Assembly: GCA_018675685.1 (NCBI GenBank)
Contig: JABGXP010000019.1
Coordinates: 1 to 47,056 of the forward strand
DNA length: 47,056 nucleotides
Source: a bacterium
GTDB lineage: Bacteria; Patescibacteriota; Minisyncoccia; Moranbacterales; DUUL01
Direction: 5' to 3'
The notes beneath the pieces were generated by a model. It saw nothing but the letters and a program-made list of their open reading frames with translations, did no database searches and was not told where the DNA came from. Both the position numbers and the translations under genes were made by a program. Positions 1 through 47,056 of this stretch are shown piece after piece (the first letter of the stretch is position 1; each line of letters opens with the position of its first letter).

Positions 1-1
1 C

Positions 2-1492
2 ATAAAGATATTCGAGGAATCTGCTTCTGCGTACAAAACAGGGAGATCAAAATTTAATGAAATAGTAAAAAGAGTTGAGCAAGGTGAAGCAAACGGTCTC
101 CTTGTTTATCACCTCACCAGAATCGCCAGGAATAGCCTTGATGGTGGCAGAATCATTTATATGATGGATGAGGGACTAATCAAAGAAATCCGTACACCTG
201 AACGATCCTACACGTCTAACAGTGACGACAAGTTTATAATGCAAATCCACTTTGCAATGGCTAAAAAATCTTCTGATGACACTAGTCAATTTGTGAAAAG
301 AGACATTAAAAGCAAAATTCTTAAAGGCGAATATCCTGTGTCCGCACCTATGGGATATTTGAATATGAGTAAATTTGGAGTAATCACAGGTCGCCGTTTT
401 GATCAAGAGAAGCAACAGCTTATCAACAAATCCGCGAAAGAAGAAGGGCGAACAATACGAAGAATTGAGCAAGATCCATTCTTAGCACCCATAATAAGAA
501 AACTTTATCAAGAATATAGTACTGGAAGCTACTCCATTGATGAACTCAGAATAAAAGCCCTTAAGATGGGTCTTAAGGGCACAAGAAGCGATTTGATGCT
601 TAGCAAGTCGACAATACTTCGCATTCTCTCAAACCCTATCTATTACGGTGCTATTCCTTGGCAAGGAGAAATACACTCGCCCAGTAAATTACCAGAAGAA
701 ACTCGACACTTCCCTATCATCGAAAAAGACTTATTTGATTCCGTTCAAGATGTATTAAACAACAAATCAAAACCAAGGAAGCAAGTTCATTTTCATAAAT
801 ACACTGGTATTATTCGTTGCAAGGAGTGCGGTGGGATGATTACAGCAGAAATCCAAAAGGGTAAGACTTATTATCGTTGCACCAAAAAAAAGAAAGGGTT
901 AAAAGTTAAGTGCTCTCAACCTTATATTCGAGAAGATAAACTTGAAAAACAAATTCAAAATAAGCTTAAAGATTATGTTATTCCAGAAAAGTTTGTTAAA
1001 TGGGCATTAAAAACACTGAACAAAAACAATGAAAACGAACAAAGACAGTTAGAATCAATTCTTTCAAAACAAAGAAAGAATCTTGCTGTGATAGAAGGAC
1101 AATTAGCTCAGTTATTAAAAATGAAAATCTCCCCCGCCAATATAAACGGGGAACTTCTCAATGATGAGGAATATCTTGCTCAAAAGAAATCCCTTCTATC
1201 AGAAAAAGAAACCTATCAAGAGAAAACTTCTGACGCAGAGCGTAATTCGGAAAGTTGGCTCGAACAATGTGAGGAATTCTTTGATTTTGCAGCAAACTGT
1301 GAAAAAAAATGGATTGAAGATAAGAGAGATAACAGAAAAAGAATTTTCCAAATTATATTTGGCTCGAACGCCTATCTAAATGAGCAGAAATTGCTTATAA
1401 AAGCAAAAAAGCCCTTTATAGAAAAGGCTTCTTTACAAAATTCGTTCACTTGGCGGGGACGACCGGACTCGAACCGGCGACCTATTGCGTGA
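2..1492 (+). CDS. Large serine recombinase, 5' end cut by window edge
   Basis: The reading frame is open from the first bases, so the N-terminus lies outside the window; 496 residues are visible. The first ~50 residues carry the end of a resolvase catalytic domain (FEESASAYKTGRSKF, then HLTRIARNS, matching the usual DRLSRN segment). A Recombinase domain follows (GYLNMSK, ILSNPIYYG), then a zinc ribbon (CKECGG, later YRC and CSQ), then a charged coiled-coil region. This is the architecture of large serine integrases of mobile elements. An internal ATG at 161 would miss the catalytic domain and is not the true start. The last 13 codons and the TGA stop lie inside the tRNA-Asp gene on the other strand, so the C-terminus (WRGRPDSNRRPIA) is antisense tRNA translated. 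Family assignment is firm; the element itself lies left of the window. Confidence 0.9.
   Translation: MKIFEESASAYKTGRSKFNEIVKRVEQGEANGLLVYHLTRIARNSLDGGRIIYMMDEGLIKEIRTPERSYTSNSDDKFIMQIHFAMAKKSSDDTSQFVKRDIKSKILKGEYPVSAPMGYLNMSKFGVITGRRFDQEKQQLINKSAKEEGRTIRRIEQDPFLAPIIRKLYQEYSTGSYSIDELRIKALKMGLKGTRSDLMLSKSTILRILSNPIYYGAIPWQGEIHSPSKLPEETRHFPIIEKDLFDSVQDVLNNKSKPRKQVHFHKYTGIIRCKECGGMITAEIQKGKTYYRCTKKKKGLKVKCSQPYIREDKLEKQIQNKLKDYVIPEKFVKWALKTLNKNNENEQRQLESILSKQRKNLAVIEGQLAQLLKMKISPANINGELLNDEEYLAQKKSLLSEKETYQEKTSDAERNSESWLEQCEEFFDFAANCEKKWIEDKRDNRKRIFQIIFGSNAYLNEQKLLIKAKKPFIEKASLQNSFTWRGRPDSNRRPIA
1451..1492. other. Candidate attachment-site end of an integrated element
   Basis: This is the overlap between the recombinase 3' end and the tRNA-Asp 3' half (CCA end to anticodon). 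Integrases often sit beside the tRNA gene they target, and the recombinase points into the tRNA 3' end here. The tRNA is intact, as expected if the element carried a replacement 3' segment. The other att copy would lie left of the window, so the exact core cannot be defined. Confidence 0.4.
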
Positions 1493-1527
1493 CAGGCAAT
1501 CGCTCTAACCAGCTGAGCTACGCCCCC
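1451..1527 (-). tRNA. tRNA-Asp (GTC)
   Basis: A 77-nt cloverleaf can be folded by eye on the minus strand. The acceptor stem GGGGGCG pairs with CGTCCCC with one G-U pair; the D arm is GCTC/GAGC; the anticodon arm ATTGC-CTGTCAC-GCAAT carries anticodon GTC; the T arm is GCCGG-TTCGAGT-CCGGT. Discriminator G73 fits aspartate, and CCA is encoded. The 3' half overlaps the end of the serine recombinase gene on the plus strand. Confidence 0.96.
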
Positions 1528-1574
1528 ATAATGTCTATTTAGTTTTCAGAAACAACCATTTGATAACAAAATAA

Positions 1575-1602
1575 AGTATACATGATTAGTTTAAAAAAGC
1601 AA
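1575..1602 (-). promoter_or_regulatory. Promoter for tRNA-Asp
   Basis: On the minus strand the -35 is TTGCTT (1597-1602), the spacer is 16 nt and the -10 is TATACT (1575-1580). The predicted transcript start is about 40 nt before the mature tRNA 5' end at 1527. Both hexamers are close to the sigma70 consensus. Confidence 0.6.
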
Positions 1603-1615
1603 TAGTAATAAGACT

Positions 1616-3268
1616 TTAATTGCTCTTTTTTTGATAAACCACTGCCTGATAAATTGAAATTACGATTGCTAAATAAAACCAAAACATTCCCATCAGAAGT
1701 CCTGAGTTGAACATGTTTGGCACAACAATAGCAACCCCAGAAAGCAATACAAACGAAGAGAATATATGCTGTTTATTCTTGTGAACCCTCGAAATTGACC
1801 AGAATATTAAATATCCGACGATATAGACTGCTATCAAAGTTGCGATAGCTCCCATTGAGAGAAAAATTTCCAAAACAATATTAGAGGTGTTCAAACCACT
1901 ACCATGATCATCTTCCCCCAAAAATGAAGCTGTACTCCCTAGTCCCTGCCCCAATAGTGGATGTTCTTTGATTTCTATAAATGTCTTTTTGTAGATGTCT
2001 TTTCTGATATCAACGTTTGGATCAGAGCGCATGATTGTTGTCACAAACATTTTATTGTCCTTTTCTTTTTGAATATCTTCCAAATCAATGTGTCGACAAC
2101 CGAAAATTTCCAATTCTTCCATCTTCAAAATCTCGCTTGGTAATTCGTTGTTTTTTTGGCAACTAATTGTGATTAACTGCTTTCCACTAATTGAACTTGC
2201 AGCGCGATTCCCAAAATGAAAAGTTGAGAGACCTGAGAGACTGATCACCAAAACAGCAATCATGCTTAAAAAACCAATGACCAATATATTTTTGAAGGTC
2301 TCTTTTAACGAAAATATCTTATGGAAAATGCTATCTATAAGCAAAAGAGTGATGTAAATAACAAACACCACAAAAACGCCAAGCCAAGCGCTCCTCGAAA
2401 CTGTTAGCAATAAGACAGAAAAAGCTACAATGAAATATAAATTCACAAAAAAACCAAAGATGCGCGACACACCGAAGCCTGCAACCATAAGTTTACTTTT
2501 GTCTGGTTTTGCCATTTGGCGAAACCAAAGTAGCGTTGCTATCATCAGTGTTATATACACTCCCAACCAGTCAGGTTCCATAAAAGTCCCATTGACTCTT
2601 GCTGTAAAAACTTGGAAGTCTTGCCAATTTAGCATTTTTGCTATCGCTTGATAGAAACTCCAGAAAATCACAGGGACTGAGCCAAATACAAAAAAGAGCA
2701 ATGTTTCGATAATTGAGTTCTTGCTTTGTGTGAAATTTCGAATCAGCCAATACAAAACAATAAATGAAAACAAGATAATTGCTAATTTCAAAGAGATTGT
2801 TTTGAGTGGTGAATTAACCACTGCCAAAAATGCGAAAAAGGGAAAGATGAGGACGAGTCGATCAAGCGAGTTGAAAGCTTTCTGAGCTGGAATCAGCTCA
2901 CAACTCTTCTTGTTAAAAATTCTGCAATATAAACAGATCTTTTTGATACTCAGAAGGTTAAATGTTGGATTTTTCTTATAACCCTTAATTGCTATCACAA
3001 GAGCAAGTATCGCACCCACTAATTGGAAGGGGCGCAGGTTAAATGCTAATTGTTCTGGTGTAATAATGATGTTCTCAAGAGGAATAAGCATTATAAAAAC
3101 TAGAAAGCTTCTTTTTGGAAACTTAAAACACAGATAAAGAGTGCTGGTAAGCAAAATTGCAAAAAACCAAAGGCTTATTTCGCCTTTAAAAAAAGTACTC
3201 CAGATTATAAGAGTTGAGCTTATTAGAAAACCCGTGGTTAAAGTGGATAAATACTGTTTAAAGTTCAT
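1616..3268 (-). CDS. O-antigen ligase/polymerase family membrane protein (550 aa)
   Basis: This polytopic protein has about ten or more hydrophobic segments and a large external loop before the last helices. It carries the Wzy_C/WaaL hallmark HPLLGQGLGSTASF followed by NTSNIVLEIFLSMG. Members polymerise O-antigen or capsule repeat units, or ligate them to an acceptor, on the outer face of the membrane. The loop at ~350-440 is long and holds two cysteines (ISCQ and FGCRH), possibly a disulfide. It is the last gene of a minus-strand polysaccharide operon, one base after the preceding glycosyltransferase. Sequence alone does not separate polymerase from ligase; a second family member lies at 8845-10197, so the two may divide these roles. 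Confidence 0.82.
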   Translation of the reverse strand: MNFKQYLSTLTTGFLISSTLIIWSTFFKGEISLWFFAILLTSTLYLCFKFPKRSFLVFIMLIPLENIIITPEQLAFNLRPFQLVGAILALVIAIKGYKKNPTFNLLSIKKICLYCRIFNKKSCELIPAQKAFNSLDRLVLIFPFFAFLAVVNSPLKTISLKLAIILFSFIVLYWLIRNFTQSKNSIIETLLFFVFGSVPVIFWSFYQAIAKMLNWQDFQVFTARVNGTFMEPDWLGVYITLMIATLLWFRQMAKPDKSKLMVAGFGVSRIFGFFVNLYFIVAFSVLLLTVSRSAWLGVFVVFVIYITLLLIDSIFHKIFSLKETFKNILVIGFLSMIAVLVISLSGLSTFHFGNRAASSISGKQLITISCQKNNELPSEILKMEELEIFGCRHIDLEDIQKEKDNKMFVTTIMRSDPNVDIRKDIYKKTFIEIKEHPLLGQGLGSTASFLGEDDHGSGLNTSNIVLEIFLSMGAIATLIAVYIVGYLIFWSISRVHKNKQHIFSSFVLLSGVAIVVPNMFNSGLLMGMFWFYLAIVISIYQAVVYQKKSN

Positions 3269-3269
3269 G

Positions 3270-4451
3270 CTAAGCTTTTGTTAATAATTTCATCGTCTTT
3301 TTTGTAAACTTCTTCCATCCAAATTTCTTTGCTTTATTTTTTGCATTTTGAACTCTCTCTTTAGCAAGCTCATTCGAAATAATAAATTCCAACATCCCTT
3401 CCGCAATTTTTTCATCATTTTCTGGATCAACCAAAACAATCTCGCTTTCATCTGCAATCTCGGGAATAGAGGAGACATTAGATGCCACAACAGGACAACC
3501 AACACTCATTGCTTCCAGAACTGGCAAACCAAAACCTTCGTATAGCGATGGGTAACAGAACAGTTTCGCACCAGCATAAATAGCAGGCAACTCCTTCTGC
3601 GGAACAAAACCAATTGACTCAATATACCCGCGAGGAATTCCATTTTTCCTCATTACCTCTTCAGCAATTCCTGGGACATCAACAACTAATGGGATTAGAT
3701 TTGAATGAAAAGATCCCGCTAAAATTAATCGTGGGATTTCCATTTTCTGGTTATGCCTAGTGTACAGGATTCCATACGCCCGAAGAAGTGCATCAACATT
3801 TTTTCTGACATCAAAACCACCCACATAAAAGATGTATTCTTCTTCTTTGAGTTTAAATTTATTTAAAATTTCCGTCTTTTCTTTTTCGGGAATTTTTTTG
3901 TGAAAGATCCGATCACAATCAATGGGAATAACAGAAATGCTATCATCTTTCGTCTGAAAGAATTTCACTATATCATTTTTTGAATTTTGAGAAATTGTGA
4001 TAATTTCGTCGGCACTTTGAATACCTTTTCCAACCAAACTATAGTAAAGTTTTTTACGAAGATTGTTTAAGTATTGCGGAAATATCTTCCAAACAGTGTC
4101 ATGTACAAGCATTACATGTTTTGTGTTTTTGAGAACCGTTGGAGATTGATACAAAGAAAACAAAACATCACATCTGTCTTTTTCTACTTGCCGTGGTAAT
4201 AATATTTTTTCCCAAAGAATCTTACGAACCAAATCATCTCTTTTATAGAAAGAGTCAATAATGCATTTTTTAAAATTGTCTATTCCCTCAAAAGCAGCCT
4301 CTTTCTCCAAATAAACAACAAATTCGACCTCCCCAAAAACAGTCTTCTCTTTTTCCAGCTCCTCCCTCAGAACTCTCAAGAAATTTGCACAAACTTGCCC
4401 AATTCCAGAATCCTGCTTGCGAATGAAGGATCCATTGATTCCTATTTTCAT
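3270..4451 (-). CDS. GT4-family glycosyltransferase (393 aa)
   Basis: A retaining GT-B glycosyltransferase. The N-terminal domain begins MKIGINGSFIRKQDSGIGQV. The C-terminal nucleotide-sugar domain has YVGGFDVRKNVDALLRAY and the acidic EX7E region (YPSLYEGFGLPVLEAMSVG, then PVVASNVSSIPEIA), as in mannosyltransferases of the WbaZ/MtfB kind. It would transfer a hexose from an NDP-sugar to a lipid-linked glycan on the cytoplasmic side. Spacing to the downstream ligase-like gene is one base, so translation is probably coupled. The sugar and linkage cannot be predicted. Confidence 0.9.
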   Translation of the reverse strand: MKIGINGSFIRKQDSGIGQVCANFLRVLREELEKEKTVFGEVEFVVYLEKEAAFEGIDNFKKCIIDSFYKRDDLVRKILWEKILLPRQVEKDRCDVLFSLYQSPTVLKNTKHVMLVHDTVWKIFPQYLNNLRKKLYYSLVGKGIQSADEIITISQNSKNDIVKFFQTKDDSISVIPIDCDRIFHKKIPEKEKTEILNKFKLKEEEYIFYVGGFDVRKNVDALLRAYGILYTRHNQKMEIPRLILAGSFHSNLIPLVVDVPGIAEEVMRKNGIPRGYIESIGFVPQKELPAIYAGAKLFCYPSLYEGFGLPVLEAMSVGCPVVASNVSSIPEIADESEIVLVDPENDEKIAEGMLEFIISNELAKERVQNAKNKAKKFGWKKFTKKTMKLLTKA

Positions 4452-4478
4452 TATTTTATTTTGTTTTTGAAAAATATC

Positions 4479-5162
4479 TTAAATATGTATTCCTTTTTTA
4501 TCACAACCACTATGGTTAAGCAAGTCTAAATCTTTTTCTATTTCTATTAGATTTTCTAAATATGCCTTTACTTCATTTAATTCTTCTTCGATGACTTCGA
4601 TTTGTCTTTTATCAAAAGAATCTAACAGAATAGCAATTTCTGCTACACGCACAAATCGATCAATTGATTTCTTTAGATGCCTTGTTTCATAGATATAACT
4701 CGCCAATGTTCCCGTTGAATATGGATAGTATTGAATCGAATAGTCTGAGAAATATTCGTCTGCAACCCACTGCAAATCATAGGAAATCTCGTCCAATCTT
4801 TGAAGTTGTGATATCAAATTAATTCTTTCTTCTCCTTGCAACCAGACATTTTTCTTTGGCCAAGCACTTTCCTCTTCGATATTCTTCAAGCTAGCATCGA
4901 CACTTTTAATAACTTTTCTTGTTGCCACAAAGTGATCGACATTCTCGTTTCTGATCTTGCTTTCGAGATAACCCTTACTTGCTGTTGTAAAAGTCGAGAC
5001 TGCTATATACCCACGAAAAGTTATTAAAAAAACAACATTTGCAATCACCACGAAAGCAAAAATAAGAAGAAATTTATTGTGATTCCTTTTTAACCACGAA
5101 AGAAAAGCTTCGGCAATTTTAACTATTTTTTTAAAAATAGTTTTATTTCTCTTGTTTTTCAT
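4479..5162 (-). CDS. Unknown single-pass membrane protein in polysaccharide locus (227 aa)
   Basis: Not recognised. A basic N-terminus (residues 1-28) precedes one hydrophobic helix (~31-50, FLLIFAFVVIANVVFLITF). A mostly helical, charged external region follows, with a Tyr-rich patch (DYSIQYYPYSTGT) and a C-terminal coiled coil rich in Glu and Leu (~180-215). The basic-in topology places the helical domain outside the membrane. It lies between a GINT1-like protein and a GT4 transferase in the same direction, with gaps of 37 and 27 bases, so it is probably part of the polysaccharide operon, perhaps as a scaffold. That role is only inferred from position. Confidence 0.7.
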   Translation of the reverse strand: MKNKRNKTIFKKIVKIAEAFLSWLKRNHNKFLLIFAFVVIANVVFLITFRGYIAVSTFTTASKGYLESKIRNENVDHFVATRKVIKSVDASLKNIEEESAWPKKNVWLQGEERINLISQLQRLDEISYDLQWVADEYFSDYSIQYYPYSTGTLASYIYETRHLKKSIDRFVRVAEIAILLDSFDKRQIEVIEEELNEVKAYLENLIEIEKDLDLLNHSGCDKKGIHI

Positions 5163-5199
5163 TTAACGAATGTTTTTATCTTTCTCATATTATACCAAT

Positions 5200-6150
5200 T
5201 TAGACATTTTTTTGGAACACTTGTCGCATTTTGCTTTTAAGTGCTTTTCTTTTTGAATTCCAGGGATCTAAAAATTTTCTAATTCCTAAGAATTTTTTTG
5301 CATCAATTGCCACAAATTTTTCACTTGCAGAAATTGTATGCATCCCTTCGCCATATTCTGATTTTTTATTTGTTGCAAATGTAGCGATGGACTCCTCTTT
5401 GAAATCTTTAATCGAAAGACTCTCAACTTTGTTTAATATAATTTCTTTTCCATAAGTTCCCTCACAATTCTGGGCTGGTCGAATCAGTTGCTTCTTCCAA
5501 AAAAACAAAGGTCCAGCCATGCGAGAATTTCGAATATCTGACTTTACTGGATTTTGTGTGAATGCCTTCCATTTTCCAAACAAGTCCTTGGCATGGAAAA
5601 TGCAAAGGTTCTCATTACAACCGAGTTTATCATCTGAGCAGAAAATCCACCATCTGTCCTTTGAGAAATGTAGTGTTGCATCAATTCCGGCAAAATTATT
5701 GATTAGAACTTTTTCCTTTTTCCATTCCAGGGGAAAATTAGTTGCTCGATAGAGTGCAACTTCCTTCTTACTTGAAGTCTCAGGAAGCATGAAGATTTTA
5801 CCATCATAGGAGAAAACGAAAGGGTAAGAGATGTGATTATCATGATCAAGCGCCACTTTAGCTTCTGAGGCAAAGATCGCTCCACTTTCATCCTCAAGAA
5901 TCTCTGAGACCATAATACGGCCTTTTTGTTTTTTATATTCAAATTCTTCAAAGAAAAGAAAAGTTGAACCATTTTTTTCGATCAAAAAAGGGTCAGCACA
6001 AAAACTATTCTTGTAGTCTGAGAATAGCCAGTTTAAATCTTTCTCTTTTATTTTGCCTTCTACGAAATCGGAAATTTTTCCACGAAAAATAGCAATGTTC
6101 CACTGCTCTTTCCAGAAATATTCCTTAAATTTTCTTATAATGATCTTCAT
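5200..6150 (-). CDS. GINT1-N-like beta-propeller protein (316 aa)
   Basis: The pattern FCADPFLIEKNGSTFLFFEE, followed by repeated beta-rich units such as ISYPFVFSYDGKIFMLPE, IDATLHFSKDRWWIFCS and NSRMAGPLFFWKKQLIRPAQ, resembles the N-terminal domain of glucosamine inositolphosphorylceramide transferase 1. That domain is a five-bladed propeller found in bacterial surface-glycan loci, alone or fused to formyltransferases or glycosyltransferases. There is no catalytic GT64-like partner domain and no signal peptide or membrane helix. It sits seven bases after the preceding glycosyltransferase, so it belongs to the operon. It may bind or modify a sugar; whether it is an enzyme is unknown. Confidence 0.7.
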   Translation of the reverse strand: MKIIIRKFKEYFWKEQWNIAIFRGKISDFVEGKIKEKDLNWLFSDYKNSFCADPFLIEKNGSTFLFFEEFEYKKQKGRIMVSEILEDESGAIFASEAKVALDHDNHISYPFVFSYDGKIFMLPETSSKKEVALYRATNFPLEWKKEKVLINNFAGIDATLHFSKDRWWIFCSDDKLGCNENLCIFHAKDLFGKWKAFTQNPVKSDIRNSRMAGPLFFWKKQLIRPAQNCEGTYGKEIILNKVESLSIKDFKEESIATFATNKKSEYGEGMHTISASEKFVAIDAKKFLGIRKFLDPWNSKRKALKSKMRQVFQKNV

Positions 6151-6157
6151 TTGAATT

Positions 6158-7339
6158 TTAGAGAAATTTTTTTAAAACTCTTTTTGCATATTTTATTCTA
6201 GGAAAAAACTTACCATATCCCAAATGTTCTTCTTTCGCTTTTTTATATACATCCAAAACACCCTTTGAGATAACATCCCAACTGTAGCACTTGGATACTC
6301 TTTCTTTTCCTTCTTTGGCTTTTTCGTAAACTTCTTTTGGATTATCTAATAGCATTTTTAGTTGCTCTGTCAAATCATCAACATTTCTATTTTCAAAAGA
6401 AAATCCTGCATTGGCGATAGCTTCCAGGTTTTCTGGAATATCTGAAACCAATGTTGCTGTTTCATATGACATTGCTTCTAACAATGCAATCGACAAACCT
6501 TCAATTTCTGAGGGTTGCACGAAAAGATATGCATTAGAGAAAAGTTCTGCCAACTCCCTACTATTCCCGTCTAGGTTGCCTGTAAAAATAATATTTGGAT
6601 TTTTTGCTGCCATTTTTCTCAACATTTTCTCATACCCATCTGGATGTAATTCATCTCCAGCAATCACAAGCTTCTTGTCAGTTTTCAAGCGATTAAATGC
6701 CTCAATTAAATAATGAACACCCTTGCTTTCCACTAGTCTTCCAACGGAGAGAAAAAAATCGTTCTCCTTAATTCCCCATTTCCCAGCATTTTTTAATTCA
6801 ATCTTTTTATATTCCGGAACTCCATTAGGAATATATTCCCCACTTATTCTATATTTTTTCAAAACTATTTTCTTTAAATTCCTGGAAATGACAATTAGAT
6901 GATCTGACATCAGACAACAACTTGCTTCACCTAATTTCAGGGATACTGTAGCAAAGGATCCCCATTTTTTATGTCGATAACATTGAGAATGAAATGTTGC
7001 TACGATCGGAGTTCTCGGGTTTAAAATTTTAGCTAACCAAATCAAAAGAGATGGACCAATCGAGTGAAAATGAATCACGTCCACTTTGTGTTTCCTAACA
7101 TCAAGGCAAGCCAAAAAAGTGTGTGCAAGCGCATCAAGATGTTTTGACGCAATAGTTGGCAAACTAATTAAGCTTACTCCTTTATATTTTTTCAATTTTT
7201 CATCCACATATTGTGGTCTTGTATAGGCAATTGCTTCAATGCCCCGTGAAGCCAAGCGAACCGATAGTTCCTCAACATGTCTTTCGACTCCCCCTTGTAG
7301 TGTCGGTATGCCTTTTTGCCCAATAAATGCTACTTTCAT
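6158..7339 (-). CDS. GT4-family glycosyltransferase (393 aa)
   Basis: A GT-B fold enzyme. The N-terminus MKVAFIGQKGIPTLQGGVER is the acceptor-side glycine loop typical of WcaL/PimA-like transferases and of a rhamnosyltransferase group. The donor domain has FLSVGRLVESKGVHYLIEAF and PSEIEGLSIALLEAMSYE with the EX7E glutamates. A GAGGAAGAGA stretch precedes the ATG, which supports the start. Next gene in the operon is seven bases away. The role is addition of one sugar to a membrane-linked glycan; the sugar is unknown. Confidence 0.9.
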   Translation of the reverse strand: MKVAFIGQKGIPTLQGGVERHVEELSVRLASRGIEAIAYTRPQYVDEKLKKYKGVSLISLPTIASKHLDALAHTFLACLDVRKHKVDVIHFHSIGPSLLIWLAKILNPRTPIVATFHSQCYRHKKWGSFATVSLKLGEASCCLMSDHLIVISRNLKKIVLKKYRISGEYIPNGVPEYKKIELKNAGKWGIKENDFFLSVGRLVESKGVHYLIEAFNRLKTDKKLVIAGDELHPDGYEKMLRKMAAKNPNIIFTGNLDGNSRELAELFSNAYLFVQPSEIEGLSIALLEAMSYETATLVSDIPENLEAIANAGFSFENRNVDDLTEQLKMLLDNPKEVYEKAKEGKERVSKCYSWDVISKGVLDVYKKAKEEHLGYGKFFPRIKYAKRVLKKFL

Positions 7340-7397
7340 ATCTCTTCCTCTATTTATCTGTTAACTATTCTTGTTTTATTCCTCCTGTTAATCTTTT

Positions 7398-8663
7398 CTA
7401 TGCCACATTTCCTTGTGTCAGATTCTGATATATTTCCATTATCCTTTTATAGAAAACATCTTTACTGTAGTGCTTCTCAATAAATAACTTCCCTAGCAAC
7501 CCTTTTTCAAACATCTCTTCTTTATTTTGAATCGCATATTCCATTTTTGCCTTCAGTTGATTAACATCCCCCGCTGTGAAAAGAAGACCTGCATTGCTTC
7601 TTTTAACAATCTCTCGTGCGCCTCCCAAATCAGAAGATATTACAGTCTTTCCTAGCGCCATGGATTCTAATAGTCCGTATGGGGCATTTTCATAGCATCT
7701 AGAGGGAGTCACTGTGAAATTGGCACGAGCAATGATTTGAAATAGCTTCTCCTTCTCCAGTCTTCCTAAAAATTTAACACTGCCACTTACGTTCAATTTT
7801 CTTGCCAGCAAAACTAGATGTTCTTTTTCTGGTCCATCTCCAGCAATAAGTAATGGGATATTTGTTTTTATTTTGGCATAAGCTTCTATTAAATCACTTA
7901 GGCCCTTCTCAGTCGAAAGTCTTCCAAAGTATAAAATAAAGCCATTCTTATAATCACCGATCCCCAATTTCCAAGGCTCTATCTCAAAGTTGGCAGCACC
8001 GACCAAAACAGGATTTACTACTTTTTCAATGTTTTGACAAAAACCAAATTCTTGATATTTATCAATCAAAAAATCGCTTGGCGAGATAAAGTAATCTACC
8101 TTATTGAAGGTTCCTAGCAATTTATGCAATAATGATTCTATAACACAAACTGTGCTTTTTAAATATGAGTTGTATACACATTTATCAGTGATACATTTGT
8201 GTATTCTTCCTTTGCTATTTTTTTCCCAAATCTTGCCACGAACACTCAGGTTATAGCTAGGGCTAACAACTTTATAGTCATGCAAAGTCCAAACAATTGG
8301 TATTTTCTGTTTTTTCAATTCATCAATTACGGATGGGCTTAAATGATGGAAGATGTTATGTAAGTGTGCAACATCCGGCTTGAAATCAGATAATAACCTT
8401 CTTAGTTTAAGGCGGGTTTCAAAGTTATACCAAATTCTTCCAACAATTCTCATTTTCTCTATTGACCCAAATCTTGCTGAATCACTCAACTCATAATACT
8501 TCACAAAATATTTTCTCCAAGGTGAACTATGATCTGCATTTGTTTTTGTTGAAAAATGAGCTACTTCATGACCTGCTTCTTCCAGGATATTGATCGAGTC
8601 AAAGAATGCCCGTTCAGCACCACCACGAAGAAAAAAATTGTTATTCACCATTAAAACCTTCAC
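7398..8663 (-). CDS. GT4-family glycosyltransferase, GTG start (421 aa)
   Basis: The start codon is GTG. The N-terminus then reads MKVLMVNNNFFLRGGAERAF, the family's usual RGGAE loop; an ATG four codons later would also keep it. The acceptor domain contains HLHNIFHHLSPSVI and WTLHDYKVVSP, and the donor domain LYFGRLSTEKGLSDLIEAYA and SRCYENAPYGLLESMALGK, with the EX7E pair. This is the first gene of the minus-strand polysaccharide operon and diverges from the plus-strand ligase-like gene at 8845 across a 181-base intergenic region. Donor and acceptor are unknown. Confidence 0.9.
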   Translation of the reverse strand: MKVLMVNNNFFLRGGAERAFFDSINILEEAGHEVAHFSTKTNADHSSPWRKYFVKYYELSDSARFGSIEKMRIVGRIWYNFETRLKLRRLLSDFKPDVAHLHNIFHHLSPSVIDELKKQKIPIVWTLHDYKVVSPSYNLSVRGKIWEKNSKGRIHKCITDKCVYNSYLKSTVCVIESLLHKLLGTFNKVDYFISPSDFLIDKYQEFGFCQNIEKVVNPVLVGAANFEIEPWKLGIGDYKNGFILYFGRLSTEKGLSDLIEAYAKIKTNIPLLIAGDGPEKEHLVLLARKLNVSGSVKFLGRLEKEKLFQIIARANFTVTPSRCYENAPYGLLESMALGKTVISSDLGGAREIVKRSNAGLLFTAGDVNQLKAKMEYAIQNKEEMFEKGLLGKLFIEKHYSKDVFYKRIMEIYQNLTQGNVA

Positions 8664-8710
8664 AAGTTTTCTCGATAATAAATTATTGCTCTCTCTTAAA
8701 GCGCAACTTC

Positions 8711-8739
8711 TTGATTTGAATATACGACTGTGCTAGACT
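8711..8739 (+). promoter_or_regulatory. Candidate promoter for the plus-strand ligase-like gene
   Basis: TTGATT (8711-8716), 17-nt spacer, TAGACT (8734-8739). It would give a leader of about 100 nt before the ATG at 8845. On the minus strand TTGTTG-N17-TAGACT in the same interval could drive the divergent operon, but it is weaker. Neither is strong. Confidence 0.4.
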
Positions 8740-8748
8740 GTCCTTTCC

Positions 8749-8830
8749 TAGACTCAGAGTCTAATCTACTCTCTCGTTTTCAACAAGATGTTGCCACGCT
8801 TTAAATATATATAAAGCTATTTAAAATAGC
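8749..8830. repeat. Three short palindromes in a divergent intergenic region
   Basis: Palindrome 1 is TAGACTC-A-GAGTCTA at 8749-8763. Palindrome 2 is GCTTTA-N8-TAAAGC at 8798-8817. Palindrome 3 is GCTATTT-A-AAATAGC at 8816-8830. Arms 2 and 3 share two bases, so as RNA they would compete. The first is operator-like; the others lie just upstream of the ATG at 8845. Function is not known. Confidence 0.55.
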
Positions 8831-8844
8831 ACAACGAAGTCACT

Positions 8845-10197
8845 ATGTCAATGAATATGCATCAAAAAGACCAAATAGGAGCAACATTAATAATATTTTT
8901 GGTTACACTTTTTGTAGTGATATTACCCTTTTTAAATCTATCGTTCTTACTCACTAGCCTTTTATTTTTAACTTTTTTTGCATTTATAATTCTCCAGATT
9001 AATTTAAGATGGGGGTTTTTCCTTTTTTTAATCCTACGCCCAATCTTGGATTTTTCATCAGAAATGCCTCTTTTCGAAGTTGGAAAAATCTCAATTAATC
9101 TTGCGTCTCTTTTGGGGGTGATGATTATATCCACAACGCTTCTTAGGATTCCTAGTAACATGGCATTGCTCAAAAAGGCTCCTTTGTTGAAGTATTGGCT
9201 AGGATTTACTTTAATTTTAATCTTAGGAACTGCAATCTCATTCAACAAAACCACGAGTATCTCTGAATTAATCAGGATGCTGACGATATTTTCATTTTTT
9301 ATTCTTGGGTTTATTGTAACTAGAACCAAAAAAGATGCTTTTCAAATAGCAAAAGTGATTCTTATTTCAACCATGATTCCACTTTTAGTTGCTCTTTATC
9401 AATTAATTACCGATTCGGGCTTAACATTGTCATATCAAGACGTGCCTAATCGACTTTTTGGAACATTTGCTCACCCTAACCTCTTCGCTTTTTCATTAAC
9501 ATTTTCAATTGCTCTTTCTTTAGTAATGTTTCTTGTTTCCAAGAAAAGTTCCCGAAAATGGTTCTATGGGTTACTCCTTTTAGTTTTTACTTTTTTTCTT
9601 GCACAAACATACACTCGTGGTGCTTGGATTCTTTTTGTATTTATGATTCTTAGTGCTGGCTTTTTAAAATTGCACAAACTACTAGTCTTTTTTGTTGTAA
9701 TATTTTTTGCTTTATATATGATAGCCGAACCAGTTAAGGACAGAGTTAATTCAATCACTACACTCTCGCCATACAGTTCGATATCTTGGAGATTCAATCT
9801 ATGGCAAGATGCTATTGTTTATGCAAAAGAGGCGCCTCTCTTGGGTCATGGGACTGGGGTTGCTGAAGAACTAATACAGGAAAGACGTGGTTTACAACTT
9901 GGCTCACCTGCGCCACATAATGATTTTTTAAAAATATTATTGGAAAATGGAATCGTTGGTCTTCTTGCTTTTGTAGCAATTTTTGCATCACTATCAAAAA
10001 TATTATTCTCTTATTTCCTGTCCGAGATAAGATCAAAAAAAACCAGTAATTTAAGTTTTCTGGTTTTAATCTTTCTTTGTTTTGCGCTTGGTCTATACGC
10101 GGCTAGTTTTGGAGATAATGTTTTAAAAGCTACTGCCCTTCAATGGTCATTTTGGGCTCAAGCTGGTGGAATCATGGCGATTATCCGCAAAAAGTGA
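8845..10197 (+). CDS. O-antigen ligase/polymerase family membrane protein (450 aa)
   Basis: A polytopic membrane protein with roughly twelve hydrophobic segments. The Wzy_C region has APLLGHGTGVAEELIQERRG followed by PHNDFLKILLENGIVGLLAF; the PHNxxL motif is strongly conserved in O-antigen ligases and polymerases. An external loop arginine is also present (YTRGAWILF). It would act on undecaprenyl-linked glycans outside the membrane. It is transcribed alone, divergent from the glycosyltransferase operon, and converges with the acyltransferase gene at 10214. No clear ribosome binding site precedes the ATG; further in-frame ATGs occur four and six codons in. It is the second member of its family in the locus. 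Confidence 0.85.
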   Translation: MSMNMHQKDQIGATLIIFLVTLFVVILPFLNLSFLLTSLLFLTFFAFIILQINLRWGFFLFLILRPILDFSSEMPLFEVGKISINLASLLGVMIISTTLLRIPSNMALLKKAPLLKYWLGFTLILILGTAISFNKTTSISELIRMLTIFSFFILGFIVTRTKKDAFQIAKVILISTMIPLLVALYQLITDSGLTLSYQDVPNRLFGTFAHPNLFAFSLTFSIALSLVMFLVSKKSSRKWFYGLLLLVFTFFLAQTYTRGAWILFVFMILSAGFLKLHKLLVFFVVIFFALYMIAEPVKDRVNSITTLSPYSSISWRFNLWQDAIVYAKEAPLLGHGTGVAEELIQERRGLQLGSPAPHNDFLKILLENGIVGLLAFVAIFASLSKILFSYFLSEIRSKKTSNLSFLVLIFLCFALGLYAASFGDNVLKATALQWSFWAQAGGIMAIIRKK

Positions 10198-10213
10198 TGC
10201 CTATGCTTATAAA

Positions 10214-11272
10214 TTAGCACTTACTTTTGAGCGCTCTTTTAACCGTTCTTTTGCAAAACAATAGCACCCTCCACAGCAAACAAACCGCCTTACTTTTTGA
10301 AAAATAGAAGTTATATTGTTTCAGAAGTTGATTCCCAAACTCACGTTTCCAACGACTATCACCAACAGAAAAATCAACCAATCTAATTCCCAGGCTCTGC
10401 AAATGTCGCAAGGTGTGAAAGACTAGAATATTTCCTGGTGTTATTTTTCCAAATTCAGAAACAAAGGCAGAGTTTGTAATCAGGAAAGTTTCTTTGGAAA
10501 AAATACCAAAAAGATATGCGATCTCTTGATCATCTTTCTTTAAAAAAGCTATTCCTACATTTTCATTGTTGTTTTTTATCCAAGAAGCATAGACTTTCCT
10601 TGTGATCTCTCTCCCAAAGAGGGATATTTTTTTCTTTCCTTTCCAGCTTTTATCCTCAATTGCAATCATTTTTTCAAAATCAGCAGTTTCGCTTTTTCTA
10701 TGAAATTCAAATTCAACTAAAGGTTCTGATTTGGTGAGCTTCTTTTTGAATTTCTTTTTTGTTTTTTTACTCATATTTTCAAAAAGGTCTCTCCCGAGAA
10801 CTAATCTTGGACTTTTGCAAGAAAACTCAAAAGAACAGTTCTTAATGATACTTTTATCGCCAGACATAAATAAATTCAAATGTCTTGCTTCTATTTCTGC
10901 TAAAAAAAGATTTTCTTCTTCCGTAACACTCTTTATTATCGTCTCCAAGATTCTTGGGTCACCAACCTTTAAACACAAAGATGAACGATCAATTGAACCG
11001 CCAAAGTTATCTGCGCACATCAACACCTTGACTGCAAACTTTCTACCCCAGACAAGTGGAAGTACGGCAACTAACTCTTTTTTTCTATAACAAAAAAAGA
11101 CTATATATTCTTCCAGAGAAGCAGTCTCCAAAAAAGACATAAAGTATGTCGGAGAATTGAAAAAATGCACATCATCTGTTTCATCCCACAATCTTTGCCA
11201 CTCTTCAAGTTGCAATTTCTCAAGTTTTTTAACTTTTTTGACTTGATATTCTTTCAAAAAATTGATATACAT
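10214..11272 (-). CDS. FemAB/CelD-type GNAT acyltransferase (352 aa)
   Basis: The fold is the double-GNAT family (PF13480-like). In order: WQRLWDETDDVHFFNSPTYF near the N-terminus, the acceptor strand region (LVAVLPLVWG), a basic linker of lysines (~165-180), and the signature C-terminal part GNILVFHTLRHLQSLGIRLV then DFSVGDSRWKREFGNQ. Relatives make peptidoglycan cross-bridges from aminoacyl-tRNA (FemAB) or acylate exopolysaccharide (CelD/BcsL). Next to a glycan locus, acylation of polysaccharide or of peptidoglycan are both reasonable. It has its own near-consensus promoter and is cytoplasmic, with no signal peptide. Confidence 0.82.
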   Translation of the reverse strand: MYINFLKEYQVKKVKKLEKLQLEEWQRLWDETDDVHFFNSPTYFMSFLETASLEEYIVFFCYRKKELVAVLPLVWGRKFAVKVLMCADNFGGSIDRSSLCLKVGDPRILETIIKSVTEEENLFLAEIEARHLNLFMSGDKSIIKNCSFEFSCKSPRLVLGRDLFENMSKKTKKKFKKKLTKSEPLVEFEFHRKSETADFEKMIAIEDKSWKGKKKISLFGREITRKVYASWIKNNNENVGIAFLKKDDQEIAYLFGIFSKETFLITNSAFVSEFGKITPGNILVFHTLRHLQSLGIRLVDFSVGDSRWKREFGNQLLKQYNFYFSKSKAVCLLWRVLLFCKRTVKRALKSKC

Positions 11273-11291
11273 ATAAATTATTCAACTTATA

Positions 11292-11320
11292 GGTATATCA
11301 ATTTTCTAGCTATTAGTCAA
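11292..11320 (-). promoter_or_regulatory. Promoter for the FemAB-like gene
   Basis: On the minus strand TTGACT (11315-11320), 17-nt spacer, TATACC (11292-11297), with the ATG at 11272 only ~20 nt further. It lies just past the terminator of the upstream island, so this gene is transcribed independently. Confidence 0.6.
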
Positions 11321-11380
11321 TAGGAAGCCGCTCTTGAAAACCTCCACGACCCCTTGGTAAAATATTTTCAAATAAAGTTT

Positions 11381-11415
11381 AAAGAGGCAATGTTATAATA
11401 TAACATTGCCTCTTT
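11381..11415 (-). terminator. Strong intrinsic terminator ending the secreted-protein island
   Basis: A perfect 16-bp stem (AAAGAGGCAATGTTAT at 11381-11396 against 11400-11415) with a 3-nt loop. On the minus strand it is followed by TTTAAACTTTATTTG. A smaller hairpin (CTGTTC/GAACAG, 11417-11432) sits just upstream in the transcript. The region 11433-11569 is the 3' untranslated part of the LysM-like gene; I see no gene in it. Confidence 0.82.
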
Positions 11416-11569
11416 GCTGTTCTCTTGAACAGTTGATTTTACTTTCGTCAGACATCGTCTAACTTTTTTCTTAGTCAGACTCAGCCTGATATTTGTGGAG
11501 CAAAAAACAAATTTGTGCATAAGCACGAGTTTTATGATTGCTATCTCACAGTTATCAGACGAAGGGACT

Positions 11570-12574
11570 TTAGTTGTCAGTATCCTTTTCACTGTTTTTC
11601 CCTTGATCTCCATTGAGTGCACCAGCATTGGTGTTCTCCGGGGATATTTCCTGAGAATCTGTCTCAAGGACCTCTTCTTCGTGTTCTTCAGCCTCAATCG
11701 GTTTCTCTTGTTTCTCTTTTTTTCTGAAGAATAGAGCTTTAACGATCAGGAAAAGAACGATAATAACTATAACACCACCCAGAAGGTACAGAAAACCCTT
11801 AAGGTAGTCAATACTTCCTTCTAAAGTTTTTCCTAAAGCCTCCATTGCTGTAAGCTTCTCTTTCTGCTCGACGATTGTCTCATTGGCAACAACTAATTTT
11901 CCTTCGAGGTTGCCGATGCGAGTATTTCGATCCTCAATCACGCCTTTCAACTTGGTGACTTTTCCGTTCAGAGCAGTAATGATCTGACTGGAAGATGTAA
12001 GATCTTCTCTTACATTTGCCAATTCTTCGGAAAGTTTCGTAACTTCAACTTGCCTTTTTCTCAACTTGCCTTTGAGGATCTTATTGGATTTTTCCGCAAC
12101 TCTTAATCTCTTTTGAAGCTTTGCAACTTCAAAAGCATTGAGAATTAGGTCCTTTGCGATCATCTTTGTGGGAATGTAAAACACAAACCCCGGTTTGAGA
12201 CTTTTACAAGCTTCCATTGTCAGCCCATTACCGGCAACAATTTGGCGAATTTTTCTAAGACCAGCCCCGGAAACTACATTGGCAATATCGCCGATGGTGT
12301 CACCCGAGGAGTCATTGGTCAATTTCAGAGCGTGAAGATCGGTTGTTCCAAAATTCTTTGAAATGTTTTTAATCCTTTGAAGTTCGTTGGCATTCCTGGC
12401 TGCTTTCAATTTAGCCCGGACATCTGCCAAAGTAGTGACTTCGGATATCTCTTTTGCCGCCGCAAGCTTCTTCTGAATATCTTCAAGAGATGTATCAGCG
12501 AAAGCTGCAGTCGTCCAAAGAAACATCACCGCAATTGCCATTATAACTGAATAAACAACATTCTTTTTTTCCAT
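11570..12574 (-). CDS. FimV-like protein: signal peptide, LysM-like domain, coiled coil, C-terminal anchor (334 aa)
   Basis: The start at 12574 is set by AAGGAG ten bases upstream; the longer frame to 12640 has no such site. Residues 1-26 are a signal peptide (cleavage near AAFA-D). Residues ~30-70 hold two related helical units (IQKKLAAAKE and VRAKLKAARN). Residues ~89-138 read like a divergent LysM domain: SSGDTIGDIANVVSGAG, then IVAGNGL and LKPGFVFYIPTKM. Residues ~148-258 are a long coiled coil, ~260-282 a transmembrane helix, and the remaining ~50 residues a very acidic tail. LysM domains bind peptidoglycan glycan; LysM plus coiled coil plus one helix is reminiscent of FimV, a polar scaffold, though no TPR or FimV C-domain is seen. 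It is probably co-transcribed with the gene upstream (102-base gap). Confidence 0.72.
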   Translation of the reverse strand: MEKKNVVYSVIMAIAVMFLWTTAAFADTSLEDIQKKLAAAKEISEVTTLADVRAKLKAARNANELQRIKNISKNFGTTDLHALKLTNDSSGDTIGDIANVVSGAGLRKIRQIVAGNGLTMEACKSLKPGFVFYIPTKMIAKDLILNAFEVAKLQKRLRVAEKSNKILKGKLRKRQVEVTKLSEELANVREDLTSSSQIITALNGKVTKLKGVIEDRNTRIGNLEGKLVVANETIVEQKEKLTAMEALGKTLEGSIDYLKGFLYLLGGVIVIIVLFLIVKALFFRKKEKQEKPIEAEEHEEEVLETDSQEISPENTNAGALNGDQGKNSEKDTDN

Positions 12575-12588
12575 TGTTTCTATTCTCC

Positions 12589-12663
12589 TTTCCCTTATGG
12601 GAAATTGCTGATTCTTATGATTGTTGAATCTCCCTCCCATCTAAATCAAATCTTAAATGGGAG
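12589..12663 (-). promoter_or_regulatory. Two RNA hairpins between secreted-protein genes, one abutting the ribosome binding site
   Basis: Hairpin A (12634-12663) has 10-bp arms with one G-U pair (CTCCCATTTA/TAGATGGGAG) and lies 14 nt after the stop of the upstream gene, without a U tract. Hairpin B (12589-12604) is a perfect TTTCCC-ATAA-GGGAAA whose last two bases are the first two of the AAGGAG site. They could set relative expression of the two cistrons or protect mRNA ends; this is inference. Confidence 0.5.
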
Positions 12664-12676
12664 TTCGGTAAATGTG

Positions 12677-14074
12677 TTACCGTAGGTTAGCCGCTTTCAG
12701 TTTCGAACTATACGCTTCAAGACTTACGAGATTATTGATATGGTGCCTTTGCATTGCTCCTTCAACCTTAGAAAGGTTGTCGAAATATGCTTTGGAAAAT
12801 TCCGCATCAGAAATCAATTGCTTATCTCTGGCGCGCTTGACAACATTAGCTCTTTCAAACCATGCTAATGCAATGCCTAACTGAGCCATTTCAAGTTTTT
12901 CGCCCTTAACGTTGTCTCTGGTAGCCTGGTTTAAATGAGCCTGGAAAACACTCAGTGCTTCCAAATCAGTTCTTTCAGAAGAAAGATACTTTTCTAATTC
13001 AACTTCAGCTACTTGCAATCTTGTTACACCATTCGGATCAGGTACTGCATTTGCGCACATCGCGAGAGTTAAATACTCGTCTCTCTTGAGTTTACTAATA
13101 ACAGAAACTTTTTCCTTAGGCTCTGGTTGAACGATTTTTGCTTTATCAGCAACAACTTTTTGCTTTTCTGTAGAGCTTAGAGCAAGAAACGTTTTCTTGA
13201 AGTCTATGACTTTAACAAGCGCAACGGAAAGAAAGGGGTTAGCCTTAAGTCCATTACTTCCACTAGTTCCACTGAATGCAGAACCAATGCTACCACCAAG
13301 TGGCAAAGCACTGCTACCTGAAAGGCTGAGTGCACCTGCAAGCAAGGCTCCAATGTTCGCGCCTTTTGCTTCTGTGCCAAAAAGAACTTCAGCACCTTCA
13401 CCAGTTGGAACGAAGAAATTCGCTCCGAGTTTCATGGCTGCTTCTGAAATCATCATCCCTAAATCATCCGAGGAAATGTTTTCAAGCTTCAAGCTTTTGT
13501 ACCATTTCTTAAACCCTTCACGAGTTTGGAAGGTGATACTGCCCATTGCCAAATAGTCAGTGCCCTTTATTGCGCGAGCATCTGGATATTTAGCATAGGG
13601 ACGAACAGCGTTTGTTGCTGGAAGGTCATAGAGCACAACCACATTGGCAGTTCTCATCAACATCTTCCTTGCTTTCGAAAAACCATCAATTAATTTCTTT
13701 TTCTCATACTTGTCTTCAACGAGCTTAGATTTATTCCCGAAATAAACCGGGATCATTTCTCTCGTGATAACATTAGGTAACGCCAAGTAAACTCTTTTGG
13801 AGTCTTTTAAGCTCCAGAGACTACCTTTTGTTACAGGAATATTTGGTGTTCCAGGAAACATTCCTTCGAATGCTGGCATATAGGCGCTGCCCATATACTT
13901 ATCTTTACCATCTCCACCGCCACCGTTTAATACAGTGACATTAATCTCATTTTCCTGACCAACTTCAACCTCAACCTGTGAGGCTCCATTGTCTTCTGCA
14001 AAAGAAATCGAGGCAAATGCCAACGAAATCGCCATTACCATCAAAACAACAATCTTTCCCATTCTTTTCTTCAT
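12677..14074 (-). CDS. Secreted protein of unknown function (465 aa)
   Basis: The start at 14074 is chosen because AAGGAG sits eight bases before it and the protein then begins with a classical signal peptide (MKKRMGK, hydrophobic stretch, cleavage near SFA-ED, residue 26). After a Gly-rich piece (NGGGGDGKDKYMG) comes a mixed alpha/beta region (~75-215, including VVVLYDLPATNAVRPY and EAAMKLGANFFVPTG). A Gly/Ser/Ala-rich low-complexity segment follows (~220-260), then a helical C-terminal half rich in Lys, Glu and Ala. No membrane anchor or known domain is recognised. Codon and base use look richer in G+C than the flanking polysaccharide genes. The near-perfect promoter and strong site suggest high expression. 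Surface or matrix protein is a guess from secretion and context. Confidence 0.75.
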   Translation of the reverse strand: MKKRMGKIVVLMVMAISLAFASISFAEDNGASQVEVEVGQENEINVTVLNGGGGDGKDKYMGSAYMPAFEGMFPGTPNIPVTKGSLWSLKDSKRVYLALPNVITREMIPVYFGNKSKLVEDKYEKKKLIDGFSKARKMLMRTANVVVLYDLPATNAVRPYAKYPDARAIKGTDYLAMGSITFQTREGFKKWYKSLKLENISSDDLGMMISEAAMKLGANFFVPTGEGAEVLFGTEAKGANIGALLAGALSLSGSSALPLGGSIGSAFSGTSGSNGLKANPFLSVALVKVIDFKKTFLALSSTEKQKVVADKAKIVQPEPKEKVSVISKLKRDEYLTLAMCANAVPDPNGVTRLQVAEVELEKYLSSERTDLEALSVFQAHLNQATRDNVKGEKLEMAQLGIALAWFERANVVKRARDKQLISDAEFSKAYFDNLSKVEGAMQRHHINNLVSLEAYSSKLKAANLR

Positions 14075-14166
14075 AACCGTTTCTCCTTGTGGTTTTGTTA
14101 CACACATTTAGTGCGCAACTATTTGTTTGCTATTAAATTGACAAGCTACTGTTAAATAAACTGTTC

Positions 14167-14196
14167 ATCACTTATTGCACGAATGTAATAAGTGAT
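14167..14196 (-). promoter_or_regulatory. Hairpin in the long 5' leader of the 465-aa secreted protein gene
   Basis: Ten-base perfect arms (ATCACTTATT/AATAAGTGAT) around a 10-nt centre whose outer bases extend the stem with a G-U pair. It lies mid-way in a leader of about 205 nt (14075-14281) that holds no gene. I recognise no riboswitch class; it may stabilise the mRNA. Confidence 0.45.
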
Positions 14197-14287
14197 AAAT
14201 TGGGTTATTCACTGCTATGAAAGTTCTTTGACTAACTTGACTGACTCAAATTCTCTTATCTTGTTTAAATATTAATCTTGATTTCCT

Positions 14288-14316
14288 ATTATACTCTTTT
14301 TTTAGAGTTTTGTCAA
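14288..14316 (-). promoter_or_regulatory. Perfect-consensus sigma70 promoter
   Basis: On the minus strand TTGACA (14311-14316), a 17-nt spacer and TATAAT (14288-14293) match both consensus hexamers exactly. It drives the secreted-protein gene at 14074 and probably the LysM-like gene after it. The -35 begins four bases past the terminator stem of the preceding gene. Confidence 0.88.
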
Positions 14317-14320
14317 GAGA

Positions 14321-14355
14321 AAACCTGGAATAGTAAAGTTCACTATTCCAGGTTT
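14321..14355 (-). terminator. Intrinsic terminator after the small secreted-protein gene
   Basis: A perfect 14-bp stem (AAACCTGGAATAGT, 14321-14334, against 14342-14355) with a 7-nt loop, about 50 bases past the stop. The U-run is short (stem end TTT plus TCTCTT), and it merges directly into the -35 of the next promoter. Confidence 0.75.
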
Positions 14356-14405
14356 CTTTGGTCAAATGACCACTTTTATAATCTTGGCATAAATGCCGGC
14401 AAATA

Positions 14406-15071
14406 TTATGGTGCAGGATTCACATTAATCTTTAAGGTTCCGAGCATCTGACTCTGTTGTGTTGTCATTATACCCGCGCCATTGTCGGTTGTCTGATATG
14501 AATTGTTCAGCACCTGCGAGTCGAGAGACCCAATAGTTCCAGGCGTTGCACATACCAGACCCGCCATATTAATTCCAGTTTGCATATTTGCAGTGAGACC
14601 TGTGTCCCAGGTGTCAGCAGTGAGATTGGCTCTCATATGATTGTCTGAAAATACACGACCGCCTTCAAGGCCACCGTTCTCAGCCAGTGTATCAAGGCTT
14701 GCAGTGGTAACATCCTGAATTTTAATTCCGCCAGTTCCGTCAGCACGTTCCTTTAGGATTTCCAAGCTCTGGGATGCAACATTAGTGATCGCCGCTGTTC
14801 CAATAGTTGGTGCGCCGGCGAGAGTTCCAATTTCCAGACTGGTGCATCCTTCGCCCCAAACCTGATTGAGACTATCAATATTGGTCTCTCCCCAGAGAGA
14901 TCCATCATTGAAACCGTTAACAAATCCACCATTACATTCGCCATCAGGGCATTCAAATGAGGTGATTGGTTCGGGTTCGGGACAATTATCCGGGCAATCT
15001 GCCATGGCAATTGTTCCGAAAGTCATCATGATCGAAAGTGTCATTGCGAGTGTTACGAAGAGCTTTTTCAT
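14406..15071 (-). CDS. Small secreted cysteine-containing protein (221 aa)
   Basis: An AAGGAG site nine bases before the ATG sets the start. The signal peptide ends near IAMA (residue 23). The mature N-terminus has a Cys/Pro-rich segment with Cys at 26, 30, 41 and 46 (DCPDNCPEPEP, then CPDGEC), then another at 76 and one near 174 (LVCATPG). The Asp at -1 excludes a lipobox. The rest is rich in Gly, Thr, Asn and Ala with alternating beta-like stretches (IGTLAGAPTIGTAAITN), looking like a surface or fibre-type protein. No known family recognised. It has its own promoter and terminator and is the first gene of the higher-G+C island. Confidence 0.75.
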   Translation of the reverse strand: MKKLFVTLAMTLSIMMTFGTIAMADCPDNCPEPEPITSFECPDGECNGGFVNGFNDGSLWGETNIDSLNQVWGEGCTSLEIGTLAGAPTIGTAAITNVASQSLEILKERADGTGGIKIQDVTTASLDTLAENGGLEGGRVFSDNHMRANLTADTWDTGLTANMQTGINMAGLVCATPGTIGSLDSQVLNNSYQTTDNGAGIMTTQQSQMLGTLKINVNPAP

Positions 15072-15227
15072 TGTTTCTTTCTCCTTGTTTGGAAAATAAT
15101 GTTTTGATAGCTGGAAAATCCTGCTACCGACTTAGTTGTAAAACAATCTTCTGCGTCCCTTTGGTTCCTCCTTTTTATTCTTCCTTTCGTCAGAATATTT
15201 GAGATTATAAAAATTTGAGAGTACTTT

Positions 15228-15278
15228 GAAACGATAACCGTTTCTGCATCCGAAATTTTTTTAGTCTCTTTCGGACGC
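15228..15278 (-). promoter_or_regulatory. Structured 5' leader of the small secreted-protein gene
   Basis: The ~277-nt leader (15072-15348) holds no convincing gene. It contains GCGTCCGAAA/TTTCGGATGC (10 bp with one G-U pair, 15246-15278), and immediately after in the transcript GAAACG-GTTAT-CGTTTC (15228-15244). No known riboswitch class recognised. Confidence 0.45.
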
Positions 15279-15354
15279 AAAATTAATATCAATTCATTTT
15301 CAATAATTTACTATGCAACGAATAATCTTGAAGGTCAATCTTACTCGTTATCAC

Positions 15355-15383
15355 AACATAGCACGATTGTAATTATTTGTCAA
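15355..15383 (-). promoter_or_regulatory. Promoter for the small secreted-protein gene
   Basis: On the minus strand TTGACA (15378-15383), 17-nt spacer, TATGTT (15355-15360). The -35 is embedded in the last codons of the upstream Wzz-like gene, whose stop codon is at 15373-15375. Confidence 0.7.
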
Positions 15384-16044
15384 GTTCTTTCATTGTTTTA
15401 ATTTCCAATAAATTGCTCTTTTTTTTCTTGAAAATATTCAAATCATTTTCAGGTGCTGGAAAAATAACAATATAAGCAATTGCTGTCCCGAGCCCTGCTA
15501 TAAAAGCGATTGTAAAGTTAAGCTTTGTATTTGGAGACGTCAAGCCAATGATTGAAGAATCTACGATTTTCAATCTTACATTTTCACCACTATGAAATCT
15601 TGTATGTCTGTTTTTAAGAACTTTAAAGATTCTAACCGAAATATTTTCAGCTTGTTTCATATTAGAATGCTTCACTGTTATTTCAATCATGCCAGAATCA
15701 CCAGCGCTTGAAGCACTGACAACGCTTTTCCATTTTTTTGCGACCTGATCAATTTCTGGTTTTTTTTCAAAATACCCCCTATTAACGCCAAACTCTTCTT
15801 TTGCAACCTCATCATAAAAAGAATATGTTGTAATAACTTCTGCCAGAATTTCACTTATATATGTCCTAGATCTTGCAATCGCATATGGATCAACATCTCT
15901 ATTAAACTTTGGTATGACTAAGACTTTTGATTTAGCACTATACCTAACAGGTTGTAAGAGGGTAAAAATAGTTGCTACAAGCAAAAAAACCAGTGATATC
16001 ACTATAATTGTCTGTCTCTTACTTATAATAAATTTTAAATCCAT
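15373..16044 (-). CDS. Wzz-type chain-length determinant protein (223 aa)
   Basis: Two transmembrane helices (residues ~12-30 and ~178-197) flank an external domain, as in polysaccharide co-polymerases. The first helix is followed by QPVRYSAKSKVLVIPKF, the usual beta strand after Wzz helix 1, and the second is preceded by a Pro-containing segment (SPNTKLNF). It would set glycan chain length with a Wzy polymerase. There is no fused or adjacent tyrosine kinase. It has its own promoter. The short C-terminal cytoplasmic tail is basic (KKKKSN). Confidence 0.8.
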   Translation of the reverse strand: MDLKFIISKRQTIIVISLVFLLVATIFTLLQPVRYSAKSKVLVIPKFNRDVDPYAIARSRTYISEILAEVITTYSFYDEVAKEEFGVNRGYFEKKPEIDQVAKKWKSVVSASSAGDSGMIEITVKHSNMKQAENISVRIFKVLKNRHTRFHSGENVRLKIVDSSIIGLTSPNTKLNFTIAFIAGLGTAIAYIVIFPAPENDLNIFKKKKSNLLEIKTMKELDK

Positions 16045-16090
16045 CGTTTTAGCTGTTTTTAGAAATATCCCGTAGGTAATTTAATACTAT

Positions 16091-16119
16091 ATAATAATAC
16101 ATAAAGATACTTTTGTCAA
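16091..16119 (-). promoter_or_regulatory. Promoter for the 223-aa Wzz-like gene
   Basis: On the minus strand TTGACA (16114-16119), 17-nt spacer, TATTAT (16091-16096), about 40 nt before the ATG at 16044. One mismatch to consensus. Confidence 0.75.
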
Positions 16120-16157
16120 TGCTTTGAATCTTTGTCTCACCGCCTTAGAATTCTAGA

Positions 16158-18677
16158 TTAAAGATCTCCTTGTAATAGTTTGTTTAATTTTTCTTTTATT
16201 TCCTCCTCTGAAACTTCTTTTTTGGGATCTACTTCCCTTTCAGCAATATCTTTATTTTCTTTAGATTCCTCACTTTTAAGCAGTGTCTTTTCTTCCGTAA
16301 GCTTCTTAACAAATAAATCTTGGTTATTTTCTTGGTCCATAAAAACAGGCAATCCATCAGGGGCTTGGGCTTTTCTACCTGACTTCCTTGGCATATCATT
16401 AGTTTCAAGTTTTTTTACTGACTCTTTTACCGGATTAGTAAAGTGGTTTTTTGGGCTGGTGCTCTCACTTGCTTGTTTCTTCTCTGCTTCAACTGCCTCT
16501 TTTTTTAAATCACTCTCTAATGAGTCCTGTTTTTGTTTAGGATCAAGACCATTCTCAATAACGAAAGCTTCCTCACTCTTACCTTCTGCTTGCAACATTT
16601 TTCGCATCATCGCTAGTTCTTCTGGATCCATTTCCATGTGATGACTTGTTCTTTCAGCTTTTTGTTCCTCAAACTTCTTATCACTAAAAATAGACTTTCC
16701 GTATAATCGAGAAAATATATTGTCTTTCTTGGACTCTTCTATTACTGGACCTTCTTCTTTTTGTTGATCTTGCGGAGATAAACTTTTATCAACACCTTGA
16801 CTATCATCGGAATTCCCGATAAAATCGATGCTTTCAATTTTAGCTATTTCGTCTTCCAAGGCGACTTCTTTCTCTATTTCTTTAATCTCCTTGGGCTGTT
16901 TTTTCTTTTCCTCTAAAGAGTCTTCGGAGATACCTTTTGGTTCTTGAGCTAGAACCTTTTCAATCTCTCTCTTTTCATCTGCCTTCTTTCTTTCAGCAAT
17001 TTGTTCGAAATCCTCTTCTGAGTCGATTACCTTACCTGCTTTTTCAGTTTCTGGCTTGGCAACTTGTTTATCTTTAAAGTCTTTATTAAGGGATTCAGTT
17101 TTTATTACTAACTCAGTTTTTTGTTCTTTTCTTTGAGTTTCATCTTTAGTTGTCTTTTCGTTTACTTTTTCAACTAAAACAGGGTTTTCTTGGGGCTCTG
17201 CCTGTTTCTTTTCCAAAATTTTATTAAGTCCAACGCTTGTGAGTTCTATTGCGCCAGAATCTTTTTTATCAGCTTCTTCGCGTTCTTTCTGTAGGGCTTC
17301 TTCATCAATAGCAGCTAGAATTTTTTTGATTTGGTCTTCTTCGTTTTTCTCTTTTACTTCTTTTACTTTAATGACACCACTGTCGTAAAACTCTTCTTTT
17401 TCGAGTTTTGTGGTTGATGTTTTTGCTTTTTTCTCTGGCTCCTTCCCTCCAATTTCAGCTTCACGTGCTTTATATGCACTCTTGCTATAGACATTTTCCC
17501 CAGTCTCCAACTCTTCAATTCCTTGTATTTGACCCTTTTCTTTGAGTTTTTTGAAACCCTTAAAAGTTTCTCCTGCCTCAATTATTCTGTGATATGTTTT
17601 CATATCTACCATCGAATCAGCTAATAGAGGATCTCCTAGAATTTTTTCTTCTTTTCCAGCAAGAGGAAGCTTGTCTATTACCCGCATATTCTCCCAAAAA
17701 TTGTTGTCACCAACCTCTTCTTGAGGAATCTCTATTAAGTCCTCTCTCTCAAAAACTTTATTCTCTATTGTTGAGTTTTTTCCAGGAATGGTCTCTAATT
17801 CGATGCTTTCTTCTTTAAAATCAACAATATCTTCTTCTTCGGGTATCTCAATATACTCAAGCTCATCCATCAACTTTGTAGTTTCACTTTTCGAATCAAG
17901 CTTAGTTCCTTGAGTTTCAGTTTTGCTTTGAACCTCAAATGCATCTTGTTTTTCAAGATACTCCAAAGACGCTTTATCACTCCGCTTTTCTAGTTGTCGA
18001 GCTAGTTGATCTCCTATTTGTTGTTCAATATTTTTGTCTTCAGGAAAAAAATCACCCTTCTTAGAAGGCTTTATGAGCTTTAGATCAAAATCTTCATAGA
18101 AATAAATAATCAATAAAGAACCAAAAACTCCCACGATTAAAGCAATCGCTGTATTAAGTATTATATTAGGATACGCGACTTTCGAAGCCGTTATTGGTCC
18201 GTCGATAACCCTTGTTTCTACTTCTTTTCTTTGACCAAAGTAGTCTGAGCTATTCTCTTTGAAGTTCTTGGCAATACCGAGTGCTATTTTGTAAGAATCT
18301 TCGTTTTTTGGATCAAGTACTGAGATTTTAAGCATTCCTGTGTTTCCAACTATTTCAGCTCTTATCTCATCTTTCCATTCTTTTTTCCTTTTTTTAGCAT
18401 CCCGAGAAAACCGCCTTTCAATAGCAATATCTGTCTCTAAAACACCTTTCATAAAGGTTTCTGTATATAATATCTGATTGAATACACTACTTAGGTATTT
18501 GGCATTTTGAGAGGCTGTTAAAATATCGGTGTTTTTCTGAACAATTAGAATTGTTATATCCGATCTATACTTTGGAGTTATTGCTGTGGAAACAAAAAAT
18601 GTAACAGCACTTAACATAAGTGATATATACAAGATTAATTGCCATTTTCTTATTACCTTCGAAGTAAAGTTTTTCAT
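16158..18677 (-). CDS. Wzz-domain protein with ~645-residue charged tail (839 aa)
   Basis: The N-terminal ~195 residues mirror the neighbouring Wzz protein: helix 1 (~14-32), AITPKYRSDITILIVQKN, external domain, then helix 2 (~171-193, AIALIVGVFGSLLIIYFY). The rest is cytoplasmic, dominated by Glu, Lys and Ser, low in hydrophobics and without recognised domains, so probably disordered with helical segments. The frame is open to 18794, but that start lies upstream of the promoter at 18748-18776. ATGs at 18725 and 18677 remain; 18677 matches the family N-terminus, though its ribosome binding site is weak. It probably regulates chain length, with the tail as an interaction platform (inferred). 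Confidence 0.78.
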   Translation of the reverse strand: MKNFTSKVIRKWQLILYISLMLSAVTFFVSTAITPKYRSDITILIVQKNTDILTASQNAKYLSSVFNQILYTETFMKGVLETDIAIERRFSRDAKKRKKEWKDEIRAEIVGNTGMLKISVLDPKNEDSYKIALGIAKNFKENSSDYFGQRKEVETRVIDGPITASKVAYPNIILNTAIALIVGVFGSLLIIYFYEDFDLKLIKPSKKGDFFPEDKNIEQQIGDQLARQLEKRSDKASLEYLEKQDAFEVQSKTETQGTKLDSKSETTKLMDELEYIEIPEEEDIVDFKEESIELETIPGKNSTIENKVFEREDLIEIPQEEVGDNNFWENMRVIDKLPLAGKEEKILGDPLLADSMVDMKTYHRIIEAGETFKGFKKLKEKGQIQGIEELETGENVYSKSAYKAREAEIGGKEPEKKAKTSTTKLEKEEFYDSGVIKVKEVKEKNEEDQIKKILAAIDEEALQKEREEADKKDSGAIELTSVGLNKILEKKQAEPQENPVLVEKVNEKTTKDETQRKEQKTELVIKTESLNKDFKDKQVAKPETEKAGKVIDSEEDFEQIAERKKADEKREIEKVLAQEPKGISEDSLEEKKKQPKEIKEIEKEVALEDEIAKIESIDFIGNSDDSQGVDKSLSPQDQQKEEGPVIEESKKDNIFSRLYGKSIFSDKKFEEQKAERTSHHMEMDPEELAMMRKMLQAEGKSEEAFVIENGLDPKQKQDSLESDLKKEAVEAEKKQASESTSPKNHFTNPVKESVKKLETNDMPRKSGRKAQAPDGLPVFMDQENNQDLFVKKLTEEKTLLKSEESKENKDIAEREVDPKKEVSEEEIKEKLNKLLQGDL

Positions 18678-18747
18678 CGTGTTCTTGACTATATTCTGCC
18701 TAAATACAGTCTTTTTAAAAATCATATCAGATTTATTATGACTTTCC

Positions 18748-18776
18748 TTTATACTACAAACAATCAAAAAAGTCAA
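18748..18776 (-). promoter_or_regulatory. Promoter for the 839-aa Wzz-like gene
   Basis: On the minus strand TTGACT (18771-18776), 17-nt spacer, TATAAA (18748-18753). Its position argues against translation starting at 18794. Confidence 0.7.
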
Positions 18777-18825
18777 ATGTCTTCTTGTTTTCAAAATAAA
18801 AAAACCATAGACTGTGCTATGATTT

Positions 18826-19470
18826 TTAATTTTGTGTTTTTAATGGAATTTTCAGAGATCTTATCGAGGTAATAACTGGGATTGTTTTAAGTTTGGAATA
18901 ATCTTGAAATTCCAACATCGGATCGCTTAAAGCCAGGATAATATAATTTATAAAGGGGAATTTTTTCTTAACCATTAGGGTTTCCGAAACAATGTCATTG
19001 ACAAACAGATCACCCTTTTCAAGCGCCAAGGATTCAAGTTTATTCAATTTAGTATCCCTGCACACAATAAATTCATCAAAAACATCAATGAGGCCAGTTT
19101 TTTCAACCTTTGCCTTTTGCATAAAGTCTCCTCCCATTGTCAATAAAATCAATTTATTCCCAACTTTTTTCTGTTTTGTTAAGAAATCATACGTTTCATT
19201 TTCTATATATTTCGAAAAGTCAGCTTTCTTGATAAATTTTTTAAACATTCTTTTCGCACCTTCCTCCTCAAACTTTTCTGTTTTCTTTTTGATTTTCAAG
19301 CAATGTTCTTCGAAGTCATAGGCTCCACCAGCTTCTTTTTTACAGTGCTCCTGATACGTTTCTTGGATAATCCTAGATTCTGCGCCAGCACTCTGCAATA
19401 TCTCAAATAGATCATTCTTGAATAAATTCGTTCTGAATAATGTATGGTCCAGATCAAAAACAATTTTCAT
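18826..19470 (-). CDS. HAD-superfamily hydrolase (214 aa)
   Basis: Motif I is at the N-terminus (VFDLDHTLF, nucleophile Asp6 and acid/base Asp8). Motif II is LLTMGG. A lysine region follows in DTKLNKLESL, and motif IV is GDLFVNDIVSETL. Between motifs I and II lies an all-helical cap (C1 type). Such enzymes are cytoplasmic phosphatases for small phosphorylated metabolites. It ends nine bases after the HtrA-like gene in the same direction, so they are probably co-transcribed. Substrate not predictable. Confidence 0.82.
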   Translation of the reverse strand: MKIVFDLDHTLFRTNLFKNDLFEILQSAGAESRIIQETYQEHCKKEAGGAYDFEEHCLKIKKKTEKFEEEGAKRMFKKFIKKADFSKYIENETYDFLTKQKKVGNKLILLTMGGDFMQKAKVEKTGLIDVFDEFIVCRDTKLNKLESLALEKGDLFVNDIVSETLMVKKKFPFINYIILALSDPMLEFQDYSKLKTIPVITSIRSLKIPLKTQN

Positions 19471-19479
19471 ACTCTTTAT

Positions 19480-20664
19480 TTATTTCAAAATAACTTCTAT
19501 CTCCATTTCTTCTCCGCGAAGAATTTTTAATTTTATTACTTCTCCTGGATTAAATTCTGAAATTAAGTTAGCAAGTGGTTTTTCTATAGTAATTTCTGTT
19601 CCATTTACGCTTAATATAATATCATTTATCATAATCCCAGCTAAATCAGCAGCGGAGTCACGTCTGACTGCCAAGCCCTGTTGCCCAGAAAAGGAATATA
19701 TCAAGGCACCCTTGGTAACTGGTAAATCGCTGAGCAAAGAAATCTCTTTATCAATAGATAGGTAATACACACCGAAAGTAGCACGTTTTACTTGCTTGCT
19801 TTTAACTATCTTGTCTATAGTGCTTTTAATTTTATTTATTGGCATTATAAATCCTTCAGTTTTACCATCCTTTACAATCGAATTAGCGATCCCAACCACA
19901 GTTCCGTTGAAGTCAAGGACTGGCCCACCTATATTCTTTTCATCAATTTTTGCATCAGTTAGGATTGCTCCCTCAATTTTCTCTGAAGAAGAGAGCTGTG
20001 AATTTAGTAGCGTAAAGGTCCCATCAATTTCGTTCACAACTCCCAGGGAAAAGCTGTTTTGATATTCTCCTCCGGTATTTCCAATAACGATGACCTTCTC
20101 GCCCGACTCCAATTCTCTCGAGTTTCCAAAGGTTGGTGTTGGGAGGTTCTCTTGTTTGGCTTTAAAAAATTCTAACTCGGAATACTCATCGCTAAAGATC
20201 AACTCTGCATCAAATTCTCTGTCATCTGAAAGTAGGATTTTATACCTTAAGATCTCTTCTGGCTGGTTTTGCCTACTATCTCTCTTTTTAACACTCGCTA
20301 TCAACCCATCATTTGTTATTATAAGGCCAGTTTTTATACTCCTTGAAAGATCCTTGCTAGTTTTAATCTCTTGAAAACCTTCTGTTTTTTTATTGCTATT
20401 TTCTGGATAAGAAACAATCTTTACGACCGATGGTAAGACATTTTGCGCAGTTTTAACAACTGAAAAATCCTCCTTCACAACAATTTGCTCTGTTTTATTT
20501 ATTACAGTAACATTATTGTTAACCTTCTTGAAAAAAGACCATTTATTAAAAGAATCTTTTGATGAAAGATAGGGCATCAGGAATCCATCCATAAAAACGC
20601 CTGAAAGTCCCCCCAAAACAACAATCAATAAAACTAATGCAGTAATTTTTATAAAATTCTTCAC
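19480..20664 (-). CDS. Inactive HtrA-like pseudoprotease with PDZ domain (394 aa)
   Basis: An N-terminal membrane anchor (residues ~5-25) is followed by a trypsin-like domain and a C-terminal PDZ domain (~300-390, AADLAGIMINDIILSVNGTE), the plan of HtrA/DegP. Aligned to the intact paralogue at 21683-23023, all three catalytic residues are replaced: His by Lys127 (GLIITNDGLIASVKK), Asp by Glu163 (SDEYSELEFFK) and Ser by Ile245 (DEKNIGGPVLD for NPGNSGGP). The fold-defining stretches around them (VIVIGNTGGEYQNSFSLGVV; GFIMPINKIK) are kept, so this looks like a maintained non-enzymatic protein, not a decaying gene. It may bind substrates or regulate the active HtrA; that is inference. Confidence 0.85.
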   Translation of the reverse strand: MKNFIKITALVLLIVVLGGLSGVFMDGFLMPYLSSKDSFNKWSFFKKVNNNVTVINKTEQIVVKEDFSVVKTAQNVLPSVVKIVSYPENSNKKTEGFQEIKTSKDLSRSIKTGLIITNDGLIASVKKRDSRQNQPEEILRYKILLSDDREFDAELIFSDEYSELEFFKAKQENLPTPTFGNSRELESGEKVIVIGNTGGEYQNSFSLGVVNEIDGTFTLLNSQLSSSEKIEGAILTDAKIDEKNIGGPVLDFNGTVVGIANSIVKDGKTEGFIMPINKIKSTIDKIVKSKQVKRATFGVYYLSIDKEISLLSDLPVTKGALIYSFSGQQGLAVRRDSAADLAGIMINDIILSVNGTEITIEKPLANLISEFNPGEVIKLKILRGEEMEIEVILK

Positions 20665-20688
20665 TTGCTAATCAATTTAAAAATAAAA

Positions 20689-20723
20689 AAATCACAAAAC
20701 TAATAATATATTACGTGATTTTT
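20689..20723 (-). terminator. Possible terminator after the polytopic membrane protein gene
   Basis: A 9-bp stem (AAAAATCAC/GTGATTTTT; 20715-20723 and 20689-20697) with a 17-nt loop is followed on the minus strand by more T and ATTTTT. The first arm overlaps the stop codon (20722-20724). The loop is long, so partial read-through into the HtrA-like gene is likely. Confidence 0.4.
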
Positions 20724-21552
20724 ACACAACAAGCGTCCATTGCGCTGAAAACAAAATACTTCCAACTGCTATCACTGATAAAATCACATTCGTTACAATG
20801 GAGCTTTTAGATAAAGACCCCCTTATGTACCTTCTTATAATATCCCACATAATGAAATAAATAACCAGTGCGACAACTCCAGTTGTTAAATATCCAAATG
20901 GCCAAAGAGCAAGCGCCCAAATTATTTGACCCATAATCAATGAAATAATAAAATTCAACATCATTAACCTCAAATAGTCTTGCTGCGCATAAAACTCTAA
21001 ATCACTTTCTTTTTCTTTTCTTATGAATTTACCTCGACGATCTTTGACGCGCTCTTTTATTTTCCGAGAAGCTTCGGATGCAATCTTAAGCGATGGTAGA
21101 CCAATTAAAAATGCTGAGCCAATAAAGGTTACGACTAAAGACCAAGCGCTGATGCTAAAATTGAGATACCAACCATAATTTGAAACGAACCAAAAGAATC
21201 CAGTTGCTAGGGTTGCTAAATTAATCATGCCTTGAGCCGTCTGATCACAATCATAGAGCTTTAAGCGATATGCACCAAGTAAGGCTAAGTAATAAACAAT
21301 TCCGCTTAAAAGTACAAAAACTTGCCTTTCTAGTTTCCCATCAATTAAATACAATAAACTCAAAGATCCTAGACTTAAAAAAAACGGTATCGCTAAAAAG
21401 CGCATTTTTCCAGTCATTGGCCAAACAACTAAAACTGAAAAAAGAACCAAAAAAATAAGCACCTTAAAAAACAATAACTCATTAGAAATTGAAATTTCCA
21501 GCGCAGTAACAAAAATCAGACTGAATAAAAAGGCGTTAAGCTTGAATAGCAT
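20722..21552 (-). CDS. Polytopic membrane protein of unknown function (276 aa)
   Basis: About nine hydrophobic helices are visible. A charged cytoplasmic loop (~155-195, basic [20 protein letters not shown]) separates six N-terminal from three C-terminal helices. No family signature is recognised. It lies between the active and inactive HtrA genes in the same direction, suggesting an envelope role. A six-codon open frame with a strong ribosome binding site lies just upstream. Confidence 0.75.
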
Positions 21553-21590
21553 TCTCTTTTGAATATCTCAATTACTAAAAAACAATCATT

Positions 21591-21611
21591 CTATCTCTCT
21601 AATATTTCCAT
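21591..21611 (-). other. Six-codon leader ORF with strong ribosome binding site
   Basis: GGAGGG (21618-21623) stands six bases before an ATG that opens a six-codon frame (MEILER, TAG stop). It ends about 40 bases before the ATG of the polytopic membrane protein. The Shine-Dalgarno match is better than that of most genes here. It may be a translated leader or a chance match in a 130-base gap. Confidence 0.3.
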
Positions 21612-21682
21612 TTCGTTCCCTCCGATACTAACAAATACTGATTCCGCATACTCACTTGATTTCTATGGCAAAATTTACTCTA

Positions 21683-23023
21683 TTATTTAGCCTCCTCTAG
21701 TTTTACCTTAATAATCTTCTCTGAATTCTTACTCCAAACATTTAAAGTTATCTCATCACCAACATTTTTATTCCGAACCATCCTTGAAAGATCAGTTTCT
21801 TTCTTTATTTTTTCGCCATTAATTTCTAAGATAATATCTCCTTCTGATAATCCAGCTTTGTCAGCAGGGCTTCCCGGGACAATTGCTAGGTCGCTTGGGC
21901 GATCACCTCTAACAATAATTGCTCCGTAGTCAAATTTCAAACTATTAACTTCTTGAAGATCCTTATTTATAACCATATATCTAACACCAATATATGGTCT
22001 TATGATTCTCCCTGTTGATTTTACACTTTGATAGATTCTCTTAACATTATTAATTGGAATTGCAAAACCAATATTCTCAGCGCCCTGCGCCATCGCAACA
22101 TTAACACCGACAACATTTCCCTTTAAATCAACAATAGGTCCTCCAGAATTTCCGGGATTGATAGCAGCATCAGTCTGAATAACTTCCTCTAAAATCTCGG
22201 ATTGTCCACGCCCATTACCAGCACTTATACTTCTCTTGAGTCCGGAGATGATCCCTTTTGAAACAGTATTTCTGAACTCACCAAGAGAGTTTCCAATTGC
22301 AATAACTGTTTGTCCAGCCTTTAGTTTATCTGAATCACCCAATTTAATTGTTGCTAAATTTCTTGCCTCAATCTTAATAACAGCAATGTCCAAAACAGTG
22401 TCTCTTGCCAAAACAACAGCGTCATATCTATCACCATCATTTGTGATAACAGAATAATCTGCCTTATCGTCATCAACCACATGTCTGTTTGTAACAATAT
22501 ACCCATCTTCACTTAAGATAAAGCCCGTTCCACCGCCAACTTCTCTTTTCTCAGTTTCTGGTGCACTTTTTGGTGCACTTTTGAATCCGAACGGACTAAA
22601 AAATGGATCACTTGCGAAGGGGTCTGAAAAATAACTGTTGAGCTTAGGAACATCTTTTGTAACAATCACGCTAACAACTGCTGGAGAAGACTTTTCAACT
22701 GCATCAATCACGGCAGATTCTTCTTCTATGACGCTTATTTTTGGAAGATCTTCGTTGGCAATTCCATTGGATGAGTGTAACAATTCCTTCATTGGACCTT
22801 TCCTGTTTTCGAGTTTGCTAAGCATACTCTTAATACCCTCAGTACTAAGCTCACTAGCTAAAAAACCGGAAACTCCACCAACGAAAGCACTTATGAAAAC
22901 ACAGATAACTATAATGGACATCTTTAATCTGTCAATTTTTTTCTTTTCTGTTTTGATGATCATATCATCATCAGTTTTTTTGATAATCAAATCAGGATCT
23001 TGTTCTATTAAGTTATCGCTCAT
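21683..23023 (-). CDS. htrA: HtrA/DegP-type serine protease with PDZ domain (446 aa)
   Basis: Cytoplasmic basic/acidic N-terminus (1-34), one membrane anchor (~35-57), a linker, then the protease domain with an intact triad: His181 (TNRHVV), Asp212 (LDIAVI) and Ser293 (NPGNSGGP). One PDZ domain follows (~345-440, GSPADKAGLSEGDIILEING). This is the membrane-anchored HtrA type that degrades misfolded proteins outside the cytoplasmic membrane. A TAGG lies directly before the ATG and a promoter-like pair is ~30-50 bases upstream. The paralogue two genes downstream has lost the triad. Confidence 0.95.
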   Translation of the reverse strand: MSDNLIEQDPDLIIKKTDDDMIIKTEKKKIDRLKMSIIVICVFISAFVGGVSGFLASELSTEGIKSMLSKLENRKGPMKELLHSSNGIANEDLPKISVIEEESAVIDAVEKSSPAVVSVIVTKDVPKLNSYFSDPFASDPFFSPFGFKSAPKSAPETEKREVGGGTGFILSEDGYIVTNRHVVDDDKADYSVITNDGDRYDAVVLARDTVLDIAVIKIEARNLATIKLGDSDKLKAGQTVIAIGNSLGEFRNTVSKGIISGLKRSISAGNGRGQSEILEEVIQTDAAINPGNSGGPIVDLKGNVVGVNVAMAQGAENIGFAIPINNVKRIYQSVKSTGRIIRPYIGVRYMVINKDLQEVNSLKFDYGAIIVRGDRPSDLAIVPGSPADKAGLSEGDIILEINGEKIKKETDLSRMVRNKNVGDEITLNVWSKNSEKIIKVKLEEAK

Positions 23024-23049
23024 CCTAGCTATTTTTTATTTTTTATAAA

Positions 23050-23077
23050 GATATAAACACTTACTCTGTGCATTCAA
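23050..23077 (-). promoter_or_regulatory. Candidate htrA promoter
   Basis: On the minus strand TTGAAT (23072-23077), 16-nt spacer, TATATC (23050-23055), ending 27 bases before the ATG. Moderate match only; htrA may also be read from upstream. Confidence 0.45.
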
Positions 23078-23097
23078 AAACTACAAACTAAAATGTT

Positions 23098-23277
23098 CTA
23101 ATTTCGACCAATAATTGCGCCAACTGGGCAGCTTTCAATGGTCTCTTTTATATTTTCTTTATCACAAAGCTCATTGACAACCTTAGCAATATCTCCTTCC
23201 ATCTTGAAAAATTCTGGACACATAACCTCACATGTTCCACAACCTATGCATTTTTCTTCATCTATTGAAATTTTCAT
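23098..23277 (-). CDS. Single-cluster [4Fe-4S] ferredoxin (59 aa)
   Basis: A short gene whose product has CIGCGTCEVMCPEFF near the N-terminus (Cys10, 13, 16, plus Cys20) and SCPVGAI near the C-terminus (Cys50). This is the pattern of small one-cluster ferredoxins, with Cys10, 13, 16 and 50 as the expected ligands. The length (59) is usual. It would carry electrons in the cytoplasm for an unidentified oxidoreductase; no redox enzyme is next to it. It sits between the prolyl isomerase gene (31 bases) and htrA (74 bases) in the same direction. Confidence 0.9.
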   Translation of the reverse strand: MKISIDEEKCIGCGTCEVMCPEFFKMEGDIAKVVNELCDKENIKETIESCPVGAIIGRN

Positions 23278-23308
23278 AAAAAACTATTTTACTAAGTTAT
23301 TTGCCTCT

Positions 23309-24577
23309 TTATTTGATACTTGGATCACCTTTTGATCTATTTTTTATTCTTTTCTCCATCAATCGTGCCTCCTCATCAGCAAAACGAATGTGTCCGCTAG
23401 CTTTATCCCATTGATAATCCTTCATCCAAACTGAAACTTTTGTTTTCTGCTTCTCTTCTTCTATCCATTTAACAAAACTGATTCCTCTTTTGAATATTTG
23501 ACGAATCTTAACTTCTCTCCTTTTTATTATATCGCCTTTTTTAAAATCATCAAATTCATCATCATTCTTTGCAATCTCCTCTATTTCTCGATAATCTTGA
23601 AGTTGGACTATATGAAAGCCTAAACGACTAGGAATTATTCCTGAGATTTGACCCTTTTGATACTCTCCTATTTCCATCGCAACCTCCGTACTGATCTTGT
23701 CCAATGGAAACCATCCCAACTCCCCGCTACTTTTCTTGCTTTCGCCTTCTGAGTATTTCTCTACAATATCCGAAAAGTTTGAACCATCCTCAGTCAATTC
23801 CGTTTTTGCCTTTTCCATTTCAAGGTATTCACTTTGCTCTTTTGAAATTTCAGCATATTTCTCAAGTAATCTTTTTGTATACATCTGATAAACTATGACT
23901 TTATCTCTTAAGTCATCAAATTTCCAACCATACAATGAGGCCAATCTTAATTCTACGGCTTTTTTACTACCAGCTATTGCAACTGCTCTATCAAGTTCTT
24001 CTTGTGCATCTTCTATCGTTATATTGATCCCATGCTTATTCGCTAATTGCTCAATAATCCTATCCTCTACTTGCTTATCAAGAATTTCTCGCTCCTTTAC
24101 CTTTAGTCTCATTTTACCGTCCTTGGTATTGAAATCTACTCGAAGACCTTTACTTGCTAGATCTTGGTCTTCATAAAATTTTCTTACAGCATCAACGTTT
24201 TGGATTAATTCTCTTGTCGAAATCAACTCCCTTTCCTCCCCAACAAAAGCCACTGGATATGGAATCTTCTTGAAAATCGGTCTTGTGATTTTTCCAAGTG
24301 GTCCATAGAAATAAATTCCAATTGGCACAATTATTGAAATTGTTACTAGTATTGCTATAAGCAGAATTAATACTTTTTTAAAGTGAAATTTCCTAGCAAA
24401 CTCCCTTAAGACAGAGGCTTTATTTTTTATTTTTTCCGATTCCTCCCTCTTTTCTTGCTTCTTCTTTTGAGTGAGCCTGTCTTGTTTCTGCTTGTCTTTT
24501 TTCGGCTCTTTTGCTTTTCTTAGCTCCACTATCTCCTCTTTCGCATCTTTCTTTTTTTTATCTTTTTTCTTTCCCAT
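23309..24577 (-). CDS. Membrane-anchored PrsA/SurA-like peptidyl-prolyl isomerase (422 aa)
   Basis: A very Lys-rich cytoplasmic N-terminus (1-65), one membrane helix (~68-92, VLILLIAILVTISIIVPIGI), a helical SurA_N/PrsA chaperone region (~120-250) and a parvulin-type PPIC domain (~255-330: YSEGESKKSSGELGWFPLDK then GFHIVQLQDY). It assists folding of exported proteins on the outer side of the membrane. Context with HtrA supports an envelope quality-control role. The long basic N-terminal extension is unusual for bacterial PrsA but seen in CPR membrane proteins. Confidence 0.88.
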   Translation of the reverse strand: MGKKKDKKKKDAKEEIVELRKAKEPKKDKQKQDRLTQKKKQEKREESEKIKNKASVLREFARKFHFKKVLILLIAILVTISIIVPIGIYFYGPLGKITRPIFKKIPYPVAFVGEERELISTRELIQNVDAVRKFYEDQDLASKGLRVDFNTKDGKMRLKVKEREILDKQVEDRIIEQLANKHGINITIEDAQEELDRAVAIAGSKKAVELRLASLYGWKFDDLRDKVIVYQMYTKRLLEKYAEISKEQSEYLEMEKAKTELTEDGSNFSDIVEKYSEGESKKSSGELGWFPLDKISTEVAMEIGEYQKGQISGIIPSRLGFHIVQLQDYREIEEIAKNDDEFDDFKKGDIIKRREVKIRQIFKRGISFVKWIEEEKQKTKVSVWMKDYQWDKASGHIRFADEEARLMEKRIKNRSKGDPSIK

Positions 24578-24677
24578 ATGTTTATATTCTTCGCTTTTTT
24601 ATCTTATTTTTAAGCTCTTTTTGAGAATATCATAAAGACTTCTTTTTTTCAAATAAAACTCCTTTGCGTGAAAAAAA

Positions 24678-25634
24678 TTATCTATTTTTCAAAAACTCCA
24701 ACAATCCATGATGCAGGTTTCTTTTTCCATCCCAAACAACAGTATTATACCCCTTCAAAAATTCATCCGGACTTTCATCCCTAAATGTTATTGATCTTAC
24801 CTCTTTTGGCAATGCTTCACTGATATGCCTATCCGTGCCACCTCTTATTACAGAGAATTTATCCCCCCAAGCTTCTAGGTAATTAGGATGCTTCAGGATA
24901 TCCTTAGGTAAGCCAAGCATACTCAGAATTGCTTCGTCGTGAATAATGTGTTTTACTGCAGTTTTTTTAGAGACACCCTTAATTGCAAAGTCTATCGCAA
25001 ACGTTCCAGCTAAGCGAGCCGAAACTGGGATGTTATTTTCTGTAAATAATTCGTCTGCTCTTTTTGAAATTAAAGCTCTTAAGTCTAACTGTCCATTAGT
25101 TTTTGGTATCTGCATTCCCAGTCCTTCAGCCTGTTCTTCTGATAAATCCGTAGCATTAACAACTTCGAATGTAATTTGAGGCCCCCTATCATCGAGCATG
25201 ATTGAAAGTGGCTTCAGTTTACTCTTCTCTCTGAAGACTGGCTTTGTCATAGTTGGATACACTTTTAGTCCAAACTCTGAAATTAATTGTTTAATGATTT
25301 TCCTCCATTGTTTCTTTTGTGCTTCAGAGAAAATTTTCTCATACTTATCATAATATGGTTCATCGTGAAGCTCTCCGTTGGGATCAAATCCTTGAACTTC
25401 AGTCCCACTACAATGCGCAATCAAGACGCCTTTTCTTAAACTTTTATCAATTTTATCCGTTATTCTTTTTTGGACGCCCTTGAGACCATGACCAGTGATC
25501 ATAAAAATGATCCGTCCCTCCTTAAGAAGTTTTTCTAGTTCGATAATCATTCCCTCACTAGCCTCGGTGTAAACTGCAGCAATTGTCTCATCTACATCTG
25601 AAATTATAAGTTTTATATCATCATTAAATTTCAT
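24678..25634 (-). CDS. HAD-IIB-like phosphatase (318 aa)
   Basis: The ATG at 25634 is preferred over a TTG two codons earlier. Motif I is IISDVDETIAA (Asp13, Asp15), motif II MITGHG, then a cap region with HCSGTEVQGFDPNGELHDEP, as in Cof/sucrose-phosphatase/phosphomannomutase proteins. Lysine motif candidates are in VSKKTAVKHII. The usual GDxxND of motif IV reads GGTDRHISE, an atypical version. A sugar phosphatase is likely; the substrate is unknown. Cytoplasmic. Confidence 0.72.
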   Translation of the reverse strand: MKFNDDIKLIISDVDETIAAVYTEASEGMIIELEKLLKEGRIIFMITGHGLKGVQKRITDKIDKSLRKGVLIAHCSGTEVQGFDPNGELHDEPYYDKYEKIFSEAQKKQWRKIIKQLISEFGLKVYPTMTKPVFREKSKLKPLSIMLDDRGPQITFEVVNATDLSEEQAEGLGMQIPKTNGQLDLRALISKRADELFTENNIPVSARLAGTFAIDFAIKGVSKKTAVKHIIHDEAILSMLGLPKDILKHPNYLEAWGDKFSVIRGGTDRHISEALPKEVRSITFRDESPDEFLKGYNTVVWDGKRNLHHGLLEFLKNR

Positions 25635-25678
25635 AATCAATTTATTTTTAATTATTTAAATTATATAGTTAGAGTTTA

Positions 25679-26938
25679 CTATTCTTTTCTCATCGCCTCC
25701 ATTGGAGAAAGTCTTGAAGCTGTTATTGCAGGCTTCATTCCAAAAACCAGTCCCGTAATAATTGAAAACACCAAACTTAAAACTACAGCTTCTATTGTCA
25801 ATGGAAATTCCAATGCAATTCCCGGTAATTTACTTTCAGCAATCGCTTGAGCTAGTTTAGAAAAACCAAAACCGAAGACAACACCCAAAAAACCACCGGC
25901 AAAAGTCAGAAATGTTGCTTCAGCAAGGAATTGCTTAAAGATGTCTGAACTTTTTGCACCCACAGATTTGCGAAGACCTATTTCAAAAGTTCGTTCCGCA
26001 ACTGCAACATACATCACATTTGTGATTCCCACTCCGCCAACAATAAGTGAAATTGAAGTCATTGCAATAAGCAAGATATTCATAGTGCTGATTATAGTGC
26101 CAACCATGTCAATCGCTTCGGCAATACTCATAACTCCAAAATCATCATCATCTGGGTCATCAATGTCGTGCCTATCACGCATTACATCCTCCATCTCTAA
26201 AACAGTAAGGTCAATCTTGGATAAGTCATTGACAGCGAAGATTGCAAAGGAAATATAATCCGTACCAAGAACTTTTTTTTGCAAAGTTCTTGCAGGCATG
26301 TAAATCATTTTGTTAAAATCCAAGAAACCTCCCCCTCCACGCTCTTTCAAAATTCCAATAACTCGATATGATTGATTATTAATTTTGACTTTCTTTCCTA
26401 ACGCATCCTCATTTCCGAACAGCTTTTCCTTGACTCCTGCTCCTATAACAACAACTTGCTTTAAACTTCTATCGTCTTCGTTTGTAAACATCTCACCGCT
26501 TTCAAGTTCAAAATTCTTGTCTACATCAACAATCCCCGCCGTTATTCCAAAAATCATTGATGTCTCATTTTTACCCTCACGACTAACAATGTCTTGGCCA
26601 AAGCTACCTGCATACCAAGATCTCACATTTTTAAGCTCTGCAACTTTTTCAGCATCACCAATTTTAAAGGTAGTGATTTGAGCACCACCTATCTGAGAAG
26701 AAGCGTTTTCTGAAGAAGCGTGCTCTGTGTTAGGAGTCTTAACTTCAATATTAATCACATCAGTTCCAAACATTTCAACTTGTGACATCACAAAACGTCG
26801 TACTCCTTCTCCAAGCGACATTACAAAAACAATTGCCATTACACCAATAACAATCCCAAGCAATGAAAGCATTGTTCTTGCTAGGTTTGTAGTTAAATTT
26901 TTCCAAGCCAACTTAATGGCCATTGCTATTGTGCGCAT
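25679..26938 (-). CDS. MacB-type ABC transporter permease, second copy (419 aa)
   Basis: FtsX/MacB topology: one N-terminal helix (~24-44, MLSLLGIVIGVMAIVFVMSL), a large external MacB_PCD domain, and three C-terminal helices. The conserved ending GLVFGMKPAITASRLSPMEA and the segment IGLRKSVGAKSSDIFKQFL (coupling helix) are present. It is the last gene of the four-gene cluster, nine bases after a related permease. With separate ATPase and adaptor, the two permeases may form a heterodimer. Confidence 0.9.
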   Translation of the reverse strand: MRTIAMAIKLAWKNLTTNLARTMLSLLGIVIGVMAIVFVMSLGEGVRRFVMSQVEMFGTDVINIEVKTPNTEHASSENASSQIGGAQITTFKIGDAEKVAELKNVRSWYAGSFGQDIVSREGKNETSMIFGITAGIVDVDKNFELESGEMFTNEDDRSLKQVVVIGAGVKEKLFGNEDALGKKVKINNQSYRVIGILKERGGGGFLDFNKMIYMPARTLQKKVLGTDYISFAIFAVNDLSKIDLTVLEMEDVMRDRHDIDDPDDDDFGVMSIAEAIDMVGTIISTMNILLIAMTSISLIVGGVGITNVMYVAVAERTFEIGLRKSVGAKSSDIFKQFLAEATFLTFAGGFLGVVFGFGFSKLAQAIAESKLPGIALEFPLTIEAVVLSLVFSIITGLVFGMKPAITASRLSPMEAMRKE

Positions 26939-26947
26939 TTTTAGAAT

Positions 26948-28207
26948 CTAGTCATATCTTAATGCTTCCATTGGACTGATTTTTGAAGCTTTTGTTGCTG
27001 GATATACACCGAAAATTAAACCAATCCCGAGAGAAATCAAAACAGCTGTTATGATTGAAAATGGGGACAATAAAAATTGCCAGTTATACCCCATTGAATT
27101 TATAATTACAGCCGCCAAGAAAGCAATGGAAATTCCTAATATAATTCCAATAATTCCACCCACCAAAGAAACTGTTATTGACTCCACGATAAATTGTACT
27201 AAAATATCAGCTCTTTTCGCGCCAACTGCTCTCCTGACTCCAATTTCTCTAATTCTCTGACTGACAGCAATAAGCATTATATTCATAATGCCAACCCCAC
27301 CTACAATGAGAGAAATTATTCCGATCGCAAGCAAGAAATATCTAAGAACATCCGTTATATCGCCGACCAGTCCTAATGCAGTTGCTTGGTCTCGTATGGT
27401 AAAATCGTCATCCGAAGGATTATCGATATCGTGTTGGTCACGTAATGTTGCAGCGATATTAGCCTTTAATGGTTTAATTGATTTTTCATCAATAGCTTTC
27501 AAGCGAATCAGCGCCAGGTGATTAATTCCTAAGATTAATTTTTGCGCAGTTTTAAGTGGCACTGTTACTGATCCATCTTGATCAGTAACTCCCATTGCAG
27601 AAGAACCTCTTTCTTTAAAAACTCCAATAACAGTAAAATTCTGATCTTTTATTTCAATAACCTTATCAAGAGGACTTCTTCCAGCAAAAAGATCTTTGGC
27701 TATCGTGCTCCCCAGGACCACAACCTTCGACATATTACGCTCCTCATCCTTAGTGAAGAACCTTCCTTTTTCCAATGATGCATTTTCAACCTCAATATAA
27801 CTAGCTGTTGTTCCAAGGAAACTTCTGGTCAAATCTTCTGTATCACTCTCAACCTTAACTGTTCCCATGACATATCCAGCCGCGGCTTGCACATCAGGAA
27901 GTTTATTTTTTTTTCTCAATTCTTCTAAATCATCATACGTCAAAGATGTAATAGCTATACCAAACATTGCTGCGGGAGGACCGTCATCATTTGAGCCACC
28001 CGGGATAACTACAATTAAATTTGACCCGATATTTCTAATTTGATCCAAAATCAATTCTTGTGCAGAAAGTCCTACTGAAAAAATAATAATTACAGCAGCG
28101 ACACCAATAACAATTCCAAGCACTGTTAAAAACGACCGCACTTTGGATGCGATCAGATTTTTCAAAGAAATTTTCACAGCTCCTGCTGTCGTGTATAAAA
28201 GCCACAT
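26948..28207 (-). CDS. MacB-type ABC transporter permease, first copy (419 aa)
   Basis: Same plan and length as the next gene: helix ~27-48, external domain, three C-terminal helices, coupling region IGVRRAVGAKRADILVQFI, and the ending FGVYPATKASKISPMEALRY. E. coli MacB fuses ATPase and permease; here the ATPase is a separate upstream gene. The two permeases clearly arose by duplication. Substrate unknown; relatives export peptides, lipids or macrolides. Confidence 0.9.
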   Translation of the reverse strand: MWLLYTTAGAVKISLKNLIASKVRSFLTVLGIVIGVAAVIIIFSVGLSAQELILDQIRNIGSNLIVVIPGGSNDDGPPAAMFGIAITSLTYDDLEELRKKNKLPDVQAAAGYVMGTVKVESDTEDLTRSFLGTTASYIEVENASLEKGRFFTKDEERNMSKVVVLGSTIAKDLFAGRSPLDKVIEIKDQNFTVIGVFKERGSSAMGVTDQDGSVTVPLKTAQKLILGINHLALIRLKAIDEKSIKPLKANIAATLRDQHDIDNPSDDDFTIRDQATALGLVGDITDVLRYFLLAIGIISLIVGGVGIMNIMLIAVSQRIREIGVRRAVGAKRADILVQFIVESITVSLVGGIIGIILGISIAFLAAVIINSMGYNWQFLLSPFSIITAVLISLGIGLIFGVYPATKASKISPMEALRYD

Positions 28208-28229
28208 ACTCTTCTCTGTGATAAATAAC

Positions 28230-28958
28230 TTATTTCAAACGCTCTCCGTTCTTTGCAATTAAACGACTCCCTGTTGTCTTATCGCTACTGATTTTTCCAT
28301 CAACGACATAGATAATCCTTTTTGCATGCTTAGCTGTTTGAGTTTCATGAGTCACTAGGATAATCGTCTTTCCTTCATTATTAAGATTTTGCAAGATTTT
28401 CATTATCTGCGTTCCAGATTTTGAATCTAGGTTTCCTGTTGGCTCATCTGCAAAAATAAGATCTGGATCATTTACAAGAGCTCTGGCAATAGCAACTCTT
28501 TGTTTTTCACCACCAGAGAGTTGGTTCGAAAAATGATCAATTCGATGCTCAAGATCAACCGCTTTCAATGCTTTTAAAATTTTTGCTCTGTTCTCTTGTG
28601 CGTTAGTTTTCCGATGATCATATAGAAGTGGGAGTTCCACATTTTCATACACGGTAGTTTTTGAAAGTAAATTGAAAGATTGAAAAACAAAACCTATATT
28701 TACATTCCTAAGGTTTGCCGTGTCATCGTCAGAGAGATCGCTAGCATTTCTGCCAGTTAAAAAATACTCGCCCTTTGTTGGCTGATCCAATAGGCCTAGC
28801 ATTTGCATTAATGTTGATTTCCCACTACCAGAAGGTCCCATAATTGCAACAAATTCTCCTCTTTCTATTTCAAAAGAAACACCTCTGATAGCTAGAGTTT
28901 TAACTTCATCAGTCTGATAGGTTTTATGCAAGTTTATCACTTGAATCAATTTCGACAT
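28230..28958 (-). CDS. MacB/LolD-type ABC transporter ATP-binding protein (242 aa)
   Basis: A complete nucleotide-binding domain: Walker [10 protein letters not shown] (41-49), Q-loop VFQSFNLL, signature LSGGE (147-151), Walker B LIFADEP (167-173) and switch His204 (VTHE). The subfamily features ([25 protein letters not shown]) place it with MacB/LolD/FtsE. It powers the two permeases just downstream and overlaps no other gene; the spacing to the adaptor gene is 15 bases. Confidence 0.95.
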
Positions 28959-28973
28959 TTTGCTTGTAAAATA

Positions 28974-30308
28974 CTATTTTTTAGTTGGATCGTTTACAAA
29001 AACAATAACTTTATCACCAGAGGAAATACCAGAAACAATCTCTATTTCTCCGTCATCTCCACGTAAGCCAGCTTCTACTTCAACTGTTTTCACTTCATTA
29101 TCACCGATTAAAATGTCTACATATTGTTTATCATCTTCCGTTCTCAGGGCTCTTCTTGGAATCACAAGTACATTGCCTTTTTCAGCTGTGTGTATGTCAA
29201 CATCCCCACTCATACCTTCCCTTAAACGTATATCTACGTCAGATAATCGTAATTTAACTTTGTAATAAACAACATCTTGAATTACTGTTGCTGCTGGTTC
29301 AATTTCAATTACCTTTGCTTCGAATTTTTCACTTTCTTCGAAAGCATCAAATGTCACAGTTGCATTTTGTTCAAGTTTCACTTTTACAATATCAGACTCT
29401 GGAATATCTGCTTCCAAGGTAAAATCAGAAGAAAGAATTTTACCAAAAACACTGTTCATCGATGTTCCTAGGACTTCTCCTTTTTTATAATTCATTTGTG
29501 CAACTGTTCCGTTTATCGGCGAGACTAAGGTCGCTTTTTGTAAATTAGCTAAAGCTGTTTGGCGTGTTGCTCTTGCACTCTCAACCGCAGCATCTTTGCT
29601 TCTTTTTGTATAGTTTGACTCCGCAGTCTCTATGCCCTCTTTTGCACTCTTAACTGAACTTTCAGCAGAAACAATCGATAAATCACGTGCCTTTTTTGCA
29701 GACTCCACACCCTCTTCAGCGCTATGCTTGGCAATATTTGCTGAATTCAAGGTAAGTTTTGCGCTTTTTGTCAATGAATCACCCGCTCCATTATCGCTTA
29801 ATACTTGTGCGTAATATTCCTGGGCATCCTCGTAATTACTCTTTGCATCTTCGTATGCCCTCTCGGCTGCATCAACTCTTTGATCCTCCAAGTCTTCGGT
29901 CTCTTCTAGAATATCTTTAGCGTTCTCTTTTTTTTGTTCCGCTTCTCTTATAAGATCATTGCTTGCACCAGAATTTGCTAGAGCTTGAGCCAATGCAGCA
30001 TCTGCGCGCCTCAAGTCTTGTTCAAACGCAATGTCATCAATCATTGCAATTGTTTCGCCAACTGCAATTTTCTTTCCAACATATGTATTTATGGATTTAA
30101 TCCTTCCGACGGTTTCAAAGTTCAGCATAACTTCTTGTTTAGACTCGAGGTCAGCTGTTACGGATACTGTTTGTTCTACAGAGCCCATAGTTGCTACCTC
30201 GGTTTCATAAGTGATTAAATCTTTCTTCCCTGCAAAAAAGATTTTGTATCCAATGCCAATAATAATAACCGTCGTCACTGTTATGATGATTTTTTTTCTC
30301 GTTGTCAT
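28974..30308 (-). CDS. MacA-like periplasmic/extracytoplasmic adaptor (444 aa)
   Basis: An N-terminal membrane anchor (~7-24), the first half of a lipoyl-like barrel-sandwich (GRIKSINTYVGKKIAVGETI), a long Ala/Glu-rich helical hairpin (~95-250), the second half (ATLVSPINGTVAQMNYKKGE), then beta-barrel and membrane-proximal domains. This is the HlyD/MacA family that couples MacB-type permeases to export. No outer-membrane channel gene is nearby, consistent with a cell lacking a conventional outer membrane. First gene of the export cluster. Confidence 0.9.
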   Translation of the reverse strand: MTTRKKIIITVTTVIIIGIGYKIFFAGKKDLITYETEVATMGSVEQTVSVTADLESKQEVMLNFETVGRIKSINTYVGKKIAVGETIAMIDDIAFEQDLRRADAALAQALANSGASNDLIREAEQKKENAKDILEETEDLEDQRVDAAERAYEDAKSNYEDAQEYYAQVLSDNGAGDSLTKSAKLTLNSANIAKHSAEEGVESAKKARDLSIVSAESSVKSAKEGIETAESNYTKRSKDAAVESARATRQTALANLQKATLVSPINGTVAQMNYKKGEVLGTSMNSVFGKILSSDFTLEADIPESDIVKVKLEQNATVTFDAFEESEKFEAKVIEIEPAATVIQDVVYYKVKLRLSDVDIRLREGMSGDVDIHTAEKGNVLVIPRRALRTEDDKQYVDILIGDNEVKTVEVEAGLRGDDGEIEIVSGISSGDKVIVFVNDPTKK

Positions 30309-30352
30309 TTTTCTGTTTTAAATATTTTCGCTAATACTTCTTTTATATTCTA

Positions 30353-31198
30353 CTATTTATTTTGTTTATTCACAAATAACTCAACAGTATTCTTCATCAG
30401 CATTGCAACTGTGACTGGACCAACACCACCAGGAACTGGGGTAATTGCACTAACAACTTTTTTTGCAGCTTCAAAATCAACATCACCAAAAAGCTTCCCA
30501 TCTTCTCTGTTAATTCCAACATCAATCACAACAGCGCTTTTCTTAAACATTCCCTCTCCGATAAGATGTTTTTTTCCGACAGCCACGACTAAGATATCTG
30601 CCCAACGTGTATGAATCCCAATATCTCTTGTTTTCTCATGACAAACTGTCACAGTCGCTCCCCGATCCACCAGAAGCATAGTCACTGGCTTGCCTACAAT
30701 GTTCGAATTTCCTACAACAACAGCATTCTTACCTTCTATTTCAATTCCATAAACGTCAAGGATCTTCATGACCGCCATTGGAGTGACGGGAGAAACTACA
30801 ACGCTAGTTTCTCCATATTCACTGAATCTTCCAAAATTGCTACAACATAAACACTCAACATCCTTCTTTGGAGTTATACTATTCAAAACATCTCTCTCTG
30901 AAATATGCCTTGGTAAAGGCAATTGAACTAAAATAGCATCTGTACTTGGATCATTATTTAGTGTTTCCACTTCTGTTAATAGATCTTGCTCCGAAATGTC
31001 TGTCGGTAGCTCAACTTGAACAGACTCAATTCCAACCTCCTTACAAGCTTCAATTTTCTTTTTAACATAAATCCTACTTGCGGAGTCATCTCCAACAAAA
31101 ACAATTACTAGAACTGGTTTCTTTTCAAAAGAGGAGATTCTTTCTCTTGTTTCCCCGTTAATAATATCAGCGACTTTTTTTCCTTTTAAAATCTCCAT
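30353..31198 (-). CDS. folD: Bifunctional methylenetetrahydrofolate dehydrogenase/cyclohydrolase FolD (281 aa)
   Basis: The ATG at 31198 has AAGGA six bases upstream and is preferred over a TTG one codon earlier. The active-site YxxxK is in SRIYVKKKIEAC (Lys48), with PVTPMAVMKIL, the NADP-binding GNSNIVGKPVTMLL and the C-terminal PGGVGPVTVAML. FolD oxidises 5,10-methylene-THF and hydrolyses the methenyl form, feeding 10-formyl-THF to purine and initiator tRNA formylation. Directly downstream of glyA, which makes its substrate. Confidence 0.97.
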   Translation of the reverse strand: MEILKGKKVADIINGETRERISSFEKKPVLVIVFVGDDSASRIYVKKKIEACKEVGIESVQVELPTDISEQDLLTEVETLNNDPSTDAILVQLPLPRHISERDVLNSITPKKDVECLCCSNFGRFSEYGETSVVVSPVTPMAVMKILDVYGIEIEGKNAVVVGNSNIVGKPVTMLLVDRGATVTVCHEKTRDIGIHTRWADILVVAVGKKHLIGEGMFKKSAVVIDVGINREDGKLFGDVDFEAAKKVVSAITPVPGGVGPVTVAMLMKNTVELFVNKQNK

Positions 31199-31242
31199 CA
31201 AATTCCTTTTTTTAGCTTTATTTATTCTAATCTCACCAGACT

Positions 31243-32490
31243 CTACAAACTAGGGACTGGAAATTTCGCACACATTTGTCTAATTTCTTTTTTGATCCCA
31301 TTTAACTCAGCCTTATCTTCCCTATTTAAAATTGCTAAATCAATCAAATTAACAATATTTTTAATCTCTTTGACACCTATTCCCCTGGAAGTAGCAGCTG
31401 GTGTTCCAAATCTTACACCAGAAGGATTCATTGGTGGATTTGGATCATTCGGAATAGTGCTACGGCTAACTGAAATCCCAACTTCTTCTAATATTCTTTC
31501 CGCATCTTTTCCACTTATCCCTTTACTTGTCATATCAACAACTAAAAGGTGGTTGTCAGTGCCACCAGAAACAACGCTATAACCTTTTTCGATAAATTCA
31601 GCTGCCATTATCTTTGCATTCTCGATGACCTGCTTGGCATGTTCCTTAAAATTATCTTGCAGGGCCTCGCCAAAAGCCACTGCTTTCGCAGCAGTAATGT
31701 GGTCATGTGGACCACCTTGCATTCCTGGAAAAACAGCTCTGTCAACTTGCTTCGCAAATTTTTCTTTACACATAATCATTGCGCCGCGAGGGCCTCTTAG
31801 AGTTTTGTGTGTCGTTGTTGAAATAACATCGAAAAATGGCACTGGATTTTCCATTTGACCAGCCGCGATGAGCCCTGCCGTGTGAGCAATGTCAGCAAAT
31901 GTATATGCACTAACTTCATCGGCAATCTCCTTGAACTTTTTCCATTCAATTTCTCGAGAGTATGCGCTGTACCCGGCCACAATCATTTTTGGTCGCTCTC
32001 TTAATGCCATCTCTCGAACCTTTTCCATATCTATTTTTCCAGTTTTTTCATCTACTTCATATTGAACAAAATCATAGAGCATCCCAGAGAAATTTACTGG
32101 GTGACCATGAGAAAGATGTCCTCCGTGGTCAAGTTTTAGACCCATTACTTTGTCTCCTGGTTTTAAAAATGCAAAATAAACTGCAGCATTAGCTGGTGAT
32201 CCTGAAAGTGGTTGGACATTAACATGCTCTGCTCCAAAAATCTCCTTGGCTCTTTTAATTGCAGTGTTTTCGACATCATCAATGATTTGGTTTCCTCCAT
32301 AATATCGGTGTCCTGGATATCCTTCAGAGTATTTATTCGTCAAAACTGTACCCATTGCCTCCAATACTGCTTTTGAGACATAATTCTCTGATGCAATAAA
32401 CTCTAACTCCTCTTTCTGTCTCATCTCTTCTGCTCTTATGATTTCCATCACCTCAGGATCTTGTTTTTCTAAATTTTTATAATTCAACAT
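31243..32490 (-). CDS. glyA: Serine hydroxymethyltransferase GlyA (415 aa)
   Basis: Full-length PLP enzyme: FIASENYVSKAVLEAMGT, YPGHRYYGG, DHGGHLSHG and the PLP lysine in STTTHKTLRGPRG (Lys229). It interconverts serine and glycine with transfer of a one-carbon unit to THF. It forms an operon with folD (44-base gap). The 173 bases upstream (32491-32663) hold no gene; small hairpin candidates are present (for example GTAAG-ACATC-CTTAC), but I recognise no riboswitch. Confidence 0.98.
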   Translation of the reverse strand: MLNYKNLEKQDPEVMEIIRAEEMRQKEELEFIASENYVSKAVLEAMGTVLTNKYSEGYPGHRYYGGNQIIDDVENTAIKRAKEIFGAEHVNVQPLSGSPANAAVYFAFLKPGDKVMGLKLDHGGHLSHGHPVNFSGMLYDFVQYEVDEKTGKIDMEKVREMALRERPKMIVAGYSAYSREIEWKKFKEIADEVSAYTFADIAHTAGLIAAGQMENPVPFFDVISTTTHKTLRGPRGAMIMCKEKFAKQVDRAVFPGMQGGPHDHITAAKAVAFGEALQDNFKEHAKQVIENAKIMAAEFIEKGYSVVSGGTDNHLLVVDMTSKGISGKDAERILEEVGISVSRSTIPNDPNPPMNPSGVRFGTPAATSRGIGVKEIKNIVNLIDLAILNREDKAELNGIKKEIRQMCAKFPVPSL

Positions 32491-32663
32491 TGATATTTTT
32501 TTATCTATTTATATTCAAACTAAGCTAAGTAAGGATGTCTTACTTTTTCCAAAAATCGATTCAACCCTCTGGAACTTTCCTTATTTTGCCACAATAATAA
32601 ATAAAGTCTTGTTCGTCTTCTTGGAATTTTTGATTTTTTGTGCCTAGTTACAACATGTTTTGC

Positions 32664-33107
32664 TTATTTAATGCTAAAAAAATAATGCCACCAATAATAA
32701 TAATTTTCTCTGTGTACAACAAGTTCAGTTTCTTTCTCTGTTGCTTTTGAAATACCCTCTTCCTCTAAGAAGCCTTCTTTTACCAAAACCATTTGTTCCC
32801 CTTCCTTAATTAAATTCAACTTATCTTTTGCTTCTTTTTCCTTAAAATCATCCGTCTTTAGATAACCTATTAATTCATTTAAGTCTTGATTTTCTCCCTC
32901 TAATCGGTTGATCTGCAACTGAAATTTTGAAATCTCCTCATTTATTCCATTCTGTTTCTTTGCTTGATGAGACATTCTAAGGACAACAAAAACAAAAATG
33001 ACTATTAATATAAGAACGATGAGGGATAAAAAAACTTTTTTCCCCCTTGTTCCTGTGTCACACCCGTTTCTTTTGTTTTGCGCTCTTACAATTTCAGTTT
33101 TCCTCAT
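32664..33107 (-). CDS. FtsB/DivIC-like septum formation initiator protein (147 aa)
   Basis: The ATG at 33107 is preferred over the TTG two codons earlier. A basic cytoplasmic N-terminus is followed by one helix (~28-45, LSLIVLILIVIFVFVVLR) and an external coiled coil (~52-80, EEISKFQLQINRLEGENQDL). Then comes the conserved YLKTDDFKEKEAKDKLNLIK, where FtsB/DivIC proteins have the motif that binds FtsL/FtsQ-type partners. It joins the division complex at midcell. The last residues are aromatic and hydrophobic (YYYWWHYFFSI). Confidence 0.82.
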   Translation of the reverse strand: MRKTEIVRAQNKRNGCDTGTRGKKVFLSLIVLILIVIFVFVVLRMSHQAKKQNGINEEISKFQLQINRLEGENQDLNELIGYLKTDDFKEKEAKDKLNLIKEGEQMVLVKEGFLEEEGISKATEKETELVVHRENYYYWWHYFFSIK

Positions 33108-33117
33108 TTTCAATTTT

Positions 33118-33234
33118 TTACCGCCCTAAAGTTTCTAAAAATGGTGCTATCGTGAACCCTACCATACCCAAAGCTGCTAATACTGAAATGATAATCCAAA
33201 GAACCCGAATTTTCTTTTTCGTACTTTTTAACAT
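33118..33234 (-). CDS. Small single-pass membrane protein (38 aa)
   Basis: A short frame starting at an ATG at 33234: basic MLKSTKKKIR, one hydrophobic helix (~11-30), then PFLETLGR. It ends 11 bases before the FtsB-like gene in the same direction. Small proteins of this type (basic start, one helix, a Pro-Phe ending) occur in other CPR genomes. Translation is likely from composition and spacing, but no strong ribosome binding site is seen. Confidence 0.6.
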   Translation of the reverse strand: MLKSTKKKIRVLWIIISVLAALGMVGFTIAPFLETLGR

Positions 33235-33374
33235 AATTTTGCCAACGTTAGATTCTCTTTATTTTTTAACTTCTTGTCCCTTAACATACTATCTAGTATA
33301 CAACATAAATCTCTCTAGGAAAAATTGCAACTAATAAGTTGGTTTTTCAAAAATCCAAGCAATCCAAATCACCA

Positions 33375-33402
33375 TTGACTTTGTGCCTTTAGATGCTACA
33401 AT
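33375..33402 (+). promoter_or_regulatory. Promoter for rpmH operon
   Basis: TTGACT (33375-33380), 16-nt spacer, TACAAT (33397-33402), placing transcription about 30 bases before the rpmH ATG. Confidence 0.7.
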
Positions 33403-33437
33403 ATTACTTAGTTAATTTGATTAAATATTACGATAGT

Positions 33438-33575
33438 ATGCCAAAGCGAACTTACCAACCAAAAAGCAGAAGGAGACTAAGAAGACACGGTTTTCTTAAG
33501 CGATCTGCTACTCAAAATGGACGAAATGTTTTAAAAAGCAGAAGACAAAAAGGAAGAAAGAAATTATCTGTATAG
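33438..33575 (+). CDS. rpmH: 50S ribosomal protein L34
   Basis: The 45-residue product starts [19 protein letters not shown], the L34 signature with its N-terminal KRTYQP and Arg/Lys-rich body. The frame extends upstream to 33393, but the ATG at 33438 is the family start. It is a component of the large ribosomal subunit and heads the classical rpmH-rnpA-yidC-jag order. Confidence 0.97.
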
Positions 33576-33584
33576 TTTTCACAA

Positions 33585-33610
33585 AGACCGCAAGCTTGAA
33601 GGTCTGCTTT
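33585..33610 (+). terminator. Possible attenuator between rpmH and rnpA
   Basis: AGACC (33585-33589) can pair with GGTCT (33601-33605), enclosing a CAAGCTTG palindrome, followed by GCTTTTT. The stem is short; partial termination would give more L34 than RnpA, as the stoichiometry demands. Confidence 0.35.
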
Positions 33611-33634
33611 TTACTTCTTTACTTCAATTAAACA

Positions 33635-33982
33635 ATGTTACCTTTAGAGAATCGCCTAAAAAATTCATCTGAAATCAAGAAGGTCTTTGAGGGCGGAAAA
33701 TCGGCACGGAACGATTTTTTATTTTTAAGGTTTAATTGCAATAATTCACAATATTCTCGCATAGCCTTTAGCGTTGGATTAAACCACTCTAAAAGCGCTG
33801 TAAAAAGAAACCGAACAAAGCGATTACTGAGAGTTGCCGCAAAGCAACTTCTTGATAGAATAAAACCAGGATTCGACATTGTTATTTATATTAAAAATGT
33901 TACACCAGAGAATGTGGAAGGAGAAAAAATAACGCACTGTCTAAAAAAAGCACTGGCTTTTGCTAAGATTCTAAAACAATAA
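33635..33982 (+). CDS. rnpA: Ribonuclease P protein component
   Basis: The 115-residue product has the phenylalanine/RNA-binding strands (ARNDFLFLRFN, RIAFSVGLNHSKSAVKRN) and the family's basic RNR helix (AVKRNRTKRLLR). It binds RNase P RNA and helps mature tRNA 5' ends. Normal length, directly upstream of yidC (9 bases). Confidence 0.95.
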   Translation: MLPLENRLKNSSEIKKVFEGGKSARNDFLFLRFNCNNSQYSRIAFSVGLNHSKSAVKRNRTKRLLRVAAKQLLDRIKPGFDIVIYIKNVTPENVEGEKITHCLKKALAFAKILKQ

Positions 33983-33991
33983 AAAATTAAA

Positions 33992-34771
33992 ATGGGACTT
34001 ATTAAATCAGCTTTCTCAATATTGATATTCCAACCACTACTCAATTTATTGATCGTACTTTATGTTATGATGCCAGATTTCGGCATAGCGATTATTTTGT
34101 TCACTATCATCACCAAACTTGCACTTTTGCCTTTGACGAAAAAATCAATTGAATCGCAAAAAGCAATGCAAGATATCCAACCCGAGCTTAAAAAACTTCA
34201 AAAGAAGTATAAGGACGATAAAGCAAAGCTTGGACATAAATCAATGGAACTCTACAAAAAGCACGGGGTTAACCCTGCTGGCGGATGCCTTCCGATTATC
34301 ATCCAAATGATTTTTATCATCGCATTATTCCAAGTTCTAAGGCTTACGCTAGATTCCTCCCCCGAAGCAATTAACCGAACATCTGAACTTTTGTATGGCT
34401 TTGTGAAAAACCCTGGAGCACTAAATCCTATTGCATTTGGATTTTTCGATTTAAATAAACCAAGTATTCCACTTGCAATTGTCGCGGCTGGGCTGCAATT
34501 TGTTCAGTCTAAGATGATGATGGCAAAAAACAAAAAAGAACAAGCAGAGCGAGAGAAAAAAAATGGAGCCGAAGAAAAGAAAGATGATGAACCAGACTTC
34601 TCAACCATGATACAAACACAAATGGTATACATGGGACCAATTATGACATTAATTATCGGAGTTAAATTTGCTGGTGGACTAATTCTTTATTGGACAATTT
34701 CAACGATGATTATGATTATCCAACAATACTATGTTCTACGGGAAGAAAAAAAGGAGAGTAAGTTAAATTAG
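33992..34771 (+). CDS. yidC: YidC/Oxa1-type membrane protein insertase (259 aa)
   Basis: The short Gram-positive-like form without the large P1 domain. Five helices are inferred; the cytoplasmic coiled hairpin is LTKKSIESQKAMQDIQPELK, with QKKYKDDKAKLG. NPAGGCLPIIIQMIFIIALF is the conserved helix 3 segment. The groove's basic position appears as Lys (ITKLALLPLT) where many homologues have Arg. A charged cytoplasmic loop is rich in Lys and Glu (~185-205). It inserts membrane proteins, alone or with Sec. Confidence 0.95.
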   Translation: MGLIKSAFSILIFQPLLNLLIVLYVMMPDFGIAIILFTIITKLALLPLTKKSIESQKAMQDIQPELKKLQKKYKDDKAKLGHKSMELYKKHGVNPAGGCLPIIIQMIFIIALFQVLRLTLDSSPEAINRTSELLYGFVKNPGALNPIAFGFFDLNKPSIPLAIVAAGLQFVQSKMMMAKNKKEQAEREKKNGAEEKKDDEPDFSTMIQTQMVYMGPIMTLIIGVKFAGGLILYWTISTMIMIIQQYYVLREEKKESKLN

Positions 34772-34818
34772 TAGTTTGGAAAAAATTAAGATTTATAAAA
34801 ATTAATTATATACCGAAT

Positions 34819-35328
34819 ATGAAACTTGAAGAGAAAAAGAAATTGATAGAAGAAACAACCAAGGAACTTTTAGAAAAAATGGGATTTCAAGCAACGGTCT
34901 ATATTGCAACCAATGTTTCAACCTCGGAAGAAGAAACTTCTGAAGAAAATCCAATCTCTGTAGAGCTTCAGTTAACTGATTCAAAATATTTGATTGGTAA
35001 ATATGGTGTCAATCTTTCAGCTTTGCAACATATTTTACGCGTGATTATTAGAAATAAAACAAAAGAAAGAATCAATTTCAACGTTGATGTGAATAATTAT
35101 CGTGAAGAACAAAAACAAGCGATTATTGCGCTTGCCAATGAAATGGGAGAAAAGGTTAGAATGGAAAAGAAATCAGCTATGCTTCGCTCAATGAATGCAT
35201 ATGAAAGAAGGATTGTTCATGTTGAGTTGGAAAAAATGGACGGAGTTCTCACGGAAAGCGTTGGTGAAGGAGAAGACCGAAAAGTTATTATCAAGCCAAC
35301 TTCCATTGGAGATGAGTTTGATCTCTAA
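34819..35328 (+). CDS. jag: Jag/KhpB-like KH-R3H RNA-binding protein (169 aa)
   Basis: A KH domain with the LIGKYGVNLSALQHILRVII loop (~residues 58-77) is followed by an R3H domain (SMNAYERRIVHVELEKM). The N-terminal Jag-N domain of Bacillus SpoIIIJ-associated protein is missing. Such proteins bind RNA and, with KhpA, influence cell elongation and division in Gram-positives. Position after yidC is conserved. Confidence 0.92.
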   Translation: MKLEEKKKLIEETTKELLEKMGFQATVYIATNVSTSEEETSEENPISVELQLTDSKYLIGKYGVNLSALQHILRVIIRNKTKERINFNVDVNNYREEQKQAIIALANEMGEKVRMEKKSAMLRSMNAYERRIVHVELEKMDGVLTESVGEGEDRKVIIKPTSIGDEFDL

Positions 35329-35355
35329 AATAAAACTAAGTTTTCAAATAAAAAA

Positions 35356-36795
35356 ATGTCCGTTTCCAGGAAAATAATCTACAACGTTACGGCATCCTCA
35401 ATATCAAAGGTAATAACTACTGTTATTGCTCTGGTTAACATTGGTCTTATCACAAGATATTTAGGCCAAGAGATGTTTGGTAATTATGTCGTTGCTTTGG
35501 CTTTTTTCTTGCTTTTTACTGCGCTCGGAGATTTTGGAATATACCAAACAACAACAAGGGAAATTTCCCGCCCAGGTGCAAAAGAGGACGAGATAGTGAA
35601 TAATGCAATAGGGCTTAGAATCACAATCTCCTTAGCAGTCATTGCAATTTCACCTATTTTTATTTGGCTTTCATCTTACTCAAATGAACTTAAAATTGCG
35701 CTGGGGATTGTTTTGTTTGCATTCTTCTTTGCATCCTTCACTCAACTTTTAATTGGGCTCTTCCAAAAAAGACTGTTGATGGATCGCGTGGCTCTTGTTG
35801 AAATGTTTGGCAAAGTATTGCAGTTAGCGCTAGTTGCAATCGGCGTAAAAATGGATTTGGGATTTAATTTTATAGTTGGGACACTTTTAGTCACAATGTT
35901 TTTTAATTTTATCGTGATCTTTTGGTTAGCAAAAAAGTTTGTTAGGTTTAAACCTTCTTTTGATATCGCCTATTGGAAAAAATTTCTTTATCAGTCCTTC
36001 CCAATCGGACTTTCCGTGTTTGTTTCCTTTATCTACTTTAAAGCAGATTCAATCATACTTTCTTGGCTCAAACCATCAGCTGATGTCGGTCTTTATGGCG
36101 CTGCATACAAAGTGATTGAAAATCTGAGTTTTTTTCCAGGAATGATTGTAGGCCTGACAATGCCCATTATCTCGTATAATATTTTTTCAAATCGCAAAAA
36201 ATTTGAAACTATTGTCAATAAAAATTTCAAGATATTCTTGATACTAGTTATTCCGATTCTGATTGGGACACAAGTGCTAGCAGAGGATATAATTAATCTA
36301 ATCGCTGGTTCAGAATTTGCAAGTTCTGCTAACATTCTGAGAATTGTAATCATCTCATTGGTGTTTATCTTCTTTGGACAACTCTTTAATAGCATCCTGA
36401 TCGCTGCCAAACTGCAAAAGAAACTACTTTGGGGACTTTTATTTTGTGCTGTTTTAAATGTCTCTTTGAACTTTCTATTTATCCCAAAATTCTCCTATCT
36501 AGCAACTGCTTATATTTCAGTTTTAACTGAATTCTTTGTTGTACTTATTGGTGGAGTATTGATTTATAAAAACCTTAAATTCTTTCCAAAATTTGAAAGA
36601 TTTCCGTCAATTATTCTTTCGGGAATTATTTTGTGGATTTTCCTTGAAACAACAAAAAATTCTCTCTCCTTCGCTACTATTGTAATACTTAGTCCGATTG
36701 TATACTTCACGGCAACAATCATCTTAAAAGCAATTTCAAGGGAAGAAATTGTATTACTCTTGAAAAAAGATCATCGTGAAAAAGCAAAAAAATAG
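35356..36795 (+). CDS. Wzx-type polysaccharide flippase (479 aa)
   Basis: A MOP-superfamily membrane protein with about twelve to fourteen helices. Typical start: SISKVITTVIALVNIGLITRYLG, then MFGNYVVALAFFLLFTALGDFGIYQTTTREI. It flips lipid-linked glycan units across the membrane. It pairs with the GT2 gene 10 bases downstream and is the likely partner of the polysaccharide locus at 1616-10197, although it lies 25 kb away, behind rpmH-jag. Confidence 0.9.
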   Translation: MSVSRKIIYNVTASSISKVITTVIALVNIGLITRYLGQEMFGNYVVALAFFLLFTALGDFGIYQTTTREISRPGAKEDEIVNNAIGLRITISLAVIAISPIFIWLSSYSNELKIALGIVLFAFFFASFTQLLIGLFQKRLLMDRVALVEMFGKVLQLALVAIGVKMDLGFNFIVGTLLVTMFFNFIVIFWLAKKFVRFKPSFDIAYWKKFLYQSFPIGLSVFVSFIYFKADSIILSWLKPSADVGLYGAAYKVIENLSFFPGMIVGLTMPIISYNIFSNRKKFETIVNKNFKIFLILVIPILIGTQVLAEDIINLIAGSEFASSANILRIVIISLVFIFFGQLFNSILIAAKLQKKLLWGLLFCAVLNVSLNFLFIPKFSYLATAYISVLTEFFVVLIGGVLIYKNLKFFPKFERFPSIILSGIILWIFLETTKNSLSFATIVILSPIVYFTATIILKAISREEIVLLLKKDHREKAKK

Positions 36796-36805
36796 CGATT
36801 TAGAG

Positions 36806-37645
36806 ATGGTTATCACAGTAATCATAATCACCCATAATAACGAAACAACTATTCAGGATTGTCTAAATTCTGTTTTTAAAAATCCTACTCCCGGTTTTCA
36901 AAAAAAAATTGTTGTTATTGATAACGATTCGCAAGACGGGACTCCAAAAATTCTAAATGGACTTAAGCATGATCGGCGAATATCAAAAATAATTCTAAAT
37001 AGCTTCAATGATGGATTTGGAAAAACCATCAATACATTCATTGAGCAAGCACAAAAAAGAAAAGCTAGGCCTTCGGACTTCTTTTTTATTTTAAACCCAG
37101 ATACAACACTAGAGTCGACTGCTCTAAGTCGACTGCTTGAAGCTGCCACTAATAAGAAACACTTGGGACTCTTGTCTTGCACTATCGTTCATCCCAAAAC
37201 AAAAAAGGTTTTATTTAAGGAAGGGAGTATTGATTTTCTTCGTTTTAGAACTACCCATACAGCCCCAGGAGCATTTCAAGCAAGCTATGTGACTGGTTGT
37301 GCATTATTAATCAGTAAATCCCTCCTTCAGAAGATTGGAGCGTTTGATCCCAATTTTTTCTTATACTACGAAGATGCTGACTTTTCGAAAAGAACTTTAG
37401 ATGCTGGAATGGAAATTGCTACCGAAAGTTCTGCTCTTTGCTATCACGAGGAATCCCACTCTGCCACATCAGAAACAAAAGATTACTTTTTAACCAGAAA
37501 TGCTTTGTATTTTTTCCATAAACACTACTCATTCTTCGCACTTCCCTATTTTTGGGCAGTATTTTCCGTAAGACTTATTTATCATAAATATTTCTCAAAA
37601 AAACAAGTTGTGCTTTACGCCATGCAAGATTTTTGGAAAAATTAA
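36806..37645 (+). CDS. GT2-family glycosyltransferase, WbbL-like (279 aa)
   Basis: The ATG at 36806 gives the standard start MVITVIIITHNNETTIQDCL; a GTG at 36776 would overlap the flippase gene. The GT-A features are VIDNDSQDG, NPDTTLE in the DxD region, and the acceptor segment CALLISKSLLQKIGAFDPNF followed by FLYYEDADFSKR. These match the dTDP-rhamnosyltransferase WbbL group. Probably cytoplasmic and membrane-associated. The exact sugar is inferred. Confidence 0.88.
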   Translation: MVITVIIITHNNETTIQDCLNSVFKNPTPGFQKKIVVIDNDSQDGTPKILNGLKHDRRISKIILNSFNDGFGKTINTFIEQAQKRKARPSDFFFILNPDTTLESTALSRLLEAATNKKHLGLLSCTIVHPKTKKVLFKEGSIDFLRFRTTHTAPGAFQASYVTGCALLISKSLLQKIGAFDPNFFLYYEDADFSKRTLDAGMEIATESSALCYHEESHSATSETKDYFLTRNALYFFHKHYSFFALPYFWAVFSVRLIYHKYFSKKQVVLYAMQDFWKN

Positions 37646-37667
37646 AAATCATTTTCAACTATTTAGG

Positions 37668-37695
37668 TTGCTCAAACAGACATTTCCTTTATAAT
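37668..37695 (+). promoter_or_regulatory. Promoter for the AI-2E family transporter gene
   Basis: TTGCTC (37668-37673), 16-nt spacer, perfect TATAAT (37690-37695), about 45 bases before the ATG at 37740. Confidence 0.65.
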
Positions 37696-37739
37696 AAAGA
37701 CATCTTATAAAAAACATTAAAAATATAATTAATAAAAAA

Positions 37740-38798
37740 ATGACAAGGAGCCATTTCAATACAACTTTTTTGTTTCTATTAATTGCGTTTTCTGGATACG
37801 GTGCCTATATGCTTTTCAAGCCATTCCTTCTAGCACTTTTAATAGCCTTTATTCTCTCTCAATTGTTTAAAAAATATTACTTGAGATTCACTAAATTTTT
37901 CGGAAAGAGAAAATCCTTGGGATCCTTTGCGACTTGCGGAATGATTCTTGTGATTATAATTATTCCCTTGATTTTTGTTTCCAGCCTTATTGTTTCAGAG
38001 GCAAATGATCTGTATAATCTTATTGAAAAGAATCATTTCATTGAGAAAGTAACCAACGGTGAGTTAACAATCCCAATCTTGGAAATAAAGATCACAAATA
38101 ACAATATTCATAGTATTATAGGAACTGATAAATTCATGGACGGAGTAAAAGATGCAGGCGGATTCATTGCATCACTTGTTAAAAGCGCATATCAAAGCAC
38201 GAGCCAGTTAATGTTCATGATGTTTGTTATGTTTTTTGCATTGTATTATCTCTTTAAAGATGGCGATCAGATAATCAAAAAAATGATGCAGATTAGTCCA
38301 TTGAAAAATAGACAGGAAAAAGTTTTAATTAACAAGTTTGTTGAAATTTCACGTGCAACATTGAAAGGGACACTTGTGATTGCCTTGTTGCAAGGAACTC
38401 TAACAGGTCTTTTGTTGTGGGCGCTTGGGGTTTCTTCTGCAGCTCTTTTGGGAGTAGTCGCGGTGTTCTTTTCCCTTATTCCGATGCTTGGACCAGTTTT
38501 TGTTTGGGCGCCAGCTGCAATAATCCTTCTTTTGATGGGTCAGATATGGCAAGGGGTTGTGCTTATTATTTTTGGAACATTTGTTATTAGCTTAATTGAT
38601 AACATTCTGCGACCAAAGCTTGTCGGAAACGATTCTGGGTTACACCCTCTCTTGATTTTCATTTCGACTTTTGGAGGTCTAGCATTGTTTGGGCTTATTG
38701 GATTTCTAATAGGGCCAGTAATAATTGCAATGTTTGTTGCAATTTTGCATATCTATCAAACTGAATTTAAGGAAGATTTACAAGAGTTCAATAAATAA
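37740..38798 (+). CDS. AI-2E family (PerM/YdiK-like) transporter (352 aa)
   Basis: Eight helices in the family arrangement: two N-terminal helices, a third near ATCGMILVIIIIPLIFVSSL, a charged external region, then FMMFVMFFALYYLFKDGDQI, and the C-terminal block with SLIDNILRPKLVGN (the family signature) and HPLLIFISTFGGLALFGLIG. Members export small molecules or act as ion antiporters; the AI-2 name does not prove a quorum-sensing role. Confidence 0.9.
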   Translation: MTRSHFNTTFLFLLIAFSGYGAYMLFKPFLLALLIAFILSQLFKKYYLRFTKFFGKRKSLGSFATCGMILVIIIIPLIFVSSLIVSEANDLYNLIEKNHFIEKVTNGELTIPILEIKITNNNIHSIIGTDKFMDGVKDAGGFIASLVKSAYQSTSQLMFMMFVMFFALYYLFKDGDQIIKKMMQISPLKNRQEKVLINKFVEISRATLKGTLVIALLQGTLTGLLLWALGVSSAALLGVVAVFFSLIPMLGPVFVWAPAAIILLLMGQIWQGVVLIIFGTFVISLIDNILRPKLVGNDSGLHPLLIFISTFGGLALFGLIGFLIGPVIIAMFVAILHIYQTEFKEDLQEFNK

Positions 38799-38807
38799 CC
38801 TTTTTTC

Positions 38808-39137
38808 ATGGAAATATCAGAAGAAGACAAGATTTGCTTAGGGAAACAATTCTCAATCAAAGAATCTGGAGAAGAGATCGGCAGAGCCTCTTTATACTTA
38901 GTTCATAATAATTTGCACTCTAGACCATTTGCTTTCCTAGAAGATGTTTTCATTCATGAGTCCAGGAGAGGAAGTGGGCTTGGCACCAAACTAGTAGACC
39001 TTGTTATCAAAAGAGCAAAAGAATTAAATTGCTATAAATTAATAGCAACCAGTAGAAATTCTAAGCCAAAAGTTCATAGATTATACAGAAAGATTGGCTT
39101 TGAAGATTATGGAAAGGAATTTAGAATCAATCTATAA
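38808..39137 (+). CDS. GNAT-family N-acetyltransferase (109 aa)
   Basis: A small single-domain GNAT. The acetyl-CoA-binding motif A is ESRRGSGLGTKLVDLVIKRA (R/QxxGxG/A), preceded by the beta strand FLEDVFIH and followed by CYKLIATSRNSKPKVHRLYR and the terminal IGFEDYGKEF. It transfers an acetyl group to an amine; substrate unknown. Nine bases after the transporter gene, so co-transcribed. Confidence 0.9.
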   Translation: MEISEEDKICLGKQFSIKESGEEIGRASLYLVHNNLHSRPFAFLEDVFIHESRRGSGLGTKLVDLVIKRAKELNCYKLIATSRNSKPKVHRLYRKIGFEDYGKEFRINL

Positions 39138-39152
39138 AAAGACTAGAGAAAC

Positions 39153-39193
39153 TTATAACAAAAAACGGCACTTAAGGCCGTTTTTTGTTATAA
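39153..39193. terminator. Bidirectional terminator between convergent units
   Basis: A perfect 17-bp stem (TTATAACAAAAAACGGC, 39153-39169, and its complement 39177-39193) with a 7-nt loop (ACTTAAG). The six-base A and T runs within the arms give a U-tract in both directions. It ends the GNAT gene on the plus strand and rpoC on the minus strand. Confidence 0.88.
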
Positions 39194-39229
39194 CACTAAC
39201 TAGTTGAAATCTTAACTATACCACTAAGA

Positions 39230-42200
39230 TTAAATAGTTTCTGTTGGTGCTAATGCTACGAAGTCACTTTCAATAGAGTCGTGATTCTCAAGTGCAACCA
39301 TTTCAGCTCTTCTTTTTGCAAAACCAGTTCCCGCAGGAATTAATTTTCCTAAAATTACATTCTCTTTCAAACCTCGCAAGTAATCAATCTTTCCTTGGGT
39401 GGAAGCATCAATTAAAACTTTTGCTGTTTCTTGAAATGATGCAGCTGAAAGGAAACTATCTGTTGAGAGTGCTATTTTTGAAATTCCAAGCACTAATTGT
39501 TCACCAGCAGCTTCTTGTTTTTTCTCTTCCCTTATATTGTTGTTCATTTCTACAAACTTTGCTTTCTCAACAATATCTCCAGCAAGCAATTCTGTGTCAC
39601 CTGGATCTGAAACTTTGACTCTAGATAGCATTTGTCGAATAACGATTTCGATGTGCTTGTCATTGATTCCTTCACCCTGTGTTTGATAAATTTCCTGAAC
39701 TTCACAAATAATATATCGATGAAGAGCTTCTCCTCCGCCAACTTTAAACAATTTCTTAAGATCAAGGTGTCCTTCTGAAAGTACTTGCCCTTTTGTAACT
39801 AAGTCTCCTTTTTCGACTTTTGCGTTCATAACAGCTGGAATCGCATATTCTTTTTCTTCAATCTTCTTAACTTTTCCAGTCTGAGCCTTTCGCAATGTAA
39901 TGATTTTTTGCTTCTTATTTTCAACAATATCTTCTATTGTTCCATCAACTTCAGCGATCATAGCTTCTGCTTTTGGAATTCTTGCTTCGAAAATTTCCTC
40001 AACACGAGGCAAACCTTGTGTAATATCAGTTCCAGCAACACCACCAATATGGAAAGTACGCATTGTTAGCTGTGTTCCAGGTTCTCCAATGGCTTGGGCT
40101 GCGATTGTTCCAACAGCTTGACCAAGATTAACAAGAACATCTCTTCCAAGGTCCTTACCATAACATTTCTGACAAACGCCTCTTCTGGTTTGACATGTTA
40201 CTAGACTCCTAATTTTCACTCTTACAACTTTAACATCTTCAATTACTTGAGCTTGAGCTGCGTCAACAAGTTCATTTTTCCCAACTATCTTTTTTCCTGT
40301 CTTTGGATCTTTCACAATTTCGAGTGTCGTTCGTCCTTCAACGCGTGTCGCGAATCCTTGTCCGATTTGGTCAGAGTCTTCTCGATATAGATAAGCTCCT
40401 ACTGTATCACCACAATCTTCTTCTGTAATTACAACATCCTGTCCAACATCGACCAAACGACGTGTTAGATATCCAGCGGTTGCAGTTCGAAGAGCTGTAT
40501 CAGCCATACCTTTTCGAGCACCATGAGTAGAAATAAAATATTCCAACACATCATAGCCACCTTTCAAAGAACCTTTAATTGGCAATTCGATAGTCTCCCC
40601 TGTTGGTCCAGCAACTAAACCTTTCATTCCAGTCATCTGAACAACAACAGCCTCAGAACCTCGAGCCTTTGAATGAATCATTGCGTGAATTGAACCATCT
40701 TTGTCAATTGCATCAACCACCATTTCAGTGATCTTGTCCTTCGTTTCATTCCAAATCTTAATCACTTTTGTTTTTCGTTCAGCATTTGTCAAAAGACCCA
40801 TATCATACTGAGCTTGAACTTCTTCAACTTTCTTATCAGCTGCTTCAAAAGTTTTTTGCTTATCCTTAGGTTCCTGAAAATCATCCATCCCCAAACTAAT
40901 TCCCGATTGAGTAACATATTCAAACCCAAGGTTTTTCAATTGATCAACAAAGATAGCAGTTGCGTCTGTTCCATCGTTTTGTAAAAACCCAGCAACCAAT
41001 TCTTTCAAATCTGTCTTTGTTAACTTTTTATTAACAAATCTAAGTTTTTCAGGAAGAATATCATTGATCAAAACTCTCCCAGCTGAAGTTTCTATTTTCC
41101 CCTCTTCTCGATATAGATTAATCTTAGCTCGCAAATCAATAATTTCCATTTGATATGCTCTTATCACATCTCCCATTGATGAAAATGATTTACCTTCACC
41201 TTTAACTCCAGGAATGATAGTCGTCATATAATATGCTCCCAAAACAATATCTTGTGAAGGAACTGTAATCGGATCACCACTTGATGGTTTAAGTAGATTT
41301 TTGCTAGAAAGCATAATCTCTGCACTTTCTTTTCTTGCTTCAGCAGTCAAAGGAACATGAACAGCCATTTGATCACCATCGAAGTCAGCATTAAAGGCTG
41401 TACAAACAAGTGGATGGACTCTAATAGCTTTTCCCTCAATTAGTACTGGTTGGAAAGCTTGAATTGAAAGTCTGTGCAAAGTTGGGGCACGATTAAGTAA
41501 TACATAGTGATTACCAATAATGTTATCCAACATTTCATATGCCTCTTCTCTTTCAGCATCAACCATTCGTCCTGCAGTTCGCACGTTATGAGCATGCTCT
41601 TTATCAATCAGTTGATTGATAATAAAAGGTTTAAATAACTCCAATGCCATCTTCTTCGGAATTCCACACTGGTGAAGTTTCAGTTTTGGTCCAATAACAA
41701 TTACTGATCTCCCAGAATAATCCACTCGTTTTCCAAGCAAATTTTGTCTAAATCGACCTTGCTTTCCTTTTAACATATCGGAAACTGATTTCAATGCTCT
41801 TCTTTGTCCAGTTGAAGCAGCTACTTGCGCTTGTGATCTTCTTGAACTGTTGTCAATTAAAGCATCAACTGCTTCTTGCAACATTCTCTTTTCATTTCGT
41901 TGAATCACCTCGGGAGCGCCAAGATCAATCAATTTTCGAAGACGGTTGTTCCGGTTGATAATCCTTCGGTAAAGATCATTCAGATCGCTAGTAGCAAAGC
42001 GTCCACCATTTAATTGCACCATCGGTCGGAGGTCTGGTGGAATTACAGGGATAACCTTAAGCATCATCCACTCAGGTTTGATTTTTGCATTTAAGAATCC
42101 TGCTAGAACTTTCAATCTCTTTGCTAATCTCTTTTTATCAGAAGTTTCTCCATTTACGATTTTTTCGCTCAAAGCTGCTACTTCCTTTTCTAAGTCAAGT

Positions 42201-42877
42201 TCTTTTAGAAGTTGGAAAATTGCTTCCGCTCCAATTGAGGCTTCGAATACATGGCCGAAGTTTCTTGAAACACTGTGATAATCAATCTCAGAAAGTGTTT
42301 GTTTTTTATGAAGACTTTTCAATCCTTCTTTCGAGGCTTGATAGATTGCCTTTACTTCTTCTTTCTCAGTTTCACCTTCAGCACTTTTTTGATTTAGCTT
42401 ATATTCGCTTTCAAGATCCTTTAAAGCTTCTATTCTACCCTCTTCATCAACTGAGACAACAATATAGCTAGCAAAATAAACGATCCTTTCAAGTTCTTGC
42501 ACTGACATGTCTAACGCCAATCCAATTCTAGAAGGAACACTTCGTAGAAACCAAATATGCGACACTGGAACTGCCAATTCAATGTGTCCCATTCTTTCTC
42601 GTCTCACAATAGACTTTGTGATTTCAACACCACATTTGTCACAAACAATACCCTTATATCGGATTCTTTTATATTTCCCACAATAACACTCCCAGTCCTT
42701 TGAAGGTCCGAAAATCTTTTCACAAAAAAGTCCGTCCTTTTCGAATCTCTGAGTTCTGTAGTTAATTGTTTCTGGTCTCATGATTTCTCCGTGTGACCAT
42801 TCAAGAATTTTTTCAGGTGAAGCAATTTTCAATTGCACTGCACTAAAATCTGAAATTCTCGTTATATTTTCTGTCAT
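39230..42877 (-). CDS. rpoC: DNA-directed RNA polymerase subunit beta' (1215 aa)
   Basis: Complete beta' subunit. The N-terminal zinc ribbon is CYCGKYKRIRYKGIVCDKCG. The active-site magnesium loop NADFDGDQMAVHVPL lies near residue 500. The second zinc site is LVTCQTRRGVCQKCYGKDLG and the trigger-loop/bridge region includes GEPGTQLTMRTFHIGGVAG. No large lineage insertion is obvious. It lies 34 bases after rpoB and is transcribed with it; the common terminator is at 39153-39193. Confidence 0.99.
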   Translation of the reverse strand: MTENITRISDFSAVQLKIASPEKILEWSHGEIMRPETINYRTQRFEKDGLFCEKIFGPSKDWECYCGKYKRIRYKGIVCDKCGVEITKSIVRRERMGHIELAVPVSHIWFLRSVPSRIGLALDMSVQELERIVYFASYIVVSVDEEGRIEALKDLESEYKLNQKSAEGETEKEEVKAIYQASKEGLKSLHKKQTLSEIDYHSVSRNFGHVFEASIGAEAIFQLLKELDLEKEVAALSEKIVNGETSDKKRLAKRLKVLAGFLNAKIKPEWMMLKVIPVIPPDLRPMVQLNGGRFATSDLNDLYRRIINRNNRLRKLIDLGAPEVIQRNEKRMLQEAVDALIDNSSRRSQAQVAASTGQRRALKSVSDMLKGKQGRFRQNLLGKRVDYSGRSVIVIGPKLKLHQCGIPKKMALELFKPFIINQLIDKEHAHNVRTAGRMVDAEREEAYEMLDNIIGNHYVLLNRAPTLHRLSIQAFQPVLIEGKAIRVHPLVCTAFNADFDGDQMAVHVPLTAEARKESAEIMLSSKNLLKPSSGDPITVPSQDIVLGAYYMTTIIPGVKGEGKSFSSMGDVIRAYQMEIIDLRAKINLYREEGKIETSAGRVLINDILPEKLRFVNKKLTKTDLKELVAGFLQNDGTDATAIFVDQLKNLGFEYVTQSGISLGMDDFQEPKDKQKTFEAADKKVEEVQAQYDMGLLTNAERKTKVIKIWNETKDKITEMVVDAIDKDGSIHAMIHSKARGSEAVVVQMTGMKGLVAGPTGETIELPIKGSLKGGYDVLEYFISTHGARKGMADTALRTATAGYLTRRLVDVGQDVVITEEDCGDTVGAYLYREDSDQIGQGFATRVEGRTTLEIVKDPKTGKKIVGKNELVDAAQAQVIEDVKVVRVKIRSLVTCQTRRGVCQKCYGKDLGRDVLVNLGQAVGTIAAQAIGEPGTQLTMRTFHIGGVAGTDITQGLPRVEEIFEARIPKAEAMIAEVDGTIEDIVENKKQKIITLRKAQTGKVKKIEEKEYAIPAVMNAKVEKGDLVTKGQVLSEGHLDLKKLFKVGGGEALHRYIICEVQEIYQTQGEGINDKHIEIVIRQMLSRVKVSDPGDTELLAGDIVEKAKFVEMNNNIREEKKQEAAGEQLVLGISKIALSTDSFLSAASFQETAKVLIDASTQGKIDYLRGLKENVILGKLIPAGTGFAKRRAEMVALENHDSIESDFVALAPTETI

Positions 42878-42911
42878 CGAGTTTTGCTATTAAAGTTAAA
42901 GTTAAGTAAAT

Positions 42912-45900
42912 TTATTTTTCAAAAGATTTTTCTTCCAAACCAGTCTCATCGTCTCTTTTAATTCTTTCGTTTTTCTTGAGATTAGTTTTTGATTCCAATA
43001 AATTTACTTCTAGTGCAAGAGCTTTGAGCTCATTAACCAAAACATGGAATGCTGCAGGAATATTCGGTGGCTTAATTGGCTCACCCTTAATGATTGACTC
43101 ATAAGCCCTGGAACGACCAAGTACATCATCGGACTTGATTGTAAGCATCTCTTGAAGTGTGTGTGCTGCACCATATCCTTCAAGCGCCCAAACTTCCATT
43201 TCTCCAAATCTCTGTCCTCCAAATTGAGCTTTACCACCAAGAGGCTGTTGTGTAATCAACGAGTATGGTCCGATAGATCTCATATGCATCTTATCTTCAA
43301 TCAAATGATTCAATTTCATAATATACATATAACCAACCATTGTTTTCTCCGTGAATGGTATTCCGGATTTCCCACTAACTAATTGAATCTTTCCATCTTC
43401 AGGAAGTCCAGCCTTTCTCAGTTCCGCCTTGATTTGATTAGCAGTTACACCATTTAGAGATGGTGAAGCTGCTTTATATCCAAGTACTTGAGCGGCCCAA
43501 CCAAGATGAGTTTCAAAAATCTGTCCAAGATTCATACGAGAAGGTACACCGAGTGGAGTCAAGATAACATCTACAGGAGTTCCGTCAGGAAGATATGGCA
43601 TGTCCTCCATCGCTGCAACTTTTGAAATTACACCTTTATTACCATGTCGACCAGCAAGTTTGTCACCCACTGAAATCTTTCTAAGCTGTGCTACTGAAAT
43701 TTGAATCTGTTGAATAACGCCAGCTTGAAGCTTGTCTCCTTGTTCTCGTGAGAAAATTTTAATATCTACGATTTTTCCACTCTTTCCATGAGGCACATAA
43801 AGTGATGTGTCTTTTACATCTCGGGATTTTTCACCGAAGATTGCTCTAAGCAATCTTTCTTCTGCAGTCAAATCTCCTTCACCTTTCAATGTAACCTTTC
43901 CGACTAAAATATCGCCAGAAGAAACCTCTGCTCCAATTCGAATGATTCCTGTTTCATCAAGATTTTTTAATCTATCTTCACCAATATTCGGAATATCTCG
44001 AGTAACAACTTCCGGTCCAAGCTTTGTATCTCTAACGTCAACTGAGAATTCTTCAATATGCACAGAAGAATATCCATCTACGTGTCGCAGTCTTTCAGAA
44101 ACAATAATAGCATCTTCGAAATTAAAACCTTCCCAAGGCATAAATGCCATCAGAACATTCTTTCCTAGTGCCAGTTCTCCATGATCGGTAGAGGCTCCAT
44201 CAGCTAGCAGGTCTCCTTTTTTAACCATTTGACCTCGCATAACTCGAGGAACTTGGTTCATACTTGTAAATGCATTTGATTTTGCAAATGTTTGCAATGG
44301 ATAACTGTGCCTTTTTGCTCTCTTGCCTTTTGCAGCCTTCTCTTTCAATACAATATGAGCACCATCAACTTCAACAATCTCGCCTTCCACTCCAGCCAAG
44401 ACAACTTGTCCTGAATCAGCAGCTGCTTTATCTTCAAGCCCAGTCCCCACAAGTGGAGCATCTGGAACAATACAAGAAACGGCTTGTCGTTGCATGTTTG
44501 AACCCATAAGTGCACGATTGGCATCATCATGTTCCAAGAAAGGGATTAATGATGTCGCGACAGAAATACATTGTTTTGCAGAAACATCAACATAATCAAC
44601 TTCCGTGGTTTCGATCTTTGTAGCTTCGGTGTGAACACGGGCCTCAACAATTTCTTCAATTAAGTTATCATATTCATCAATATCAATTCGCGCATGTGCA
44701 ATATTGACCTGTTCTTCAGCAATAGCGTTCAGAAATCTAACTTCTCCAGTAATAAATGGGAGTACCTTGATTTCTTTATCAACGGAATTCTTTAGTTTCA
44801 ATAAATCAGCCCCTTCAATCAACTTACCTTTGGCAAGTAAAACTTTTCCTGCAGAATCTTTTACGTCTTCCCTTGTGATTCTGTTCTCAGCTAGCTTATC
44901 ATCAACCTTAACAGTCTTTTGCACAATTCTATAAGGAGTTTCGAGGAAACCATAGTCGTTGACTCTTGCATAGCAAGCTAGATGACCAACTAAACCAATG
45001 TTTGGACCTTCCGGTGTTTGTACTGGACAAATTCTCCCATAATGAGAATTATGAACATCTCGAACTTCAAATCCAGCTCTTTCCCTTGTTAGTCCTCCAG
45101 GACCCATCGCAGAGAGTCTTCTTTTGTGTTCAAGCTCAGCCAAAGGGTTCACTTGATCCATGAATTGTGAAAGTTGTGATGAAGAGAAAAATTCTTTAAT
45201 TGAAGCCGCTACTGGACGAGGGTTTACTAGTTGTCCATGCACGACAGTAGTGACATCACAAGTACTCATTCGATCCTTAATATTCCTTACCATTCTTGCT
45301 AGACCAACTCGAACCTTGTTTTGAACAAGTTCACCAACGCCTCGTAAACGTCTGTTTCCAAGATGATCAATGTCATCAGGAATAGAGGAAGGGTCATTGC
45401 TAAGTCTAATAATCTCACCAATGATTTTAACTATTTCATCTTTACTCAAAATTCTATTCTCTTCTTTGTCTTCAGACTTATCCATATCCAATCGTAAGTT
45501 TAAACGATATCGTCCGACTCTTCCGAAGTCATATCTTTCGTTGCTGAAGAAAATTGAATCAACCATTTGTTTAGCATTTTCTGTTGTTGCTAAATCTCCT
45601 GGTCGCAATCTTTTGTAAATTTCTTTATAAGCCTCACCTGCTGTTGTTGCTGGATCTTTTGCAAGAGTTTCTTTTACCATCGCAACTTCACCATCATCAA
45701 TGCCTTTGAAAGCTTTTAATATATCTTTTTCTTTTTCTAATCCAAAGACTCTCAAGAGAGAAGTTACTGGAATTTTTCTCTTTCGATCAATCTTAGCCCA
45801 AATTGCTCCGTCCATATCAGTCTCCATTTCAAGCCAAGCTCCTCTGTTTGGAATTACTTTTGCACCGAAAAGTTTTCTCCCCTTGGTGTACTCCATTGTG

Positions 45901-46364
45901 AAGAATGCTCCAGGGCTTCGAATCAACTGAGAAACAACAACTCTCTCAACACCGTTGATAATAAAAGTACCTCGATCTGTCATTATTGGAAAATCAGCAA
46001 GGAATATTTCTTGCTCCCTAACTTCACCAGTCTTCTTAATTAAAAGACTCGCTTGCGCTCGAAGAGGCGCATCATATGAAATATTTTTTTCTTTTGCTGT
46101 TAATTCATCATATTTTGGTTCATCTAAATAGCAATCACTGATTGCGAGTTCCATTTCATTTCCAGTGAAATCTTCTATAGGACAGATTTCTTTCAAAATC
46201 TCAGCAAGTCCTTCATTTAGAAACCATTGGTATGATTTTATTTGTGACTCAATTAGGTTTGGCAAAGAAACCATCGGTTGTTTTTGGAAAAACTTTCTTT
46301 TTGACAAACTTGAGTGTGAACTAAACTTTGACTTCACTACGAGATCCTTTTTGACTTTTTTCAT
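42912..46364 (-). CDS. rpoB: DNA-directed RNA polymerase subunit beta (1150 aa)
   Basis: Complete beta subunit. The rifampicin pocket reads SQLSQFMDQVNPLAELEHKR then RLSAMGPGGLTRERAG; the residues equivalent to E. coli Asp516, His526 and Ser531 are the sensitive type. Also present are VQTPEGPNIGLVGHLA, GDKLAGRHGNKGV and the C-terminal clamp piece GKAQFGGQRFGEMEVWALEG. No rplJ-rplL precedes it; a separate promoter and a ~300-nt leader do. Confidence 0.99.
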   Translation of the reverse strand: MKKVKKDLVVKSKFSSHSSLSKRKFFQKQPMVSLPNLIESQIKSYQWFLNEGLAEILKEICPIEDFTGNEMELAISDCYLDEPKYDELTAKEKNISYDAPLRAQASLLIKKTGEVREQEIFLADFPIMTDRGTFIINGVERVVVSQLIRSPGAFFTMEYTKGRKLFGAKVIPNRGAWLEMETDMDGAIWAKIDRKRKIPVTSLLRVFGLEKEKDILKAFKGIDDGEVAMVKETLAKDPATTAGEAYKEIYKRLRPGDLATTENAKQMVDSIFFSNERYDFGRVGRYRLNLRLDMDKSEDKEENRILSKDEIVKIIGEIIRLSNDPSSIPDDIDHLGNRRLRGVGELVQNKVRVGLARMVRNIKDRMSTCDVTTVVHGQLVNPRPVAASIKEFFSSSQLSQFMDQVNPLAELEHKRRLSAMGPGGLTRERAGFEVRDVHNSHYGRICPVQTPEGPNIGLVGHLACYARVNDYGFLETPYRIVQKTVKVDDKLAENRITREDVKDSAGKVLLAKGKLIEGADLLKLKNSVDKEIKVLPFITGEVRFLNAIAEEQVNIAHARIDIDEYDNLIEEIVEARVHTEATKIETTEVDYVDVSAKQCISVATSLIPFLEHDDANRALMGSNMQRQAVSCIVPDAPLVGTGLEDKAAADSGQVVLAGVEGEIVEVDGAHIVLKEKAAKGKRAKRHSYPLQTFAKSNAFTSMNQVPRVMRGQMVKKGDLLADGASTDHGELALGKNVLMAFMPWEGFNFEDAIIVSERLRHVDGYSSVHIEEFSVDVRDTKLGPEVVTRDIPNIGEDRLKNLDETGIIRIGAEVSSGDILVGKVTLKGEGDLTAEERLLRAIFGEKSRDVKDTSLYVPHGKSGKIVDIKIFSREQGDKLQAGVIQQIQISVAQLRKISVGDKLAGRHGNKGVISKVAAMEDMPYLPDGTPVDVILTPLGVPSRMNLGQIFETHLGWAAQVLGYKAASPSLNGVTANQIKAELRKAGLPEDGKIQLVSGKSGIPFTEKTMVGYMYIMKLNHLIEDKMHMRSIGPYSLITQQPLGGKAQFGGQRFGEMEVWALEGYGAAHTLQEMLTIKSDDVLGRSRAYESIIKGEPIKPPNIPAAFHVLVNELKALALEVNLLESKTNLKKNERIKRDDETGLEEKSFEK

Positions 46365-46403
46365 ATTAGCGCAATTTGATTATTGATTATTTTCTTGGTA
46401 CAC

Positions 46404-46428
46404 AAAAAATAATCAGTTCTACTGATTA
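46404..46428 (-). terminator. Attenuator-like hairpin upstream of rpoB
   Basis: On the minus strand TAATCAGT-AGA-ACTGATTA (8-bp perfect stem, 46410-46428) is followed directly by six Us (46404-46409). It ends 39 bases before the rpoB ATG, so it lies inside the transcript. It is weak to moderate in stability, fitting partial termination. Confidence 0.5.
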
Positions 46429-46667
46429 ATATATAAACTTAACTATTTTTTTCGGTCATTGCTTCTCTTAGCATTGAGAAAAGAGATCAATTGTATTATA
46501 CGGGCCAATAAATGGCCTTTTGTTCCTGTCGCAAATTGTTCGGACGAATAAAACCAGACAAAAAACCTACGCTTATTTGTTTTTTGCAGTTTTATTATAC
46601 ATATATACAAGACGGTAAAAACCAAAAACATACAAATGTTTTTGCATTCAACCATCTTTGATTTAAC
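46429..46667 (-). promoter_or_regulatory. Long structured leader of rpoBC
   Basis: There is no convincing gene between the promoter and rpoB. Hairpins visible: CAAAAACAT-TTGT-ATGTTTTTG (46623-46644) near the transcript start and GGCCA-TTTAT-TGGCC (46503-46517). A TATAAT at 46495-46500 could be an internal -10, but it has no good -35. A 70-codon frame on the minus strand (46443-46655) is judged spurious. Confidence 0.45.
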
Positions 46668-46673
46668 AAGTTT

Positions 46674-46702
46674 ATTTTACACGCCAGATTCTTTCTTGTC
46701 AA
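46674..46702 (-). promoter_or_regulatory. rpoBC promoter
   Basis: On the minus strand TTGACA (46697-46702), 17-nt spacer, TAAAAT (46674-46679). One mismatch to consensus. Predicted start near 46667, giving a leader of about 300 nt to rpoB. Confidence 0.75.
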
Positions 46703-46714
46703 GCACTTTTTTTG

Positions 46715-46984
46715 CTATGATAATGAATATTCCATCATCCTTGCAACAACTTTCGCAATTCGTGCTGAAGTGTACGATTCATTATCAGACTCCACTTTAA
46801 TATTTGGATCAATATCATTAATCTTGAGCTTGTTTCCGCTCAAAAGCCCGTCGATTCTTTTTAGTAAATTTTTCGAAAGGTTTCCATCTTCTCGCCAAAT
46901 GTCCTCGCCGACAATTTTATCCTTGTGACTCAATTCCAAACGAATTTCTGCGCCTTCTATTTTTATCAACAGTTTATTCTCCAT
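46715..46984 (-). CDS. Stand-alone TsaB-like N-lobe, degenerate (89 aa)
   Basis: The ATG at 46984 is preferred. The protein reads like the first ~90 residues of TsaB (about 220 residues in most bacteria): strand-turn-strand KLLIKIEGAEIRLELSHKDK, LSKNLLKRIDGLLSGNKLKI, and NESYTSARIAKVVARMMEYS where TsaB has GPGSFTGLRIG and an amphipathic helix. The nucleotide-binding DTS motif is absent (IEGAE) and the C-lobe is missing, with a normal stop. TsaB partners TsaD in making t6A in tRNA; this copy could be a structural partner or a relic. The similarity is modest. Confidence 0.55.
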   Translation of the reverse strand: MENKLLIKIEGAEIRLELSHKDKIVGEDIWREDGNLSKNLLKRIDGLLSGNKLKINDIDPNIKVESDNESYTSARIAKVVARMMEYSLS

Positions 46985-47056
46985 TTCATTCTTTCTAATC
47001 TTATATTTCCATTCTACCACAATCTTTGAATAATTTCCCTAGCGTCTGTCGACATG

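Follow-up and report, generated by a model that had tools for sequence, protein, structure and literature searches.

Three adjacent minus-strand genes within a surface-polysaccharide locus, here called A, B, and C, differ from their surroundings in base composition and carry strong expression signals. They raise the question of whether they form a transferred island, as the initial annotation proposed, or an inherited part of the cell envelope of this lineage. The window, that is, the whole stretch of 47,056 nucleotides analyzed, is the complete contig C10 of a 1.05-Mb genome (G000) that is 96% complete. Its relatives are the Candidatus Moranbacteria and Patescibacteria records UBA2772, CSMAG_106, and RIFCSPHIGHO2_02_FULL_40_12b; G001 is a congener of the source genome, G007 belongs to another genus, and G020 to another family. 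The three genes lie between genes for a GNAT/FemAB-like protein (PF13480; 10214-11272) and a Wzz-like chain-length protein (15373-16044), both on the minus strand. The congener has both neighbors, and G007 has the first. A serine recombinase gene adjoins a tRNA at the contig start (161-1527), possibly the boundary of an integrated element. In a limited literature collection, neither the surface proteins of Moranbacteria nor the use of Shine-Dalgarno (SD) ribosome binding sites in Patescibacteria turned up.

The annotation of three secreted minus-strand proteins of 221, 465, and 334 aa is borne out by the open reading frames and by clear Sec signal peptides in all three (AMA↓D in A, SFA↓E in B, AFA↓D in C). 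Gene A (14406-15071) encodes an acidic protein with a mature net charge of about -17 and six Cys, half of whose residues are G, S, T, N, Q, or A. We found no match to it in Pfam, NCBIfam, or PHROGs, and its structure model (pLDDT 30) is too poor for use. The product of gene B (12677-14074) has a disordered N-terminal part, an alpha/beta middle with a Gly-rich insert, and a helical C-terminal domain (about residues 350-465). Searches of Pfam, NCBIfam, PHROGs, PDB, and phages yielded nothing usable for B, and its structure model (pLDDT 48) has no PDB fold match at E ≤ 0.001. None of the three proteins has a PEP-CTERM motif (Pfam, NCBIfam) or, on inspection of the sequences, an LPxTG-like sortase signal: A ends in NVNPAP and B in AANLR, and C has a transmembrane segment and an acidic tail.

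Protein C (11570-12574) consists of a LysM-like segment (about residues 78-150), a coiled coil, one transmembrane segment (near residue 260), and an acidic cytoplasmic tail. Its earlier description as a LysM-like anchored coiled-coil protein thus stands for the anchor and the coiled coil; the window protein has no match to Pfam LysM (PF01476). The equivalent segment of the congener protein scores 13.3 bits (E = 0.081) against a curated cut-off of 20.9, and that of a C-like counterpart in G034 reaches 23 bits (E = 7.5e-5). C resembles wall- or membrane-anchored LysM-domain proteins in having the GDT...N...G..(I/Y)IP pattern, a segment of LysM length, export, a coiled coil, and an anchor, and differs from them in lacking the Pfam match. 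The segment is a plausible candidate for a LysM but a weak one; it is extended and may no longer be canonical.

Perfect AAGGAG ribosome binding sites precede A (15081-15086, spacer 9), B (14083-14088, spacer 8), and C (12585-12590, spacer 10), all on the minus strand and just as first described, at 8-10 nt. These are the only three of the 33 window genes with an SD score >4/6. In the congener the sites of B and C are likewise 6/6, and that of A only 4/6. The minus-strand promoter of A (15355-15383) is TTGACA-17-TATGTT, a 10/12 match with an extended -10 (TG), and its congener counterpart scores 11/12, also with an extended -10. That of B (14288-14316, minus strand) is TTGACA-17-TATAAT, a 12/12 match whose hexamers and spacer length are unchanged in the congener. 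The claim of a consensus or near-consensus promoter with a 17-nt spacer for each gene was too strong, since gene C lacks one. The absence of such signals from most neighbors holds for the SD sites; as to promoters, the adjacent Wzz gene also has one, an 11/12 match (16091-16119).

Both promoters are followed by long minus-strand leaders. The leader of A (15072-15350, ∼280 nt) has a hairpin, GCGTCCGAAA...TTTCGGATGC, that is kept in the congener, and the leader of B (14075-14283, ∼210 nt) has conserved stretches and a hairpin also kept there. A terminator hairpin with a long perfect stem and a T tail separates A from B (14320-14356, minus strand), and a hairpin of different sequence takes its place in the congener. 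Another terminator hairpin, with a 16-bp perfect stem, follows C (11381-11415, minus strand). The hairpin between B and C (12634-12663, minus strand) has a counterpart in the congener and no T tail, and of the perfect hairpin terminators first reported only those after A and after C are retained. In the congener, tandem TTGACA-17 promoters stand ahead of both A and B (L011:15380-16702).

The arrangement is not confined to one genome. In the congener, A, B, and C follow one another as they do here and have the same flanks, with protein identities of 56%, 62%, and 43%, and this synteny led us to reject assembly error or contamination as the source of the cluster. G007 keeps B, a C-like gene, and the GNAT and polysaccharide genes in order; its Wzz gene, on another contig, has beside it a gene for a secreted protein of 215 aa with weak similarity to A. 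In G020 a small secreted gene lies ahead of B, and there is no C beside B. Similarity among the A-type proteins is seen between G007 and G020 (z = 5.3) and between the congener and G007 (z = 5.3); the small gene of G020 compared directly with window A is not significant (z = -0.4). G034 has, in order, an LPxTG gene, a sortase, a small secreted gene, a B-like gene, and a C-like gene, the B-like gene matching the C-terminal domain of B (E = 1e-6). G406 has a similar, weaker arrangement and is accepted as B-like only tentatively, and weak matches in G093 and G395 were not accepted. A scan of genome contigs by plain sequence returned nothing, and a profile scan recovered the three relatives. B has remote homologs in G007, G020, and G034; the other genomes of a phylum sample of 287, phages, and viral contigs gave no B. 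Sites of 6/6 also precede the A-slot, B-like, and C-like genes in G007, G020, and G034, and the homologous genes share the raised G+C in G007 and G020. In another family of the order, a small LPxTG-type protein and a sortase are encoded directly upstream of the B-like region (L026:7546-8883, L029:6517-8052).

The co-occurrence that the initial annotation predicted is found: The congener has A-B-C, G007 has B-C, and G034 has a B-like gene paired with a C-like one. It bears on whether the three proteins belong together. They might instead be unrelated secreted proteins that share a slot without acting together, the site downstream of Wzz being a lineage-specific hot spot for secreted genes. Unrelated small secreted proteins do occur near Wzz-like genes in other family members, A and B are each preceded by a promoter and are separated by a terminator, and the A-like/B pair of G020 is without C. 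Against this stand the retention of A-B-C in the congener and of B-C in G007, and the same order of small secreted, B-like, and C-like genes in G034. We regard a mere shared slot as rather unlikely. The unrelated small secreted proteins are seen at loci L054, L055, and L057, which marks the slot as variable, and two of them, in G005, have perfect SD sites.

As the initial annotation held, base composition is not uniform across the window. Positions 11380-15383 have 40.4% G+C vs 35.6% in the rest of the window, a richness that no more than 0.35% of the window's 4-kb segments reach; of the two 60-nt counts first quoted, 30 and 16, a recount gives 29 and 16. The per-gene values for A, B, and C are 0.47, 0.416, and 0.411, and their codon usage is atypical, with GC3 of 0.41, 0.36, and 0.40 where 0.29-0.30 is expected from the other genes. 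Codon usage in the stretch correlates with that of ribosomal proteins at r = -0.15, the ribosomal set coming from two overlapping loci so that part of the cluster is counted twice. Since this preference is unlike that of ribosomal proteins, the raised G+C is not explained by the usual codon bias of highly expressed genes, and we rejected that bias as the reason for the raised GC3.

The rest of the genome places the SD sites in a wider setting. The 3′ end of the 16S rRNA of G000 has an intact anti-SD, GGATCACCTCCTTTCT, and none of 20 ribosomal-cluster genes has an SD score >4/6. The pattern AAGGAG-N7..10-ATGNNNAAA has 10 matches in the whole genome vs two for the control; besides B and C, it precedes genes for a cytochrome c3-like protein, a PEP-CTERM protein, a small secreted protein, and a TolQ-like protein. 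The cytochrome c3-like, PEP-CTERM, and small secreted genes, the last adjoining SecA, encode exported proteins, have 42%-43% G+C, and have promoters of 11-12/12 with 17-nt spacers; the TolQ-like gene is the exception. The perfect-SD genes of G000 are scattered over the genome and are mostly G+C-rich. For A, B, and C, the insulated island of the initial annotation is a less apt description than the largest cluster within a dispersed class of SD-bearing exported genes.

Just downstream of EF-Tu on contig C5 lie two adjacent exported genes (L074:9091-9804 and 10131-10844), the first with a perfect SD and a PEP-CTERM motif (Pfam E = 2e-7), unexpected in a Patescibacterium. The cytochrome c3-like multihaem protein on contig C3 (L073:9250-9750) has a perfect SD and a TTGACA-17-CATAAT promoter and stands alone among SD-less chromosomal genes. 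TolQ/TolR-like proteins and a 635-aa membrane protein are encoded by a three-gene cluster on contig C13 with a 6/6 SD each (L075:2440-5587). A 56% ortholog of the SecA-side gene in the congener (L040:4778-5167, contig C14) has an in-frame stop near residue 42.

A sample of 197 kb of G000, not selected for SD sites, holds 149 genes. Four of these, each of the exported type, have a perfect ATG-linked SD (4/37 vs 0/112 for the others, P = 0.003); A, B, and C, from the region first singled out, account for three of them. Pooling stretches of G000 and four relatives gives 11/68 vs 0/173 (P = 5e-7), a value that is optimistic because the loci from the relatives had been retrieved for their B homologs and three of the four G000 genes come from that region. 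The exported type was called by a home-made signal-peptide rule. Contig C20 was left out of these counts because its SD-bearing genes look foreign; if it were included, some non-exported genes would enter the counts as SD-bearing. This contig (L088, 8.9 kb) has several cytoplasmic-type genes with perfect SD sites and may be foreign to the genome. Within the sampled stretches, perfect SD sites are found in a small functional subset of genes alongside an intact anti-SD.

How such genes came to be here can be read in more than one way. An ancient acquisition, in ancestral Moranbacteria or through repeated exchange, from an SD-using bacterium, with useful SD sites and promoters kept, would fit the make-up of the dispersed set: Its cytochrome c3-like, PEP-CTERM, and TolQ/TolR-like members belong to families described chiefly in other phyla, most of them diderm. 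It would also fit the patchy distribution of B-type genes across the order. However, no outside homolog of A or B was found, and G+C varies by lineage (0.47 for A in G000, 0.52 for the A-slot gene in G007), so that no single donor composition persists. The chance that this accounts for the genes seems to us about one in five.

Far less probable is the transferred module first proposed, a recently acquired G+C-richer surface cassette with its donor's composition and expression signals: The raised G+C, the atypical codon usage, SD sites alien to the genome's habit, and the great rarity of close homologs would suit it, but the congener has the same slot, order, flanks, and gene G+C (A 47.1% vs 47.0% in the window, B 41.8% vs 41.6%) in surroundings near 31%-33%, and at its divergence of 43%-62% identity synonymous sites must be saturated, yet gene G+C is equal despite the lower background. 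The flanking GNAT and polysaccharide genes are kept in G007 as well, and neither the phylum sample of 287 genomes nor phages nor viral contigs contain a donor. No mobility gene or tRNA adjoins the stretch, the nearest serine recombinase (161-1492) and tRNA (1454-1527) being ∼10 kb away, and a close relative has the genes in the same place; of the usual marks of a transferred island, only the atypical composition is seen. The conserved order, flanks, and G+C in the congener, the diverged versions in other relatives, and the restricted distribution of B together make recent transfer unlikely.

We therefore favor, with some confidence, the reading that A-B-C is a vertically inherited envelope module of one Moranbacteria lineage and belongs to an SD-bearing exported class. 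The raised G+C would then be a long-lived property of the three genes and would not have been left by a recent transfer. A, B, and C would leave the cytoplasm by Sec. C would stay in the membrane, its coiled-coil stalk lifting the LysM-like head into the wall, where the head probably binds wall glycan. A, an extracellular protein that is small, acidic, and quick to evolve, may form an abundant outermost part. B would be its larger exported partner and is probably kept at the surface together with C. High output would follow from the strong promoters for A and for B-C, the long structured leaders, the terminators, and the perfect SD sites, and the cassette may shape the surface together with the polysaccharide. 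The proposal that the genes encode a surface structure fares well as regards export, surface location, strong signals, and co-occurrence, and the surface role itself is plausible.

Exported surface proteins tied to polysaccharide loci are also a feature of the PEP-CTERM/exosortase and sortase/LPxTG systems, from which A, B, and C differ in having neither signal. G000 has genes of these systems itself (a PEP-CTERM protein, and a sortase with a TPATG protein), and a sortase and an LPxTG protein are encoded beside the B-like genes in G034 and G406.

The unexpected part, and the one worth following, is the SD pattern. Flavobacterium johnsoniae is SD-poor with an intact anti-SD, and rpsU is among its few strong-SD genes, translated by ribosomes lacking bS21 (PMC9976891). 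In the bS21 mechanism, the anti-SD is occluded in all but a subpopulation of ribosomes. The likeness lies in a few strong-SD genes within an SD-ignoring genome that has an intact 16S anti-SD, and the difference in that the SD genes here encode exported proteins and not ribosomal protein bS21. The SD class could simply be high-output genes, or it could mark a distinct translation route. A speculative version of the latter, to which we give little weight, is that most Moranbacteria mRNAs are SD-less, that strong SD sites serve a small exported-surface regulon, and that ribosomes with a free anti-SD provide a separate, adjustable route.

These tiny bacteria, most of them uncultured, probably meet their neighbors through surface proteins, hardly any of which can be recognized by similarity. 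If a strong promoter, a perfect SD, raised G+C, and a signal peptide do mark a class, then surface proteins could be listed from genomes alone, and such listing would work even for sequences unlike anything known. It also makes testable the idea that an SD-poor lineage reserves SD-led translation for its exported proteins.
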